Positions 1-64,000 of a stretch of 64,000 nucleotides of DNA are shown piece by piece; within the stretch, counting starts at the first letter, position 1, and every line of letters starts with the position of its first letter. The DNA is from Pelagibacteraceae bacterium. GTDB taxonomy: Bacteria > Pseudomonadota > Alphaproteobacteria > Pelagibacterales > Pelagibacteraceae. The position numbers and the translations under genes are program-made. The stretch is from NCBI GenBank assembly GCA_008638225.1, contig VTPP01000003.1:1-64000 (forward strand). Reading direction: 5' to 3'. The notes beneath the pieces are model-generated. The model did not search any database, was not told where the DNA came from, and worked only from the letters and a program-made list of their open reading frames with translations.

Positions 1-636
1 ATCATTTTTTTCGTGAATAATTCCATCAAGAAGTTCTAGATAGTTTTTTTCATTAATATTTAAAACTCTACCTTTTTTTGAAATTATTGTTTTATTTTTT
101 TCAAATATATATATTTTTTCAAGATTGCCTTGATTGTCGTTTTTATTTACAAAAATAGTTAGATCTTTGAGAGGTGAATTAAAGTTATTTTTTTTTACAA
201 GAGCATTAACGAGCGAAAACTCTGCATTTGCAATAATATTTCTAGACTTATTGCCACTTGCAGGAGCAATGAAGATATAAAATACAAAAGCCAAGAATGT
301 AAAAAATAATGAAATTGTAAAAATTAAACTGATAATTTCATTTTTACTTATTCCTGCTAACCAATAAATTTCCAATTCTTTGTTATTTTGTAGTTTAATT
401 ATATTTATGAAAAGACTTATCAAAAAACTTATGATCATGACTTGTGAAATTGTTTTTGGTATTAGTAAAAAAATATATTCTGCAAAAGTAACTATAGATA
501 GACCAGTATCAGTTATTAAATATAGCAATCTTGCTGCCTGAGTAACCCATATAAGCAAAGTCAGTGTTGCAAGAACAAACAAATAGGATTTTACAATTTC
601 TAGTGTTAAATAATTCTTCAGCTTGTTTTTAAACAT
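1..636 (-). CDS. lptF: LptF/LptG-family LPS export permease, N-terminal 212 residues (cut by window edge)
   Basis: Inner-membrane permease of the LptBFG ABC transporter, which lifts lipopolysaccharide out of the inner membrane toward the Lpt bridge. I translated this from the reverse strand; it opens with an ATG at 636 and stays open to base 1. The protein starts MFKNKLKNYLTLEIVKSY, then a first membrane segment at about residues 15-35 and further hydrophobic segments near 60-80 and 105-130. The IYWLAGISKNEI stretch fits the cytoplasmic coupling loop of YjgP/YjgQ proteins (usually E-x-x-A-x-G-I-S). The rest would be the start of the periplasmic jelly-roll domain. It is divergent from pepA, the common arrangement in Alphaproteobacteria. 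LptF rather than LptG is inferred from this position only. Confidence 0.85.
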   Translation of the reverse strand, partial: MFKNKLKNYLTLEIVKSYLFVLATLTLLIWVTQAARLLYLITDTGLSIVTFAEYIFLLIPKTISQVMIISFLISLFINIIKLQNNKELEIYWLAGISKNEIISLIFTISLFFTFLAFVFYIFIAPASGNKSRNIIANAEFSLVNALVKKNNFNSPLKDLTIFVNKNDNQGNLEKIYIFEKNKTIISKKGRVLNINEKNYLELLDGIIHEKND

Positions 637-672
637 AAATTGTGTATTTAGTGATCACGTTTACTATTACAT

Positions 673-2142
673 ATGTTTAATATTTCACACAATTTAAATA
701 AAAAAGCTGAAATTTCAGTTATTTTTGTAGATAATAATTTTAAATTTGAAAACCAACTAAATTTTTTTTCAAAAAATCAATTAAAACAGATTAATTTGTT
801 TAAAAATGATTTTGCTGAATTAGATCTTTTAAAATTAGATTTGCTTGATAACGATAAAAAGCAAAAAATTGTTATTTATAAAATTAAAGATGATTTAAAT
901 GAATACGATTTCCAAAAAGCAGGAGGTTTAGTGTATGCTGAAATCTCTAAATTTAAAAATGCAAATATATTTTTTGATACCAATTTAAGTATTGATAATA
1001 ATAAATATAAATTTTTCTCTAATTTTTTACTTGGTCTAATGTCTAGGAGTTATAATTTTAAAAATTATAAATTTAAAAAAGATAATTTAAAAAATACTTT
1101 ACAATCTTTATCAATACTATCATCTGATAAAGTAACCCTTCAAAAATCAATAAGGTATGCAAAAAATATTTATTCTGGAATAGAGGAAACAAGAAATTTA
1201 GTTACTTTACCTGCTAATATTTTAAATCCTAAAAAATTTGTGGATGAGATTCTTAAATTAAAAAAAATTGGCATCTCAGTAGAAATTTTAAATGAAAAAA
1301 AAATGAAATCTCTTGGTATGAACGCAATATTAGGAGTAGGGCAGGGTAGTTCAAATGAATCTTACATTGCCATCATGAAATGGAATGGAAACAAGTCTTC
1401 AAAAGAAAAACCTTTGGCATTTGTTGGCAAGGGTGTTTGCTTTGATACAGGTGGAATTTCATTAAAACCAGCAAGTCATATGGAAGATATGAAGTATGAC
1501 ATGGGAGGAGCCGGCACAGTAACTGGATTAATGAAAGTTTTGGCTCTCAGAAAAGCAAAAGTAAACGTTGTAGGAGTTGTGGGATTAGTTGAAAATATGG
1601 CTGATGGTAATGCACAAAGACCAGGAGATGTTGTAATTAGTTATTCAGGACAATCAATTGAAGTGTTAAACACGGATGCTGAAGGTAGATTAGTTTTGGC
1701 TGATGCGATTGCTTATACAGAAGATAGATTTAAACCAAAATTTATTATTAATTTGGCCACATTAACTGGAGCAATTGTGGTTTCTTTAGGAAATGAATAT
1801 GCAGGTTTATTTTCTAATGATGACAAGCTTGCTAAACAAATTCATGAAACAAGTCTTAAAGATAATGAAAAAGCTTGGAGATTTCCTTTGCACAAAAATT
1901 ACGATAAGTTAATGGACTCTAAAATAGCAGATTTGCAAAATATCAATTACTCAGGCGGCGCAGGATCAATAACCGCTGCGCAATTCTTGCAACGATTTAT
2001 TAGAAACAAAACTCCATGGGCTCATCTTGATATAGCGGGTATGGCATGGACAAAAAAAGATACTGAAGTGGTCCCAGAAGGTGCAACAGGTTATGGTGTT
2101 AAATTATTAAACAGACTAGTAGAGGAGCATTACGAGAAATAA
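673..2142 (+). CDS. pepA: Leucyl aminopeptidase (cytosol aminopeptidase, M17)
   Basis: Two-metal cytosolic aminopeptidase that removes N-terminal residues from peptides. At 489 residues it has normal family length: a variable N-terminal domain (about 1-160) and a conserved catalytic domain. Visible signatures are [10 protein letters not shown] from residue 252, which carries metal-binding Lys and Asp, and the family signature NTDAEGR at residues 333-339 with metal ligands Asp and Glu and the catalytic Arg. Asp ligands also lie in KYDMGGAG. The gene is 36 bases from the divergent lptF start and 2 bases before ndk, so pepA-ndk look cotranscribed. Confidence 0.97.
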
Positions 2143-2144
2143 AT

Positions 2145-2549
2145 ATGGAACAAACTTTATCATTAATAAAACCAGATGCTGTTGAAAGAAATTTGATAGG
2201 TAAAATAGTTAATATTTTTGAAGAAAATAATTTAGTTGTAAAAAAAATAAAAAAAATTCATATAGATATTAAATTTGCAGAAAAATTTTACGAAATGCAT
2301 TCTGCAAGACCATTTTTCAAGGATCTATGTACTTTTATAAGCTCCGGACCATTGGTTGCTATAGTTTTAGAGGGTAAGGACGCAATTGCAAAAAATAGAG
2401 AATTAATGGGTGCCACAAATCCAGCTGAAGCTAAAGAGGGCACAATAAGAAAACTATATGCGATTTCGATCGATAAAAATTCTGTGCACGGATCAGATTC
2501 GCCAGAAAGTGCAAAAAGAGAAATAGAACTTTTTTTTAATAAAGATTAA
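2145..2549 (+). CDS. ndk: Nucleoside diphosphate kinase
   Basis: Transfers the gamma-phosphate of ATP to other (d)NDPs through a phosphohistidine. The protein has 134 residues, slightly short of the usual 140. It opens with [12 protein letters not shown], the conserved first strand, and has the active-site signature NSVHGSDS with His at residue 115. RPFFKDL and [14 protein letters not shown] are the nucleotide-binding stretches. It starts 2 bases after the pepA stop. Its last four bases (TTAA) also contain the stop codon of purN on the opposite strand. Confidence 0.97.
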
Positions 2550-3106
2550 CAAATCTTATTCAGAGCTAATGGGTAGATTCGATGCTCAGCTTGTAAAACT
2601 TTTCTTGCTAAACTTTTTGGAGTTTCATTTTTAGTAATTTTTACTTTTTTTTGTAAAATAATTTTTCCACTATCTAATTTTGGTGTTACAAAATGTACTG
2701 TACAACCAGAAAACTTTTCTTTTTTGTTTATAGCTCTTTCATGAGTATTTAACCCTTTAAATTTAGGTAGCAGAGAAGGGTGTATATTAATTACAGGAAT
2801 ATTTATATTTTTAATAAATTCTTTGCTTAGAATCTTCATGAAGCCAGCAAGACATAAAATATCAATTTTGTGCCTTGAAATTTCAATTAGAGCTTTTTTT
2901 TCAAAAGTACTTATTTTTTTTTCAATACAAATAGTTTTAATTTTTTTTGTTTTTGAAAACAAAACGCCCTTTGCATTTTTTTTGTTTGAAATGACTAAAT
3001 TAATAATAAACTTAGATTTAGAGGTAGTTGAAAATTTATAGAGATTTCTTAAATTAGAACCTCTTCCAGAAATGAATACTGCTACTTTTTTTTTAAAAGT
3101 TAGCAT
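2546..3106 (-). CDS. purN: Phosphoribosylglycinamide formyltransferase (GART)
   Basis: Third step of purine synthesis: formyl transfer from 10-formyl-THF to glycinamide ribonucleotide. Seen: N-terminal [13 protein letters not shown] (phosphate-binding loop), the active-site region [13 protein letters not shown] with the catalytic Asn-x-His, and downstream [13 protein letters not shown] with the second conserved His and Asp. I chose the ATG at 3106 (MLTFKKK); the open frame reaches a TTG at 3121 but that adds only five residues. With this start the gene overlaps the end of purM by 14 bases, so purM-purN are translationally linked. The product is about 186 residues, short of the roughly 210 in E. 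coli. Confidence 0.95.
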
Positions 3107-4136
3107 TTCCCATAAATTCAATTTTGGATGAACTTTTATTTACAACCTCACCAATAATATATGGTTTAAATTTAGAAGAAAAAATTTTAGAAATTTTTGT
3201 AATATTCTCTTTTTTTGCAAAAAGAACAAATCCTACACCGCAATTAAACGTTCTTAACATTTCGTAGTCAGCAACACCATTTTTGCTGATCCATTTAAAG
3301 ATATTTAATATTTTTATTTTATTTAGATCAATTTTTGCAGTTACTTGATTTGGCAATACCCTTGGAATATTTTCTATAAGACCTCCCCCTGTAATATTGC
3401 AACAACCATTGATGAGATTTCTGTCGATAAGTTTATTTATTTCTTGTACATATATTTTAGTAGGAGTCATAAGAGTGTTGTAAATTTTTTTATTTTTATT
3501 ATAGGTAATTTTCTTTTCTTTAAGAATTTTTCTAACTAAAGAAAACCCGTTTGAGTGAACTCCAGAGGAAGGAATAGAAATAATAACATCTCCTTTTTTT
3601 ATTTTCTGTCCACTTAAAATTTTATTTTTATCAACTACACCAACAGAGAAACCTGCGAGATCAAATCCTTGTTTTGTATAGACACCTGGCATTTCAGCGG
3701 TCTCGCCACCCGCTAAATAACATTTTGCTATCTCACAACCTTTTGCGATGCCTTTTAGTATGTCTTTGTATTTTGAAGGAATTACTTTGCCAATTGCTAT
3801 GTAATCTAAAAAAAACAATGGTTTTGCCCCCTGAACTACCAGGTCATTTACACACATAGCGACCAAATCAATTCCTATTGTTTTGTATTTGTTCATTGTA
3901 TTAGCCAATTCAAGTTTAGTGCCCACACCATCCGTTGAAGATACGAGTACTGGATTTTTGATCTTGTATTGCGACAAATCGAATAAAGACCCAAAACCTC
4001 CGATATTTCTAAAAGATTTGACTTTGCTACCTTTTATTTTCGTTTTATTTGATAAATTAGAAATATATTTTACAAGATTATTTGTGGTAGTTATGTCTAC
4101 GCCACTTTGTTTATAAGTAAATTTTTTTTTTGGCAC
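3093..4136 (-). CDS. purM: Phosphoribosylformylglycinamidine cyclo-ligase (AIR synthetase)
   Basis: Fifth step of purine synthesis: ATP-dependent ring closure of FGAM to AIR. The 347-residue protein has the PurM fold. N-terminal TYKQSGVDITT and LVSSTDGVGTKLELA are typical; NDLVVQGAKPLFFLDYIA and AGGETAEMPGVY form the ATP/metal site; IISIPSSGVHSNGFSLVR and NITGGGLIENIPRVLP are diagnostic of the second half. It is followed by and overlaps purN. Its start codon lies 8 bases from the likely ATG of the divergent DUF2066 gene, so its promoter must sit inside that gene. Confidence 0.97.
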   Translation of the reverse strand: MPKKKFTYKQSGVDITTTNNLVKYISNLSNKTKIKGSKVKSFRNIGGFGSLFDLSQYKIKNPVLVSSTDGVGTKLELANTMNKYKTIGIDLVAMCVNDLVVQGAKPLFFLDYIAIGKVIPSKYKDILKGIAKGCEIAKCYLAGGETAEMPGVYTKQGFDLAGFSVGVVDKNKILSGQKIKKGDVIISIPSSGVHSNGFSLVRKILKEKKITYNKNKKIYNTLMTPTKIYVQEINKLIDRNLINGCCNITGGGLIENIPRVLPNQVTAKIDLNKIKILNIFKWISKNGVADYEMLRTFNCGVGFVLFAKKENITKISKIFSSKFKPYIIGEVVNKSSSKIEFMGNANF

Positions 4137-4144
4137 TTAAAAAT

Positions 4145-5221
4145 ATGATTACAAAATTTTATTTAAATCAATACAGTAAAAAAATAAAAAAAGTTATTTT
4201 TTTTTTACTATTTTTTAATGTATCAACGTACTCTTATAGCGATGTTTTCAGAGTTGAAAATGTAATTATTCAACAAAAATTTAGTAGTTCTAAAGATTTT
4301 AGAGAAGATTTAATAAATAAAGCAATCGTTACTTCCTTTGAGAAGTTAAGCAAAAGAATAATGGTTGAACAAGAGTTTTGGAAGATCAAAAACATCGAAT
4401 CAAGCAAGGTTGCAGATATGGTTAGTAACGTAAGCATTGTAGATGAAAGAATGATTTCAAGTAGTTATCAAATGACTTTTTCAATTTTTTTTGATGAGAG
4501 AAAAGTTAAAAGTTTTTTTAATCAAAGAGGTATAATTTATACAGACTCTATTAGTCGTCCTATTTTAACTTTTCCAGTGATAAGATCACAAAATTCAGTG
4601 AATCTTTGGAATAATAATTTTTTTATTGATAATTGGAATAATTCCTCAGTTCAAAATTATTTAGTTGAGTTTATGTTACCTGAAGGAGACTTGACTGATC
4701 AAAAAAATGTTACACTGATGACAGAAATAAATTCAATTGATATATCAAGAGTTTTGAAAAAATATGGTTTGAATAATTCTTTAGTTGTTTTAATAAATTT
4801 AGATTCTGAAAATGAAAATATAGCTTATAAATTAAATTTGGAAAATACTCATTATTTTAAAAAATTTAGTAAAAAAATACCCAGTGATAATTCAGAGAAA
4901 ATTTTGGTAGAAATTATTGATGAAATAAAAAATTCTGTAGAAAATACTTGGAAAAATAAAAATACTATATTTTCAGGAACCTCCCTGTCATTAGAATTTG
5001 TTTTTGCAAATAAAAATTTAAAAAATTTAAACAAACTAAGAAATACACTAGTGAAAACAAATTCGATTAAAGAAATTAAAAATTTAGAAATTTCTTCTAA
5101 TATATACAAAGGAAAAATATATTTTAATGGAACAATCGATAGCCTCCAAAGAAATTTAAAAGAACAAAATATTACCTTAAAAGAAAGTTTTAATACTTGG
5201 GTTATTACTATAGATGAATGA
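4145..5221 (+). CDS. DUF2066 family secreted protein
   Basis: Unknown function; recognised as DUF2066, a family often encoded just before the DnaA-like gene in Alphaproteobacteria. From the ATG at 4145 the protein has a basic N-terminus, a hydrophobic segment KVIFFLLFFNVSTYSYS and a plausible signal-peptidase site before DVFRVENV, so it is probably periplasmic. The family's N-terminal core is visible in the KAIVTSFEKLSKRIM region. The frame is also open to a TTG at 4130, which would overlap the divergent purM start; the ATG is preferred. The end overlaps the hda start by 8 bases, suggesting translational coupling. Confidence 0.75.
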   Translation: MITKFYLNQYSKKIKKVIFFLLFFNVSTYSYSDVFRVENVIIQQKFSSSKDFREDLINKAIVTSFEKLSKRIMVEQEFWKIKNIESSKVADMVSNVSIVDERMISSSYQMTFSIFFDERKVKSFFNQRGIIYTDSISRPILTFPVIRSQNSVNLWNNNFFIDNWNNSSVQNYLVEFMLPEGDLTDQKNVTLMTEINSIDISRVLKKYGLNNSLVVLINLDSENENIAYKLNLENTHYFKKFSKKIPSDNSEKILVEIIDEIKNSVENTWKNKNTIFSGTSLSLEFVFANKNLKNLNKLRNTLVKTNSIKEIKNLEISSNIYKGKIYFNGTIDSLQRNLKEQNITLKESFNTWVITIDE

Positions 5222-5870
5222 ACAACAAATTTTTGACTTAAGTATTGAAGAGCATTATTTTGAAGATGATTTTTGCATCTCTCAAAGTAATCAGCAAGTT
5301 TATGAGTATTTATTTAAATGGCCCTTATGGGAGAGTAGCATTGTTAATGTAACTGGGCCAAAAAAATCTGGAAAAACCTTTGTGTTAAATATTTTTGCAA
5401 AGAAAAATTCATTTCTTAGAATTGTATCGAAAGATATATCAAAAGATAAAATCGAGACCATTCTTTCTCAAAAAAAATTAATAATTGAAGATATTGACCA
5501 GCATGTTAATGAGGAGTTAATTTTTCTAATATATAATGATTTTAAAATAAATAATAAATATTTAGTATTTTCTTCCATTGAAGACACTTCCAATATAAAA
5601 TTTGATATTAAAGATTTATCCTCAAGATTTAAATCAATTTTAAATATAAAAATTTCTAACCCTTCTGATAATTTGCTTTATTCAATATTATTAAAAGAAC
5701 TCTCATCAAGACAAATTGTTATAAAAAAGGAATTATTAAATTATATTATTAATAGAATAGAAAGGAGTTATGAATCTATAAATAAATTTGTTATTAAAAT
5801 TGATAAAGAAAGCTTAGTAAATAAAAAAAAAATTGATATGAAATTAATTAATAAAGTTTTGTCAAATTAG
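5214..5870 (+). CDS. hda: DnaA-homolog regulatory ATPase (HdaA/Hda-like)
   Basis: AAA+ protein related to the central domain of DnaA. In Alphaproteobacteria this family (HdaA) works with the sliding clamp to turn ATP-DnaA into ADP-DnaA and limit re-initiation. At 218 residues it lacks the DnaA DNA-binding domain. Seen: Walker A GPKKSGKT at about residues 48-55, a Walker B-like LIIEDID at about 93-99, and a sensor-type SSRFKS stretch later. It begins inside the DUF2066 gene and its stop shares four bases with the rnd stop. Assignment to Hda rather than another DnaA-like ATPase rests on length and position. Confidence 0.75.
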   Translation: MNEQQIFDLSIEEHYFEDDFCISQSNQQVYEYLFKWPLWESSIVNVTGPKKSGKTFVLNIFAKKNSFLRIVSKDISKDKIETILSQKKLIIEDIDQHVNEELIFLIYNDFKINNKYLVFSSIEDTSNIKFDIKDLSSRFKSILNIKISNPSDNLLYSILLKELSSRQIVIKKELLNYIINRIERSYESINKFVIKIDKESLVNKKKIDMKLINKVLSN

Positions 5871-6928
5871 TTAATTATTAAATTATTTTTACATATAGAT
5901 ATTGATATTTTATTATTAATTAATTTGTCAGTAATTTTATAAAATATTTTTTCTCTCCAAAGACTTTTCTTTTTGATATTATTCTCTAAGTACATTTTAA
6001 TATCATTTTTATTTGAAATTAGCTGTTCAGAAATAGATCTTTTTATAGATATTTCAGACCTAATTACATTGATCAATCTAATAATATTTTCATTTATGAT
6101 ATTTTTTTTTTCTTTTTTTATTTTAATTTGTTGAAAATTTTTTATTAAAACCTTTTTTTCTAAATCAGTTAAGTTTTTATTATTTTTAATATTATTGTAC
6201 TCTTTTTTTTTTATAATATTAGATATTAGTTCGTCTTTAAAAATCCAATTTTTGGGAAGATTTTTTTTCCGTGCAATATTATCTCTTAAAGTAAGTAATT
6301 TTTGAAATTTTTTATTGTGTATAGTTTCGTTATTCATTTTTTTTCTTATTCCACTACTGCTAATAATTTTATTTGATGAATTAAGTGATTTCATCTCTTC
6401 ATTAAAAAATGGCAAATTTTGATTTATTTTTAAAATTTTATTAAAATGACTATAGATTCCTGGCAAATATCTCACATCATTTGTTAAATAATCTATAACT
6501 TTTTTTGTTACAGGTCTTTTAAGCCAATTACTATTTTGTAAATTTTTATCTATGTTGATTTTAAAAATTTTAAGAACTGCATTTGCATATGAAATAGGTT
6601 GCTCATAACCACAAAATTGAGCTGCTATTTGCGTATCAAATAATGGGTATACATCCATTTCAAGATTCTTAAATATTTCTAAATCTTGTTGTGAGCCGTG
6701 AATTACTTTTAATATTTTTTTGTTAGTAATTGTTTTTGTTAAAATTTTTATGTCAATATTCGATAAAGCATCAATTATCCAAAATTTACTTCCATCATGT
6801 ATTGTTACATAAGATAATTTTGAATAGTAAGTATTTCTTCTGTCAAATTCCGTATCGATAAATAAGATTTTCTTTTTTGCCCATAATTTGCAAAAATGTT
6901 CAAGATTTTCGTTTGTTTGAATGATCAC
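5867..6928 (-). CDS. rnd: Ribonuclease D
   Basis: 3'-5' exoribonuclease of the DEDD family that trims tRNA and other small RNA 3' ends. The 353-residue protein has the three exonuclease motifs: LFIDTEFDRR (residues about 20-29, DxE), VIHGSQQDLEIF (Exo II Asp), and NDVRYLPGIY (Exo III Tyr-Asp region). The C-terminal half is Lys/Ile-rich and only loosely resembles an HRDC region. The start is a GTG at 6928; no in-frame ATG lies close by. It is divergent from aspS, a pairing common in Alphaproteobacteria. Confidence 0.9.
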   Translation of the reverse strand: MIIQTNENLEHFCKLWAKKKILFIDTEFDRRNTYYSKLSYVTIHDGSKFWIIDALSNIDIKILTKTITNKKILKVIHGSQQDLEIFKNLEMDVYPLFDTQIAAQFCGYEQPISYANAVLKIFKINIDKNLQNSNWLKRPVTKKVIDYLTNDVRYLPGIYSHFNKILKINQNLPFFNEEMKSLNSSNKIISSSGIRKKMNNETIHNKKFQKLLTLRDNIARKKNLPKNWIFKDELISNIIKKKEYNNIKNNKNLTDLEKKVLIKNFQQIKIKKEKKNIINENIIRLINVIRSEISIKRSISEQLISNKNDIKMYLENNIKKKSLWREKIFYKITDKLINNKISISICKNNLIIN

Positions 6929-6987
6929 TATTTTTAATTTATTGTTATTTTTATTTATTAAATGTATTTAATTTTTGAAAGTACATA

Positions 6988-8769
6988 ATGAATATCTACA
7001 GAACACACAATTGTAATGAGCTCTCAGTTAAAAATAATGGTGAAAAAGTAGTTTTATCTGGCTGGATTCATAAAAAAAGAGATCACGGCAATTTATTATT
7101 TATTGATTTAAGGGATAATTACGGCATTACACAATGCATCGTTCAAAAGGATAATACATCTTTTGAGGTATTAGAAAAACTTAGATTAGAAACGGTTATA
7201 AGAATTAATGGAGATTGTGTTAAACGCTCTTCAGATGCAATAAACTTGGAACTAACTACAGGAGAAATTGAAGTTGTAATTAACCATGTGGATATACTAG
7301 GAGCATGTAACGAGCTACCAATGCCTGTATTTAGTGATCAGGAATATTCTGAAGATATTAGATTAAAATATAGGTTTTTAGATTTAAGAAGAAAAAAAAT
7401 TCACCAAAATATTATTCTAAGATCCAAAGTAATTTCTTTTATACGTGACTTAATGAGAGAGCTGGGATTTCTTGAATTTCAAACTCCAATTTTAACGGCT
7501 TCTAGCCCAGAAGGTGCCAGAGATTTTTTAGTACCAAGTAGATTAAATCCTGGGAAATTTTATGCACTACCTCAAGCACCACAGCAATTTAAACAATTAA
7601 TTATGGTAGCTGGTTTTGATAAATATTTTCAAATAGCTCCTTGTTTTAGAGACGAGGATGCTAGAGCTGACAGAAGTCCAGGAGAGTTTTATCAACTTGA
7701 TATTGAAATGTCTTTTGTAGAACAAAATGATATTTTTATAATTTTAGAGAAATTAATGGTAGATGTTTTTTCTAAGTTTTCCAATAAAAAAATCCTAAAG
7801 AAAACTTTTCCAAGAATTTCTTACGATGATGCATTACTTAAATATGGTAGTGATAAGCCAGACCTTAGAAATCCTTTGTTAATTTTTGATGCAACTGATT
7901 TATTTTTAAGTGATGAAGTTAAATTTGATATTTTTAAAAAATTAATCAAATCAGGATCCATTGTTAGAGCTATTAAAACGAAAAACACAATTGATAAACC
8001 TAGAAGTTTTTTTGATAATATTGATAAATGGGCTAAAGAGCAGGGTGCTTCTGGTTTGGCATATTTAACTATAGAAAAAAATAATAACGTTATTTCAGCT
8101 AGAGGACCAGTTGGAAAACTATTCTCAGAAGTTGCTTTAAAACAATTAATGATTAGTTGCGAGGCTGAGGTTGGTGATAGTATCTTTTTTGCTTGTGGTA
8201 TCAAATCTGAAGTTGAAAAGCTCGCTGCTCTAGCTAGAGATAAAATTGGAAAAGAACTTAATCTTATTGATGAAAATATTTTTGCATTCTGTTGGGTAGT
8301 TGATTATCCCATGTTTGAAATCGACCCACTTACTAAAAAAATTGAGTTTAGTCACAATCCATTCTCAATGCCCCAAGGAAAATTAGAAGATATTGATTTT
8401 AATAACCCGTTAAATATTAAAGCTTATCAGTATGACATCGTTTGTAATGGAATTGAGTTATCCTCTGGAGCAATAAGAAACCATATACCCGAATTAATGT
8501 ATAAATTATTCTCAATAGCTGGTTATTCAAAAGACCATGTAGATGATAAATTTAGTGGAATGATTAATGCATTATCTTATGGAGCCCCCCCTCATGGAGG
8601 AATAGCTCCAGGAATCGATAGAATAGTAATGTTGTTAGCAGATGAAAAAAATATTAGAGAAGTAACAATGTTTCCATTGAATCAAAGTGCTCAGGATTTA
8701 ATGATGAATGCACCCAGTGAGGTTTCCGACAAACAGTTAAAAGAATTAAATTTAAAATTAGTTAAATAA
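6988..8769 (+). CDS. aspS: Aspartyl-tRNA synthetase (bacterial type)
   Basis: Class II synthetase that charges tRNA-Asp, and probably tRNA-Asn when the lineage has GatCAB (not testable here). The 593 residues show the N-terminal OB fold (SGWIHKKRDHGNLLFIDLRD), motif 1/2 regions with FLEFQTPILTASSPEGARDFLVPSR and the amino-acid site QSPQ-like QAPQQFKQLIM, motif 2 FRDEDARADR, the bacterial GAD insertion (about 290-410) and motif 3 GIAPGIDRIVMLL. The full length matches bacterial-type rather than archaeal-type AspRS. It stands alone between rnd and the NrdJ-like gene. Confidence 0.97.
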   Translation: MNIYRTHNCNELSVKNNGEKVVLSGWIHKKRDHGNLLFIDLRDNYGITQCIVQKDNTSFEVLEKLRLETVIRINGDCVKRSSDAINLELTTGEIEVVINHVDILGACNELPMPVFSDQEYSEDIRLKYRFLDLRRKKIHQNIILRSKVISFIRDLMRELGFLEFQTPILTASSPEGARDFLVPSRLNPGKFYALPQAPQQFKQLIMVAGFDKYFQIAPCFRDEDARADRSPGEFYQLDIEMSFVEQNDIFIILEKLMVDVFSKFSNKKILKKTFPRISYDDALLKYGSDKPDLRNPLLIFDATDLFLSDEVKFDIFKKLIKSGSIVRAIKTKNTIDKPRSFFDNIDKWAKEQGASGLAYLTIEKNNNVISARGPVGKLFSEVALKQLMISCEAEVGDSIFFACGIKSEVEKLAALARDKIGKELNLIDENIFAFCWVVDYPMFEIDPLTKKIEFSHNPFSMPQGKLEDIDFNNPLNIKAYQYDIVCNGIELSSGAIRNHIPELMYKLFSIAGYSKDHVDDKFSGMINALSYGAPPHGGIAPGIDRIVMLLADEKNIREVTMFPLNQSAQDLMMNAPSEVSDKQLKELNLKLVK

Positions 8770-8773
8770 AGTA

Positions 8774-9622
8774 TTAAACAGCATTTTTGCTTTTAATATT
8801 TAATCGAACATTTGTTAGATCAATAAGTTTTTCTTTATATTGATTTCTTACAAATCCCTTGCTTGTTATATTTTTTAAAACGTCTAAAAATTGACTTTGT
8901 TCTAGATTTTCTGCGACAGACTCTTGTCCAGCCCTCTTAATTGAAGGGGTATGTGCCAAATCTTCTCTATTTAGGTAAGAAATAGCCAACTCTCTAAAAA
9001 TATAATCTAATATAGAAGAAGCACTGAGGATTCTGTCATTTCCAGAAATTTTTCCTGAAGGTTCAAATTTTGTTTCGATAAAAGCATCCACGAATTCTTC
9101 AAGAGGAACCCCATATTGCAACCCTAGTGATATGGCGATTGCAAAATTATTCATAAGAGCTTTAACTAATTCACCTTCTTTATTTGTATCAATAAAAATT
9201 TCACCAACTTTACCATCATCGTACTCTCCAATGTGAAGATATACTTTGTGATCACCAATTGTGGCTTTTTGAATATAGCCTTTTCTTCTATCAGGCATTT
9301 TTTTTCGACCAGAATAAAATTTCGAATCTCTTAAAGAGGTGTTTTCTTTAACATTATTTTGCTCAGCAACTTTTGTAGAAGACTGAATTAACTCTTGTAA
9401 TATTTCTTCTTTTTCTGAAGTATTTTGTTTTTTACTTCCGACCTCATTTTTTAAATCAGATATGGCTTTAGTTTTTCGTTTATTAAACTTTATATCTATA
9501 AGATCAAACTTCCCATCTTTTCTTGTTTCCAGGTCTTTAAGACTCTGGTTTGTAACCTCTTCTAGTTGGTGAGTAATCTTGAATAAACAGGTGTAAAAAC
9601 TTTCAGCTAAGTATTTGCTCAT
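8774..9622 (-). CDS. Free-standing relative of the C-terminal (TSCPD-type) region of B12-dependent ribonucleotide reductase
   Basis: The stretch from about residue 110 ([19 protein letters not shown], then [45 protein letters not shown] and [23 protein letters not shown]) is strongly like the C-terminal part of alphaproteobacterial adenosylcobalamin-dependent ribonucleotide reductase (NrdJ). The roughly 110-residue N-terminus is Lys/Glu-rich and looks unrelated. No catalytic barrel is present, and the only Cys is near residue 13, so neither radical-site Cys nor the redox-active C-terminal Cys pair is encoded here. It is therefore not itself a reductase. Its stop is 4 bases from the aspS stop. 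The role is unknown; a regulatory or structural partner of ribonucleotide reductase is possible but unproven. Confidence 0.75.
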
Positions 9623-9715
9623 AATAATCTTAAATAAGAATCAAATTGAATTTTTAATGTTTTAATTTACATTCAAAGATAAGTCTAATAAATAAAAGAC
9701 AACTCAAGCTTGAAT

Positions 9716-10087
9716 ATGTTTATAAATTTTTTGAAGTCAATTTTTACTTGGTGGAATACTCAAACCTTAGGTACTTTTTTATTTACTAGTTTTTTTGGTA
9801 AAATGGTTGGAATCGATCAGTTTGGAAATAAGTATTATAAAAATTCAAATGACTCTAAAAGATGGGTTATTTACAATGGAGAAGTTGAGTCATCTCGCAT
9901 CCCTCCAGAATGGCACCTCTGGATACACAAAACATCAATTACGACACCAGACAAAATAAAATTCCCTGATCATGAGTGGATTAAAAACCATCACGAAAAT
10001 TATACAGGATCTAAATTAGCCCACAATCCATCAAAAAATTTAAAATCTAAAAATAAGGGCTATGAAAAATGGAATCCAGAGTCTTAG
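9716..10087 (+). CDS. NADH:ubiquinone oxidoreductase accessory subunit, NDUFA12 (B17.2) family
   Basis: Supernumerary complex I subunit shared by Alphaproteobacteria and mitochondria; the family helps assemble or stabilise the peripheral arm. Recognised from WWNTQTLGTFLFT, VGIDQFGNKYY, KRWVIYNGEVESSRIPPEWHLW and the C-terminal proline/lysine tail ending KGYEKWNPES. I prefer the ATG at 9716 (MFINFLKS); the frame extends two codons to a TTG at 9710. It overlaps the DUF2155 gene by 19 bases, a pairing conserved in the class. It lies 25 kb from the nuo operon whose product it should join. Confidence 0.9.
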   Translation: MFINFLKSIFTWWNTQTLGTFLFTSFFGKMVGIDQFGNKYYKNSNDSKRWVIYNGEVESSRIPPEWHLWIHKTSITTPDKIKFPDHEWIKNHHENYTGSKLAHNPSKNLKSKNKGYEKWNPES

Positions 10088-10461
10088 TTTTTTTTCTTTT
10101 TTTTCTTTTGCCTTCAAAGCTTTTAGCAGTGCAAGAAAATATATTGATTTTCAATACTACTAAAAACTCTGCTACTGTTGTGATTTTAGATAAAATTACT
10201 TCAAAAAAAACTATTCACCCAATAAAAATTGAAACACCATACAAAATAAATTCTTTAGAAATTTTAGTTAAAAGGTGTGTTCTTGATAATAACAAAGGTT
10301 CTCTTGAAATTATGACTTATTTGCAAGTTCAAGATTCTTCAAGACAAATACAAAACAAAGACAAAGTATTTATTTTCAATGGGTGGATATTTTCAAAGCA
10401 TCCTTACGTAAATGCATTTGAGCATCCAAATTATGATATATGGGTTGAAAGCTGTTCCTAA
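10069..10461 (+). CDS. DUF2155 family exported protein
   Basis: Function unknown; recognised as DUF2155, usually found beside NDUFA12 or aat in Alphaproteobacteria. The 130-residue protein starts with a hydrophobic signal segment (VLVFFLFFLLPSKLLA) ending in a plausible signal-peptidase site before VQENIL, so it is likely periplasmic. The family core appears as LDKITSKKTIHPIKIETPYKI, the single Cys in VKRCVLDN and the C-terminal GWIFSKHPYVNAFEHPNYDIW followed by ESC. The two Cys could form a disulfide. The gene starts inside the NDUFA12 gene and shares its last four bases (CTAA) with the accC stop. Confidence 0.85.
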   Translation: MESRVLVFFLFFLLPSKLLAVQENILIFNTTKNSATVVILDKITSKKTIHPIKIETPYKINSLEILVKRCVLDNNKGSLEIMTYLQVQDSSRQIQNKDKVFIFNGWIFSKHPYVNAFEHPNYDIWVESCS

Positions 10462-11801
10462 TTTAAAATATCAGATTTAGATAGCCAATTTGTATCATAA
10501 TTAGAATGTAAAAAATCATCATGCCTAAGAATTTTTTTATGAAGTCCGATTGTAGTATCAACTCCGGTAATAACAAACTCATCTAAGGCTCGCTTTAATC
10601 TTGTTACAGCCGAATTTCTGTCTTTACCATAACAAATCAATTTCGCTATTAAACTATCATAATAGGGCTGAACTTTAGAACCTTGAAAAATACAGCCATC
10701 TACTCTCGTACCGGGACCTGATGGTTGGTGATAAATATTAACTGTTCCTGAACTTGGTTGAAAATTTTTTAGGTAGTTTTCAGCATTAATTCTACATTCT
10801 ATTGCATGTCCAGTAAATTTAATATCTTCTTGCCTTAAATCTAACTTTCCAGTCGAAGCAATTTCAATTTGTCTTTTAACTATATCTATTCCTGTAATAG
10901 CTTCAGTAACCGGATGCTCAACTTGCAATCTTGTATTCATTTCCAAAAAGAAAAATTCTCCATCTTGATAAATAAACTCTAGAGTTCCGGCTCCTTCATA
11001 ACCAAGTTTTGAAATACTATTGACGCAAGTTGTAAGCAAATTTTGTCTTTGCTCTTCATTTAAAACTGGACTAGGAGACTCTTCTATTACTTTTTGATGC
11101 CTTCTTTGTATTGTGCAATCTCTTTCACCTAAATGGACCGTATTATTTTTTCCATCCGAAAGTATCTGAACTTCAATGTGTCTTGGATTTTTGAAATATT
11201 TTTCAATAAATACTTCATCGTTCCCAAAAAATTTTTTTGCTTCATTTTTAGCTATCTGAAGGTTTTCTAAAAGATCTTCCTCTTTATCTACAATTTTCAT
11301 GCCTTTTCCACCACCACCTCCTGCTGCTTTAATTAAAATAGGATAACCAATCTCTCTTGCTATTTTTTTTGCATCTTCAATTTCAGAAACTCCTTTTTCA
11401 GATCCCTGAATAGTAGGTAAGCCTAATTCTTTTGCTATTTTTTTTGCTTCAATTTTGTCTCCCATCTTTTTTATCAGTTCAGAATTTGGTCCAATAAATT
11501 TTATTTTATGATCTTCTAAAATTTTAACAAACATAGAGTTTTCTGATAAAAATCCATAACCAGGGTGAATTGCATCGGAGCCAGATATTTCAAAAGCTGA
11601 AATTAGCGAAGGGATATTTAAATAACTATCCTGAGCTTTATGTGGTCCTATGCAAATACTCTCGTCGGCTAGCTGAACATGCATAGCTTCCTGATCAACA
11701 TTAGAATGTACTGCAACAGTTTTTATATCTAATTCTTTGCAAGCTCTAATTATTCTTACTGCCACCTCACCTCTATTGGCAATTAATATCTTTTTAATCA
11801 T
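10458..11801 (-). CDS. accC: Acetyl-CoA carboxylase, biotin carboxylase subunit
   Basis: ATP-dependent carboxylation of the biotin on AccB, the first half-reaction of fatty acid synthesis. The 447 residues are of normal length, with ANRGEVAVRIIRACKEL at the N-terminus, HPGYGFLSEN, the Gly-rich ATP lid KAAGGGGGKGMKIV, the bicarbonate/biotin-site region FFLEMNTRLQVEHPVTEAITG and AIECRINAENY. It begins 3 bases after accB in the operon aroQ-accB-accC. The stop overlaps that of the convergent DUF2155 gene. Confidence 0.98.
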   Translation of the reverse strand: MIKKILIANRGEVAVRIIRACKELDIKTVAVHSNVDQEAMHVQLADESICIGPHKAQDSYLNIPSLISAFEISGSDAIHPGYGFLSENSMFVKILEDHKIKFIGPNSELIKKMGDKIEAKKIAKELGLPTIQGSEKGVSEIEDAKKIAREIGYPILIKAAGGGGGKGMKIVDKEEDLLENLQIAKNEAKKFFGNDEVFIEKYFKNPRHIEVQILSDGKNNTVHLGERDCTIQRRHQKVIEESPSPVLNEEQRQNLLTTCVNSISKLGYEGAGTLEFIYQDGEFFFLEMNTRLQVEHPVTEAITGIDIVKRQIEIASTGKLDLRQEDIKFTGHAIECRINAENYLKNFQPSSGTVNIYHQPSGPGTRVDGCIFQGSKVQPYYDSLIAKLICYGKDRNSAVTRLKRALDEFVITGVDTTIGLHKKILRHDDFLHSNYDTNWLSKSDILN

Positions 11802-11804
11802 TAA

Positions 11805-12221
11805 TTATTTTATTTTTGCGAGTATTTGATCGTACTCAATAGCTTCTCCGTCAGAAACCAAAAGTTCTATAATTTCGCCATCAACAGAAGCTTGAATGTG
11901 GTTCATAGTCTTCATTGCTTCAATAATTAAAATTGTTTCACCTTTTTTTACTTTTTTACCAATAGAAGCGAATGGTTTTGCACCTGGTTCTGGAGACAGG
12001 TAAGCGGTTCCAACCATAGGACTTTTTATAAGTTGTACCGAAGGATCTATTTCAACTTTTTTTTCATTAGCTATGGCTGGAGAAGAATTGACCACAGAAA
12101 CTTGGCCGGATGCTTTGCCAACTTTAATAGTCGTAATTCCATTTGAATAACTAATTTCTGTTAAATTAAACTCATCGAGATTTTCCGAAAGTTCTTTAAT
12201 TAATTTTTTATCTATTTTCAT
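11805..12221 (-). CDS. accB: Acetyl-CoA carboxylase biotin carboxyl carrier protein
   Basis: Carries biotin between the carboxylase (AccC) and the carboxyltransferase. The 138-residue protein has a helical N-terminus, a short Ala/Ser linker (about 40-60) and the C-terminal biotinyl domain, with the biotin-attachment site EAMKTMNHIQA (Lys about residue 105). LSPEPGAKPFASIGKKV is the family thumb region. Its start overlaps the aroQ end by 14 bases. The likely biotin ligase is the birA gene at 49.1 kb. Confidence 0.97.
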   Translation of the reverse strand: MKIDKKLIKELSENLDEFNLTEISYSNGITTIKVGKASGQVSVVNSSPAIANEKKVEIDPSVQLIKSPMVGTAYLSPEPGAKPFASIGKKVKKGETILIIEAMKTMNHIQASVDGEIIELLVSDGEAIEYDQILAKIK

Positions 12222-12657
12222 TTTTAATAATATTTTCTATTGCATCAACTGCTAAAATATAACTATTTAGTCCAAACCCGCAAATAATTCCATGCACAGA
12301 TTTGCTAATCATTGATTTATGGCGAAATTCTTCTCTGGCAAAAATATTTGAAATATGAATTTCAATTTTTGGAATATTCAGGGTATTTAAGGCATCAAGT
12401 ATTGCTACGGAAGTGTGTGTAAATGCAGCAGCATTTATAATAAGACCTTGAACATTATCTGCAATTTCTTGAATTTTATTAACTATTTCTCCTTCAATAT
12501 TTGATTGATAGAAATCAACAGAAATATTTTTTTTTTCAGAGTGTTTTTCAACCTCTTTTTGAATTTGCTCAAGAGTAATATGTCCATATATGTTAGGCTC
12601 TCTTTTACCTAACAGATTTAAATTTGGACCATTGATAATTTGTATTTTTAAGGCCAT
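12208..12657 (-). CDS. aroQ: 3-dehydroquinate dehydratase, type II
   Basis: Third step of the shikimate pathway. The 149-residue protein has the type II signature: IINGPNLNLLGKREPNIYG with the catalytic Arg and Tyr, DFYQSNIEGEIVNKI, IINAAAFTHTSVAILDAL and EIHISNIFAREEFRHKS, which includes the catalytic His. It is first in the operon aroQ-accB-accC, a common linkage in Alphaproteobacteria. Its ATG is 28 bases from the divergent thiS start, so the two promoters must overlap one another or the genes. Confidence 0.97.
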   Translation of the reverse strand: MALKIQIINGPNLNLLGKREPNIYGHITLEQIQKEVEKHSEKKNISVDFYQSNIEGEIVNKIQEIADNVQGLIINAAAFTHTSVAILDALNTLNIPKIEIHISNIFAREEFRHKSMISKSVHGIICGFGLNSYILAVDAIENIIKNENR

Positions 12658-12685
12658 ATAACTTCTGACAGTAATTATAGCAAAA

Positions 12686-12889
12686 ATGATAGAAATACAA
12701 TTAAATGGTCAAATCCACAAATTAGAAACAAGCTTGAGCATTGAGCAATTGCTAAACAAACTTTCGATCAATAAAAAAAAAGTTGCTGTGGAATTAAATA
12801 AAAGCGTTGTTCCAAAACAGAAATATTCTAGTATTAAAATTGCCAATCAGGATGTGGTTGAAATTGTAACTTTTATTGGAGGCGGTTAA
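12686..12889 (+). CDS. thiS: Sulfur carrier protein ThiS
   Basis: Small ubiquitin-like protein whose C-terminal Gly is thiocarboxylated to give sulfur for the thiazole ring of thiamine. The 67 residues start with MIEIQLNGQ, typical of the family (E. coli MQILFNDQ), and end TFIGGG, giving the required Gly-Gly end. It lies 3 bases before thiG. No thiF, thiO or thiH is beside it, so the activating enzyme and the glycine/tyrosine-derived input must come from elsewhere. The 28-base upstream gap is too short to hold a TPP riboswitch. Confidence 0.93.
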   Translation: MIEIQLNGQIHKLETSLSIEQLLNKLSINKKKVAVELNKSVVPKQKYSSIKIANQDVVEIVTFIGGG

Positions 12890-12892
12890 TTA

Positions 12893-13666
12893 ATGGATGT
12901 TTTTAAAATTGGAAATAGAATTTTTAAATCTAGATTAATAGTCGGAACTGGAAAGTATAAAGATCTTCAAGAAACGGCTGACGCAGTAAAAGCTTCTGGA
13001 GCAGATTTGGTTACTGTTGCAGTCAGAAGGGTAAATATTATTGATACTAAAGAACCATTGTTGATGGATTATATTGATCCAGCAAAAATTACTTACCTGC
13101 CAAATACAGCTGGATGTTTTACTTCTGAAGATGCATTAAGAACTTTGCGATTAGCAAAGGAGAGTGGAGGCTGGAATTTAGTAAAGTTAGAAGTTTTAGG
13201 TGATGAAAAAACTTTATATCCTAATATGCAAGAAACAATAAAGGCAGCCAAAATTTTAGTAGAGGAGGGTTTTGAAGTTATGGTGTATTGTTCCGACGAT
13301 CCCATAGCTTGTAAAATTTTAGAAAAAATAGGAGTAGTTGCTGTAATGCCGCTCGGCTCTTTAATCGGATCGGGGCAGGGAATACCCAATAAGCTAAATA
13401 TAGAAATTATAAAAAAACAATCCAACATTCCTGTTATTGTAGATGCAGGAATTGGAACTGCATCTGATGCAGTTATTGCTATGGAATTGGGCTGCGATGC
13501 AGTGCTTGTTAATTCAGCAATTGCAAAAGCCAAAAAACCATTAATGATGGCAGAGTCTATGAAGAATGCAGTTATTGCAGGTAGGCAATCCTACTTATCT
13601 GGCCGAATGGATAAAATAAATATTGCCTCGGCATCTTCACCAATTAATGGCAAGATAAGTAATTAA
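12893..13666 (+). CDS. thiG: Thiazole synthase
   Basis: TIM-barrel enzyme that builds the thiazole phosphate of thiamine from DXP, dehydroglycine and ThiS thiocarboxylate. The 257 residues show [26 protein letters not shown], the Schiff-base Lys in [33 protein letters not shown] and the phosphate-binding [12 protein letters not shown] with [11 protein letters not shown]. It follows thiS by 3 bases, behind a GGAGG that lies inside the end of thiS. Its last four bases (TTAA) hold the rne stop on the other strand. DXP would come from Dxs, which is not in this window. Confidence 0.97.
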
Positions 13667-15612
13667 GCAACTTCTTTACTTCCGTTACCTTCTTTATTAA
13701 ATTTTTTTTTGAAAAATTTTCTTTTTTTGTGAAAAAATTTCTTTTTGTGTAATGTTTTATTTTCAGTTTCTGCTTCTAAAGCCTCTTCGTTTTTATCAAT
13801 TATTTTTGAGTATTTATTATTATCCTCCAAAATAGTTTCTTGTTCATTTAGTATTTTTTCAATTTCTTCTTTTTTTTGATTTTTAAATACAATTAGATAA
13901 TCTTCAGATAGAAAATCAGGATTAATTTGAAAGTTAATTTTAAATTTAAATTTTTTTTCAAAAAAATTAACCTCATCTTGCATGTTAGATTTTATATAAT
14001 CTATAATTTTCTTGGGCAGTTCTGCATTAACAGTTTTAATCTTAGGTAAAGAAAATACTTTTTCTTCAATTAATTTTAGTATTTTTTGTGAGAAAGACTC
14101 TACACTTAGTATAGTTTTCCACTGAACAGAGCTCTCTCTTAACCTTTGTCTCGTCATTTCTAAAAGGCCAAAATTACTTATTTTTCCAACCTGAACTCTA
14201 GCTTTATCGTTACGCAAAGCTTCTTTTAATTTTTTCTCTACCAATCTTCGGTTGGAATAATTTTCCATATCAATAAAATCAACAACAATAAGGCCCGCAA
14301 GGTCTCTTAACTTAGCTTGTCTCGCTATTTCCATTGCCGCTTCAACATTTGTTGTTAAAGCAGTTTTTTCAATATTTCTTTCTTTTGTAGATTTTCCTGA
14401 ATTTATATCGATAGCAACCAAGGCTTCTGTAGGATGAATGATAAGATAGCCTCCTGATTTTAAAGTAATTCTTGGCTCAAATATTTCATTCAAATATTTT
14501 TCTATTCCCTTAGAGTGAAATAATGGAACTTTTCCTTTATGTTTTTTAATTTTTTTTACTTGTTCTTTTGCAATAATTTCTGCATATTTTTTTGCTTTAT
14601 CATATCCAGTATCTCCATCTACAATTACTTCAGTAATTTCACTGCTAAAAAAATCTCTAATAGTTCTGTATATTACATCTCCCTCCTCATGTATTAGAGC
14701 TGGTGCATTCGAACTTATTGTTTTTTGTTTTATCTCTTCCCATATTTGAACTAATATATCTAAATCATTTTTAATTTCATTCTGAGTTTTTTTTGCACCT
14801 GCTGTTCTCACAATCAAGCCCATAGTTTCAGGTATTTCTAATTCATTAATAATTTCCCTAATATTTTTTCTGTCTTGCGAGTTAAATATTTTTTTAGAAA
14901 TTCCGCCTCCTTTGGCAGTATTGGGCATTAGAACTATATATTTGCCAGCTAATGACAAGAATGTTGTCAATGCAGCTCCTTTTTTTCCCCTTTCTTCTTT
15001 TACAATTTGAATGAGTATAACTTGACCTGGTTTTATAACTTCTTGGATTCTATAGCGCTTAAATTTACGTCTAGATCTAATATCGTTTATTTTCTTTTCG
15101 TATTCTGACTCAGAATTTAAAAATTCATCAGCAACCAGCGATTCATTTTGCTCTTCATTTACTAAAGAATCTTCATTAGATAAATTATCCTGATTTTCAT
15201 CTTCATTTATTTCATTATCAGTATCTTCATTTTTTGTTTCCTGCTCTCCGTTTTCATTTTCTGTAATTTCTTCTTGATTTTTCGGTGGGGTTAGATCTTT
15301 AGTTTCTTCTATTAATTGTTTTCTGACCTCTTCCTCCTCTTTTAAAATAGCTTCTTTGTCAGAGATGGGGATCTGGTAATATTGAGTCTGAATATCGTTA
15401 AAGGCTAAAAAACCATGACGATCATTTCCAAAATCTACGAACGCGGCTTGGAGTGATGGCTCTATTCTGCTTACTCTTCCTAAATATATATTGCCTTTAA
15501 GTTGTTTTTTTTCTTCGTTTTCGTATTCATACTCTTCAACTCCATTAACGGATTTGATAGCAACACGCGTTTGCTTCTGTTGAGAAGCATCGATAAGAAT
15601 CTCTTTTTCCAT
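13663..15612 (-). CDS. rne: Ribonuclease E/G family endoribonuclease, cysteine-free
   Basis: Main mRNA-decay and rRNA/tRNA-processing endonuclease. In order it shows an N-terminal RNase H-like start ([15 protein letters not shown]), an S1 domain (about 37-250) split by an acidic low-complexity insert (about 90-170, rich in Glu, Asn and Asp), the 5'-sensor/RNase H region, and the catalytic part with VAIDINSG and [10 protein letters not shown], which carry the Asp residues expected of the family. A basic C-terminal tail ends [17 protein letters not shown], probably RNA-binding. At 649 residues it lacks a long degradosome scaffold. There is no Cys in the whole protein, so the CPxC zinc link of E. 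coli RNase E is absent. RNase E versus RNase G is not settled by sequence alone. Confidence 0.92.
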
Positions 15613-15772
15613 GTTTGTAATTTCCAGTTTGTGTTATTTAAATTTATATTCATAAAAACTTTTTAAGCTTCAATGTTATTATAATATTGCATTAGATGTG
15701 TTTTTCAAAGAAATAAGATCTGATAGTCTAAATACATCAAAAAAAAGACAATTTTTAATGATTTAAAGCATT

Positions 15773-18133
15773 ATGGGAAATTTACTAAAATCAATAGCTC
15801 TTGGGATTTTACTTTTTTCTTTTACTGTTTTTTTAATAATTTTTTTAGCGTTATGGTATTTTTCGAGCGATCTTCCAAATTATCGTTTTTTAGAAAATTA
15901 TAAACCACCTGTATCTACTAAAGTTTATAATAATGATGGGGAAATTTCTGCAGATTTTGCAATTCAAAAAAGAACCTTTATCAGTATCAATGCCATACCC
16001 CCCTTTGTCATAAATGCTTTTTTGTCCGCAGAAGACAAAAATTTTTTTGAACACGCAGGAATTGATGCTCGAGGAATTATTAGAGCTATTATTAAAAATA
16101 TTAAAAATGTTGCGACAGGCCAAAGATTAGAAGGTGCATCTACTATTACACAGCAGGTAGCTAAAAATTTTTTACTTACATCTGAAGTTTCTTTCTCTCG
16201 TAAAATTAAAGAGGCAATTTTGGCCTTTAGAATTGAAAAATATTTGAGCAAAAATAGAATTTTAGAACTTTATTTAAACGAAATTTTTTTAGGGGAGCGA
16301 TCATACGGAATTGCTTCTGCTAGCATGACATATTTTGACAAGTCATTAAAAGAATTAAGCGTTTCTGAGGCTGCATTATTAGCAACTCTGCCTAAAGCGC
16401 CAAGCTTATACAATCCATACAGAAGTTTAAGCGCGGCTATTAAAAGGAAAGACTGGGTCTTAGAACGAATGTTTGAAAATAATTTTTTAAATAAAAATGA
16501 GTATGCACTTGCGGTAAAAGAAGAAATCGTTTTAAAAAAAAGAAAATTAGACTTTTACAAAGAATCTCTTTTTTTTACAGAAGAAGTTAGAAGATTTCTT
16601 TTTGATAAATATGGAGAAGACACTCTTTACAAGCGTGGTTTGTATGTAAAAACTTCTTTAGATAATGAACTTCAAAGAATTGCAACCAATGCTCTTAGAA
16701 AAAATTTAGAACTATACGATAAGAGACACGGATGGAGAGGTCCTATAAAAAATATTAAAAATACCGAAGAATGGAAATTGCATCTTAACACTATTAAATT
16801 CGATGAAATCAATAATTGGAAATTAGCAATAGTTAAGAATGTACAATCTAATTATGCTGAAATAGAAACTTCAGATAACAACAAAACTGTTAAGCTTCAG
16901 CTAGAAGATATAAAATGGGCTAGAAAATTTATAAATTCTGACACTCTCGGACCTATAATCAGCGATGTAAATCAAGTTTTGCAAATTAATGATTTAATAT
17001 GGGTTGAACAGAGTGAGGATAATAAAAAATGGTATCTAAGACAAATCCCAGATGTTAATGGATCTGTAGTAATTCTAAATCCATGGAATGGAAGAATTTA
17101 TTCAATGGTTGGGGGGTATAGTTTTGATTTGAGCCAGTTCAATAGATCTAGCCAAGCTATGAGACAACCAGGTTCAGCATTAAAACCATTTGTATACGCA
17201 TCAGCATTAGACAATGGTTATCAGCCAAACACAATTTTATTAGATGCCCCTTATGTAAATGAGCAGCCAAAAGAACTAGGAAAATGGAAACCAGACAATT
17301 ATGGTAATAAATTTTATGGCAAAAAAACATTGCGTTCAGGAGTTGAGCAGTCACGAAATTTAATGACCGTTAGACTTGCAGAAGCAATCGGAAATGAGAA
17401 AATTCTAGATCTTACCAAAAAAACAAAAATTTACCAAAATCCTCAAAACCTTCTTTCATTCACTTTAGGAGCAGGAGAAACAACGTTGCTTAACTTATCT
17501 AGCGCTTATAGTATATTTGTTAATGGTGGTAAAACTATCGAACCTTCTTTGGTTGATTTAATCCAAGACCAAAATGGAAAAATTATTTATCAAAAAAAGA
17601 ATTATCAGTGTGAAGGTTGCAATGAAATTTCTCAAGAATTGAAAAATTATCCAAAAGTTACAACTACTGAAAAAGCAGTATTAACAGAAGCAACATCATA
17701 CCAAATGGTTTCGATTCTCGAAGGAGTTATTGACAGAGGTACAGGCAAGCAAATGAATAATATAAAAATTCCACTAGCAGGAAAAACTGGAACAACTAAC
17801 AATAATTTAGATGCATGGTTTATTGGATTTACACCTGACCTTGTCATTGGTGTATATGTTGGATTTGACGAGCCCAGAACTTTAGGGAAATCTGAAACTG
17901 GTGCAAAAGCAGCGTTGCCAATTTTCCAAGATATTGTTCAAAATTTACCAAAAAAAGGAATGTCTTCTTTTTTTAAAATACCCCCAAGCATTAACCTTGT
18001 TAATGTTAATATAGCGGACGGCTTATCTTCAAAAACCTCAAATACAAATGTAATTTTAGAAAGTTTTAAGATAAATGAGTTTCCTCAAGATAAATATATA
18101 GATTTAGAAAAAAAATTAAGTACAGTTTATTAG
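15773..18133 (+). CDS. mrcA: Penicillin-binding protein 1A (bifunctional peptidoglycan synthase)
   Basis: Polymerises and cross-links peptidoglycan in the periplasm. The 786 residues show an N-terminal membrane anchor (about 8-32), a GT51 glycosyltransferase domain with SAEDKNFFEHAGID, GASTITQQVAKNFL and LNEIFLGERSYGIASAS, and a transpeptidase domain with the SxxK motif in RQPGSALKPF, the SxN motif as SRN in VEQSRNLM and KTG in AGKTGTTNN. Between them lies the OB-like insert typical of class A PBPs. It is divergent from rne across 160 bases and lies 2 bases before prfB. The pairing rne | mrcA-prfB is common in Alphaproteobacteria. Confidence 0.96.
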   Translation: MGNLLKSIALGILLFSFTVFLIIFLALWYFSSDLPNYRFLENYKPPVSTKVYNNDGEISADFAIQKRTFISINAIPPFVINAFLSAEDKNFFEHAGIDARGIIRAIIKNIKNVATGQRLEGASTITQQVAKNFLLTSEVSFSRKIKEAILAFRIEKYLSKNRILELYLNEIFLGERSYGIASASMTYFDKSLKELSVSEAALLATLPKAPSLYNPYRSLSAAIKRKDWVLERMFENNFLNKNEYALAVKEEIVLKKRKLDFYKESLFFTEEVRRFLFDKYGEDTLYKRGLYVKTSLDNELQRIATNALRKNLELYDKRHGWRGPIKNIKNTEEWKLHLNTIKFDEINNWKLAIVKNVQSNYAEIETSDNNKTVKLQLEDIKWARKFINSDTLGPIISDVNQVLQINDLIWVEQSEDNKKWYLRQIPDVNGSVVILNPWNGRIYSMVGGYSFDLSQFNRSSQAMRQPGSALKPFVYASALDNGYQPNTILLDAPYVNEQPKELGKWKPDNYGNKFYGKKTLRSGVEQSRNLMTVRLAEAIGNEKILDLTKKTKIYQNPQNLLSFTLGAGETTLLNLSSAYSIFVNGGKTIEPSLVDLIQDQNGKIIYQKKNYQCEGCNEISQELKNYPKVTTTEKAVLTEATSYQMVSILEGVIDRGTGKQMNNIKIPLAGKTGTTNNNLDAWFIGFTPDLVIGVYVGFDEPRTLGKSETGAKAALPIFQDIVQNLPKKGMSSFFKIPPSINLVNVNIADGLSSKTSNTNVILESFKINEFPQDKYIDLEKKLSTVY

Positions 18134-18135
18134 TA

Positions 18136-19225
18136 ATGTTTGAGCAAAAAAAATTAATTACTAACTTAGAAAAAATAATATCAAAGATATGGAGTTATCT
18201 TTGACAAAATCCAGTGTTTAAAAAAACTAGAAGATATTGAAAAACAAATTAATCTTCCAAATTTTTGGAGTGATAGCAACAAAGCTCAGATTATTATAAA
18301 AGAAAAAAATCATCTAGAAAAAATTTTAAATGATTACAAGTCTTATAAAGATGAATTAAATAATATCAAAGAATTGCTTGATTTTAATTCAAAAGAAAAT
18401 GACGAAAGTTTAAACTCAGATATTCAATCTAGTCTTTCAATACTTGAATCAAATATAAAAAAAATTGAGTTATTTTGTTTTTTGTCTAAAAAAAATGATG
18501 AGTTAGATGTATACATTGAATTTCATGCCGGTGCTGGAGGAACAGAAAGTCAAGATTGGGCCGAGATGTTAAGAAACATGTACATAAAGTGGGCTGAAAA
18601 AAAATCTTTTCAATGCCAGTTGATTAGTGAGACAAAAGGAGAAGAAGCCGGATTTAAATCATCAACCATTAAAATTGAGGGCAAATATGCCTATGGCTTC
18701 TTACGACATGAGTCCGGAGTGCATCGTTTAGTTAGAATATCTCCATTCGATTCGAATAAAAGACGTCACACAAGTTTTTCTAGTGTTTGGGTATATCCTG
18801 TTATTAATGAAAATATTGATATTGTTATTAATGAAAAAGATTTAAGAATAGACACTTATAGATCAAGTGGAGCTGGAGGCCAGCATGTCAACACAACAGA
18901 TAGCGCAGTGAGAATTACGCACCAACCTACCAATATAGTTGTACAGTGCCAAAATGAGAGATCACAACACAAAAATAAAGAAACGGCAATGAATATGCTA
19001 AAAGCAAGATTGTATGAGCTTGAAATGCAAAAAAAAGAAGATGAAAACAAATCTTTAGAATCTGGCAAAAGTGAAATAGGCTGGGGGCACCAAATAAGAT
19101 CATATGTTTTGCAACCTTATCAAATGGTAAAAGACAACAGAACAGGACTGGAAAGAAGTGATCCAGAAAAAGTGCTCAGTGGAGAACTGGATCCATTTTT
19201 AGAAGAAGCATTGCACAAATTATGA
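18136..19225 (+). CDS. prfB: Peptide chain release factor 2, with programmed +1 frameshift
   Basis: Releases peptides at UGA and UAA. The gene is in two frames: ATG at 18136 gives 22 codons to a UGA at 18202-18204; shifting +1 at CTT-T and reading GAC at 18203 continues in frame to the stop at 19225, for about 362 residues, the normal RF2 length. RF2 marks are the tripeptide region RISPFDSNKRRHTSF with SPF and the catalytic SGAGGQHVN. Read from the first downstream ATG (18374) the protein would lack about 79 residues, so the shifted product is clearly the real one. It overlaps the AsmA-like gene by 4 bases. Confidence 0.96.
18191..18205 (+). promoter_or_regulatory. prfB autoregulatory +1 frameshift site
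   Basis: The bases read GGAGTTATCTTTGAC. A Shine-Dalgarno-like GGAG (18191-18194) lies 4 bases before the slippery CTT codon, followed by the in-frame UGA and C. In E. coli the layout is AGGGGG-TAT-CTT-TGA-C, so the key parts are kept with a weaker, slightly more distant internal SD. When RF2 is scarce, the ribosome pauses at UGA and slips +1, so RF2 controls its own level. The frame arithmetic across the site is exact (57 codons from GAC to the ATG at 18374). Confidence 0.93.
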
Positions 19226-21501
19226 AATTAGTAAAATTTTTTTCGTTTATTATTGTTTTATTATTCATTACTTTTTTATTTTTAATTAATGGATTTGAAA
19301 CCACATCATTAAATAAAATTATCAAAGATCAAGTCGAGAATAAAATTCAGAATAGTCAAATAAATTTTAAAAATACAACAATTTCTCTAGGAGTAGAAAC
19401 TTTTGGGGTAACGGTAAAATTAAATAGTCCAGAATTTTTATATAAAAAAAATAAAATTGATATCAAAAGTATTAAAGCCAATATTGATTTATGGTCGGCT
19501 CTGAAAAGGGAAAATAAAATAAATAATGTTTATTTAGAATTAGATAAAACAAAAATATCTACAATTAATCTTATGGCAAAAGATTTTGACACAAAATCTT
19601 ATGCAGTTATTTTAAATAAATTTTTAGATGGAACTCTGGAAGGTTTTGTTAATATAGATTTTAAAAATATTAAAAATAGTAGATTTGAGGGAGTTGTAAA
19701 AAATTCTACTATTCAAATTTACGAAAACTTTCCTCACGCAACAATTAATAATGCAGAGTTAAAATATAAAAACAATATTTTAGAAATTCAGCTTAATTCA
19801 GGAAAATTAGCCGACCTAGACATAAAACAATCCAAAATAACCGTCGCAGCTAATGATTTAGAAGAGTTGTCTATCAATACTAGAATTTTAATAAGTGGAA
19901 AAATTGACTATTTAACCAAACTTAAGGAATTTAAAAATATTTCTAGCAATCTTATACCATCCGGCATTAACAATCTAAAAGGAGATCTAGACATCAATAT
20001 TTTGTCAGACATACTTATTGATAAAGAATTAAATATAAAAACATTAAAAAGTGATAGCAAGATTAATACTAGTAACGGTAGTTTTGATTATTCGTTATCA
20101 CCTAATGAAGATAAAAATAAAATCATAATTTCAAATGTTACTACTAATTCAAATCTTATAGACAAGGATCTCAGTACCACGGGTGATTTTTTATTAAATG
20201 GAAAATTAGTTAAATTTTCTTTTAATAAAAAAATAGATTCAAAACTTTACCAAAGTAACTTTTCAGGCTCAATTGATACTGTAGATTTTAATACGTTCTT
20301 AAAAAATGATGTAATTAATGGACAGATTGATTTCAATATTAGCTCAAACAACAAGCAGGGTCGAAATATTATTAATGCTAAGTTGAATTTAGATAATGCC
20401 CTAGTTAAATTCGATGATATTAATTATAAAAAAGAGCCCAAATCAAACGCGAGTTTAGATTTTACCCTCGATAAAAAATCTGAAAATATAAATATCTTTA
20501 GCCAGCTGTCTTATGTGGCAAAAGACTCTAAGATAAATTTAGTTAATTTAATTTTAAATAAAAATAATGAAATTGAAAATTTTAAATCAATAAATATACA
20601 AACACCAAAAAACTCAGTCTCTATTAACAAAAATAAGGATAATGTTTCTATAGTCGGAGATTCTTTAGATTTAACTAAGTTTATTCAATCCTTAACAGAT
20701 TTTAGTGATGACTCTAAGACAATTTCTTCAAATTTTAACTCTAAACTAACTGCTAAAATTAAAAAAGTTTATATTGGTAAAGATGTAATTAATGAATTAG
20801 TTTTTTCTGCAAATTTAAAAAATGGTGAATATGAAAGTTTAAATGGATTTGGCTCATTTTCAAATACAGAAACAGCTTCAATAACGATAATTAAAAATAA
20901 AAAAAATAATATTGTAACTACTCTTGTATCCGATAGATCAGTCCCTTTTTTATCTGGACTTAATTTTGCAAAAGGGTTTGGTAATGGAAAATTAAATTAT
21001 ATATCTGAGGAAGATGTGTCAGTTGATAAAACAAACACTAAAATTACATTAAGTAATTATTATGTAAAAGAAATGCCCATTCTCGCAAATTTACTTTCAC
21101 TAACTTCTTTTACAGGAATAATTGATACACTTTCGGGTAAAGGAGTTTTTTTTAACAAGTCCTACCTGGAATACGAAATTAAAAACAAAACTCTTACAAT
21201 CATAGATGCTTACGGTACCGGAGATTCTCTTGGTTATACTCTGGAAGGAAAAATAAATCCTGATGGCTTTGTAAGTTTAGATGGAAACTTAGTCCCAGCT
21301 TATTTGGTTAATGACATTATTAGGCAGGTTCCAGTTGTTGGTAAAGTAATTACTGGTAAACAAGGAGATGGAATATTTGGCGCTAGTTTTAAAATTAAAG
21401 GTCAACCAGATTCTTTGGTAACGACAGTAAATCCCATCCGAACTCTAACACCAAGATTCATTCAGCGTTTTTTTGATTTATTTAGAAGTAGTTCTAAATA
21501 A
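19222..21501 (+). CDS. AsmA/YhdP-like inner-membrane-anchored protein
   Basis: Probably a member of the AsmA/TamB/YhdP group of bridge-like periplasmic proteins thought to move or regulate phospholipids between membranes. The 759 residues have one N-terminal membrane anchor (FFSFIIVLLFITFLFLI) and then a long beta-rich, Asn/Lys/Asp-rich region without Cys. The C-terminal part (SLTSFTGIIDTLSGKGVFF, YGTGDSLGYTLEGKIN, LVPAYLVNDIIRQVPVVGKVI) matches the AsmA-like C-terminal domain (DUF3971-type). It overlaps prfB by 4 bases and the convergent tyrS by 8. The exact subfamily is uncertain. Confidence 0.75.
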   Translation: MKLVKFFSFIIVLLFITFLFLINGFETTSLNKIIKDQVENKIQNSQINFKNTTISLGVETFGVTVKLNSPEFLYKKNKIDIKSIKANIDLWSALKRENKINNVYLELDKTKISTINLMAKDFDTKSYAVILNKFLDGTLEGFVNIDFKNIKNSRFEGVVKNSTIQIYENFPHATINNAELKYKNNILEIQLNSGKLADLDIKQSKITVAANDLEELSINTRILISGKIDYLTKLKEFKNISSNLIPSGINNLKGDLDINILSDILIDKELNIKTLKSDSKINTSNGSFDYSLSPNEDKNKIIISNVTTNSNLIDKDLSTTGDFLLNGKLVKFSFNKKIDSKLYQSNFSGSIDTVDFNTFLKNDVINGQIDFNISSNNKQGRNIINAKLNLDNALVKFDDINYKKEPKSNASLDFTLDKKSENINIFSQLSYVAKDSKINLVNLILNKNNEIENFKSINIQTPKNSVSINKNKDNVSIVGDSLDLTKFIQSLTDFSDDSKTISSNFNSKLTAKIKKVYIGKDVINELVFSANLKNGEYESLNGFGSFSNTETASITIIKNKKNNIVTTLVSDRSVPFLSGLNFAKGFGNGKLNYISEEDVSVDKTNTKITLSNYYVKEMPILANLLSLTSFTGIIDTLSGKGVFFNKSYLEYEIKNKTLTIIDAYGTGDSLGYTLEGKINPDGFVSLDGNLVPAYLVNDIIRQVPVVGKVITGKQGDGIFGASFKIKGQPDSLVTTVNPIRTLTPRFIQRFFDLFRSSSK

Positions 21502-22732
21502 CTTTAATAACAAAGTGTTTTTTTTTACCAAAAGATATTTTGATTTGGCTATTAATGGCGTCTGCTAATGTAAGTAACCTAGTATCGCTGGTTTCGATAA
21601 CGTTGTTAATTCGATAAGCGTTGTTAGATAGATTTCTTCTAAAATCCCCACCAGAAGATGCGAATTCTATATTAAGTAACAAATCTTTAAACAATACTCC
21701 TTTTTCAATATCACTTTTTTTAATTTTTTTACTTGGTAATTCATCACCAGTGGATCGAGATTCAAAAGTAGATTTAGAGGTAAGTTCTGCTTTTTTTGCT
21801 GCCTTATTACCGTGCAGTAATTTGGTTGCTTCATTAGCTAGCAATATTTTCAGCTCATTTAATTTTGAGCCTGAATAATTTTCATACTGTCTGATGTTTT
21901 CAGTAGTTAGCTCTGTAAACAAATATAAATATTTAATCACATCACGGTCATCAGTATTTCTCCAAAATTGCCAATAATCATAACTGCTTAATAATTCTTC
22001 ATCTAACCAAACTGCACCTTTTTCTGTCTTGCCCATTTTTGTGCCTTGAGATGTTGTTATTAGTGGCGTGGTTAGCCCAACTACTTCTTCTTGGGCTTCC
22101 TTTCTAACTAGTTCAACTCCATTTATAATATTTCCCCATTGGTCAGAGCCACCAATTTGCAATAAACATTTATTTTTTTTAAACAATTCTAAGTAATCGT
22201 ATGCTTGCAGAATCATATAATTAAATTCTAAAAAACTTAATGATTGTTCACGATCCAATCTAAGTTTCACACTATCAAAAGTTAACATTTTGTTAATTGT
22301 AAAATATTTTCCAAAATCTCTTAAAAAATTAATATAATTTAATTTGGATAACCAATTTTTATTATCAACATAAACAGGCTTGTTTTTTACTTTAGAGTCT
22401 AAAAATTTTCCAAAAACATTTTTAATTTTTTTTATATTTTTTTGAATTTCTTTTTCTGAGAGTATTTTCCTTGATTCTTCTTTACCAGAAGGGTCACCAA
22501 CCATAGTTGTGCCACCACCAAGCAATACGATAGGGGTGTGTCCATATTTTTGAAATAAACGAAGACACATTATTTGTATTAAGCTACCAACATGCAGGCT
22601 TGAAGCAGTACAATCAAAACCAATGTAGAAAGATATTTTTTTATTATTTAATAATTTTTCTAAGTATTTTTCATTTGTGCATTGAAAAAAGAAACCACGA
22701 TTTTTAAATTCTGTTAAAAGATTTTTATTCAT
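21494..22732 (-). CDS. tyrS: Tyrosyl-tRNA synthetase
   Basis: Class I synthetase that charges tRNA-Tyr. The 412 residues include YIGFDCTASSLHVGSL (HIGH-equivalent HVGS), the Tyr-site region YLELFKKNKCLLQIGGSDQWGNI, and the KMSKS-equivalent KMGKTEKGAVWLD. The C-terminal S4-like RNA-binding domain is visible as RLLTLADAINSQIKISFGKKKH. It stands alone, facing the AsmA-like gene and divergent from anmK across 59 bases. Confidence 0.97.
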   Translation of the reverse strand: MNKNLLTEFKNRGFFFQCTNEKYLEKLLNNKKISFYIGFDCTASSLHVGSLIQIMCLRLFQKYGHTPIVLLGGGTTMVGDPSGKEESRKILSEKEIQKNIKKIKNVFGKFLDSKVKNKPVYVDNKNWLSKLNYINFLRDFGKYFTINKMLTFDSVKLRLDREQSLSFLEFNYMILQAYDYLELFKKNKCLLQIGGSDQWGNIINGVELVRKEAQEEVVGLTTPLITTSQGTKMGKTEKGAVWLDEELLSSYDYWQFWRNTDDRDVIKYLYLFTELTTENIRQYENYSGSKLNELKILLANEATKLLHGNKAAKKAELTSKSTFESRSTGDELPSKKIKKSDIEKGVLFKDLLLNIEFASSGGDFRRNLSNNAYRINNVIETSDTRLLTLADAINSQIKISFGKKKHFVIKVI

Positions 22733-22791
22733 TTATAAGGCTGTAATTATTAGATTATTATACAATATTAAACTATTTTGAAATATTATTT

Positions 22792-23886
22792 ATGAGTCAA
22801 ATTTACTCAAGTATAGGAATGATGAGTGGTACATCATTTGATGGCGTAGATATTTCCATTATAGAAACTGATGGAAAAGATCGCATACTATTAAAAAAAG
22901 ATCTTTATTACCCTTATGACAAACAAACAAAATTAAATATAAAGAATTTTAAAAACAGCTTATTAAACAAAAATATTGTTAATATATCAAAATCAAAATC
23001 ATTTCTTGAATTAAGTAGAATTATTACTTTAATTCACGCACGTTCTGCAAAAAAAATTATAGAAAAATATAAAAAAAAAATAGACATAGTTGGTTTTCAT
23101 GGAGTTACGGTTTTGCATAAACCAGAAATAAAACAATCACTTCAGTTAGGAAATCCAAAATTATTGGCTAGTCTACTAAAAACAAATGTCGTTTTTAACT
23201 TCAGACAAAAGGATTTGGATCTTGGTGGTCAGGGTGCGCCACTAATACCTGTTTACCATAAGTGCTTGGCAAACAAACTTAAAAATAAAAAGCCGTGTAT
23301 GTTTATAAATATTGGAGGTATTTCAAATTTTACATTTATTAGTAAAAACAAAATATATGCGTCTGACATTGGTCCTGGTAACTGCCTACTAGATCAATGG
23401 ATTTATTTAAATACAGGAAAACACTTTGATGAAAATGGAAAAATATCAGAAAAAGGAAAGGTAGACTCTAATTTTATAAATAATTTTATAGATAGACATA
23501 ATTATTATCTAAAAAAAAATATATCCTACGACACTTCCGATTTTAATATTTCTGAACTTAGAGGAATGTCTCTAGAAAATGGAGCAGCAACGCTTTCTTA
23601 TTTATCAGGTATTTTAATTGCAAATGTAATTAATCAATACAAAAATATAAATAATATTTATTTTGGAGGAGGAGGCAGAAAAAATTTGTTTATTATGAAA
23701 ACAATACAAAATAATATTATTGCTAATATAGTAGTTTTGGATGAAAAAAAAATTAACGGTGATTTTTTAGAATCACAAGCATTTGCTTATATAGCTGTTC
23801 GATCACTGCTTAAGTTGCCAATTACTTTCAAACAAACCACAGGGGTTAAAAAGAATGTTTCTGGTGGTGAAATTTACAAATATTAA
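22792..23886 (+). CDS. anmK: Anhydro-N-acetylmuramic acid kinase
   Basis: Phosphorylates and hydrolyses 1,6-anhydro-MurNAc to MurNAc-6-P during recycling of the cell wall. The 364-residue protein has the N-terminal ATP/sugar signature GMMSGTSFDGVDISI, VGFHGVTVLHKP, DLGGQGAPLIPVYH with the catalytic Asp, NIGGISNFTFI, DIGPGNCLLDQWI and YFGGGGRKNLFIM. It is divergent from tyrS, as in many Alphaproteobacteria, and its stop shares four bases with the hydrolase stop. Keeping murein recycling is notable for such a small-genome style. Confidence 0.95.
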   Translation: MSQIYSSIGMMSGTSFDGVDISIIETDGKDRILLKKDLYYPYDKQTKLNIKNFKNSLLNKNIVNISKSKSFLELSRIITLIHARSAKKIIEKYKKKIDIVGFHGVTVLHKPEIKQSLQLGNPKLLASLLKTNVVFNFRQKDLDLGGQGAPLIPVYHKCLANKLKNKKPCMFINIGGISNFTFISKNKIYASDIGPGNCLLDQWIYLNTGKHFDENGKISEKGKVDSNFINNFIDRHNYYLKKNISYDTSDFNISELRGMSLENGAATLSYLSGILIANVINQYKNINNIYFGGGGRKNLFIMKTIQNNIIANIVVLDEKKINGDFLESQAFAYIAVRSLLKLPITFKQTTGVKKNVSGGEIYKY

Positions 23887-24539
23887 AAAAACCTAGATTC
23901 TTTTTTTATGTAAGCATCCAGTACTTTTATAAATTCTTTATCTTTATTGAGAAAAAAATGATCAGCACCCTTGATTTCAGAAAAATCTACCGCAATCTTT
24001 TTTTGATTGGTTAGTTTGGCTTTTAAACTCTTAATAGATTCATCCGTTACTAATTGATCTTGATTACCATGAATAACAAGTCCTGATGTTGGGCAGGGTG
24101 CAAGAAAATTAAAATCAAAAATGTTAGGTTGTGGTGAAATAGATACAAATCTAAAAATCTCAGGTCTGCGCATTAATAACTGCATACATATCAATGCACC
24201 AAAAGAAAATCCAACAACCCAACTTTCATTAGAATTTGGATTATTTCTTTGAATAAAATCTAGAGCTGCTGCGGCATCAGATAATTCTCCAAGACCATTA
24301 TCAAATTTTCCTTCACTCTTGCCCACACCTCTAAAATTAAATCTACAAACAGAAAACTCATTCTGCAAAAATGTATGAAATGCATTATAGGTAACACGGT
24401 TATTCATTGTTCCACCGTATTCTGGATGTGGATGCAATATTAATGCAATAGGAGCATTATCTTTTTTGCTTTGGATATATTTTGCCTCCAGCTTACCATC
24501 TGGACCATTTATAAAAATTTCTGCGTTGTTGTATCTCAT
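23883..24539 (-). CDS. Alpha/beta hydrolase
   Basis: Soluble serine hydrolase of the alpha/beta fold; substrate unknown. The 218 residues contain the oxyanion region LILHPHPEYGGTMNN, NFRGVGKSEGKFDNG, the nucleophile elbow GFSFGALI (Ser about 103), an Asp in HGNQDQLV and the catalytic His in GADHFF. This belongs to the family often listed as a serine aminopeptidase-like or CocE-type small hydrolase. It sits alone between anmK and the suf operon, divergent from sufB. The presence of the complete triad suggests activity. Confidence 0.85.
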   Translation of the reverse strand: MRYNNAEIFINGPDGKLEAKYIQSKKDNAPIALILHPHPEYGGTMNNRVTYNAFHTFLQNEFSVCRFNFRGVGKSEGKFDNGLGELSDAAAALDFIQRNNPNSNESWVVGFSFGALICMQLLMRRPEIFRFVSISPQPNIFDFNFLAPCPTSGLVIHGNQDQLVTDESIKSLKAKLTNQKKIAVDFSEIKGADHFFLNKDKEFIKVLDAYIKKESRFF

Positions 24540-24612
24540 TAGATGTAATTGAATAAATTTGAAAAAAGCTTATAACACAAGTTAACTATTATAAGGGTAT
24601 AAAATATCTCCT

Positions 24613-24628
24613 TAAATGTTAACATTTA
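24613..24628. promoter_or_regulatory. Perfect 16-bp palindrome before the suf operon, candidate operator
   Basis: TAAATGTTAACATTTA is an exact inverted repeat 29 bases before the sufB ATG and about 10 bases after a TATAAAAT that could serve as a -10 element (24598-24605). A second, shorter palindrome AGTTAACT lies at 24580-24587. SUF operons are normally repressed by an Fe or Fe-S sensor (Rrf2/IscR/RirA, Fur or Irr types), so an operator fits this position. No regulator gene lies nearby and the sequence is not one I can assign to a known box. Confidence 0.5.
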
Positions 24629-24657
24629 CCTTTTAGTTTAAAAAATAAGACAATTTT

Positions 24658-26109
24658 ATGAGTAATGGACAGGAGTTTATAAAAAATTACAAACAAGGTT
24701 CCGATTATGCACACGGATTTGTTACTGATATTGAAACCATAGATGTTCCGAAGGGATTGTCGAAGGAAGTGGTTCATTTTATTTCGAAACAAAAAAAAGA
24801 GCCTAAATGGATGCTAGATTGGAGATTAAAAGCATTCGACAGGTTGCAGTCCATGAAAGAGCCTGATTGGCAAAAACCAAAATATCCAAAAATAAATTAT
24901 CAAGATCTTTATTATTATTCAGCGCCCAAGAGTTTAGCAGATCAGCCAAAATCTTTGGATGACATAGATCCAGAAATTAGAAAAACTTATGAAAAGTTAG
25001 GTATACCACTTTTAGAACAAAAAAAATTAGCAGGTATTGCGGTGGATGCTGTGTTTGATTCTGTTTCCGTAGCAACCACATTTAAAGATAAATTAAATGA
25101 AATTGGTGTAATTTTTTGTTCAATTTCCGAAGCGACAAGAGAACATCCTGAGCTTGTGAAAAAATATTTGGGTTCAGTAATTCCGATGTCGGATCATTTT
25201 TTTGCAACTTTAAATTCTGCTGTATTTACTGATGGCTCATTTGTTTATATCCCTCCAGGAGTAAGATGTCCTATGGAGCTTTCAACTTACTTTAGAATAA
25301 ATGCTTCTAATACAGGTCAATTTGAAAGAACATTAATTATTGCAGATAAGGGTAGCTACGTAAGTTATTTAGAAGGCTGCACTGCACCAATGAGAGATGA
25401 AAATCAGTTACATGCCGCCAATGTTGAGCTTGTGGCATTAGACGATGCTGAAATTAAATACTCAACCGTACAAAATTGGTATCCAGGTGACAAAGAAGGT
25501 AATGGAGGTATTTACAACTTCGTAACTAAACGAGGTGCTTGCAGAGGAAAAAATTCAAAAATTTCATGGACACAGGTTGAAACAGGTTCAGCCATTACAT
25601 GGAAATATCCAAGTTGCATTTTACAAGGTGATAACTCCCAAGGAGAATTTTATTCTGTTGCGATTACAAATAATTATCAAAAAGCAGATACAGGAACAAA
25701 AATGATTCATTTAGGGAAAAATACTAGAAGTAAAATTATTTCAAAAGGAATATCAGCTGGTCATGCTGACAATACTTATAGAGGTTTAGTTAGTATTCAT
25801 CCGAAAGCAACGGGCGCAAAAAATTATACTCAATGCGATTCATTACTAGTTGGAAATAAGTGTGGAGCACATACTATTCCTTACATAGAAAATAAAAATT
25901 CAACATCAGAGATTGAGCATGAAGCAACAACATCAAAAATTAGTGATGATCAATTATTTTATTGTAGACAAAGAGGCTTAAATCAAGAGGAGGCTGTTAG
26001 TTTAATTGTTAACGGTTTTTGCAAAGAAGTTTTGCAACAATTGCCTATGGAATTTGCTGTTGAAGCTCAAAAATTAGTTGGAATAAGTTTAGAGGGTAGT
26101 GTTGGTTAA
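24658..26109 (+). CDS. sufB: Fe-S cluster assembly scaffold SufB
   Basis: Core of the SufBC2D complex on which Fe-S clusters are built. The 483 residues are of normal length. Recognisable parts are [47 protein letters not shown], the C-terminal [17 protein letters not shown] and [18 protein letters not shown]-type region shared with SufD. First gene of the suf operon; its final A is the first base of the sufC ATG. The operon here lacks the Rrf2-type regulator gene often found at this end. Confidence 0.98.
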
Positions 26110-26846
26110 TGATTGATATAAAAAATTTAAGAGCGAGTGTTGACGATAAAGAAATTTTGAAAGGGCTAAATTTAAAAATAGGCAAAGGAGAAGTGCATGC
26201 GATAATGGGTCCAAACGGATCTGGAAAGAGCACTCTTTCTTACGTTTTGTCAGGAAAAGAAGGCTATAATGTTGAAGGGGAAATTAAGTTTAATAAGAAA
26301 AATCTTCTCGAGCTTAATGCTGAAGAAAGAGCTAGAGAAGGAATATTTTTGGCTTTTCAATACCCGATTGAAATTCCAGGAGTTTTTACTAACAACTTTT
26401 TAAGAACATCACTAAATTCAGTTAGAAAAGCAAATGGTAAAGCGGAACTTAATGCTATTGATTTTTTAAAAATTGTTAAAGAAAAAGCTAAAGAACTTAA
26501 TATTGGAGAAGAAATGTTATCAAGACCATTAAACGTTGGTTTCTCTGGAGGTGAGAAAAAAAGAAATGAAATTTTACAAATGTCGTTGTTAGAACCTAGC
26601 TTTGTTGTGATGGACGAAACAGACTCTGGACTTGATATTGATGCTTTAAAAATAGTTTCTAATGGAGTGAATAGCCTTCGTGATCCTGAAAGGTCATTTT
26701 TGATAATAACACATTATCAAAGACTTTTGAATTATATTAAGCCTGATTTTGTTCATGTGCTTTCGGATGGAAAAATTGTAAAAACAGGAGATTGGAAATT
26801 GGCATTAGATCTTGAAGATGAAGGTTATGGTCAGTTTATCAATTAA
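26109..26846 (+). CDS. sufC: Fe-S cluster assembly ATPase SufC
   Basis: ABC-type ATPase that drives conformational change of SufB and SufD. The 245-residue protein shows Walker [10 protein letters not shown] (about 35-43), the Q-loop in [11 protein letters not shown], the signature [12 protein letters not shown] and Walker [16 protein letters not shown] with the H-loop ITHYQRLL. The ATG overlaps the sufB stop by one base and the stop is immediately followed by sufD, so the three are tightly coupled. Confidence 0.98.
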
Positions 26847-28097
26847 ATGGAAAATTATAACGAAATTAAAATAAATTTTGAAAAGTTTATAAATACTTTC
26901 AAAACAGATGATAACGATCTTGAATTTAGAAAAAAATCTTTTGCAAATTTTATTAGCAAAGGTTTTCCTGTATCTAGGGATGAAAATTGGAAATATTCTC
27001 CATTAGTTCAAGATTTAAAAAAATTTTCACATCTTAACAATCAAAAAACAGGGATCAATGCACTACCAAACGAACTGAAGGAAAATTTTGATCATTATTC
27101 TATTATTTTTGTTGATGGTGTTTTAATACTTACAGATATTAATGATACTGGCCTTGTTATAAAAAAAAATAATTCATTTCTAAAATCAGTTAAAAAAGCT
27201 GGGGAAAACCCAATTTTAAATTTAAATAATGCCTTTGCAGATCAGGGTTATTTAATAGAAGTTAATAGCAATACTATCTTAACCAGGCCTATTGTAATTT
27301 ATAATTATTTCTCAAAAAATTTTTTATCAAATTTTTGTAGTTCAAAAAATTTTATTTTGTTAAATGAAAAATCGAATGTGGTTGTATATGAAAAAACTAT
27401 TTACGATTCTAGTATAGAGTACTTAATTACATCCAATACTGAAATTTTTTTAGCAAAAGGGTCAAAGTTAAAGAAATACGATTTAAACTGTAATAATAAA
27501 CATTCTACTATTTTTAATTTTGTAAAAGCTAATTTAGATGAAAATTCTGAATTAGAATATTTTACATTTTCTGAAAATATCAATTCTTGCAGAGATGAAA
27601 GCATTATTAACTTAAATGGAAAAAATTGTTTTGCAAATGTTAATGCAATTCAATTGCTTAGAAACAATTGTAACCATGAAATTAAATTACAAATTAATCA
27701 TAATGAAGAAAACACTAAAAGTAGTCAGTTTGTTAAATCAGCTTTGTATGATTCAGCGAATGCAATATTTCAAGGTAAAATATTTGTAGATTCAAAAGCT
27801 CAAAAAACAGATGGATATCAATTATCGAGGGCTTTACTCTTATCTGATAATGTTAAGTTTTTTTCCAAACCTGAACTTGAAATTTATGCCGACGATGTTA
27901 AATGCTCACATGGCTCATCATCTGGAAGTGTCGATGAAGAGTCTATCTTTTATCTAAGATCAAGAGGTATAAGTAAAGAAGATGCTAAAATGATGATGAT
28001 TAATGGTTTTTTAGGAGAAGTCATTGAGAAAATTACGGAAGATAAATTTAAAAATATTTTTTTTAACAAATTAGATCATAATTCTAATCATGATTAA
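26847..28097 (+). CDS. sufD: Fe-S cluster assembly protein SufD
   Basis: SufB paralog that completes the scaffold and helps iron entry. The 416-residue protein is divergent in its N-terminal half (RDENWKYSPLVQDL is the conserved start) and clearer in the C-terminal beta-helix: DGYQLSRALLLSDN, the conserved KPELEIYADDVKCSHGSSSG with Cys-Ser-His used for cluster assembly, and DEESIFYLRSRGISKEDA. It follows sufC without a gap and overlaps sufS by 8 bases. Confidence 0.96.
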   Translation: MENYNEIKINFEKFINTFKTDDNDLEFRKKSFANFISKGFPVSRDENWKYSPLVQDLKKFSHLNNQKTGINALPNELKENFDHYSIIFVDGVLILTDINDTGLVIKKNNSFLKSVKKAGENPILNLNNAFADQGYLIEVNSNTILTRPIVIYNYFSKNFLSNFCSSKNFILLNEKSNVVVYEKTIYDSSIEYLITSNTEIFLAKGSKLKKYDLNCNNKHSTIFNFVKANLDENSELEYFTFSENINSCRDESIINLNGKNCFANVNAIQLLRNNCNHEIKLQINHNEENTKSSQFVKSALYDSANAIFQGKIFVDSKAQKTDGYQLSRALLLSDNVKFFSKPELEIYADDVKCSHGSSSGSVDEESIFYLRSRGISKEDAKMMMINGFLGEVIEKITEDKFKNIFFNKLDHNSNHD

Positions 28098-29304
28098 AAA
28101 TATAAAGGAAGAATTTCCCATATTTAAAAATAAAATAAATGGAAAAGATCTAGTATATTTAGATAGTGCCAATTCTTCACAGAAGCCACAAAGTGTAATT
28201 GATGCAGTTAGTTTTTTTTACAGCAATGAATTTGCCAATGTGGGTAGAGGAATTTATACTTTAGCTGTTAATGCTTCAGACAAATACGAAAAAACTAGAT
28301 CTAATTTAAAAAAATTTATAGGTGCAAGTTCCGATTGTGAAATAATTTTTACAAAAAATGCAACTGAGTCTTTAAATCTAGTGGCTAGTTGTTTTGGTGA
28401 AAAATTTATTGAGAAAAATGATGAGATTATTTTAACTGAAACTGAGCATCATGCTAATTATGTTCCATGGGATTTTCTTCGAAAAAGAAAAGGTGCTATT
28501 ATTAAATTTTTACCAATAGACGAGGATGGAAATTTAAAAGTCGATGAATTAGAAAAGTTAATATCCAATAAAACTAAAATAATAAGCATTACTCACATGT
28601 CCAATGTCACTGGAGCTATCACACCTTTAGAAAAAATAATAGAAATTGCAAAAAAAAATAATATTCCTGTTTGTGTTGATGGAACTCAGGGTGCTGCTCA
28701 TTTAGATATAGATATAAAAAAAATGAACTGTGATTTTTATGCATTTTCCGGACACAAAATGTACGGTCCAACTGGTGTAGGATTATTAGCGATTAAATAT
28801 AAGTGGCTTGAGGCTTTTGACCCATTTATGGGTGGTGGTGGAATGATAGATTATGTCACAAAAAAAAATATTGCGTATGCAAGAGGTGTTTGGAAAATGG
28901 AAGCTGGTACAATGCCAACAGCAGAGGTTGTTGCTTTAAATGAGTCCATTAACTTTATTAATAAAATCGGTAAAAAAAATATAATAGAACATGAAAAAAA
29001 GTTGACGCAAATAGCTTTGGAAAAACTGAGAAGTAATAATTCAGTTAGAATTATTGCAAAACCCAAAAATCAAGGAGGTGTCTTCTCTTTTAATATCAAC
29101 AATATTCATTCTCATGATGTTTCAACTATATTAGACCAAGAAGGAATTGCAGTTCGCGGCGGACATCATTGTTGCCAAGTCCTGCACGAAGTGCTTAAAA
29201 TCAATTCTTCCGTAAGAGTATCCTTTGGTGTTTATAATAATGAAAGCGATATTGATGCTCTCTGCGATGGAATTAAAAAATGCCAAAAAATATTTAAGAA
29301 ATAA
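28090..29304 (+). CDS. sufS: Cysteine desulfurase SufS
   Basis: PLP enzyme that takes sulfur from cysteine for SUF assembly. The 404 residues show LDSANSSQKPQSVI at the N-terminus, TESLNLVAS, ETEHHANYVPW, DGTQGAAH, the PLP-Lys motif FSGHKMYGPTGVGLL and the persulfide Cys in the RGGHHCCQVLH loop. It overlaps sufD by 8 bases and directly abuts sufU. Sulfur acceptors available here are SufU (next gene) and SufE (at 32.3 kb). Confidence 0.97.
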   Translation: MIKNIKEEFPIFKNKINGKDLVYLDSANSSQKPQSVIDAVSFFYSNEFANVGRGIYTLAVNASDKYEKTRSNLKKFIGASSDCEIIFTKNATESLNLVASCFGEKFIEKNDEIILTETEHHANYVPWDFLRKRKGAIIKFLPIDEDGNLKVDELEKLISNKTKIISITHMSNVTGAITPLEKIIEIAKKNNIPVCVDGTQGAAHLDIDIKKMNCDFYAFSGHKMYGPTGVGLLAIKYKWLEAFDPFMGGGGMIDYVTKKNIAYARGVWKMEAGTMPTAEVVALNESINFINKIGKKNIIEHEKKLTQIALEKLRSNNSVRIIAKPKNQGGVFSFNINNIHSHDVSTILDQEGIAVRGGHHCCQVLHEVLKINSSVRVSFGVYNNESDIDALCDGIKKCQKIFKK

Positions 29305-29748
29305 ATGAATATAAAAGAATTATACAAGAACATAATTCTTGATCATGGAACTAGCCCAAGAAATAGATTCCGTCTGCAAAATTTTAATCATGAGACAATC
29401 GGCTCCAATCCATTATGCGGTGATAAAGTTCATATTTTTTTTAATGTAATCGATGATTTAATAGACCAGATTAGTTTTGTAGGAGAAGGTTGTGCTATTT
29501 GCATTGCTTCAAGCTCTGTAATGACAGAAGTTTTGCAAAATAAATCTAAAAAGGAAGTCGTTGCTATAAGTAAATATTTTATCAATGTTATAATTAATAA
29601 AAACCACACATTTCCGAACTTTTTAGAACAAGATAATAAAACTAAATTAGATTCTTTTATGTCAATAGGAGAATTTCCAACGCGTATTAAATGTGCTACA
29701 TTGCCATGGATTGCTATAGAGTCTGAATTAGAAAAAAAAAGTAAATAA
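29305..29748 (+). CDS. sufU: SufU-type Fe-S assembly / sulfurtransferase protein
   Basis: IscU-fold protein that accepts sulfur from SufS and/or carries clusters. The 147-residue protein has three conserved Cys regions: GSNPLCGDKVHI, EGCAICIASSS and RIKCATLPW. In characterised SufU the equivalent Cys residues and an Asp bind zinc. The KNIILDHGTSPRNRF start is typical. It abuts sufS without a gap. A second, shorter IscU-like protein is encoded with sufE at 32.7 kb. Confidence 0.93.
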   Translation: MNIKELYKNIILDHGTSPRNRFRLQNFNHETIGSNPLCGDKVHIFFNVIDDLIDQISFVGEGCAICIASSSVMTEVLQNKSKKEVVAISKYFINVIINKNHTFPNFLEQDNKTKLDSFMSIGEFPTRIKCATLPWIAIESELEKKSK

Positions 29749-29771
29749 ATTGTTAAAGATAAATTAAATTA

Positions 29772-30083
29772 ATGAACCCTAATCATTCTGAATTAATGGA
29801 TAAAATTGTAGAGAAACTTAAATCAGTTTATGATCCAGAAATACCAGTGGATATTTATGAATTAGGCTTGATTTATGATGTTCGCATTGAAGGAAAAAAA
29901 GTTTCAATAGATATGACTTTAACTAGTCCGCATTGCCCAGTAGCAGAATCTTTGCCCATGGAAGTGAGAAGGTCTGTTGAATCTATTCCAGAAATAGAAG
30001 AGGTCGAGGTAAAGATTGTTTGGGAGCCAACCTGGGATAAGACAAAAATGTCCGAGGCCGCAAAGTTGCAGTTAAATTTATAG
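29772..30083 (+). CDS. sufT: SufT, MIP18/DUF59 family Fe-S maturation protein
   Basis: Auxiliary factor in Fe-S protein maturation. The 103 residues contain KLKSVYDPEIPVDIYELGLIY, typical of DUF59/MIP18, and TLTSPHCPVAESLP with its conserved Cys, then VKIVWEPTWDKTKMSEAAK at the C-terminus. It is separated from sufU by 23 bases, the largest gap in the operon, and from sufA by 3. Confidence 0.95.
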   Translation: MNPNHSELMDKIVEKLKSVYDPEIPVDIYELGLIYDVRIEGKKVSIDMTLTSPHCPVAESLPMEVRRSVESIPEIEEVEVKIVWEPTWDKTKMSEAAKLQLNL

Positions 30084-30086
30084 TTA

Positions 30087-30425
30087 ATGAATACAAAATT
30101 AATTACTATTACAGATAGTGCCGCAGATAGAATTAAGGAAATTATTGCATCAGCAAAAGATAATAAAGTTCATGGTGTGCGGGTAAGTGTTGTGACAGGA
30201 GGATGCGCAGGTATGTCTTATGAAATGAATTATGTAAAAGAAAGCAGTGTTGGCGATGAAGTTGTCGAAGATAAAGGTGTTAAAGTATATATAGATCCAG
30301 CAGCTGTTATGTATTTGCTTGGAACAAGCATGGATTTTAAAAAAGATAAATTTTCATCGTCTTTTGTATTTAATAATCCAAATGAGACAGAACGATGCGG
30401 TTGTGGAGAGTCATTTAAAATTTAA
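30087..30425 (+). CDS. sufA: A-type Fe-S carrier protein (SufA/ErpA/IscA family)
   Basis: Carries Fe-S clusters from the scaffold to targets. The 112 residues show ITDSAADRIKEII, VSVVTGGCAGMSYEM with the first cluster Cys, and the C-terminal ERCGCGESF with the Cys-x-Cys pair, giving the three ligands expected of HesB-type proteins. It ends the suf operon and overlaps the convergent nadK by 11 bases. Whether it functions as SufA, IscA or ErpA cannot be told from sequence; the symbol follows the operon. Confidence 0.93.
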   Translation: MNTKLITITDSAADRIKEIIASAKDNKVHGVRVSVVTGGCAGMSYEMNYVKESSVGDEVVEDKGVKVYIDPAAVMYLLGTSMDFKKDKFSSSFVFNNPNETERCGCGESFKI

Positions 30426-31182
30426 ATTGCTCAGCAAGATTTCTTTCCTGAAGACCAAATTTTTTATTATATAACAATTTAAAACCTATCTCCTGGTTGA
30501 CTGAAATTTTTATAAGAATCGCATTTCTGATTTCTGTATTATCAGCTACAGCGCTAACAGGTCTTTTTTTTGGATCTAAATTTCTGATAACAATTTTTGA
30601 TTTGTTTGAAACTATGGCGCCTCTCCATCCTCTAGGACGAAATGGACTAATTGGAGTAATAGCTAGATGATGACTATCAAGGTTGAGGATTGGACCACGT
30701 ACAGACAGGTTGTAAGCAGTACTTCCTGCTGGCGTTGCAACTAATGCGCCATCTCCAGTTAATTCTTTAATCCTAGTTTTATTGTCTACCTTTATTTCTA
30801 ATTTGGAAGCTTGCTTGCTTTGTCTAAAAATAGAAATTTCATTAATTGCTATTTTTTTTTTTAAAATTCTTCCCTTTACCTGCACGGTCATTTCAAGAGG
30901 ATGCAGAGTAATCTTGTTACTTTTTTGTATATTCTTTACTAAGTTATTTACTGAAAATGGATTTAATAAAAATCCATGATTTCCTTTGTTCATTCCGTAG
31001 AAAGGTTTGTTGTATTTATAATATTTTTTTAATGAGTGAAGCATAAATCCGTCACCACCTATAATAACAATGGAGCTGCACTTACTTACTGGATAGTTTC
31101 TGTATAATTTTAATATTTGTTTTTTTGCCAAAAGAGCCTTAGTTGTATTGTCTGCTATTAAGCAAATTTTTAAATTATTCAT
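30415..31182 (-). CDS. nadK: NAD kinase
   Basis: Phosphorylates NAD to NADP. About 255 residues from the ATG at 31182 (MNNLKICLIAD); the frame also opens further to a TTG at 31212, which I consider unlikely. Signatures are the GGDG motif in IVIIGGDGFMLHSL, the Gly-rich NKGNHGFLL, the substrate region NEISIFR and ELTGDGALVATPAGSTAYNLS, then ITPISPFRPRGWRG. It faces the suf operon and is divergent from zapE over 35 bases. Confidence 0.95.
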   Translation of the reverse strand: MNNLKICLIADNTTKALLAKKQILKLYRNYPVSKCSSIVIIGGDGFMLHSLKKYYKYNKPFYGMNKGNHGFLLNPFSVNNLVKNIQKSNKITLHPLEMTVQVKGRILKKKIAINEISIFRQSKQASKLEIKVDNKTRIKELTGDGALVATPAGSTAYNLSVRGPILNLDSHHLAITPISPFRPRGWRGAIVSNKSKIVIRNLDPKKRPVSAVADNTEIRNAILIKISVNQEIGFKLLYNKKFGLQERNLAEQFKF

Positions 31183-31217
31183 AAGAATGTAAATATTAGC
31201 ATAAAATAACAAAAAAA

Positions 31218-32291
31218 ATGTACATAAAAAATTTAAAAGAAGCTTTTTTAGATCACTGTTCTAAGTTCAGGTTAAAAAAAGATCATGAACAAATAGTAGT
31301 TATCGAAAAACTTGTTCAATTTTACGAAAATAACTTTAGCAAAAGTTCTTTTTTAGTAAGAATTTTTGAAAAACAACATAACAAGCTTGGCTTCTATTTG
31401 CAGGGAGATGTTGGAGTGGGAAAAACTATGATCTTAAATTTTTTTTATGATTATTTAGATATACCTAAGCAGCGAACGCACTTTAATGAATTTATGATTA
31501 GTGTTCATGATTTTCTACATAAAAACAAAAACAATAGTAAAAATGAAAATTTATTAGACTTATTTGTTAAAAAAATAAAACAAAGTACAGAGCTAATTTA
31601 TTTCGATGAATTTCAAGTAACAAATATCGTAGATGCTATGATTTTGGGAAAATTATTTAAAACAATATTTAACAATAATATTAAAGTAATATTTAGCTCA
31701 AATACTAAAATTCAAGATCTGTATAAAGACGGCCTACAACGAGAACAATTTTTACCATTTATAAGAATAATTAAAGATTATTGCATTGAGCATGAATTGA
31801 TAATTAATGAAGATTATAGAAAGTCTGGAATTAAAACTTTAGATCGTTTTTTTTATCCGAATAATGAAAAAATAGCATTTCAAATAAATCAATTATTTAG
31901 AGAAATCACTAAAGGTAAGGAATTGTCTATTAAAACTATTACCGTCAAAGGACGAAATTTTTTGATAAATAAATATTATCAAGGTATTGCCAGATTTGAT
32001 TTTAAAGAACTGTGCGCAGAAAATCTTTGGGCAGAAGATTATATGTCTATTGTGAAGCAGTGTTCACTAATTGTTATCGATAATATTCCTAATTTTAATG
32101 ATGAAAATGTTAATGAACAGCAAAGATTTATTACTTTAATTGATATCATTTATGAAAAAAAAATTCCAATGATGGTAACTTCCGCTGTATCGTTAGATAG
32201 TTTTGGAAGTTCTATAAAATTATCAGAGATTTTTAAAAGAACACTAAGCCGGTTATATGAGTTAACATCACCAAATGTCAGGATTGTCTAA
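31218..32291 (+). CDS. zapE: AFG1-like ATPase, ZapE family
   Basis: P-loop ATPase linked in E. coli to division under stress and in mitochondria (Afg1/Lace1) to turnover of respiratory subunits. The 357 residues show Walker A LQGDVGVGKTMIL, HFNEFMISVHDFLH, Walker B LIYFDEFQVTNIVDA and the downstream SSNTKIQDLYKDGLQRE and DYRK motifs of the family. The C-terminus has the LSRLYELTSP finish. Its end overlaps the convergent sufE by 14 bases. In this window its neighbours are Fe-S and NADP genes, which fits a link to respiratory protein quality but does not prove it. Confidence 0.92.
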   Translation: MYIKNLKEAFLDHCSKFRLKKDHEQIVVIEKLVQFYENNFSKSSFLVRIFEKQHNKLGFYLQGDVGVGKTMILNFFYDYLDIPKQRTHFNEFMISVHDFLHKNKNNSKNENLLDLFVKKIKQSTELIYFDEFQVTNIVDAMILGKLFKTIFNNNIKVIFSSNTKIQDLYKDGLQREQFLPFIRIIKDYCIEHELIINEDYRKSGIKTLDRFFYPNNEKIAFQINQLFREITKGKELSIKTITVKGRNFLINKYYQGIARFDFKELCAENLWAEDYMSIVKQCSLIVIDNIPNFNDENVNEQQRFITLIDIIYEKKIPMMVTSAVSLDSFGSSIKLSEIFKRTLSRLYELTSPNVRIV

Positions 32292-32694
32292 TATTTTTTT
32301 TTGCAATAGTGACTAGGGTGTCAATTAAGTTGGAAAGACCGCTTTGTCTCTGAGCGGTGAGCAGTTCTAAAATGCCCAGTCCCTTAAAATCATTTCTTGA
32401 TAGTTTAGATATTTCTTCAGCTTGTTCATTATTTAAAAGATCTACAACAAGTTTTGCAGTGCCTTTTGTAATAAAAGAGTCTGCATCGTAATGATAAACC
32501 ATACTATTATCGTTTTGTTTATTTCCAATAACCCACAAATTAGAGGCACATCCAATAATTTTATTTTCTTCAGTTTTATATTTTTGTTCCAGAGTATTAA
32601 TGTTAGAAGCCAAATCTATTAAGTATTGCAAACGATCAGTGCCTTCTAATACAGAAATTTCTTTACCTTTATTCTTAATTTTTTCAATAATCAT
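32278..32694 (-). CDS. sufE: SufE sulfur-transfer protein
   Basis: Accepts persulfide sulfur from SufS and passes it to SufB. The 138-residue protein has DRLQYLIDLASNI, NKIIGCASNLWV with the acceptor Cys (about residue 49), and the C-terminal LTAQRQSGLSNLIDTL typical of SufE. It is the last gene of a four-gene operon and overlaps the IscU-like gene by 11 bases. With both SufU and SufE present, this organism seems to carry two types of SufS partner. Confidence 0.95.
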   Translation of the reverse strand: MIIEKIKNKGKEISVLEGTDRLQYLIDLASNINTLEQKYKTEENKIIGCASNLWVIGNKQNDNSMVYHYDADSFITKGTAKLVVDLLNNEQAEEISKLSRNDFKGLGILELLTAQRQSGLSNLIDTLVTIAKKNIRQS

Positions 32695-33088
32695 CCATAC
32701 CTACTGTATTAAGTATAGCATTTATGGGTAATCCTATGCACTCTTTTCTTGAAACATTTTCTTTCTTTAATAATTGTTTGAAATCAAAAATAGCTAATGT
32801 TTGATTTTTTTTATTATTACCAAAAAAATCATAAATTTGTTTTTGCAATTTGTGTAAATTTTCTAAATTAAGCTTGTTTAAATTTTTTGAAAGTAAAGAT
32901 GCCGAGGCAAGACAATAAATGCAAGCTTCACCTTCATACCTAAAATTAATTATTTTTTTCTTTTCTAGGTCAAATTCAATTTTAATTTCATCACCACAGT
33001 TTTTATTTTTTAAAACATTTTTAAATTTCGATCTACCTTTTAGGCCATAACAATTATTTTGAGCAGCAATTTTAATAATTTTATCCAT
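32684..33088 (-). CDS. IscU/NifU-N-like iron-sulfur scaffold protein
   Basis: IscU-fold protein with the three ligand regions: NKNCGDEIKI, YEGEACIYCLASASLL and RKECIGLPINAIL. These match the positions of the cluster/zinc Cys in IscU and SufU. The protein (134 residues) is shorter and more divergent than SufU at 29.3 kb, and it is probably not a simple duplicate. Its direct overlap with sufE suggests the pair works together. Possible roles are a second scaffold or a SufE-linked sulfur carrier. Confidence 0.8.
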   Translation of the reverse strand: MDKIIKIAAQNNCYGLKGRSKFKNVLKNKNCGDEIKIEFDLEKKKIINFRYEGEACIYCLASASLLSKNLNKLNLENLHKLQKQIYDFFGNNKKNQTLAIFDFKQLLKKENVSRKECIGLPINAILNTVGMDDY

Positions 33089-33094
33089 AAAGGA

Positions 33095-33433
33095 TTATTG
33101 TTGTAAGATCGTTATAATATTCAAGATTATTTTTTCTTTCGCTATGTAGTAATCTTGAAATATCGGAACAGCAGTTATTAGCTTGTCTTTAATTAGATCT
33201 AAAAAGCCAATTATGGCAGTAACGTAAATAAAAAAAAATATTATTTTGTGAGTTAATGGTGTCTTGTATTCTTGAGTTAACTTGGTTATTTTTTTTACAT
33301 TTGAGCTTGAAATAGAGCCACCATGAAACCATTTTTCATTACAAATTCCACATTGTACTTCTCTACCAGAAGTTCCAATATCAGATTTTTTTACATCGAA
33401 TTGATACTTACCACATTTACAATTTATTATCAT
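33095..33433 (-). CDS. Zinc-ribbon (MJ0042-type) protein with one membrane segment
   Basis: The N-terminus has two CxC/CxxC knuckles, NCKCGKYQF and VQCGICNEKWFHGG, which form the short zinc ribbon known as MJ0042-type in Alphaproteobacteria. The rest includes one hydrophobic segment (IIFFFIYVTAIIGFLDLI, about residues 65-82) and an amphipathic C-terminal tail. The 112-residue product is probably membrane-anchored with the ribbon in the cytoplasm. Function is unknown. It overlaps the preceding gene by 4 bases and lies 6 bases before the IscU-like gene. Confidence 0.75.
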   Translation of the reverse strand: MIINCKCGKYQFDVKKSDIGTSGREVQCGICNEKWFHGGSISSSNVKKITKLTQEYKTPLTHKIIFFFIYVTAIIGFLDLIKDKLITAVPIFQDYYIAKEKIILNIITILQQ

Positions 33434-33798
33434 TTATTAACTCCAGGTGCTTTCATTGTGATAATTTTTAAATTTGAATTGTATAATTTTTTTAAAAATA
33501 AAACTTTAGAATTAGTAGATTCATATTTGATAATATTTGTAAGCAAAAGAGGTTTTGTAAAATATTGAGTTGGTTTTTTATTTTTTAAAGTATGCCTTGG
33601 TTTTGTTACGTTAATATTAATGTCGTTAGAAGTTTTGTTAAAATCTGTTTTTATTATTTTCGTTTCATTGCTTGGAGTATTAATTTGATTTATTGCGTCT
33701 AAAATTTCTTCTTTCGCAAACTTTTTTTCACTAGGTCTCTTAGGATTTATACTATCGACTGCCTTTAAAATATCGTCCAAGTTATATTTTTGACTCAT
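33430..33798 (-). CDS. Hypothetical protein with a duplicated short helical motif
   Basis: I do not recognise this 122-residue basic protein. Its N-terminal third carries the same motif twice: YNLDDILKAVDSINPKRPSEK (about residues 5-25) and FAKEEILDAINQINTPSNE (about 27-45), each an acidic pair followed by I-L-x-A-[V/I]-x-x-I-N. The middle is Lys/Thr/Asn-rich and probably disordered. There is no Cys, signal peptide or membrane segment. The 4-base overlap with the zinc-ribbon gene makes it likely to be real and coexpressed with the Fe-S pair downstream. Confidence 0.65.
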   Translation of the reverse strand: MSQKYNLDDILKAVDSINPKRPSEKKFAKEEILDAINQINTPSNETKIIKTDFNKTSNDININVTKPRHTLKNKKPTQYFTKPLLLTNIIKYESTNSKVLFLKKLYNSNLKIITMKAPGVNK

Positions 33799-34034
33799 AC
33801 AAAGCTTTTATACCACTTTTTTGTATAAATATAATTTTAGTTTATTTTAATCAATTTTCTTTTAGCAAATTAATAGAAAATACCTTCTTATTTTTTTAAA
33901 TTGATTATGAAATTTTATATACTGATAAGAGGATCTTTTTTTAATTCAAACTGAAAAGTAAAACCTATCAATAATTTACGGACCTCTTTTATATTGTTTT
34001 CATTACATTAATTATGTAGAAACTCAGGTCTACT
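33799..34034. other. Longest intergenic gap (236 bases), between the small Fe-S operon and tRNA-Thr
   Basis: This AT-rich gap must hold the promoters for the leftward operon and for the tRNA, but no pair of -35/-10 boxes stands out. AAGAGG at 33927-33932 can pair with CCTCTT at 33983-33988 around a 50-base AT-rich loop, which may be chance. No open frame of note is present. Confidence 0.5.
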
Positions 34035-34110
34035 GCCCCCTTAGCTCATTTGGTAGAGCAACTGATTTGTAATCAGTAGGTGGCCTGTTCGAATCAGGCA
34101 GGGGGCACCA
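34035..34110 (+). tRNA. tRNA-Thr (anticodon UGU), CCA encoded
   Basis: The 76 bases fold as a standard cloverleaf. The acceptor stem GCCCCCT pairs with AGGGGGC, followed by A and an encoded CCA end. The D arm contains AGCTCATTTGGTAGAGCA. The anticodon stem ACTGA/TCAGT closes the loop TTTGTAA with anticodon TGT, which reads ACA/ACN codons for Thr. The T arm has the usual TTCGAATC. It stands alone, followed directly by TTTTTT. Confidence 0.96.
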
Positions 34111-34186
34111 TTTTTTAAAGTTTAATTAAGTTTAAAATTTTAATTTTTTATAATCAGAGATATAAATCTCTTAGGAAATTTCGATT

Positions 34187-35206
34187 ATGAACAATATTTT
34201 AGTACTTGGCTTTGGTGTTGCTAGTTCATCTTATATATCGCTGCTAGATCATAATAAAAAAAAGGTATCAGTAATTGGAACACCATATGATTTAAAAAAA
34301 ATCAGGTTATTACAAAGACCTTACAAAAAAAAATACCGCTCAGAATTATTCTTTTCTAAAAATATTTCATTTTTTGAACAACTAAATATTAATGATATTC
34401 CAAAGTACTCATTAATAATTATTGGTGTAAATTCTAATGGCATTTCCTGGGCTGCAGAACAACTTCGAAAATTAAAAAAAATTTGCACTATCTTAATTCT
34501 AACAAAAGGTTTGTATAAAGAAAAAAATAAAGTCATCACGATCAGTGATTATTTTTTATTGAATACTAATTTTAAAAATATTGTATCAGCTGCTGGTCCA
34601 TGTCTTGCTAAAGAACTTATTAAAAAAACACACACTAGAACTGTGTTAGCAAGTTCAAAAATTGAAAATGCAAAATTTGTTAAAAAAATTTTAGAAAATG
34701 ATTATTATCATCCAGATATAACTACTGATATTAAAGGAGCAGAAATTTGTGCAGCCACTAAAAATATTTATGCTACCATAATCGGAGCAGCTGTTGGCCA
34801 ATCTAACAATTATTTGAGTGCAATTGAAAAAAATAAATACCATTTTAATGCAGCTTCCGCTTTATTTGAACAATCTCTTCGGGAAATGCTTATTATCATA
34901 AAAAAATACAATGGTTTAGCTTCAACCGTTATGGGTCCAGCAGGAGCAGGAGACCTTTATGTAAGTGCTTTAGGTGGTAGAAATAGTAAAATGGGATCGT
35001 TTCTTGGACAGGGATATCTTTATAAAAAAATAATTACTTCACAAATGAAAGGTATTACAATTGAGGGGGCTGAATTATTGCTTGATGTAGGGTCTGAATT
35101 ATTAAGAATCGTGGGACAAAAAAAACTTCCTCTAGCAGCTCTTTTGTTAAAGGTCGTTACTAAAAACAAAAAATTAGTCATTGATTGGAAAAAATTTATA
35201 AATTAA
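34187..35206 (+). CDS. gpsA: Glycerol-3-phosphate dehydrogenase-like protein (divergent GpsA)
   Basis: Probably the NAD(P)-dependent enzyme that makes sn-glycerol 3-phosphate for phospholipids. The 339 residues follow the GpsA plan: an N-terminal nucleotide fold (ILVLGFGVASSSYI, where most GpsA have GAGAWG), LILTKGLY, AAGPCLAKEL, the catalytic-Lys region AATKNIYATIIGAAVG, and GPAGAGDLYVSALGGRNSKMG. The altered Gly-rich loop and overall divergence make the assignment less sure than usual. A small hairpin (34156-34171) and an AGGA lie just before the ATG. Confidence 0.75.
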   Translation: MNNILVLGFGVASSSYISLLDHNKKKVSVIGTPYDLKKIRLLQRPYKKKYRSELFFSKNISFFEQLNINDIPKYSLIIIGVNSNGISWAAEQLRKLKKICTILILTKGLYKEKNKVITISDYFLLNTNFKNIVSAAGPCLAKELIKKTHTRTVLASSKIENAKFVKKILENDYYHPDITTDIKGAEICAATKNIYATIIGAAVGQSNNYLSAIEKNKYHFNAASALFEQSLREMLIIIKKYNGLASTVMGPAGAGDLYVSALGGRNSKMGSFLGQGYLYKKIITSQMKGITIEGAELLLDVGSELLRIVGQKKLPLAALLLKVVTKNKKLVIDWKKFIN

Positions 35207-35217
35207 TTAAGTTTTTC

Positions 35218-35247
35218 TTGATATTTTGTGTGGGTAGTTACTAAATG
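35218..35247 (+). promoter_or_regulatory. Weak promoter candidate before nuoA
   Basis: TTGATA (35218-35223) is a good -35 match; 18 bases on, TAAATG is a poor -10. TTTATC-17-TATAGA at 35252-35280 is an alternative that would give an almost leaderless nuoA transcript. One of these should drive the 22-gene run that follows, since no other gap inside it exceeds 6 bases, but I cannot choose between them. Confidence 0.25.
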
Positions 35248-35288
35248 CTCATTTATCAGGTAATAATTTAGGTGTATAGACTTGCCCT

Positions 35289-35657
35289 ATGGAAATTGAC
35301 TTTTTAAGAGATTACGCAACAATTTTAATTTTTTTATTTATCTCCATAGCTCTTGGATTTGGATTTATTTTTGTTAATTTTTTATTTTCCCCAAGCAATC
35401 CTGATACTGAAAAATTGTCAGCATACGAATGTGGCTTTGAGGCATTTTCAGACTCTAGAATGAAATTTGACGTTAGATTTTACCTTGTAGCAATTCTTTT
35501 TATTATTTTTGATTTAGAAGTGGCTTTTTTATTTCCTTGGGCTGTATCGCTTGGAAAAATTGGAGCGCTAGGCTTTTGGAGCATGATGATGTTTTTAACT
35601 GTATTAACAGTTGGGTTTATATATGAATGGAAAAAAGGAGCTTTAGATTGGGAATAG
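35289..35657 (+). CDS. nuoA: NADH-quinone oxidoreductase subunit A
   Basis: Small membrane subunit of complex I near the quinone site. The 122 residues have three membrane segments (about 10-32, 66-86, 94-114). The conserved loop [14 protein letters not shown] holds the ND3-type Cys, and [26 protein letters not shown] is the signature segment in the family. First gene of the nuo operon; its end overlaps nuoB. Confidence 0.97.
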
Positions 35658-36175
35658 TAGCCAGCGATAAATTAACAAAAATTCCTCAAGAATTTAAAGA
35701 GGTTGCTGCAGAGTTCACAGAAAAAGGTTTTGTAACTATAGCAAGTGATCGCTTAATAAATTGGGCACGAACAGGTTCTCTACACTGGATGACTTTTGGT
35801 CTTGCATGTTGTGCTGTTGAAATGATGCAAACTTCAATGCCAAGATATGATCTTGAACGTTTTGGCGCTGCCCCAAGGGCCTCACCTAGACAATCAGATG
35901 TAATGATTGTTGCAGGAACATTGACTAATAAAATGGCTCCAGCTTTAAGAAAAGTTTATGACCAAATGCCAGAGCCTCGATACGTAATTTCAATGGGTAG
36001 CTGTGCGAATGGAGGTGGTTATTATCATTATTCTTATTCAGTAGTTAGAGGTTGTGATCGAATAGTGCCAGTAGATATTTATGTACCTGGTTGCCCACCA
36101 TCAGCCGAAGCATTATTGTACGGTATCTTACAGCTTCAAAAAAAAATTAGAAGAGAAGGAAGTCTTCAAAGATAA
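35627..36175 (+). CDS. nuoB: NADH-quinone oxidoreductase subunit B
   Basis: Carries cluster N2, the last Fe-S centre before quinone. The 182-residue protein has the ligand set [11 protein letters not shown] (Cys 61 and 62), [12 protein letters not shown] (Cys 126) and [11 protein letters not shown] (Cys 156). The frame opens with an ATG at 35627, 31 bases inside nuoA and without a Shine-Dalgarno. An in-frame TTG at 35648 lies 7 bases after GGAG (35637-35640) and would give a 10-base overlap, so that could be the real start. Confidence 0.97.
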
Positions 36176-36780
36176 TGTCCACTGATTATAATAACTTAAA
36201 ATCTTTAATTGAAAATAATAAAGAATTAAAGATAGATAAAATTGAATTAATGCATGATAATTTAATTTTATTTTCTAGCACAGACAATCTAATTTATAAT
36301 ATTAATATTTTAAAAAGAGACAATAATTTTAAATTTAGACAACTTATAGACATTCTTGGAATTGACTATCCCCAAAAAGAAAAAAGGTTTGAGGTTGTTT
36401 ATTTATTTTTAAGTCACGAAAAAAATTTTAGAATTTCATTAAAAATAAATATCGATGAGCATGAAATTGTTCCAACATTAACTAATATTTTTCCCTCAGC
36501 TAATTGGCAAGAAAGAGAGGTTTTTGATATGTTTGGCATTAAGTTTGCAGATCATCCTGATTTAAGAAGAATTCTTACTGACTACGAATTTGAAGGTTAT
36601 CCACTAAGAAAAGATTTTCCATTAACCGGCTATAAAGAAGTTAGATATAGCGCTGAATATCAAAAAGTTATTTATGAGCCTGTAAAACTAGCTCAAGACT
36701 ATAGAGACTTTGATTTCGAAAGTCCTTGGAAAGGATCTGAGTATATCAAAAAAGCTCAAGACAAGGCAAACGAAAGTTAA
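36175..36780 (+). CDS. nuoC: NADH-quinone oxidoreductase subunit C
   Basis: The 30-kDa-type subunit of the peripheral arm, needed for assembly with NuoD. The 201 residues have the conserved [40 protein letters not shown] run near the C-terminal half (split here for recognition: [26 protein letters not shown]). It is separate from nuoD, as in most Alphaproteobacteria and unlike E. coli. Its ATG overlaps the nuoB stop by one base. Confidence 0.96.
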
Positions 36781-36781
36781 A

Positions 36782-37957
36782 ATGAGCAAACAAAAAAAAA
36801 CAATGAATTTAAATTTTGGTCCTCAGCATCCAGCTGCTCATGGAGTTTTAAGATTAATTTTAGAACTCGACGGAGAAATGGTTGAAAGAGCTGATCCGCA
36901 CATCGGGCTTTTGCATCGTGGTACTGAGAAATTAATTGAACACAAAACATACACCCAGGCAATACCTTATTTTGACAGATTAGATTATGTAGCCCCAATG
37001 AATCAGGAGCATGCATTTGCTTTGGCAGTTGAAAAACTGGTATCTATCGAAGTTCCTTTGCGAGCTCAATATATCAGGGTAATTTTTTGTGAAATTGGAA
37101 GAATTTTGAGTCACATATTAAACATTACTACTCAAGCTTTAGATGTTGGTGCGTTAACACCAGCTCTTTGGGGATTCGAAGAGCGTGAAAAGTTAATGGT
37201 ATTTTACGAAAGAGTTTCAGGATCAAGATTGCATGCTAATTATTTCCGACCAGGAGGTGTACATATTGATTTGCCAGTAGGATTAGCAGAAGATATTTAT
37301 AAATTCTGTGAAGATTTTCCAAAAGTCATAGATGATTTAGAAACTTTGCTTACTGACAATAGAATATTTAAACAAAGAAACGTTGATATTGGCATTATTT
37401 CAAAACAAGAGGCTCTTGATCATGGTTTTTCAGGAGTGATGTTAAGAGGCTCTGGAGTGCCATGGGATTTAAGAAAGTCCAACCCTTACGAATGTTACAA
37501 TGAGTTTAATTTTAGAATTCCGGTAGGTAAGAATGGAGATTGTTACGATAGATATCTTTGTAGAATTGAAGAAATGAGAGAAAGTATCTTGATCATGACT
37601 CAGGCTTTAAAAAAAATTCCAAAAGGGCCAGTAATGACACAAGATACAAAAATAGGGCCTCCAAAACGAAATGATATGAAAATGAGCATGGAAGCATTAA
37701 TTAATCATTTTAAATTATACACTGAAGGTTATCACGTAACACAAGGGGAGATATATTCTGCTGTCGAGGCGCCAAAGGGAGAATTTGGAGTATATTTAGT
37801 TGCGGATGGTTCAAACAAACCTTATCGTTGCAAAATTAAAGCACCAGGTTTTGCTCATCTACAAGCAATGAATTACATGATTAAAGGACATATGTTAGCG
37901 GACGTCCCAGCTATATTGGGATCAATGGATATTGTTTTTGGTGAGGTTGATCGATGA
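36782..37957 (+). CDS. nuoD: NADH-quinone oxidoreductase subunit D
   Basis: The 49-kDa-type subunit that forms the quinone pocket with NuoB. From the ATG at 36782 it has 391 residues. The frame is open back to 36710 inside nuoC, but that extension is not family-like. Signatures are [16 protein letters not shown] with the quinone-site His, [13 protein letters not shown], and [14 protein letters not shown]. The gene starts 1 base after the nuoC stop and overlaps nuoE by 4. Confidence 0.97.
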
Positions 37958-38553
37958 GCGGCAAACATGTAGCTAAAAATCAACCCAAAACTTTTACTTT
38001 TTCATCAGAAAACATTAAAAAAATGAAAGAGATTTTGAGCAAATATCCTGAAACTAGAAAAAAAAGCGCTGTAATGCCATTACTGTATTTGGCTCAAAAA
38101 CAAAATGAAGGATGGATTCCTTTGGTTGCTATTCAATATATAGCAGATCAATTAGATGTTCCTTATATCAAGGTTTACGAAGTCGCTACATTTTACACTA
38201 TGTATAATTTGGCACCAGTTGGAAAATATTTTGTTCAAGTTTGCACAACAACTCCTTGCGCAATAAGAGGGTCAGGAAAAATTATTGAAATGTGTAAAAA
38301 ACATATATCAGAAAAAGAAGGTCATTTAAGCAGCGATAAAAAAAGCTCTTGGATAGAAGTAGAATGTCTCGGTGCATGCGTAAATGCCCCGATGATTCAA
38401 ATTAATGACGATTACTACGAGGATTTAGATGCAGATTCTGCTGAAAAAATTTTTAAGAGTTTTAAAGATGATAATTTACCAAAATTTGGATCACAAAAAG
38501 GAAGAAAAGGATCTGAACCAATTAAACAACGATTAACTTTGTTAAAAAATTAA
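37954..38553 (+). CDS. nuoE: NADH-quinone oxidoreductase subunit E
   Basis: The 24-kDa-type subunit with [2Fe-2S] cluster N1a. The 199 residues include the helical N-terminal domain with [13 protein letters not shown] and the thioredoxin-like domain with cluster ligands in [12 protein letters not shown] and [12 protein letters not shown] Lys/Gly-rich tail follows. It is joined to nuoD by ATGA and its stop directly precedes the nuoF ATG. Confidence 0.97.
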
Positions 38554-39846
38554 ATGTTACAAGATAAGGACAGAATTTTTAAAAATTTATATGGAGATGA
38601 TAGTTTTGATCTTGCATCTGCCATTAAACGTGGTGATTGGGATGGAACAAAAACAATTATTTCTAAAGGTAAAGATTGGATTATTGATGAAATAAAAAAA
38701 TCTGAATTACGAGGTAGAGGAGGGGCTGGGTTTCCCACTGGCGTTAAATGGTCATTTGCTCCTAAAGAACCAAAAGAGGGAAGACCACATTATTTGGTTA
38801 TTAATGCTGACGAATCTGAACCAGGAACTTGTAAAGATAGAGATATCATAAGATATGAGCCACAAAAATTAATAGAGGGATGTCTTATCGCATCATACGC
38901 TGTGAGTGCACATGTTTGTTACATTTACATTCGTGGTGAATATGTAAATGAAGGAAAAGTTTTGCAACAAGCAATTAATCAAGCATATGAAAATGGTTAT
39001 TTAGGAAAAAATGCTGCTGGCTCTGGTTGGGATCTTGATATTTATATTCATTTTGGCGCAGGTGCCTATATTTGTGGAGAAGAAACTGCTTTATTAGAAA
39101 GTCTTGAGGGTAACAAAGGGCAGCCTAGATTAAAGCCACCATTTCCAGCATTAATTGGTCTTTATGGTTGTCCTACAATTGTAAATAATGTTGAAACTAT
39201 TGCTGTTGTGCCTACTATTTTAAGAAGAGGATCTGAGTGGTTCGCTTCTTTTGGAAAACCAAAAAATAGAGGAACTAAAATATTTTGTATTTCCGGAAAT
39301 GTAAACAATCCATGCAATGTTGAGGAGGAAATGAGTGTTCCACTTAAATATTTAATTGAAAAGCATGCCGGCGGTGTTGTAGGAGGCTGGGAAAATTTAC
39401 AAGCTGTAATTCCAGGAGGATCCTCTATGCCATTACTTCCTAAAAGCACTTGTGAAACTATTCTTATGGACTTTGATTCATTAATTGAAGCCAAAAGTGG
39501 ATTGGGCACTGCAGGAATAGTTGTTATCGATAAGTCCCAAGACATTGTCAAATGTATAGCAAGAATTGCAAGATTTTATAAACATGAGAGTTGTGGACAA
39601 TGCACTCCTTGTAGAGAAGGATCCGGTTGGATGTGGAGAATGTTAGAGCGTATTGGTAGAGGAGAGGCCGACATAGCTGAAATAGACATGCTAATGGATG
39701 TGACTAAGCAGATTGAAGGTCATACAATTTGTGCCTTTGGCGAGGGATCTTCATGGCCAGTTCAGGGTTTGTTAAGACACTTTAGAAAAGAAATGGAAGA
39801 TAAGTGTGATCCACAAAAATATTATTTAAGAGAAAATATTATTTAA
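38554..39846 (+). CDS. nuoF: NADH-quinone oxidoreductase subunit F
   Basis: The 51-kDa-type subunit that binds NADH, FMN and 4Fe-4S cluster N3. The 430 residues show the NADH site [14 protein letters not shown], the FMN-binding region [15 protein letters not shown] and [19 protein letters not shown], and cluster ligands in [15 protein letters not shown] with a later Cys in [10 protein letters not shown]. It lies directly against nuoE and shares one base with nuoG. Confidence 0.98.
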
Positions 39847-41855
39847 TGCCAAAAGTTAAAGTAGACGGAATAGAGATTGAAGTTGAAAATGGTATTAGCG
39901 TTTTGCAGGCCTGTGAAATAGCTGGTAAAGAAATACCTAGATTTTGTTACCATGAAAGATTGTCCATCGCAGGCAATTGCAGAATGTGTTTAGTTGAGAT
40001 GGAAAAATCACCAAAGCCAGTTGCTTCTTGTGCAATGCCCGTTTCAGAAGGTCAGGTAATTTATACAAACACTGAAATGGTAAAAAAAGCAAGAGAAGGA
40101 GTCATGGAGTTTTTGCTTATCAACCATCCTTTAGATTGCCCGATATGTGATCAAGGTGGAGAATGTGATCTCCAAGATCAGTCAGTGAAGTATGGAGGAG
40201 GCACTTCAAGATACGAATTAAATAAAAGATCAGTTAAAGAAAAATACATGGGACCACTTATCAAAACACAAATGAATAGATGTATTCATTGCACTAGATG
40301 TATACGCTTTGCAGAGGAAGTGGCAGGTGTTCCTGAATTAGGCTCTATAAATCGAGGTGAAAATATGGAAATAACGACATATTTAGAAAAAACTTTAGAT
40401 AGTGAATTATCAGCTAACGTTATAGATCTTTGTCCTGTTGGAGCCTTAACCTCCAAACCTTATGCTTTTGAAGCTAGACCTTGGGAATTAACAAAAACAG
40501 AAACAATCGATGTAATGGATGCAGTTGGTTCAAATATTAGAGTCGATACAAAAGGCTGGGAAGTAAAAAGAATTTTACCACGAGTAAATGAAGATATTAA
40601 CGAAGAATGGATATCAGATAAAACTCGATATGCTTGCGATGGATTGTTAATTAATAGAATTGACCGTCCATACATAAAAAAGGATGGAAAATTAATTGAA
40701 TGTTCATGGGATGAGGCTTTCTTAAAAATTAAGGAAGAAGTTTCCAAAACGGCCAATGTAGGCGGCTTGGTTGGCGGAATGGTTGATCTTGAAACTATTT
40801 TTGCTTTGAAAGATCTTCTAATTAAAATTTCAGGATCCGCTTCGATAGATTTTAGACAAAAAGATTTTTATATAGATCCTTCTCATCTTTCTAATAATTT
40901 GTTTAATACTAGCATTGCTGGAATCGATGAATCTGATTTAATACTTTTGGTTGGTGCAAATCCTCGTTTAGAAGCAACTATAATTAATTCACGTATTAGA
41001 AAAAATTTTATTAATAAGAACACGGAAATTTTCACAATTGGCGATCCAGGCGACCAAACCTACAAAATTATATCTCTCGGAGATAATTTGAAAGTTTTGA
41101 AAGATATAGAAAATAATAATTCAATTTTTTCTGAAAAAATTAAAACTTCCCAAAAACCAATTATTGTTATTGGTGAAAGTGTTTTAAATTCTAAGCAAGG
41201 ACGTTTTGTTTTAGAAACCTCAAAATCTATATTAAAAAAAAATAATTCATTAAGTGGTTTAAATATATTGCATCAATCAGCATCTTCCGTTGGAGCTATT
41301 ATGCTCCAAGCTTACACCAATACGAATGAAGTATTAAAAAATGAAATTCTTTATTTAATAGGAGCTGACGAAATTAATATAGATACCAAAAATAAATTTA
41401 TTATTTATCAAGGAACTCATGGTAGTAAAAATGCAAAAATTGCTGATGTTATTTTGCCAGGAGCTGCTTACACAGAGAAAAATGGATTGTATGTAAATTT
41501 AGAAGGAAGGGTTCAGTCAGCATTTAAGGCTTCGTTTCCTCCAGGAAATGCAAAAGAAGATTGGAAAATTTTAAGAGCACTGTCTGATGTTCTAAATAAA
41601 CCATTAAAATTCAATACAATTGAACAATTGAGATCTAAAATGTTTGAATTCAATCCTGCATTACAAAGAATAGACCAACTACCATCAATAGACGTTAATA
41701 CTCTTGAAGTTGAAAATGTAGAAGTTATCGATTCAAAAGTAAACTATTTGCCTATTGATTATTATCACTCTAACGAAATAGCAAAATCATCAAAAACAAT
41801 GCTTGAATGCAAAATAGCTAGACAATCGTTGCAAAAAACAGGTACTGAAAATTAA
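39846..41855 (+). CDS. nuoG: NADH-quinone oxidoreductase subunit G
   Basis: The 75-kDa-type subunit, carrying three Fe-S clusters. In its 669 residues: [17 protein letters not shown] and a later Cys in VASCAMPV (N1b), [17 protein letters not shown] (N5 type, His plus Cys), and [12 protein letters not shown] with [11 protein letters not shown] (N4). The rest is a molybdopterin-oxidoreductase-like domain that has lost its cofactor role in the family. I see no extra CxxC set for an N7 cluster. It overlaps nuoF by one base. Confidence 0.97.
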
Positions 41856-41857
41856 TA

Positions 41858-42865
41858 ATGATAAGTGAATATTTAAATATTATTTTTTTTGATAGTCTTA
41901 AAATACTAGCGCTGTTAGTTCCGGTGTTAATTGCTGTTGCACTAATTGTATGGGTAGATAGAAGAGTTTGGGGGCTAGTTCAGTTAAGAAAAGGACCTAA
42001 TGTAGTTGGGCCGTTTGGTTTATTACAAACTGCTGCAGATGCTTTAAAATATATATTTAAAGAAATAATAATACCCGCAGGATCGAATAAAATTATTTTT
42101 ATACTTGCCCCGGTAGTCACCATGTCTTTAGCTCTGCTTGCATGGGCAGTTATTCCGTTTGGAGACAATTTATATGTTACAAATATTAATGTAGGAATTT
42201 TATACCTATTCGCCGTTTCATCTTTGGGAGTTTACGGTATTATCATGGCGGGCTGGGCTTCTAATTCTAAATATCCTTTTTTAGGAGCGTTAAGATCAGC
42301 TGCTCAAATGGTATCTTATGAAGTATCGATTGGATTAATTATTGTAACTGTTTTACTCTGTGTAGGATCGTTAAATTTAGTTGATATTGTTTTAGCTCAA
42401 AAAAATATTTGGTTTGCAATTCCACTATTTCCAATGTTTGTAATTTTTTTTATCTCTGCTTTGGCAGAAACCAATAGGCCCCCATTTGATTTACCTGAAG
42501 CAGAAGCCGAACTTGTATCAGGTTATCAAACAGAATACTCAGGTATGATGTACGCACTTTTTTGGTTGGGGGAGTATGCCAATATATTATTGATGTGTGC
42601 CCTTGGATCTATCTTGTTTTTAGGTGGTTGGTTGCCGCTATTAGATATTGCACCATTCAATTTAATTCCTTCACCTTTGTGGTTAATCTTTAAAATTCTA
42701 CTTCTATTTATTGTTTTCGCGTTAGTTAAAGCCATTGTGCCAAGATACAGATACGATCAGTTAATGAGATTGGGTTGGAAAGTATTTTTACCCCTCTCGC
42801 TATTCTGGGTAGTTTTGACAGCAAGTTTTTTATTTTATTTTAACTTATTACCGAACCAATCATGA
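41858..42865 (+). CDS. nuoH: NADH-quinone oxidoreductase subunit H
   Basis: ND1-type membrane subunit that holds the mouth of the quinone chamber. The 335 residues have about eight membrane segments. Conserved parts are [20 protein letters not shown] near the N-terminus, [18 protein letters not shown] with the acidic Glu and the cytoplasmic loop [20 protein letters not shown], followed by [16 protein letters not shown]. It begins 2 bases after nuoG and overlaps nuoI by 4. Confidence 0.98.
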
Positions 42866-43347
42866 AATTTAATAGAATTTTAAAAACAGTTTTTTTAAGC
42901 GAGTTTGTTGTTGGGCTGTTTTTGGCAATTAAATATATGTTTAAACCCAAAGCCACTATTAATTATCCATTTGAAAAAGGACCTTTGAGTCCAAGGTTTA
43001 GAGGTGAGCATGCTCTTCGTAGATATGCTAATGGGGAAGAAAGATGTATAGCCTGTAAATTGTGCGAAGCTATTTGTCCAGCTCAGGCAATTTCTATTGA
43101 CGCTGAACTGAAAGAAGATGGATCTAGAAAGACAACTAGATACGATATTGACATGGTCAAGTGTATTTACTGCGGTTTGTGTCAAGAGGCTTGCCCAGTT
43201 GATGCAATTGTTCAAGGTCCTAATTTTGAATTCTCAACAGAAACAAGAGAAGAGTTGTATTACGATAAAGAAAAACTTTTAGATAACGGAGATCGTTGGG
43301 AAAAAGAAATCGCTTACAATATTAAAACAGATAAACCATATCGATAA
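42862..43347 (+). CDS. nuoI: NADH-quinone oxidoreductase subunit I
   Basis: The TYKY-type subunit with two [4Fe-4S] clusters (N6a, N6b), leading electrons to NuoB. The 161 residues contain [18 protein letters not shown] and [18 protein letters not shown], two full CxxCxxCxxxCP motifs. [14 protein letters not shown] just before them is the standard lead-in. It overlaps nuoH by 4 bases and nuoJ by 1. Confidence 0.98.
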
Positions 43348-43964
43348 TGTTAGCTCACGCAATTATATTTTATTTTTTTTCCTTCGTTGCAATAGTTTCC
43401 TCTATTATGGTTATCTCAACAAAAAATACAGTTCACGCTGTTTTCTTTTTGATTTTAGATTTTGTTAGCGTTTCTTGTCTATTTATCATGCTTGGAGCTG
43501 AATTTTTAGGAATGATTACTTTAATTGTTTATGTTGGAGCGGTAGCTGTATTATTTTTATTTGTTGTAATGATGATTAATATTGATTTTGCAGAATTAAA
43601 GTCAGGTTTTTTAGATTATATGCCATTCGGACTATTAGTGGGGTTGGTTATACTGATAGAGCTTGGCATGATGGCCGTTTCATGGAAATATAAACCAGAT
43701 TTTGTTGTAAAGAATCCTATAACTACTACTGCAGCTAGCAATACAGAAAGTATTGGTTTGCTTATTTATACTGATTATATTTTTTTCTTTCAATTAGCTG
43801 GTTTTATTTTGTTAGTAGCTATGATTGGAGCAATTGTTTTAACATTTAGAAGAAAAGACTCTTTGCGAAGACAAGATATCACAAAACAAGTTTCAAGAGA
43901 ACGAGAAGATTCAGTCGAGCTAATTGAAGTTGCTAGCTCAAAAGGAGTTAGGATAAATGATTGA
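43347..43964 (+). CDS. nuoJ: NADH-quinone oxidoreductase subunit J
   Basis: ND6-type membrane subunit with five predicted segments, 205 residues. Typical parts are [21 protein letters not shown] and [25 protein letters not shown], the pi-bulge helix of the family, then a cytoplasmic C-terminal tail rich in Arg and Asp/Glu. It overlaps nuoK by 8 bases. Confidence 0.96.
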
Positions 43965-44268
43965 AATAGGTTTGACCCATTATCTTTTTCTTTCCGTAGC
44001 GATCTTCACTATAGGAGTTGTTGGAATTTTTTTAAATAGAAAAAACGTTATTGTAATTTTAATGTCAGTTGAATTAATTTTGATATCTGTAAATATTAAT
44101 CTTGTTTCATTTTCAGTATATTTAAATGATATGGTCGGTCAAATTTTCACAATGTTTGTATTGACCGTTGCTGCTGCTGAGGCTGCTATTGGTCTAGCTA
44201 TATTAGTTGTTTTTTTTAGAAACAAAGGAAGTATTCATGTGGACGATATTAATTCACTCAAAGGTTAA
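43957..44268 (+). CDS. nuoK: NADH-quinone oxidoreductase subunit K
   Basis: ND4L-type membrane subunit, 103 residues with three membrane segments. The two buried Glu used in proton transfer are visible in [15 protein letters not shown] and [13 protein letters not shown]. It overlaps nuoJ by 8 bases and directly abuts nuoL. Confidence 0.97.
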
Positions 44269-46182
44269 ATGATGGCTTATTTCTTAGTTTTTTTACCGTT
44301 AATTGCTTCTTTCGTTGTTGGTTTCTTTGGAAGAAGTTTAGGTGACAAATTATCTCAAATTATAACATGTGTATGTGTAGTTATATCTGCTTTTTTATCT
44401 ATTTACATTTTTTCTGATGTTGCGCTCCATTCTAAAATTTATAATTATAAAATCCTAAGTTGGATTTCCTCAGGAAACCTGGTGATTAATTGGTCTATAT
44501 ATATAGACACCTTAACTTCTGTAATGTTAGTTGTTGTTACTTCGGTATCGGCATTGGTTCATATTTACTCTATCGGTTACATGAGTCACGATCCAGACAA
44601 ACCTCGTTTCATGTCCTACCTGTCATTATTTACTTTTATGATGTTAATGTTGGTTACTGCAGATAATTTTTTGCAATTATTTTTCGGATGGGAAGGGGTT
44701 GGTTTGGCATCTTACCTTTTGATAGGTTTTTGGTACAAAAAAAAATCTGCGAATGCTGCTGCAATAAAAGCTTTTGTTGTCAATAGAGTAGGAGATTTTG
44801 GCTTGGCTATAGGTATTTTTTTAATCTTTAAATATCTTGGAGACATAAATTTCATTGATGTATTTAAAAATATTTCAACTATCAAAGAGAAAAATATAAT
44901 TATTTTTGGATTAGAAGCGCCACTAATTAATTTTATTTGCGTTTTTTTATTTATAGGAGCTATGGGTAAATCTGCTCAAATATTTTTACATACATGGCTA
45001 CCAGATGCTATGGAAGGACCAACACCTGTATCTGCTTTAATACATGCTGCCACCATGGTTACAGCTGGAGTTTTTTTAGTAGTTAGATGTTCTCCTATAT
45101 TTGAATATTCGCAGTTTGCTCTAAATATGATTGTGATTGTTGGTGCTACCACTGCCTTTTTTGCTGCAACTGTCGGTCTTGTTCAAAACGATATTAAAAG
45201 AGTTATTGCCTACTCAACTTGCAGTCAACTTGGTTATATGTTTTTCGCAGTTGGACTTGGCGCTTATCATATAGCTATTTTTCATTTATTTACTCATGCT
45301 TTTTTCAAAGCGTTATTATTTCTTGGTGCCGGTTCGGTAATTCATGCATTTCATGAAGAGCAGGATATGAGGCATATGGGAGGAGTGTGGAAAAAAATTC
45401 CTTATACTTATTCTTTAATGATAATTGGCACTTTGGCGCTTACCGGATTTCCAATGCTTGCGGGCTTCTTTTCAAAAGACGCAATTATTGAGGCTGCTTA
45501 CGGATCCCAGAATATATTCGCTGGCTACGCTGTTACAATAGGAGTTGTTACAGCTTTTATGACCTCTTTATATTCATGGAGATTGATTTTTTTAACGTTT
45601 CACGGAAATTTTAACAATAAACACACTGATATTTCGAAAGTTCATGACTCGCCATTGGTAATGATAATACCACTTATTCTCTTATCGTTTGGGGCAATTT
45701 TTTCCGGTTATTTATTTAAAGAATATTTTATAGGAATTCATTATGTTCAATTTTGGAATAATTCAATCTTTTTTGTTAAAGAATTTGTTTTGCATCATCC
45801 ACCATTATGGTTCATTTTATTAACACCAGTATTAGTTATTTCCGCAATACCTCTGGCTTATCTATTTTTTGTTAAAGATAAAAAATATTTGGATCAATTT
45901 ATTTCTGTCAATCAACCTCTGTACAATTTTTTAGTTAATAAATGGTATTTTGATGAGCTTTATGATTTTTTATTCGTAAGACCAGCAAAAAAAATAGGAC
46001 AGTTTTTTTGGAAAACTGGAGACGGAATGATTATAGATGGTTTTGGTCCTGATGGCCTAACTAAAATTGTAAAAATGGTCTCCGATAAAGCAGTGCAGTT
46101 TCAAACTGGATTTTTGTATCATTATGCCTTTGTTATTTTAATCGGATTATCTCTCTTATTAACTTACTTCATGATTTTTTAA
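44269..46182 (+). CDS. nuoL: NADH-quinone oxidoreductase subunit L
   Basis: ND5-type antiporter-like proton-pumping subunit, 637 residues, about 16 membrane segments. Conserved parts are YMSHDPDKPRFMSYLSLF, FFGWEGVGLASYLLIGFWY with the key Glu, GAMGKSAQIFLHTWLPDAMEGPTP split here as GKSAQIFLHTWLPDA, and AYSTCSQLGYMF. The long C-terminal part carries the lateral helix. The frame starts with two Met codons (44269 and 44272), so the start is uncertain by one codon. Confidence 0.97.
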   Translation: MMAYFLVFLPLIASFVVGFFGRSLGDKLSQIITCVCVVISAFLSIYIFSDVALHSKIYNYKILSWISSGNLVINWSIYIDTLTSVMLVVVTSVSALVHIYSIGYMSHDPDKPRFMSYLSLFTFMMLMLVTADNFLQLFFGWEGVGLASYLLIGFWYKKKSANAAAIKAFVVNRVGDFGLAIGIFLIFKYLGDINFIDVFKNISTIKEKNIIIFGLEAPLINFICVFLFIGAMGKSAQIFLHTWLPDAMEGPTPVSALIHAATMVTAGVFLVVRCSPIFEYSQFALNMIVIVGATTAFFAATVGLVQNDIKRVIAYSTCSQLGYMFFAVGLGAYHIAIFHLFTHAFFKALLFLGAGSVIHAFHEEQDMRHMGGVWKKIPYTYSLMIIGTLALTGFPMLAGFFSKDAIIEAAYGSQNIFAGYAVTIGVVTAFMTSLYSWRLIFLTFHGNFNNKHTDISKVHDSPLVMIIPLILLSFGAIFSGYLFKEYFIGIHYVQFWNNSIFFVKEFVLHHPPLWFILLTPVLVISAIPLAYLFFVKDKKYLDQFISVNQPLYNFLVNKWYFDELYDFLFVRPAKKIGQFFWKTGDGMIIDGFGPDGLTKIVKMVSDKAVQFQTGFLYHYAFVILIGLSLLLTYFMIF

Positions 46183-46185
46183 ACG

Positions 46186-47688
46186 ATGAACTTACCAATT
46201 TTAACAATTATTATATTCCTTCCTTTGATTGGAGTTCTTTTTATCCTGTTAACAAAAGGTGATGAAAAAAAAGTTAATCAAATTTGTTTTAACGTTTCTT
46301 TACTAACCTCCTTCTTAGTATTTATTTTATCATTACTTTTATGGAGTAACTTTGATCCTAATTCAGCTGAATTTCAATTTATTGAAGAGCAACCATGGAT
46401 AGGAAACATCATTAAATATAAAGTTGGTGTTGACGGTATTAGTATTTTGTTTGTTGTTTTGACTTCTCTAATTATTCCACTCTGTATTATTGCCACTTCC
46501 AATAGCGTTAAATTTAGACAAAAAGATTTCTTAATTGCCCTTTTGTTAATGCAAACTATGATGCTTGGTGTTTTTTGTTCACTCGATATTTTTATTTTTT
46601 ATTTATTTTTTGAAGCAGGATTGATTCCTATGTTTTTAATCATTGGTATTTGGGGAGGAATAAGAAGAGTATACTCAGCATTTAAATTTTTTTTATACAC
46701 GTTATTTGGTTCTGTTTTCATGCTAATAGCTATTATTTTTATATATTTAAAAGCAGGAACCACAGACATTCAAGAATTATTGAAATTTGATATTGATGCT
46801 AAATATCAATATTGGTTATGGCTTGGTTTTTTTACCTCGTTTGCAGTCAAAACACCCATGTGGCCTGTACACACTTGGTTGCCAGATGCTCACGTTGAAG
46901 CTCCAACATCAGGTTCAGTTATTCTAGCTGCGATTTTGCTTAAAATGGCAGGGTATGGTTTTATTAGATTTTCCTTAGGATTTTTTCCGGTAGCTTCATA
47001 TTATTTTGCTCCATTGATTTTTACATTGAGTATTATTGGTATTATTTACACATCGCTAGTTGCTCTGATGCAAAAAGACATGAAAAAATTAATTGCTTAC
47101 TCATCAGTCGCGCATATGGGGTTTGTGACTATCGGAATATTTGCTTTTAATTCCCAAGGTATTGAGGGAAGTATATTTCAAATGATTAGTCATGGAATAG
47201 TTTCAGCTGCATTATTTTTAAGCGTCGGAGTTATTTATGACCGAATGCATACTAGAGAAATTGCAGATTACGGTGGTGTTGTAAATACAATGCCTAAATA
47301 CTCAATATTTTTTATGGTTTTTATATTAGCTAGCTTAGGCTTGCCAGGTACCAGTGGTTTTATTGGGGAGTTTTTAGTCTTAATCGGTGTTTTTAAGGTA
47401 AATTATTTAGTATCACTTTTAGCAGCCACAGGAGTTGTGCTCTCAGCTTGTTATAGCTTGTGGCTCTATAGAAGGGTTGTCTTTGGTGAAATGACTAATG
47501 ATAACGTAAGAAGTCTTAAAGACATAAATAAATTTGAAGTTATGACTTTATTACCATTATTAATTTTAACAATTGTTCTTGGTATTTTTCCAAATATAAT
47601 TTTAGATACTATATCAACTAGTGTTGAAAATGTTGTAACGATTTACAATTCAAAAATTTCATTATTAAATCAAACGAATATTAAATAA
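46186..47688 (+). CDS. nuoM: NADH-quinone oxidoreductase subunit M
   Basis: ND4-type antiporter-like subunit, 500 residues, about 14 membrane segments. Visible are KYKVGVDGISILFVVLTSL, YLFFEAGLIPMFLIIGIWGG with the key Glu, KTPMWPVHTWLPDAHVEAPT, and IAYSSVAHMGFVTIGIF. It starts 3 bases after nuoL and ends 2 bases before nuoN. Confidence 0.97.
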   Translation: MNLPILTIIIFLPLIGVLFILLTKGDEKKVNQICFNVSLLTSFLVFILSLLLWSNFDPNSAEFQFIEEQPWIGNIIKYKVGVDGISILFVVLTSLIIPLCIIATSNSVKFRQKDFLIALLLMQTMMLGVFCSLDIFIFYLFFEAGLIPMFLIIGIWGGIRRVYSAFKFFLYTLFGSVFMLIAIIFIYLKAGTTDIQELLKFDIDAKYQYWLWLGFFTSFAVKTPMWPVHTWLPDAHVEAPTSGSVILAAILLKMAGYGFIRFSLGFFPVASYYFAPLIFTLSIIGIIYTSLVALMQKDMKKLIAYSSVAHMGFVTIGIFAFNSQGIEGSIFQMISHGIVSAALFLSVGVIYDRMHTREIADYGGVVNTMPKYSIFFMVFILASLGLPGTSGFIGEFLVLIGVFKVNYLVSLLAATGVVLSACYSLWLYRRVVFGEMTNDNVRSLKDINKFEVMTLLPLLILTIVLGIFPNIILDTISTSVENVVTIYNSKISLLNQTNIK

Positions 47689-47690
47689 AT

Positions 47691-49109
47691 ATGGACAATC
47701 TTAACTTAATTTATCCTGAGCTTTTTATTGGAATTTTTCTAATGGTATTATTGATAGTTGGAGTTTTTAAAAAGAATAGTTTTAATTTAATTAGTAAATT
47801 TACAGCACTCTCTTTGCTAGTTGCGATACCTATGGTTTATATTAATGATAATGTGTCTGTTAAACTTTTTAGTAACAACTACATAATTGACGAGCTATCC
47901 TCTTTTTTAAAAATACTAATTTTAGCATCAAGCGCATTCGCTTTATTTTTTACAAATCAATACATTAAAGACAATAAAATAGACCAGTTTGAATATCCTA
48001 TTTTAATTATGTCTGCTATTTTAGGAATGTTCGTAATGGTTAGTTCTAATAATTTAATTGGACTATATTTGGGTATTGAATTGCAATCTTTGTCTCTTTA
48101 TGTTCTAGCTTCTTTAAGTAGAGATTCAGTCAAATCAACAGAGGCTGGTGTTAAATATTTTGTGTTAGGTGCTTTATCATCTGGACTTTTGCTTTATGGC
48201 TGTTCTTTAATTTATGGTTTTACTGGATCAACAAATTATTACATTATTGCTGAAAATTTTGACTCACGTAATTTAGGATTATTATTTGGACTCGTATTTA
48301 TTCTTATTGGTTTAGCTTTTAAAATTTCAGCGGTTCCATTTCACATGTGGACACCAGATGTATACGAAGGAGCCCCAACATCTGTAACTGCTTTTTTTGC
48401 ACTAGCCCCAAAAGTTGCAGGTTTTGGCGCTATTATTAGAATTTTATATGTAGCTTTTGGAAATGTTTTTGTAGAGTGGCAAATAATTCTTATTTTTATA
48501 TCTGTGGCTTCAATGATTTTGGGAGCTGTTGCAGCGATAGGTCAAACTAATATTAAAAGACTTATGGCTTATAGTAGCATTAGTCATATGGGTTATGGAT
48601 TGGCTGGCTTAGCTACTGGAATAGACGAGGGAGTATCTGCATCAATTCTTTATATTTTTCTTTATGTTGTGATGAATATAGGCAGCTTTGTATGTATTTT
48701 AATTATGAAAAGAAAAAATATCTATTTTGAAAACATAAGAGATTTGTCTGGTTTATCCAAAAACCATCCAGTCATTGCCTTTTCTTTCACAGTCTTCCTA
48801 TTTTCTCTTGCTGGAATTCCACCATTAGCAGGTTTTTTTGCAAAATTTTATATTTTTATGGCTGTTATAAAAGCAGAACTTTTTGCTCTGGCAGTTATTG
48901 GATTGGTAACATCTGTTATTTCTGCTTTTTATTATCTTAAAATAATTAAAATTATATATTTTGATCCGGAACAGGAAAAATTTGATTCTATCACAAGCAA
49001 AGGTATTAAAGTTTCTTTAACTTTTTCAACTCTATTAATTTTATTTTATTTCCTTAACCCATCTATCTTGAATTACTTTGTTAATATTGCCTCGAAAGCA
49101 GTTCAGTAA
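47691..49109 (+). CDS. nuoN: NADH-quinone oxidoreductase subunit N
   Basis: ND2-type antiporter-like subunit, 472 residues, about 14 membrane segments. Seen: NNLIGLYLGIELQSLSLYVL with the key Glu, STEAGVKYFVLGALSSGLLLY, KISAVPFHMWTPDVYEGAPT and RLMAYSSISHMGYGLAGL. It is the last nuo gene, followed after 6 bases by birA without a visible terminator. Confidence 0.97.
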   Translation: MDNLNLIYPELFIGIFLMVLLIVGVFKKNSFNLISKFTALSLLVAIPMVYINDNVSVKLFSNNYIIDELSSFLKILILASSAFALFFTNQYIKDNKIDQFEYPILIMSAILGMFVMVSSNNLIGLYLGIELQSLSLYVLASLSRDSVKSTEAGVKYFVLGALSSGLLLYGCSLIYGFTGSTNYYIIAENFDSRNLGLLFGLVFILIGLAFKISAVPFHMWTPDVYEGAPTSVTAFFALAPKVAGFGAIIRILYVAFGNVFVEWQIILIFISVASMILGAVAAIGQTNIKRLMAYSSISHMGYGLAGLATGIDEGVSASILYIFLYVVMNIGSFVCILIMKRKNIYFENIRDLSGLSKNHPVIAFSFTVFLFSLAGIPPLAGFFAKFYIFMAVIKAELFALAVIGLVTSVISAFYYLKIIKIIYFDPEQEKFDSITSKGIKVSLTFSTLLILFYFLNPSILNYFVNIASKAVQ

Positions 49110-49115
49110 TTATCA

Positions 49116-49640
49116 ATGTTAGGTTCAATTTATTATTACGATATTGTTAAAAACACTAATGACGAAGCTAAGAATTTAGTAGAAAATTTTAATGTAATTT
49201 CCGGATTAGTTGTTGCAGATAATCAGCAAGCTGGAAGAGGTCGGTTTGGAAAAAAATGGAATTCAATAAAAGGAAATTTTATGGGTTCTTTATTTTTTCC
49301 AGTGAAAAATTATGATGAAATTAATATTATGCAATATCATTCTTTGAATATTATTTTGAAGTGTTTAAAAAAAATTTTTAAAAAAAATATTTTTAAAATA
49401 AAAGAACCAAATGATATTTTGATTAATCACAAAAAAGTATCAGGAATTCTTATAGAAAGTTTTCTGTTTTACAATCAATTGTATGTTATCATTGGCATAG
49501 GCATAAATATGACAAAGCATCCAAAAATAATCGGTTACAAAACTACAAATCTGCATAAAGAATTTAAAATAAAAATTGGTATATTAGAATTTTCTAAAAT
49601 TTTATTAAAGGAAATGGAAAGCAATTGTACATGTTCTTAA
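49116..49640 (+). CDS. birA: Biotin--[acetyl-CoA carboxylase] ligase, minimal form
   Basis: Joins biotin to AccB. The 174 residues hold little more than the catalytic core: TNDEAKNLVEN, the biotinyl-AMP loop GRGRFGKKWNS, and KEPNDILINHKKVSGILIES with the catalytic Lys, then IGIGINM. The usual KWPNDI reads KEPNDI here. No N-terminal repressor domain is present, so it is not a BirA repressor, and the C-terminal SH3-like domain is missing or greatly reduced. The reading frame ends in CTCS with a stop inside the coaX start region. Position between nuoN and coaX is conserved in Alphaproteobacteria. Confidence 0.9.
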   Translation: MLGSIYYYDIVKNTNDEAKNLVENFNVISGLVVADNQQAGRGRFGKKWNSIKGNFMGSLFFPVKNYDEINIMQYHSLNIILKCLKKIFKKNIFKIKEPNDILINHKKVSGILIESFLFYNQLYVIIGIGINMTKHPKIIGYKTTNLHKEFKIKIGILEFSKILLKEMESNCTCS

Positions 49641-50395
49641 TAGGAGATATCGGAAATACCCAATCAAAATTTGCTTTGTATGATAGTAAAAAAAATAAAA
49701 TTAAAAATTTAATTACTCTAGATTCCAACTCCATAGAAAAAAATAATCAATTTTTAAAACTTACCTGCAACAAGAAAATACAATACATCGTCCTAACCTC
49801 TGTGGTACCTAAAGTTTTCTTTAAAATAAAAAAAATATTTTCTAAAAAGAAAATTAAATGTTTAGAACTTCTTGATAAAAAGCTACGTAATCCAATAAAA
49901 ATAAACATAAATAAACCTAAGCAAGTTGGTTCAGATAGAATTTCAAATGTTATCGCTGCCCATAATTTTTATAATACAAATTGTATAGTTGTAGATTTTG
50001 GTACCGCTACGACTTTTGATATTTTGACCAAAAAAAAAACTTATGAGGGCGGACTGATTACACCAGGCGTTAGACTCTCCCTGTCTACTTTGAATTCTTT
50101 AACAGCTTTACTTCCTCTAGTTAAGCTTAAAAAAACATCAAAAATTATTGGTAAAGATACAATCTCAGCAATTAATTCAGGCATTTATTGGGGCTATGTT
50201 TCAATGATTAATGGCATATTGGAAAAAATTATATCTTCTACTAAAAAAAAATATAAGATTATTTTAACTGGTGGTTTGTCCTATATTTTTTCCAATTCCT
50301 TAAAATACAAGTCAACCGTTGCAAGAAACCTTACGCTTTGGGGCGTGGTTGGAATAATAAATTTTAATAAAAAATTATTTAAATATGAAGAATGA
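49631..50395 (+). CDS. coaX: Type III pantothenate kinase
   Basis: First step of CoA synthesis from pantothenate. From the ATG at 49631 the protein has about 254 residues; the frame also opens two codons earlier with a TTG. Signatures are FLIGDIGNTQSKFALYD (phosphate-binding), QVGSDRISNVIAAHNF, VVDFGTATTFDIL and GGLITPGVRLSLSTL of the acetate/sugar-kinase fold, and ILTGGLSYIF. It overlaps birA by 10 bases and the RNase J gene by 11. Confidence 0.93.
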   Translation: MFLIGDIGNTQSKFALYDSKKNKIKNLITLDSNSIEKNNQFLKLTCNKKIQYIVLTSVVPKVFFKIKKIFSKKKIKCLELLDKKLRNPIKININKPKQVGSDRISNVIAAHNFYNTNCIVVDFGTATTFDILTKKKTYEGGLITPGVRLSLSTLNSLTALLPLVKLKKTSKIIGKDTISAINSGIYWGYVSMINGILEKIISSTKKKYKIILTGGLSYIFSNSLKYKSTVARNLTLWGVVGIINFNKKLFKYEE

Positions 50396-52055
50396 AATTA
50401 ATGAATTAGTTTTTTGCCCATTAGGTGGTTCTGGAGAGATAGGGATGAATATGAATCTTTATGGTTATGGACAAAAAGATAATCATGACTGGATCATGAT
50501 TGACATTGGAGTTGGGTTCACAGACGATTCAGTGCCTGGGGTTGATTTAATGGTTGCTGATCCTGATTTTATTGTTCAAAGAAAAGAAAATTTGTTAGGC
50601 ATCTTATTAACACATGCTCATGAAGATCATATAGGAGCGATAGCTCATTTGTGGCCAATGCTTGAATGTCCAATTTACGCAACTCCATTTACAGCAATTT
50701 TAATCAAAGAAAAATGTAGAGAAAAAAAGATACAAATTGATGGAAAGTTAAAAATTATTCAGCTTGATGGAAATGTAAAAATAGGCCCATTTGATATTAA
50801 TTATGTCACACTTACACATTCTATACTTGAGCCAAATGCTCTTTGTATAAAAACTCCTGTAGGTACTATTTTACACACAGGAGATTGGAAGTGCGATAAC
50901 GATCCTTTGATGGGGAAAAAAATGGATGAGGTCAAATTGAAAGCTATTGGTAAAGAAGGAGTTCTAGCTATGGTATGCGACTCTACTAATATATTTACAG
51001 AGGGACGATCTGGATCAGAAAAAGATGTTAGAGACAGTTTGATGACTATTATGGAAAATATTAAAAATAGAATTGTTGTGACAACATTTGCTTCGAATGC
51101 TGCACGTATGGAAACCGTATTTAAATGTGCCGAAAAAGTTGGCAGACATCTCTCTTTAGTAGGAAGATCGATGCATCGTATTTATAATACTGCAAGAGAA
51201 TGTGGTTATTTGCAAAATTTAAAACCACCATTAGACCCTAGGGACGCTAAAAAAATACCAAGAAATAAGATTGTGTATCTTTGCACAGGAAGTCAAGGCG
51301 AGCCTATGGGTGCAATGAATAGAATAGTTAATGAAGAGCATCCAGATGTTATGCTTGATGCTGACGATACTGTTATTTTTTCTTCTAGAATTATTCCTGG
51401 AAACGAAAAAAAATTATTTAAAATTCATAATAAGTTAGTTAAAAGACAAATTAACGTTATATCCGAAGATAACGCTTTTATTCATGTATCTGGACATCCA
51501 GGTAGGGAAGAAATGAAAGATATGTATAATTGGATAAAGCCTCAAATATCAATTCCAGTTCATGGGGAACATAGACATATGAAGGAACATTTTGAGTTTG
51601 CTAAATCTTTAGGAGTTCCTCAGCCAGCATTGATTGAAAATGGAGATATTATTAGAGTTTATCCTGGAGAACCAGAAATTATAGATAAAGTCCATACCGG
51701 TAAATTATTAGTAGATGGAAACAGATTGATAGACGAAGATTCAAAATTTTTAAATGATAGAAAAAATATTGCAAATAACGGATTGATGGACATCACTTTG
51801 CTTGTATCTAAAAAAGGAAACTTAGATAGAAATCCAATAATAAATTTGAGAGGAATTCCTGCTGATGATGAAGAATTAGATGAAATTTTATATGATCTTG
51901 AAGATGAAATTATTAATACGGCCAAAAGTTATTCTTTAAATAATAAAAAAGATGAAAAAAACTTAATTGATTCCTTAAAATCAAATTTAAAAAAAGTTAT
52001 CTATACTAGAGTAAAAAAAAGACCTTATACCAATATTGTATTGATAAGATTGTAG
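50385..52055 (+). CDS. rnj: Ribonuclease J
   Basis: Metallo-beta-lactamase/beta-CASP nuclease with endo- and 5'-3' exonuclease activity in RNA decay. The 556 residues show LGGSGEIGMNMNLYGY, the zinc motif LLTHAHEDHIGAI, LTHSILEPNA and LHTGDWKCD, the beta-CASP motif in VSGHPGREEMKDM and IPVHGEHRHMKEH. It is coexpressed with the nuo genes. RNase E is also present in this window, so the organism has both types, as is common in Alphaproteobacteria. Confidence 0.95.
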   Translation: MKNEINELVFCPLGGSGEIGMNMNLYGYGQKDNHDWIMIDIGVGFTDDSVPGVDLMVADPDFIVQRKENLLGILLTHAHEDHIGAIAHLWPMLECPIYATPFTAILIKEKCREKKIQIDGKLKIIQLDGNVKIGPFDINYVTLTHSILEPNALCIKTPVGTILHTGDWKCDNDPLMGKKMDEVKLKAIGKEGVLAMVCDSTNIFTEGRSGSEKDVRDSLMTIMENIKNRIVVTTFASNAARMETVFKCAEKVGRHLSLVGRSMHRIYNTARECGYLQNLKPPLDPRDAKKIPRNKIVYLCTGSQGEPMGAMNRIVNEEHPDVMLDADDTVIFSSRIIPGNEKKLFKIHNKLVKRQINVISEDNAFIHVSGHPGREEMKDMYNWIKPQISIPVHGEHRHMKEHFEFAKSLGVPQPALIENGDIIRVYPGEPEIIDKVHTGKLLVDGNRLIDEDSKFLNDRKNIANNGLMDITLLVSKKGNLDRNPIINLRGIPADDEELDEILYDLEDEIINTAKSYSLNNKKDEKNLIDSLKSNLKKVIYTRVKKRPYTNIVLIRL

Positions 52056-52056
52056 A

Positions 52057-52311
52057 ATGTCTCTAGGAGGTCAAATAGTAATATTTATCATCATCTGGAT
52101 GATTGTTTTGTTTATTGTATTGCCATTAAATATTGTTTCCCAAGCTGAGAATAAAAAAATTTCGCTTGGCACTGATCCTGGAGCTCCAGCTCAGCCCCGC
52201 ATATTGAGCAAATTCTTTAAAACAACTGTAGCTTCATTAATAATATTTGCGATTATTAATCTTTTGACGTACTTTGAAATACTAAATTTAAGAGAATTTT
52301 TTTCGCAATAA
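52057..52311 (+). CDS. DUF1467 family small membrane protein
   Basis: An 84-residue protein with two membrane segments (about 8-28 and 57-77) and a Pro-rich loop, [14 protein letters not shown]. This matches the DUF1467 family, which in Alphaproteobacteria lies between RNase J and proS. Function is unknown. It is 1 base after the RNase J stop and overlaps proS by one base. Confidence 0.88.
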
Positions 52312-53636
52312 TGAAATTATCTAAGTTTTTTTTACCTATATTAAAGGACATTCCTTCTGATGCTAAAATAAAGTCCCATCAGCTAATGCTCAGAGCGGGG
52401 ATGATTAGACAATCTGCTTCAGGTATTTATTCCTGGCTGCCTTTAGGATTTAAAGTTTTAAAAAAAATAGAAATTATTATCCGGGAAGAACAAGATAGAG
52501 CGGGTGCTCAAGAGATGTTGATGCCAACCATCCAATCTGCTGACCTATGGAAAGAAAGTGGTCGTTATGATGGATACGGCTTAGAAATGCTAAGAATAAA
52601 AGATAGACAAGATAGAGAGCTTCTTTATGGACCAACTAATGAAGAGTTAGTTACGCAAATTTTTAGAGATAATGTTAAATCTTACAAGTCCCTACCTTTA
52701 ATACTTTATCATATTCAGTGGAAATTTAGGGATGAGATTAGACCTAGATTTGGAATTATGCGTTGCAGAGAATTTTTAATGAAAGATAGTTATTCATTTG
52801 ATGAAACAAAAGAAGGGGCAAGATTATCGTATAACAAAATGTTTTACGCTTATCTAAAAACATTCGAAAGATTGGGATTAAAAGCAATACCACTAGCCGC
52901 AGACACAGGTCCAATTGGCGGAGATCTTTCCCATGAATTTATTATTTTAGCAGATACTGGTGAAAGTCAAATTTATACCAGTAAAAAAATATTAGATCTC
53001 AAAATTGAAAATTTTACAAACGATGAAGGTAGCTTAAATAACATGGTTAAAGCTTTTACTGAAATTTATTCTGCTACGGATGAAAAATTTGATCAATCAG
53101 AATTTGATAAGTCTGTAAAAAAAGAAGATCAATTGATTACTAGAGGTATAGAAGTGGGGCATATTTTTTACTTTGGAGATAAGTATTCAAAGTCAATGAG
53201 AGCTCTAGTGAATTCATCATCAGGTCAAAATATTACAGTAGAAATGGGTTCTTATGGTATTGGTGTTTCTAGATTAGTAGGCGCAATTATTGAGGCCAAT
53301 TACAATAATAATGTTATGAAATGGCCAACAACAGTCACTCCGTTTCATGTTGCGATTATTGATTTGGGAAAAAAAAGTGAAAATGAAACTAAAATTAAAT
53401 CGCAAAACGTTTACGAAAAGTTAAAAGAAAATCATTTTGACGTTTTATTAGATGATACAGACGAAAGCCCAGCTAGTAAATTTAAAAATTTTGATCTTAT
53501 AGGAATACCTTATCAGATTATCATTGGTTCCAAACAAAAAGCAGATGAGTATGAATTTAAAGAAGTCGGCTTTGACAAGCAAATTGTTTCATTAGATTTT
53601 ATTATTAAAAAGCTAAAAGAAATTTATTTCAATTGA
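52311..53636 (+). CDS. proS: Prolyl-tRNA synthetase, short alphaproteobacterial type
   Basis: Class II synthetase for tRNA-Pro. The 441 residues show [22 protein letters not shown] (motif 1 region), [34 protein letters not shown] split as [12 protein letters not shown] and [11 protein letters not shown] (motif 2), and [16 protein letters not shown] (motif 3). The short length means the cis-editing INS domain of E. coli-type ProRS is absent, as is usual for this group. The stop overlaps the TTG start of lolC by 4 bases. Confidence 0.96.
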
Positions 53637-54868
53637 TTACTGCAGCTGAATTACTAATTATTAAAAGATATCTTAAACCTAAAAAAAAAGAAGGTATTCT
53701 AAAAATTATTTCTATTTTTTCATTTCTCGGGATTGGACTTGGTGTTGCCACTCTCATTATTGTAATGTCTGTCATGAACGGATTTAGAACTGATTTGATT
53801 AGCAAGCTTTTGTTATTTCAGCCACATATACTAGTTTATCAATTTAATGATTTTGAGAAAAATAAGATCAATATTCAAAATATCTTTAAAGAAAAAAAAA
53901 TAGAATACTCCAATATTAATCTATCTTATTCAATTCAAGCTTTAGTTATTAGCAAGGATATAAACAAAGGATCAATGATAAGAGCCTTGAAGAAAGAAAG
54001 TTTTTTATCTGATACTTTAATAAATCAAAACATTATAGATGGATCAATTAAAAATTTTGGAAATAATTACATTTCCATAGGATCAAATCTATCAGAAAGC
54101 TTAGGTGTCTGGGTTGGCGACACAATAACAGTTTTGTCTACAGTTAAAGAGAGCACTCCTTTTGGAAACGTTCCTCAGCAATATACTTTTAAAATTGGCT
54201 CGATTTTTAAAACGGGAATTTACGAATTCGATAATAATTATATTTTATTAGATATTAATACTTCTAATGACTTTTTATTAAACCAAAATGAAAATAAAAA
54301 TATTGAAATACGATTAAAAGATCCATCCCAATCTAATTTTGTTAAAGAAGTTTTGCAAAAAAATAATATTAAATCATTTTCTTGGATTGATAATAACAAA
54401 ACTTTTTATGATGCCTTGTTAGTTGAGAGAAATGTTATGTTTATTATTTTGACATTAATTATCATTGTTGCAGCATTTAATATTATTTCAGGTTTGACTA
54501 TTCTTGTAAAAAACAAAACTAAAGAAATCGCAATTTTGAAAACAATTGGATTTACAAGATTCGGAATTATCAAAATATTTTTTATTACAGGTTCTGCCAT
54601 TGGAGCTGCAGGAACAATGTTTGGTGTAATTTTAGGAATTGTATTTTCTTATAATATAGAAAGTATAAGAATTTTTTTAAGTACAATTATGCAAATAGAA
54701 ATATTTCCAGCAGAGATTTATTTTTTAAGTAAAATGCCAAGTGAAATACATATGCCTACAATATTACTCATATCTGGTATTGCTTTGCTAATTACTTTTT
54801 TATCTTCGATTATTCCATCGCTTAAAGCTTCCAAAATAGATCCAATTCGATCCTTAAAATATGACTAA
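53633..54868 (+). CDS. lolC: Lipoprotein-releasing ABC transporter permease (LolC/LolE family)
   Basis: Inner-membrane permease that extracts outer-membrane lipoproteins to LolA. The 411 residues have one N-terminal membrane segment, a large periplasmic domain (about 45-260) and three C-terminal segments of the FtsX type. Typical parts are [23 protein letters not shown] and [14 protein letters not shown]. The start is a TTG at 53633 overlapping proS by 4 bases. As in many Alphaproteobacteria, one LolC/E protein probably acts as a homodimer with LolD. Confidence 0.93.
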
Positions 54869-55538
54869 AAATTTTTTAGAAATTTCTAACTTGAGTAAAT
54901 CCTATTTTGATAATGGAGAAGAAATCAGAATATTGCGCAATATGAATTTAACTTTAGCCGACAATCAAATAGTTTCGCTACTTGGCCCTTCTGGTTCAGG
55001 AAAGAGTACTTTACTCCATTTGTTATCTTTACTGGACAAACCAGACTCAGGCACAATTTTGTTTAATAATGAAAATATAAGCCAAATTAATGATGATCAA
55101 CGAACAATTTATAGAAGAAATTCTATTTCAATTGTTTATCAAAATAACAATTTAATTTCAGATTTAAGTGCTTTAGAGAATGTCGCTATAGCCAATATTT
55201 GTAAAACTAATGATATTAAAAATGCTTATCGTTTAGCAGCCAACATCTTAAAAGATTTTGGATTAAAAAAAAGAATTAATCATTACCCATACCAATTGTC
55301 TGGAGGTGAGCAGCAAAGAGTTGCAATTGCACGAGCAGTCATCAATGATCCATTATTAATATTTGCAGATGAGCCTACAGGTAACCTGGATCAAAAAAAT
55401 TCTGATTTAATTTTAAATTTTCTAATGAAGTTAAAAAAAACCAACAGACTAATATTGATTGCAACTCACAATAGAGTATTAGCTGATAAGACAGATTTAA
55501 GATTAACTTTATCCAATGGTAATGTTAATGTTGAATAG
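54861..55538 (+). CDS. lolD: Lipoprotein-releasing ABC transporter ATP-binding protein LolD
   Basis: ATPase of the Lol system. The 225 residues have Walker [14 protein letters not shown], signature [15 protein letters not shown], Walker [13 protein letters not shown] and the H-loop ATHNR. The gene overlaps lolC by 8 bases and lies 2 bases before dnaE. Confidence 0.96.
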
Positions 55539-55540
55539 CA

Positions 55541-58500
55541 ATGTCTTTAAATAAATTTCAATTTAATCATTTAAAAATTCATACACAGTATTCCATATGT
55601 GAAGGTGCATTGAAAATTGCAGATTTATCTAGTTATTGTAAATCACACAACATTAATAGCGTAGGTATATCTGACTCATTTAATATGTGTGGTGTGTTAG
55701 AATTTTCTGAGGAAATTTCTAAAGTCGGTACCCAGCCCATCATAGGTACACAAATTAATTTTTCTTTTTCTCATAATAACCTTGAAAAAATTGGAAAAAT
55801 TTCTCTTATAGCCAAAAATATCACTGGCTACAAAAATTTGCTCAAGCTTTCCTCCAATTCCTACTTATCTATAGAAAAAAATCATGAACCTCACTGTGCA
55901 ATTGAAGAATTGATAAATCATTCTGAAGGCCTAATTGTTTTATTAGGAGGCTCACATTCTTTGATTTCTTCTTTAATTTTGAATAGCAACATTTCAGAGT
56001 GTGAGTTTTTAATTAACAAAATTATAATGAGTTATAAAAATAATGCCTATATTGAGATTCAAAGACATGGTGAGGCTCATGAGCCAGAACTTGAAGCAAG
56101 ACTCTTAAATCTTAGTACGAAATTAAACATTCCATTACTGGCAACACATGAGGTTTATTATTTAAACCAAGATATGCATGAAGCTCATGATGCATATATA
56201 TGCGTTGGTCAAAAAACATATGTAAGTGATACTAAGCGACTACGTTATTCAGATCAGCATTACTTAAAAAACGATACTGAAATGAGCGAACTTTTTACAG
56301 ATTTGCCTGAAGCATTAGAAAACAATAGAAATATTTCTTATAGATGCAGTTATAGGCCTCTTACAAATAAGCCTATGCTCCCAAATTTCAATACTGAATC
56401 CTCTAATGTAAATGATGAATTAAAATTACAAGCTAAGATTGGCCTAGAAAAAAAACTTAAAGATTTTATTTTAATAAATATCGAAGATCAAAACGAAGAA
56501 AAACTACTCACAAACAAATACGAGGAAAGACTAAATTACGAGGTTGAGATGATATCTAAAATGAAATTTTCCGGATATTTCCTTATAGTTTCTGATTATA
56601 TAAAATGGGCAAAAACTAATAATATCCCCGTTGGACCAGGTCGAGGCTCAGGTGCGGGATCTTTAGTTGCATGGTGTTTGTCTATAACTGATTTGGATCC
56701 AATAAAATTCGGTTTAATTTTTGAAAGATTTTTGAATCCAGATAGAATTTCAATGCCAGATTTTGATATAGATTTTTGTCAAGAAGATAGAGATAAAGTT
56801 ATTAATTACGTTAAGGATAAATACAAAAACAAAGTTGCTCAAATCATAACTTTCGGCAAACTCCAAGCCCGTATGGCTTTGCGTGATATTGGTAGAGTAA
56901 TAGGTTTGCCTTATGGAAGAGTTGATCAGCTTTCAAAAATGATACCTTTTGATCCATCGCGCCCTTTGTCCTTAGCAGAATCTGTTGCAATCGAGCCAAG
57001 AATTCAGGAGGCTCAAAAGGAAGATCCAGCGATAGATAAGTTAGTTAAATTAGCTTTAAAATTAGAAGGTTTGTATAGAAATATTGCAACCCACGCTGCT
57101 GGAATTGTTATTGGAGATAAAGATTTAACTGAAATTATCCCTCTTTACAAAGACCATGACTCAACAATTCCGATACCCGTAACTCAATTTGATATGAAGT
57201 GGGCTGAAGAGGCTGGATTAGTTAAATTTGATTTTTTAGGATTAAAAACACTAACTGTTATTAAAAAAACTATTAAGTTAATCAAAGAAGAGGGGACATC
57301 ATTAGATATTGAGAAAATTCCATTAGATGATCCAAAAACATTTGAACTACTTAGCTCTGGAGAAACAATGGGAATTTTTCAACTTGAGAGCTCAGGTATG
57401 AGAGATGTTCTTAAGCAAATGAGACCGAATAAATTTGAAGATATTATTGCATTAGTTGCTTTATACCGACCAGGACCAATGCAAAACATTTCCACATATA
57501 ACAATAGAAAACATGGATCTGAAAAACCAGATTATTTGCACCCAAAAATTGAAAATATTCTAAAAGAAACTTATGGGGTTATCATTTATCAAGAGCAGGT
57601 TATGCAAATTGCTCAAGCTTTATCTGGTTTTTCTGCTGGTAAAGCCGACATTTTAAGAAAAGCAATGGGCAAAAAAAAATCAGCAGAAATGGAAAGACAA
57701 AAAAAAGATTTTATAGAAGGAGCTGTCAGTAACAATATACCAAAAGATCAGGCAATATATATATTTCAATTAGTTGAAAAATTTGCACAGTATGGTTTTA
57801 ACAAAAGTCATGCTGCAGCGTATGCTTTAATAGCCTACCAAACTGCATATTTAAAAACACATTTCCCTTTAAGTTTTTTTTCTGCATCTATGAGTATGGA
57901 TATGTCCAATACAGATAAACTAAATCAATTTTACGAAGAGCTTAAAAGACTTTCTATTAAAATACATAATCCATGTATTAATAATTGTTACGCAGACTTT
58001 ATCCCAAAAAATAATACTATTTATTACGCTTTATCAGCAATCAAAGCGGTTGGATACGAGGCAATATCTAATGTTATTAAAGAAAGAGAAGAAAATGGAA
58101 AATTTAAATCAATAGAAGATTTTGTTAAAAGAGTTCATAGTAAAGATGTAAATAAACTACAGCTCGAGGGACTAATTAAAGCAGGTGCCTTTGATTGTTT
58201 AGATAATAACAGAAGTAAAATTTATAATAATGTTCCTGAATTGATAAAACAATCAAAGAATTACGATGAAAATTCCGAAGTAAATCAAATAAATTTATTT
58301 GATAGCCAAACAAATCAAGAATTTTTAATAAATTTTGAAGATTATCCAGCATGGAATGAGCAAGAAAAAATTAAAAGAGAGTTTGAGTCAATTGGTTTTT
58401 TCGTTAGTGATCACCCATTAAAAAATTACAAACAAGTATTGGAAAGTTACAATGTAATTAATTACCAAAATTTTGTTGAAAATGCAGGAGTAAGTGAATG

Positions 58501-58966
58501 CATGTTGTCAGGAACTGTAATGGCTATTCAAGAAAAGAAAACAGCAAAAGGAATGCCTTTTGCTATAGTTAAATTTAGTGATTTAAGCAGAATGTTTGAA
58601 TTTTTTATATTTTCTGAAGTTTTGATTTCAAATAGAGAAAAATTAATACCAGGAAAATCTTTTTTAATTAGTGTTAAAAGAGAAATGTTAAAAACAGGTA
58701 TTGAAAGAACTAACGTCTCTAGAATTTTCTTAATCGATGATATAAAAGAAAAAAATATTCGCAAACTTAATATACAAATTAAAGAAAGTGATAATCTAGA
58801 AATTCTTAAAAAAGAGATTATTAAAGAAGGAAAAACTTCAGTTTCTCTTAACTATATACAAAACGGTAGAAATTTTATTTTTAAATTTAAAAACGAAAAA
58901 AATTTAAACTCAGAATCGCTTAAAACCCTCGAGAATCATGGTTTTTTGACAAAAATTATCAATTAA
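55541..58966 (+). CDS. dnaE: DNA polymerase III alpha subunit
   Basis: Replicative DNA polymerase. The 1141 residues contain an N-terminal PHP domain (HLKIHTQYSICEGALKI onward), the catalytic palm with GPGRGSGAGSLVAW and PDFDIDFCQEDR (about residues 406-417, the active-site Asp pair), IATHAAGIVIG, the fingers with LYRPGPMQNI and QEQVMQIAQALSGFSAG, and FNKSHAAAYALIAYQTAYLK. The C-terminal OB domain starts near residue 980. A beta-clamp-binding site is not obvious. It is the last gene of the 22-gene run. Confidence 0.97.
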   Translation: MSLNKFQFNHLKIHTQYSICEGALKIADLSSYCKSHNINSVGISDSFNMCGVLEFSEEISKVGTQPIIGTQINFSFSHNNLEKIGKISLIAKNITGYKNLLKLSSNSYLSIEKNHEPHCAIEELINHSEGLIVLLGGSHSLISSLILNSNISECEFLINKIIMSYKNNAYIEIQRHGEAHEPELEARLLNLSTKLNIPLLATHEVYYLNQDMHEAHDAYICVGQKTYVSDTKRLRYSDQHYLKNDTEMSELFTDLPEALENNRNISYRCSYRPLTNKPMLPNFNTESSNVNDELKLQAKIGLEKKLKDFILINIEDQNEEKLLTNKYEERLNYEVEMISKMKFSGYFLIVSDYIKWAKTNNIPVGPGRGSGAGSLVAWCLSITDLDPIKFGLIFERFLNPDRISMPDFDIDFCQEDRDKVINYVKDKYKNKVAQIITFGKLQARMALRDIGRVIGLPYGRVDQLSKMIPFDPSRPLSLAESVAIEPRIQEAQKEDPAIDKLVKLALKLEGLYRNIATHAAGIVIGDKDLTEIIPLYKDHDSTIPIPVTQFDMKWAEEAGLVKFDFLGLKTLTVIKKTIKLIKEEGTSLDIEKIPLDDPKTFELLSSGETMGIFQLESSGMRDVLKQMRPNKFEDIIALVALYRPGPMQNISTYNNRKHGSEKPDYLHPKIENILKETYGVIIYQEQVMQIAQALSGFSAGKADILRKAMGKKKSAEMERQKKDFIEGAVSNNIPKDQAIYIFQLVEKFAQYGFNKSHAAAYALIAYQTAYLKTHFPLSFFSASMSMDMSNTDKLNQFYEELKRLSIKIHNPCINNCYADFIPKNNTIYYALSAIKAVGYEAISNVIKEREENGKFKSIEDFVKRVHSKDVNKLQLEGLIKAGAFDCLDNNRSKIYNNVPELIKQSKNYDENSEVNQINLFDSQTNQEFLINFEDYPAWNEQEKIKREFESIGFFVSDHPLKNYKQVLESYNVINYQNFVENAGVSECMLSGTVMAIQEKKTAKGMPFAIVKFSDLSRMFEFFIFSEVLISNREKLIPGKSFLISVKREMLKTGIERTNVSRIFLIDDIKEKNIRKLNIQIKESDNLEILKKEIIKEGKTSVSLNYIQNGRNFIFKFKNEKNLNSESLKTLENHGFLTKIIN

Positions 58967-58971
58967 TACTC

Positions 58972-58999
58972 TTGATTTAAATTCTCATTCTTTTATAAG
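58972..58999 (+). promoter_or_regulatory. Promoter of the rpsB operon
   Basis: TTGATT (58972-58977), a 16-base spacer and TATAAG (58994-58999) make the best-looking promoter in this gap. Transcription would start near 59006, just ahead of the structured leader that begins at about 59015. A perfect TTGACA at 58946-58951 lies inside the end of dnaE, but its best -10 spacing is poor. Confidence 0.5.
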
Positions 59000-59010
59000 A
59001 CTTAAAATTT

Positions 59011-59083
59011 CGCACGAAGAAAATGGCGTAAGCCCCCGGTCCTGAAAAGGTAGTTTCTTCGGTGGATTAACCGGAAATAAATT
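59011..59083 (+). promoter_or_regulatory. Structured rpsB leader RNA, candidate S2 autoregulatory element
   Basis: A perfect 8-bp stem CGAAGAAA (59015-59022) / TTTCTTCG (59054-59061) encloses two short hairpins with GNRA tetraloops: GGC-GTAA-GCC (59025-59034) and CCT-GAAA-AGG (59041-59050). Between them, CCGGT (59036-59040) can pair with ACCGG (59070-59074), just downstream of the stem and 9 bases before the ATG, making a pseudoknot over the ribosome-binding region (GGA at 59073-59075). This is GC-rich for the genome. Leader autoregulation by S2 is known in other bacteria; for this RNA it is inference. Confidence 0.6.
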
Positions 59084-59875
59084 ATGAACTTACCAAGCGT
59101 TACAATTAAAGATCTATTAGAAGCTGGAGTACACTTAGGACACAAAACTTTTAGATGGAACCCTAAAATGAAACCTTTCATTTTTGGTGAAAAAAACTCA
59201 GTACACATAATCGATTTATCTCAAACATTAGAACTCTTAAATAGAGCATTATTAGAAATACACAAATGCGCATCCAATAGAGGTAAAATACTTTTTGTAT
59301 CAACAAAAAAACAAGCATCTGAGCTTGTTGCGAATGTTGCTAAAGAAACAAATAATTTTTATGTCAATCATAGATGGTTAGGAGGTATGTTAACTAATTG
59401 GAACACCATTAATCAGTCTATTAAAAGATTAAAAAAAATAGAAGAAGATCTCAAGCTAGAAGACACTGGCTTTACAAAAAAAGAACTCATTAAGATGAGC
59501 ATGGAAAAAGACAAGCTCGAAAGGTCTTTAGGTGGGATAAGTAATATGAAAAAATTACCAGATATGATTTTTGTGATAGATACAAATATAGAATCTTTAG
59601 CTGTTCTTGAGGGTAAAAAACTGGGAATTCCTATTGTAGCAATAGTAGATAGTAATTCAAATCCTGAAAATATTAACTTTCCAATACCAGGAAATGATGA
59701 TGCCAGAAGATCGATTAGTTTATATTGCGATTTAGTTCAAAAAACTATTTTAGATGCACAATCTAAAATGAACAACGATAAAGATGAAAAAGAAGAAGTT
59801 TCTGAAATTTCAGAAACTATTCCATTTGTAGAAGAAAAAGAATCTTCTGACACAAAAGAAAAAACTATCAATTAA
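59084..59875 (+). CDS. rpsB: 30S ribosomal protein S2
   Basis: Small-subunit protein near the mRNA exit side. The 263 residues start LPSVTIKDLLEAGVHLGHKTFRWNPKM (seen as LLEAGVHLGHKTFRWNPKM), with VNHRWLGGMLTNWNTI and PIPGNDDARRSI typical of S2. The C-terminal tail is acidic and Glu/Lys-rich. It heads the operon rpsB-tsf-frr-uppS-cdsA-dxr-bamA, with 8 bases to tsf. Confidence 0.98.
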   Translation: MNLPSVTIKDLLEAGVHLGHKTFRWNPKMKPFIFGEKNSVHIIDLSQTLELLNRALLEIHKCASNRGKILFVSTKKQASELVANVAKETNNFYVNHRWLGGMLTNWNTINQSIKRLKKIEEDLKLEDTGFTKKELIKMSMEKDKLERSLGGISNMKKLPDMIFVIDTNIESLAVLEGKKLGIPIVAIVDSNSNPENINFPIPGNDDARRSISLYCDLVQKTILDAQSKMNNDKDEKEEVSEISETIPFVEEKESSDTKEKTIN

Positions 59876-59883
59876 TTTTTTCT

Positions 59884-60786
59884 ATGAGTATTTTTGAAAA
59901 AGTTAAAGAGTTAAGAGACATTACCGGTGCTGGAATGCAAGATTGTAAAGTTGCATTATCAGAAAACAGCGAAGATATAGATTTAGCAATCGAATATTTA
60001 AGAAAAAAAGGTATTGCGAAAGCTGCAAAAAAATCTGATCGAGGCGCTTCTGAAGGTTTGATAACTATATTCAATTCAGGATCAAAATCATCAATTGTTG
60101 AAATAAATTCAGAGACAGATTTTGTAGCCAAAAATCCAGAATTTAATTCTTTCTGTGAAAAAATTTCATCTTTATGCGCCACTTCAAAAGACATGATGGA
60201 TTTAAAAGAAAAAAAATTCAATGAAAATGAAACTGTTTCATCTGCATTAATTAATCTAATTGCAAAAATAGGTGAAAATATTCAAATAAGAAGGTTTGAA
60301 AATATTGATCTTGGATGTGATATAGTTAGTTATATTCACAATAAACAAACAGATTGTTCTGGAAAGTTGGGTGTTTTATTGGCCTACGACTCAAAACACG
60401 AAAATGCCAAGGTTTTTGCAAATCAAATATGCATGCACATAGCTGCATCATCTCCACTTTCGTTAGACGAAACAGGTATCAGTCAATCTTTTTTAGAAAA
60501 TGAAAAAAATATAATGAAAGATCAGTTATTAAATGAAGGAAAAAAAATTGAAATGATTGATAAAATTATCTTAGGAAAACTTTCTAAAATTATAAAAGAC
60601 AATACATTACTTGGTCAAAAATGGGTTATGAATCCAGAATTATCAGTTAATATGGCAATAAAAAATTTTGAAGATGAAAATAAAGCTTCTTTTGTTATTA
60701 AACAATTTGTTAGATATAAAGTAGGTGAAGGTATTGAAAACAAAAAGTCGGATTTTGCTGAAGAAGTAAAAAATTTAACAAAGTAA
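59884..60786 (+). CDS. tsf: Translation elongation factor Ts
   Basis: Exchanges GDP for GTP on EF-Tu. The 300 residues show the N-terminal UBA-like domain with LRDITGAGMQDCKVAL, EYLRKKGIAKAAKKSDRGASEG, the core motif EINSETDFVAKNPEF and HIAASSPLSLD. Next comes frr after only 9 bases, without the pyrH gene that usually lies between tsf and frr. Confidence 0.98.
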   Translation: MSIFEKVKELRDITGAGMQDCKVALSENSEDIDLAIEYLRKKGIAKAAKKSDRGASEGLITIFNSGSKSSIVEINSETDFVAKNPEFNSFCEKISSLCATSKDMMDLKEKKFNENETVSSALINLIAKIGENIQIRRFENIDLGCDIVSYIHNKQTDCSGKLGVLLAYDSKHENAKVFANQICMHIAASSPLSLDETGISQSFLENEKNIMKDQLLNEGKKIEMIDKIILGKLSKIIKDNTLLGQKWVMNPELSVNMAIKNFEDENKASFVIKQFVRYKVGEGIENKKSDFAEEVKNLTK

Positions 60787-60795
60787 AATTTTTTT

Positions 60796-61356
60796 ATGAC
60801 TACTAATTCAAAGCTAATTGCTTTTGAGCAAAAAATGAAAACTACTTTGCAAAGCCTTGTTCAGGATTTGTCATCAATAAGAACGGGGCGTGCACATGTG
60901 TCTATGCTTGATCTCATAAGAGCCGAAGTTTATGGTCAAAAAATGCCACTAAATCAATTGGCAAATATCTCAACACCAGAATCTCAAATGTTAACAGTCC
61001 AAGTCTGGGATGCAAATAACGTCAAATTTGTTGAAAAAGCTATCCGAGAATCGGATCTAAATGTTAACCCAGCAGTAGAGGGGCAGATTATTAGAGTTCC
61101 AGTCCCTAAATTATCTGAAGAGAGAAGAAAAGAACTTATCAAAATTGTTAAAAATCAATCCGAAAAAATAAAAATATCTATAAGAAATATTAGAAGAGAT
61201 GGAATGGATGCTCTTAAAAGTTTTTTAAAAGATAAAAATATCACTGAAGATGAAAATAAAAAACTATCAGATGAATTACAAAAAATTACAGATAAATTTA
61301 TTATTGAAATTGATAAAAAAATTACCGACAAAGAACAAGAAATTTTAAAAGTATGA
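60796..61356 (+). CDS. frr: Ribosome recycling factor
   Basis: Splits the post-termination ribosome with EF-G. The 186-residue protein has LSSIRTGRAHVSMLDLI, NQLANISTPESQMLTVQVWD, VPVPKLSEERRKELIKIV and RNIRRDGMDALK, all characteristic. It overlaps uppS by 4 bases. Confidence 0.98.
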   Translation: MTTNSKLIAFEQKMKTTLQSLVQDLSSIRTGRAHVSMLDLIRAEVYGQKMPLNQLANISTPESQMLTVQVWDANNVKFVEKAIRESDLNVNPAVEGQIIRVPVPKLSEERRKELIKIVKNQSEKIKISIRNIRRDGMDALKSFLKDKNITEDENKKLSDELQKITDKFIIEIDKKITDKEQEILKV

Positions 61357-62042
61357 ATAAACTAAGCCATGTCGCCATTATTATGGACGGCAATGGTCGT
61401 TGGGCTTTAAAAAGAAAAAAACCAAGAACATTTGGCCACAAAGAAGGTATCAGAAACATAAAACCAATAATAAAATTTTGCCAAGCACGTAACGTCAAAT
61501 TTTTAACCTTATTTGTTTTTTCATTAGATAATTGGAAAAGATCCAAAAAAGAAGTTTCTTATTTATTTGCAATGTTAGATAATTTTTTAAAAAAACAATT
61601 AAATTATTTAATTAAAAATAAAATAAAAATTAATTTTATTGGTGAGAAAAAAAAAATTGAGAAAAAATTATATTTAAATATTAAAAATGTAGAAAAAAAA
61701 ACATCAAAAGACTTTAATATAACAGTTAATTTGGCGTTTAATTATAGTTCAAAAGTTGAAATCTTAAATAGTTTAAAAAAAACTGTTAAAAATAAAAAAA
61801 TTACTAATGTAACATTAGAGACAATAAATAATAATTTGTATACGAAAGATGTGCCAGATCCAGATATTTTAATAAGATCTGGTGGTTACAGCAGATTAAG
61901 TGACTTTCTGTTATGGCAAATTGCTTATTCTGAAATTTTTTTTATTAAAAAATTATGGCCAGACTTTAATCCAAATGATCTAAATAAAATTTTTAAAAAA
62001 TACACGTCTATAAAAAGAAATTTCGGAGCTGTTAATGTCTAA
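61353..62042 (+). CDS. uppS: Undecaprenyl diphosphate synthase (cis-prenyltransferase)
   Basis: Makes the C55 lipid carrier for peptidoglycan and O-antigen. The 229 residues include HVAIIMDGNGRWALKRKKPR with the catalytic Asp, GHKEGIRNIKPII, LFVFSLDNWKRSKKEV and PDPDILIRSGGYSRLSDFLL with the family's RxSDFLLWQ end. It overlaps frr by 4 bases and cdsA by 8. Confidence 0.96.
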   Translation: MNKLSHVAIIMDGNGRWALKRKKPRTFGHKEGIRNIKPIIKFCQARNVKFLTLFVFSLDNWKRSKKEVSYLFAMLDNFLKKQLNYLIKNKIKINFIGEKKKIEKKLYLNIKNVEKKTSKDFNITVNLAFNYSSKVEILNSLKKTVKNKKITNVTLETINNNLYTKDVPDPDILIRSGGYSRLSDFLLWQIAYSEIFFIKKLWPDFNPNDLNKIFKKYTSIKRNFGAVNV

Positions 62043-62673
62043 TTTGTCATTGAGATTTATTACAGCGATAATTTTATTGCCACCTTTTTTATTTTTGCTT
62101 TATGCAAATAGTATATCTTTATATTTTTTAATATTTTCATTTTTTCTTATATCTTTATATGAGATAAATTTTTTATTAAAAAAAAACACTATTTATTTTT
62201 TTATATTATTAATCTTAATAATATTATTTTTATATTGTTTGTATAAACTTAGAGGAAATACAGACTCGGACTTTTATTATTTATTATGGGTTATGACTGT
62301 AGTTTGGCTATCAGACATAGGTGGTTTTTTGTTTGGTCGTCTTATAAAAGGTCCTAAATTGAGCAAATGGAGCCCAAATAAAACTATAGCTGGTTTTTTT
62401 GGATCAGTAATCCTAGGACAGTTTGCTTTTCTGGTTTTGTACTATCTTTTAAAAAATACAGTTATTTTTAATTTAAAATTTTTTATTCTACAATTATTGA
62501 TGACAATATTTAGCGTAATGGGCGATCTTTTCTTTTCTTTTATAAAAAGAAAGAATGGCATCAAAGATTATTCTAATATTTTTCCAGGTCATGGAGGACT
62601 TTTAGATCGTGCTGACGGTTTGATTTTTGTCATTATTGTTGCTTATTCGCTCAAGATAGCAAATGTCTATTAA
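62035..62673 (+). CDS. cdsA: Phosphatidate cytidylyltransferase
   Basis: Makes CDP-diacylglycerol, the branch point of phospholipid synthesis. At 212 residues it is shorter than the E. coli enzyme (about 285), having about six membrane segments. The signature region is intact: WLSDIGGFLFGRLIKGPKLS, WSPNKTIAGFFGS and the C-terminal FPGHGGLLDRADGLIFV. The loss is mainly in the N-terminal membrane segments. It overlaps uppS by 8 bases and dxr by 11. Confidence 0.92.
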   Translation: MSNLSLRFITAIILLPPFLFLLYANSISLYFLIFSFFLISLYEINFLLKKNTIYFFILLILIILFLYCLYKLRGNTDSDFYYLLWVMTVVWLSDIGGFLFGRLIKGPKLSKWSPNKTIAGFFGSVILGQFAFLVLYYLLKNTVIFNLKFFILQLLMTIFSVMGDLFFSFIKRKNGIKDYSNIFPGHGGLLDRADGLIFVIIVAYSLKIANVY

Positions 62674-63835
62674 AAAATTAAAAATAGCAGTTATTGGATC
62701 TACTGGTAGCGTAGGTAAAAATACACTAGAAATTATTAAGGAAAATCCAGATTATTTCAAAATAGATTTGCTAGTATGCAATTCAAATACCAAACTTATC
62801 ATTGAGCAATTAAAGCTCTTCTTACCAAAATATGTATTTATTAATAATCATCAAACTTATGAGTTTGTAAGGAAAATTAAATATAGAAAAAAAATAATAT
62901 TTATTAAAAATTTTGAAGAATTAAAAAAACTTAAATTATCATTTGATAAAGCAGTACTAGCAGCTCCATCTTTAGAGGGTTTAAAGTACTCATTTTTATT
63001 TATAAAATTTTCTAAAGAATTGCTTATTGCGAATAAAGAAAGCATTGTTTGTGGAGGCAATATACTCATGAGCCAAGCAAAAAAGTTTAATTGTAAAATT
63101 ATATCAATAGACTCAGAACATTATTGCATTGAAAGAACTATCGCTACAATTGACCCAAAAGAAATTGATACTGTTTATCTAACCGCTTCTGGCGGTCCCT
63201 TTCTTGGTAAAAATAAAAATTTTTATAATAAATCTTCCATAAAAGTTGTTACTAAACACCCAAAATGGAAAATGGGAAAAAAAATTTCTGTGGACTCAGC
63301 AACTATGGTGAATAAGTTATTTGAGTTAGTTGAGGCTCATATTTTATTTAAAATTCCAATGGAAAAAATTAAAATTAAAATTCATAAAGAATCGTTAGTT
63401 CATTCTGCTGTTATTTTAAAAGATGGTTTGGTTAAAATTATAATGCATGATACTTCGATGAAAATTCCAATTAGAAATTCATTATTTAGCAATAAGTTTT
63501 TTAGTCAAAAGAATAATTATTTTAAATCTAATAAAGATATAATTCTAACATTTGACGAAAAAAAATTGACAGAATTTGAAATTTTAAAAAACGGTTATAA
63601 GATTTTAAACTATGGTCATTCCGCGTGGATTATATTTAATGTAGTCAATGATTTTCTAGTAAATGAATTTATCAAGAATCGTATTTTTTTCTATCAAATA
63701 GTCAAAAATTTGAATAAAATATTACTTAATAAAAATATTATTTATTATGCAAAAAAAAAAATACGATCATTGTCTGACATAAATAAATGTATTTATTTTG
63801 CGCAAAATTTTATAGAAAATTATGAAGTTAAGTAG
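62663..63835 (+). CDS. dxr: 1-deoxy-D-xylulose 5-phosphate reductoisomerase
   Basis: Second step of the MEP isoprenoid pathway, NADPH-dependent. The 390-residue protein shows the nucleotide loop AVIGSTGSVGKNTLEII, LLIANKESIVCGG, the metal and substrate site IDSEHYCIERTI, TASGGPFLGK and HPKWKMGKKISVDSATMVNK. Its product feeds UppS two genes upstream. It overlaps cdsA by 11 bases and bamA by 14; rseP, usually next, is absent. Confidence 0.96.
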   Translation: MSIKKLKIAVIGSTGSVGKNTLEIIKENPDYFKIDLLVCNSNTKLIIEQLKLFLPKYVFINNHQTYEFVRKIKYRKKIIFIKNFEELKKLKLSFDKAVLAAPSLEGLKYSFLFIKFSKELLIANKESIVCGGNILMSQAKKFNCKIISIDSEHYCIERTIATIDPKEIDTVYLTASGGPFLGKNKNFYNKSSIKVVTKHPKWKMGKKISVDSATMVNKLFELVEAHILFKIPMEKIKIKIHKESLVHSAVILKDGLVKIIMHDTSMKIPIRNSLFSNKFFSQKNNYFKSNKDIILTFDEKKLTEFEILKNGYKILNYGHSAWIIFNVVNDFLVNEFIKNRIFFYQIVKNLNKILLNKNIIYYAKKKIRSLSDINKCIYFAQNFIENYEVK

Positions 63836-64000
63836 AATTTTTTTAATTTGTCTTTGTGTTTGGTTTTTAAATTTTAAAACTGGTTATTCTGAAATATTAA
63901 AAAATCCAAGTATAAAAATTATAGGTAATAAACTTATTAGTAAAGAAACTATTTTAAACACACTTGGACTTAATAATAATATAGAAATTGATACTGATCA
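63822..64000 (+). CDS. bamA: BamA outer-membrane assembly factor, N-terminal 59 residues (cut by window edge)
   Basis: My translation begins at the ATG 63822, 14 bases inside dxr. A signal peptide (MKLSRIFLICLCVWFLNFK) ends near GYSEI, followed by a POTRA-like start, PSIKIIGNKLISKETIL, matching the first POTRA domain of BamA. The frame stays open to base 64000. Position after dxr also fits BamA. Another Omp85 or POTRA protein cannot be excluded from 59 residues. Confidence 0.75.
   Translation, partial: MKLSRIFLICLCVWFLNFKTGYSEILKNPSIKIIGNKLISKETILNTLGLNNNIEIDTD

Follow-up and report, generated by a model that had tools for sequence, protein, structure and literature searches.

The short leader that precedes rpsB in the window, a 64,000-nucleotide stretch of Pelagibacteraceae DNA, is the published rpsB motif, a cis-acting leader at the 5′ end of the rpsB-tsf mRNA that has already been described. 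RF01815 (rpsB) was identified as its sole convincing match in Rfam, at full length, covering 59011-59092 with 29.7 bits (E = 3e-4), and a preceding sequence-only reading had correctly supposed that the leader might match an RNA motif already proposed for marine Alphaproteobacteria (PMC2704228; RF01815). We consider it probable that a promoter just past dnaE yields an RNA with this leader, and that, by homology with E. coli, excess ribosomal protein S2, perhaps together with S1, binds the fold and blocks initiation.

Locus and structure of the rpsB leader

The genes are arranged in the order dnaE - leader - rpsB - tsf - frr - uppS. The upstream neighbour dnaE occupies 55541-58966. On the forward strand, rpsB (59084-59875; Pfam PF00318, E = 3e-88) is the regulated gene and encodes S2, the presumed repressor, and the second gene of the operon, tsf (59884-60786; Pfam PF00889, E = 2e-59), encodes elongation factor Ts. 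The start codon of rpsB was read from the sequence as the ATG at 59084, and the encoded S2 is 87% identical to that of L001, a Pelagibacteraceae record on which the placement of the genome as a Pelagibacter relative is based.

A putative sigma-70-type promoter lies on the forward strand at 58972-58999 and comprises TTGATT (58972-58977), a 16-nt spacer and TATAAG (58994-58999), with 9 of 12 consensus matches. There are 11 nt from the end of TATAAG to P1, and the predicted transcript is expected to start at about 59005-59007. A final G in the second hexamer kept the site off the list of the consensus scan, and a fixed-hexamer scan over the relatives was uninformative (mean best score 8.6 vs 8.3 in shuffles). 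A looser pattern, TTG-N18-20-T[AG][TA]A[AG], occurs in 31 of the 47 leaders from the order; in shuffles, which ignore relatedness, it occurs in 2 on average and in 6 at most. Having been fitted by eye to these same relatives, it carries less weight than a pattern obtained independently would. No terminator-like site was found within 58850-59150. This result, the 9 nt to the start codon and the place of the element before rpsB in the genomes examined argue against a free small RNA, a very unlikely reading that draws on how Rfam types RF01815 and RF00127 ('Gene; sRNA'), a database label only.

A separate observation concerns the genes further downstream. The bacterial UMP kinase gene pyrH is absent between tsf and frr (window 60786-60796), and in the sister family it stands close downstream of rpsB. 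At E <= 1e-30, pyrH was found in 0 of 37 genomes of the window's family, complete ones included, and it scored above cut-off in 19 of 24 sister-family genomes. The genome holds a cmk match and a UMP/CMP-kinase-family match below cut-off at C8:48183-48809, the latter of which may be only an adenylate kinase. Among the papers searched, none names Pelagibacter, UMP kinase and pyrH together.

The leader stands out in its composition as first noticed, with a GC content of 0.53 at 59011-59074 vs 0.29 in the window, a value reached or exceeded in only 0.02% of 64-nt stretches. All of its elements lie on the forward strand. The fold is closed by P1, whose 5′ strand (59011-59022, assigned from the RF01815 alignment, the fold and pair counts) pairs with a 3′ strand (59054-59064) that runs into the conserved GGNGG element (59061-59065). 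The 8-bp stem proposed earlier (59015-59022 with 59054-59061) is present, and the RF01815 alignment and the energy model extend it outside the bulged A59014 by C59011-G59064, G59012-U59063 and C59013-G59062, where 59011-59013 form the outer C-R-C part; two further outer pairs are added by the energy model. Within P1 lie P2 (GGC-GTAA-GCC, 59025-59034) and P3 (CCT-GAAA-AGG, 59041-59050), and J2-3 holds the 5′ strand of the pseudoknot, CCGGT (59036-59040). Its complement ACCGG, the 3′ strand (59070-59074), ends 9 nt before the start codon, and this complementarity, too, is as originally read. The two GNRA hairpins of the sequence-only reading are both present here, but its emphasis on them is unsupported, as the loops change freely among relatives. 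Conserved GNRA receptors were rejected, the loops being GNRA in some relatives and not conserved.

Family assignment and comparative support

With 29.7 bits, the leader stays below the RF01815 gathering score of 40 bits, which is a database cut-off and not a biological feature. Searching 148 genomes with RF01815 gave matches at E <= 0.001 in 57 and none above the cut-off (0/148), and the matches in relatives occur once per genome, just before rpsB. The Rfam cut-off hides the rpsB element throughout this order. Meyer 2009 (PMC2704228) described the motif from Cand. Pelagibacter ubique, where it lies in the dnaE-rpsB gap; P2 has 3 bp there, P3 is very short, and J2-3 forms a pseudoknot with the 3′ extension. 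The following features of the motif are found: the element lies directly upstream of rpsB, here and in relatives; a long P1 with 94% of its cells paired closes a three-stem junction; P2 (3 bp) and P3 (2-3 bp) are variable and often short; and 98.7% of the cells of the 5-bp pseudoknot CCGGT/ACCGG are paired across the order. Our leader has in common with the motif of Meyer 2009 and RF01815 the gene, the dnaE-rpsB gap, P1, short P2 and P3, and the 5-bp pseudoknot of J2-3 with the 3′ extension after P1. P3 can form 3 bp here and 2 bp were described for Cand. P. ubique, and nothing essential differs.

Rfam RF00127 (t44), the rpsB leader of Gammaproteobacteria and the S2 operator of E. coli, gave no match in this leader; it was found in 6 of 6 gammaproteobacterial rpsB leaders tested, 5 of them above its cut-off. 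Both leaders share the position before rpsB-tsf, the place of the pseudoknot, the GGNGG element and an AAC at the pseudoknot strand, whereas the pseudoknot is GGGGT/ACCCC in t44 and CCGGT/ACCGG here. Judged from the same gene and the same pseudoknot position, the rpsB and t44 families appear to be the alpha- and gammaproteobacterial versions of a single leader. In Rfam, the two families are both typed as sRNA and share no clan. Other ribosomal protein leaders (the S15, S4, S8, L1 and L20 operators) exert autogenous control, several via a pseudoknot near the start codon. The likeness to these would lie in the autogenous control of a ribosomal protein operon; the protein, the structure and the gene differ.

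The folding energy of the leader is unremarkable compared with shuffled sequence (z = 0.24; 113 of 200 shuffles give an equally good or better fold). Energy-based significance was therefore rejected as evidence for the fold, and the support for the structure is comparative. An energy no better than that of shuffles would suit a fold that arose by chance in GC-rich intergenic DNA. This explanation can practically be dismissed, given the covariation and the position seen in about 50 leaders from the order and in some 80 other Alphaproteobacteria, and the paired-cell and covariation test refuted it. Among 46 distinct leaders of the order, 93.4% of cells pair, compared with 80.0 ± 0.8% in shuffles and 32-51% in slid controls, and the covariation score is 0.373 (46 rows) vs 0.150 ± 0.010 in shuffles and at most 0.106 in slid controls. 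No shuffle or slid control reaches either value. As the structure to which the alignment was fitted omitted the pseudoknot, the counts for P1-P3 lean somewhat towards it, and the shuffles ignore relatedness.

A covariance model (R1) was built from 31 distinct aligned leaders of the window's family, with the sister family left out. R1 found a hit just before rpsB in all 52 sources of the order, including the sister family, with E-values from 4e-9 to 0.02. Among other alphaproteobacterial loci, 42 of 82 match at E <= 0.1, the best being L190 (1e-8). This locus scores 41.4 bits with R1 and 40.3 bits with RF01815, above the cut-off of the latter; being found by both, it links the two models.

At the level of single pairs, two-sided changes occur at 9 of 11 P1 pairs across the order. 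The innermost P1 pair (59022/59054) is weak, being unpaired in 16 of 44 relatives, and the middle outer pair is non-standard in 8 of 44. P2 has 83% of its cells paired, with two-sided changes at 3 of 3 pairs and a variable loop; in the short and variable P3, the two outer pairs alone are general. The pseudoknot strands are nearly invariant, and no covariation is available for them within the order. One complete same-genus genome (G005, leader L083) carries ACCGA for ACCGG and loses the outermost pseudoknot pair.

Variation of the pseudoknot was found in the wider class. In other Alphaproteobacteria, CCGGT is held by 66 of 66 distinct leaders with ACCGG (the strand also of L138 and L146), and seven of 12 variants carry the exact complement (L010, L132, L151, L153, L177, L178 and L189), where 8-10% per leader would be expected by chance. 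These do not count as seven independent events, because L132 and L151 belong to the same genus. Judged by eye, the remaining five (L006, L152, L192, L195 and L196) have retained the older partner and form a G-U pair with it. Among gammaproteobacterial leaders, GGGGT accompanies ACCCC in 41 of 41, and eight ACCCT leaders have no exact five-base partner. The check for homologous leaders that keep the sequence and lose the pairing, raised with the sequence-only reading, was favourable: P1 covaries in the order and the pseudoknot in the wider class.

Position of the pseudoknot and proposed control by S2

From the end of the pseudoknot strand to the start codon there are 4-12 nt in this order (medians 8 and 9 in the two families), a median of 16 nt in other Alphaproteobacteria and a median of 21 nt (15-26 nt) in Gammaproteobacteria. 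A Shine-Dalgarno core, taken as GGAG, GAGG or AGGA, lies downstream of the pseudoknot strand in 57 of the 58 Gammaproteobacteria and in 71 of the 81 other Alphaproteobacteria. In the window's family (f1), 2 of 31 leaders have a core in this position and 26 of 31 lack one altogether. The sister family (f2) has no downstream core in any of its 14 distinct leaders; in all 14, a GGAG overlaps the pseudoknot strand itself. With the 16S 3′ end taken from relatives (TGGATTACCTCCTTTCT), as it was not found in this assembly, 40 window genes taken together gave no Shine-Dalgarno signal (median -0.5 vs background -0.3 kcal/mol); 'ribosome-binding site' here therefore denotes a position and not a Shine-Dalgarno sequence. 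Short spacing is also found in a few other Alphaproteobacteria (L010, L138, L162, L176 and L180), so this state is not unique to the order. At the other extreme, L178 (1-501) has 79 nt from the pseudoknot strand to the start codon, far above the other leaders examined, and this gap contains an apparent A/T-rich hairpin.

We tentatively suggest that the S2 leader may have been shortened in this order, with the pseudoknot strand replacing a separate Shine-Dalgarno core at the ribosome-binding position, and that S2 control may be direct competition at the initiation site. If true, S2 control in the order would be simpler than the mechanism described for E. coli.

In E. coli, S2 represses rpsB-tsf via the homologous leader, and S1 is required for the full effect (PMC10931766; PMC2704228). 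The ribosome-binding site lies outside the operator there, and the mechanism of repression is called unclear in a 2024 review (PMC10931766). Direct occlusion may thus not be the mechanism, and S2 could instead bind the leader and repress without covering the ribosome-binding site, for instance by trapping an initiation complex or recruiting S1 away from it, the pseudoknot being only part of the S2 binding surface. The need for S1 in E. coli would fit such a route. So would the fact that the structure is conserved although 15-26 nt separate the pseudoknot from the start codon in Gammaproteobacteria, and although a Shine-Dalgarno core follows the pseudoknot in the majority of the Gamma- and other Alphaproteobacteria sampled. 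We hold this route to be rather doubtful in the order, where the strand lies 4-12 nt before the AUG and occlusion would be direct. Because of this strand position, occlusion at the start site is the most likely step here.

We consider it unlikely that the leader, instead of being an S2 operator, responds to S1, EF-Ts or a metabolite, or that it serves to stabilise the mRNA or as a ribosome standby site. EF-Ts is encoded in the same operon, S2 is assigned as the ligand here by homology to the E. coli leader, and the conserved GGNGG resembles a Shine-Dalgarno core that is too far upstream for direct use. Against these points, the homologous E. coli leader is S2-dependent (PMC10931766; PMC2704228) and the position before rpsB is nearly universal. 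Control of the leader by S2 is most likely, by homology.

For the mechanism that we favour, S2-mediated blocking of initiation, the analysis shows the position, the family match, a conserved and covarying structure and a conserved promoter-like sequence; from these and from E. coli we infer which ligand binds, in which direction expression changes and that the start site is occluded. The promoter just downstream of dnaE would start the RNA a few bases before P1, and the three stems, of which P2 and P3 are short, would fold with the CCGGU-ACCGG pseudoknot into an S2 recognition site. S2 in excess over 30S subunits would recognise this site, perhaps with S1, for which the genome holds an rpsA-like (S1-like) gene whose match is below the model's curated cut-off. 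Bound S2 would stabilise the pseudoknot, the 3′ strand of which is inside the ribosome footprint, 9 nt before the AUG; initiation would be blocked, and the synthesis of S2 and EF-Ts would fall.

Collectively, the genome-scale data confirm the 2009 proposal in its lineage of origin and add compensatory changes in the pseudoknot. With its compact leader and a pseudoknot at the initiation site, the order would offer a clean place for testing S2 autorepression.
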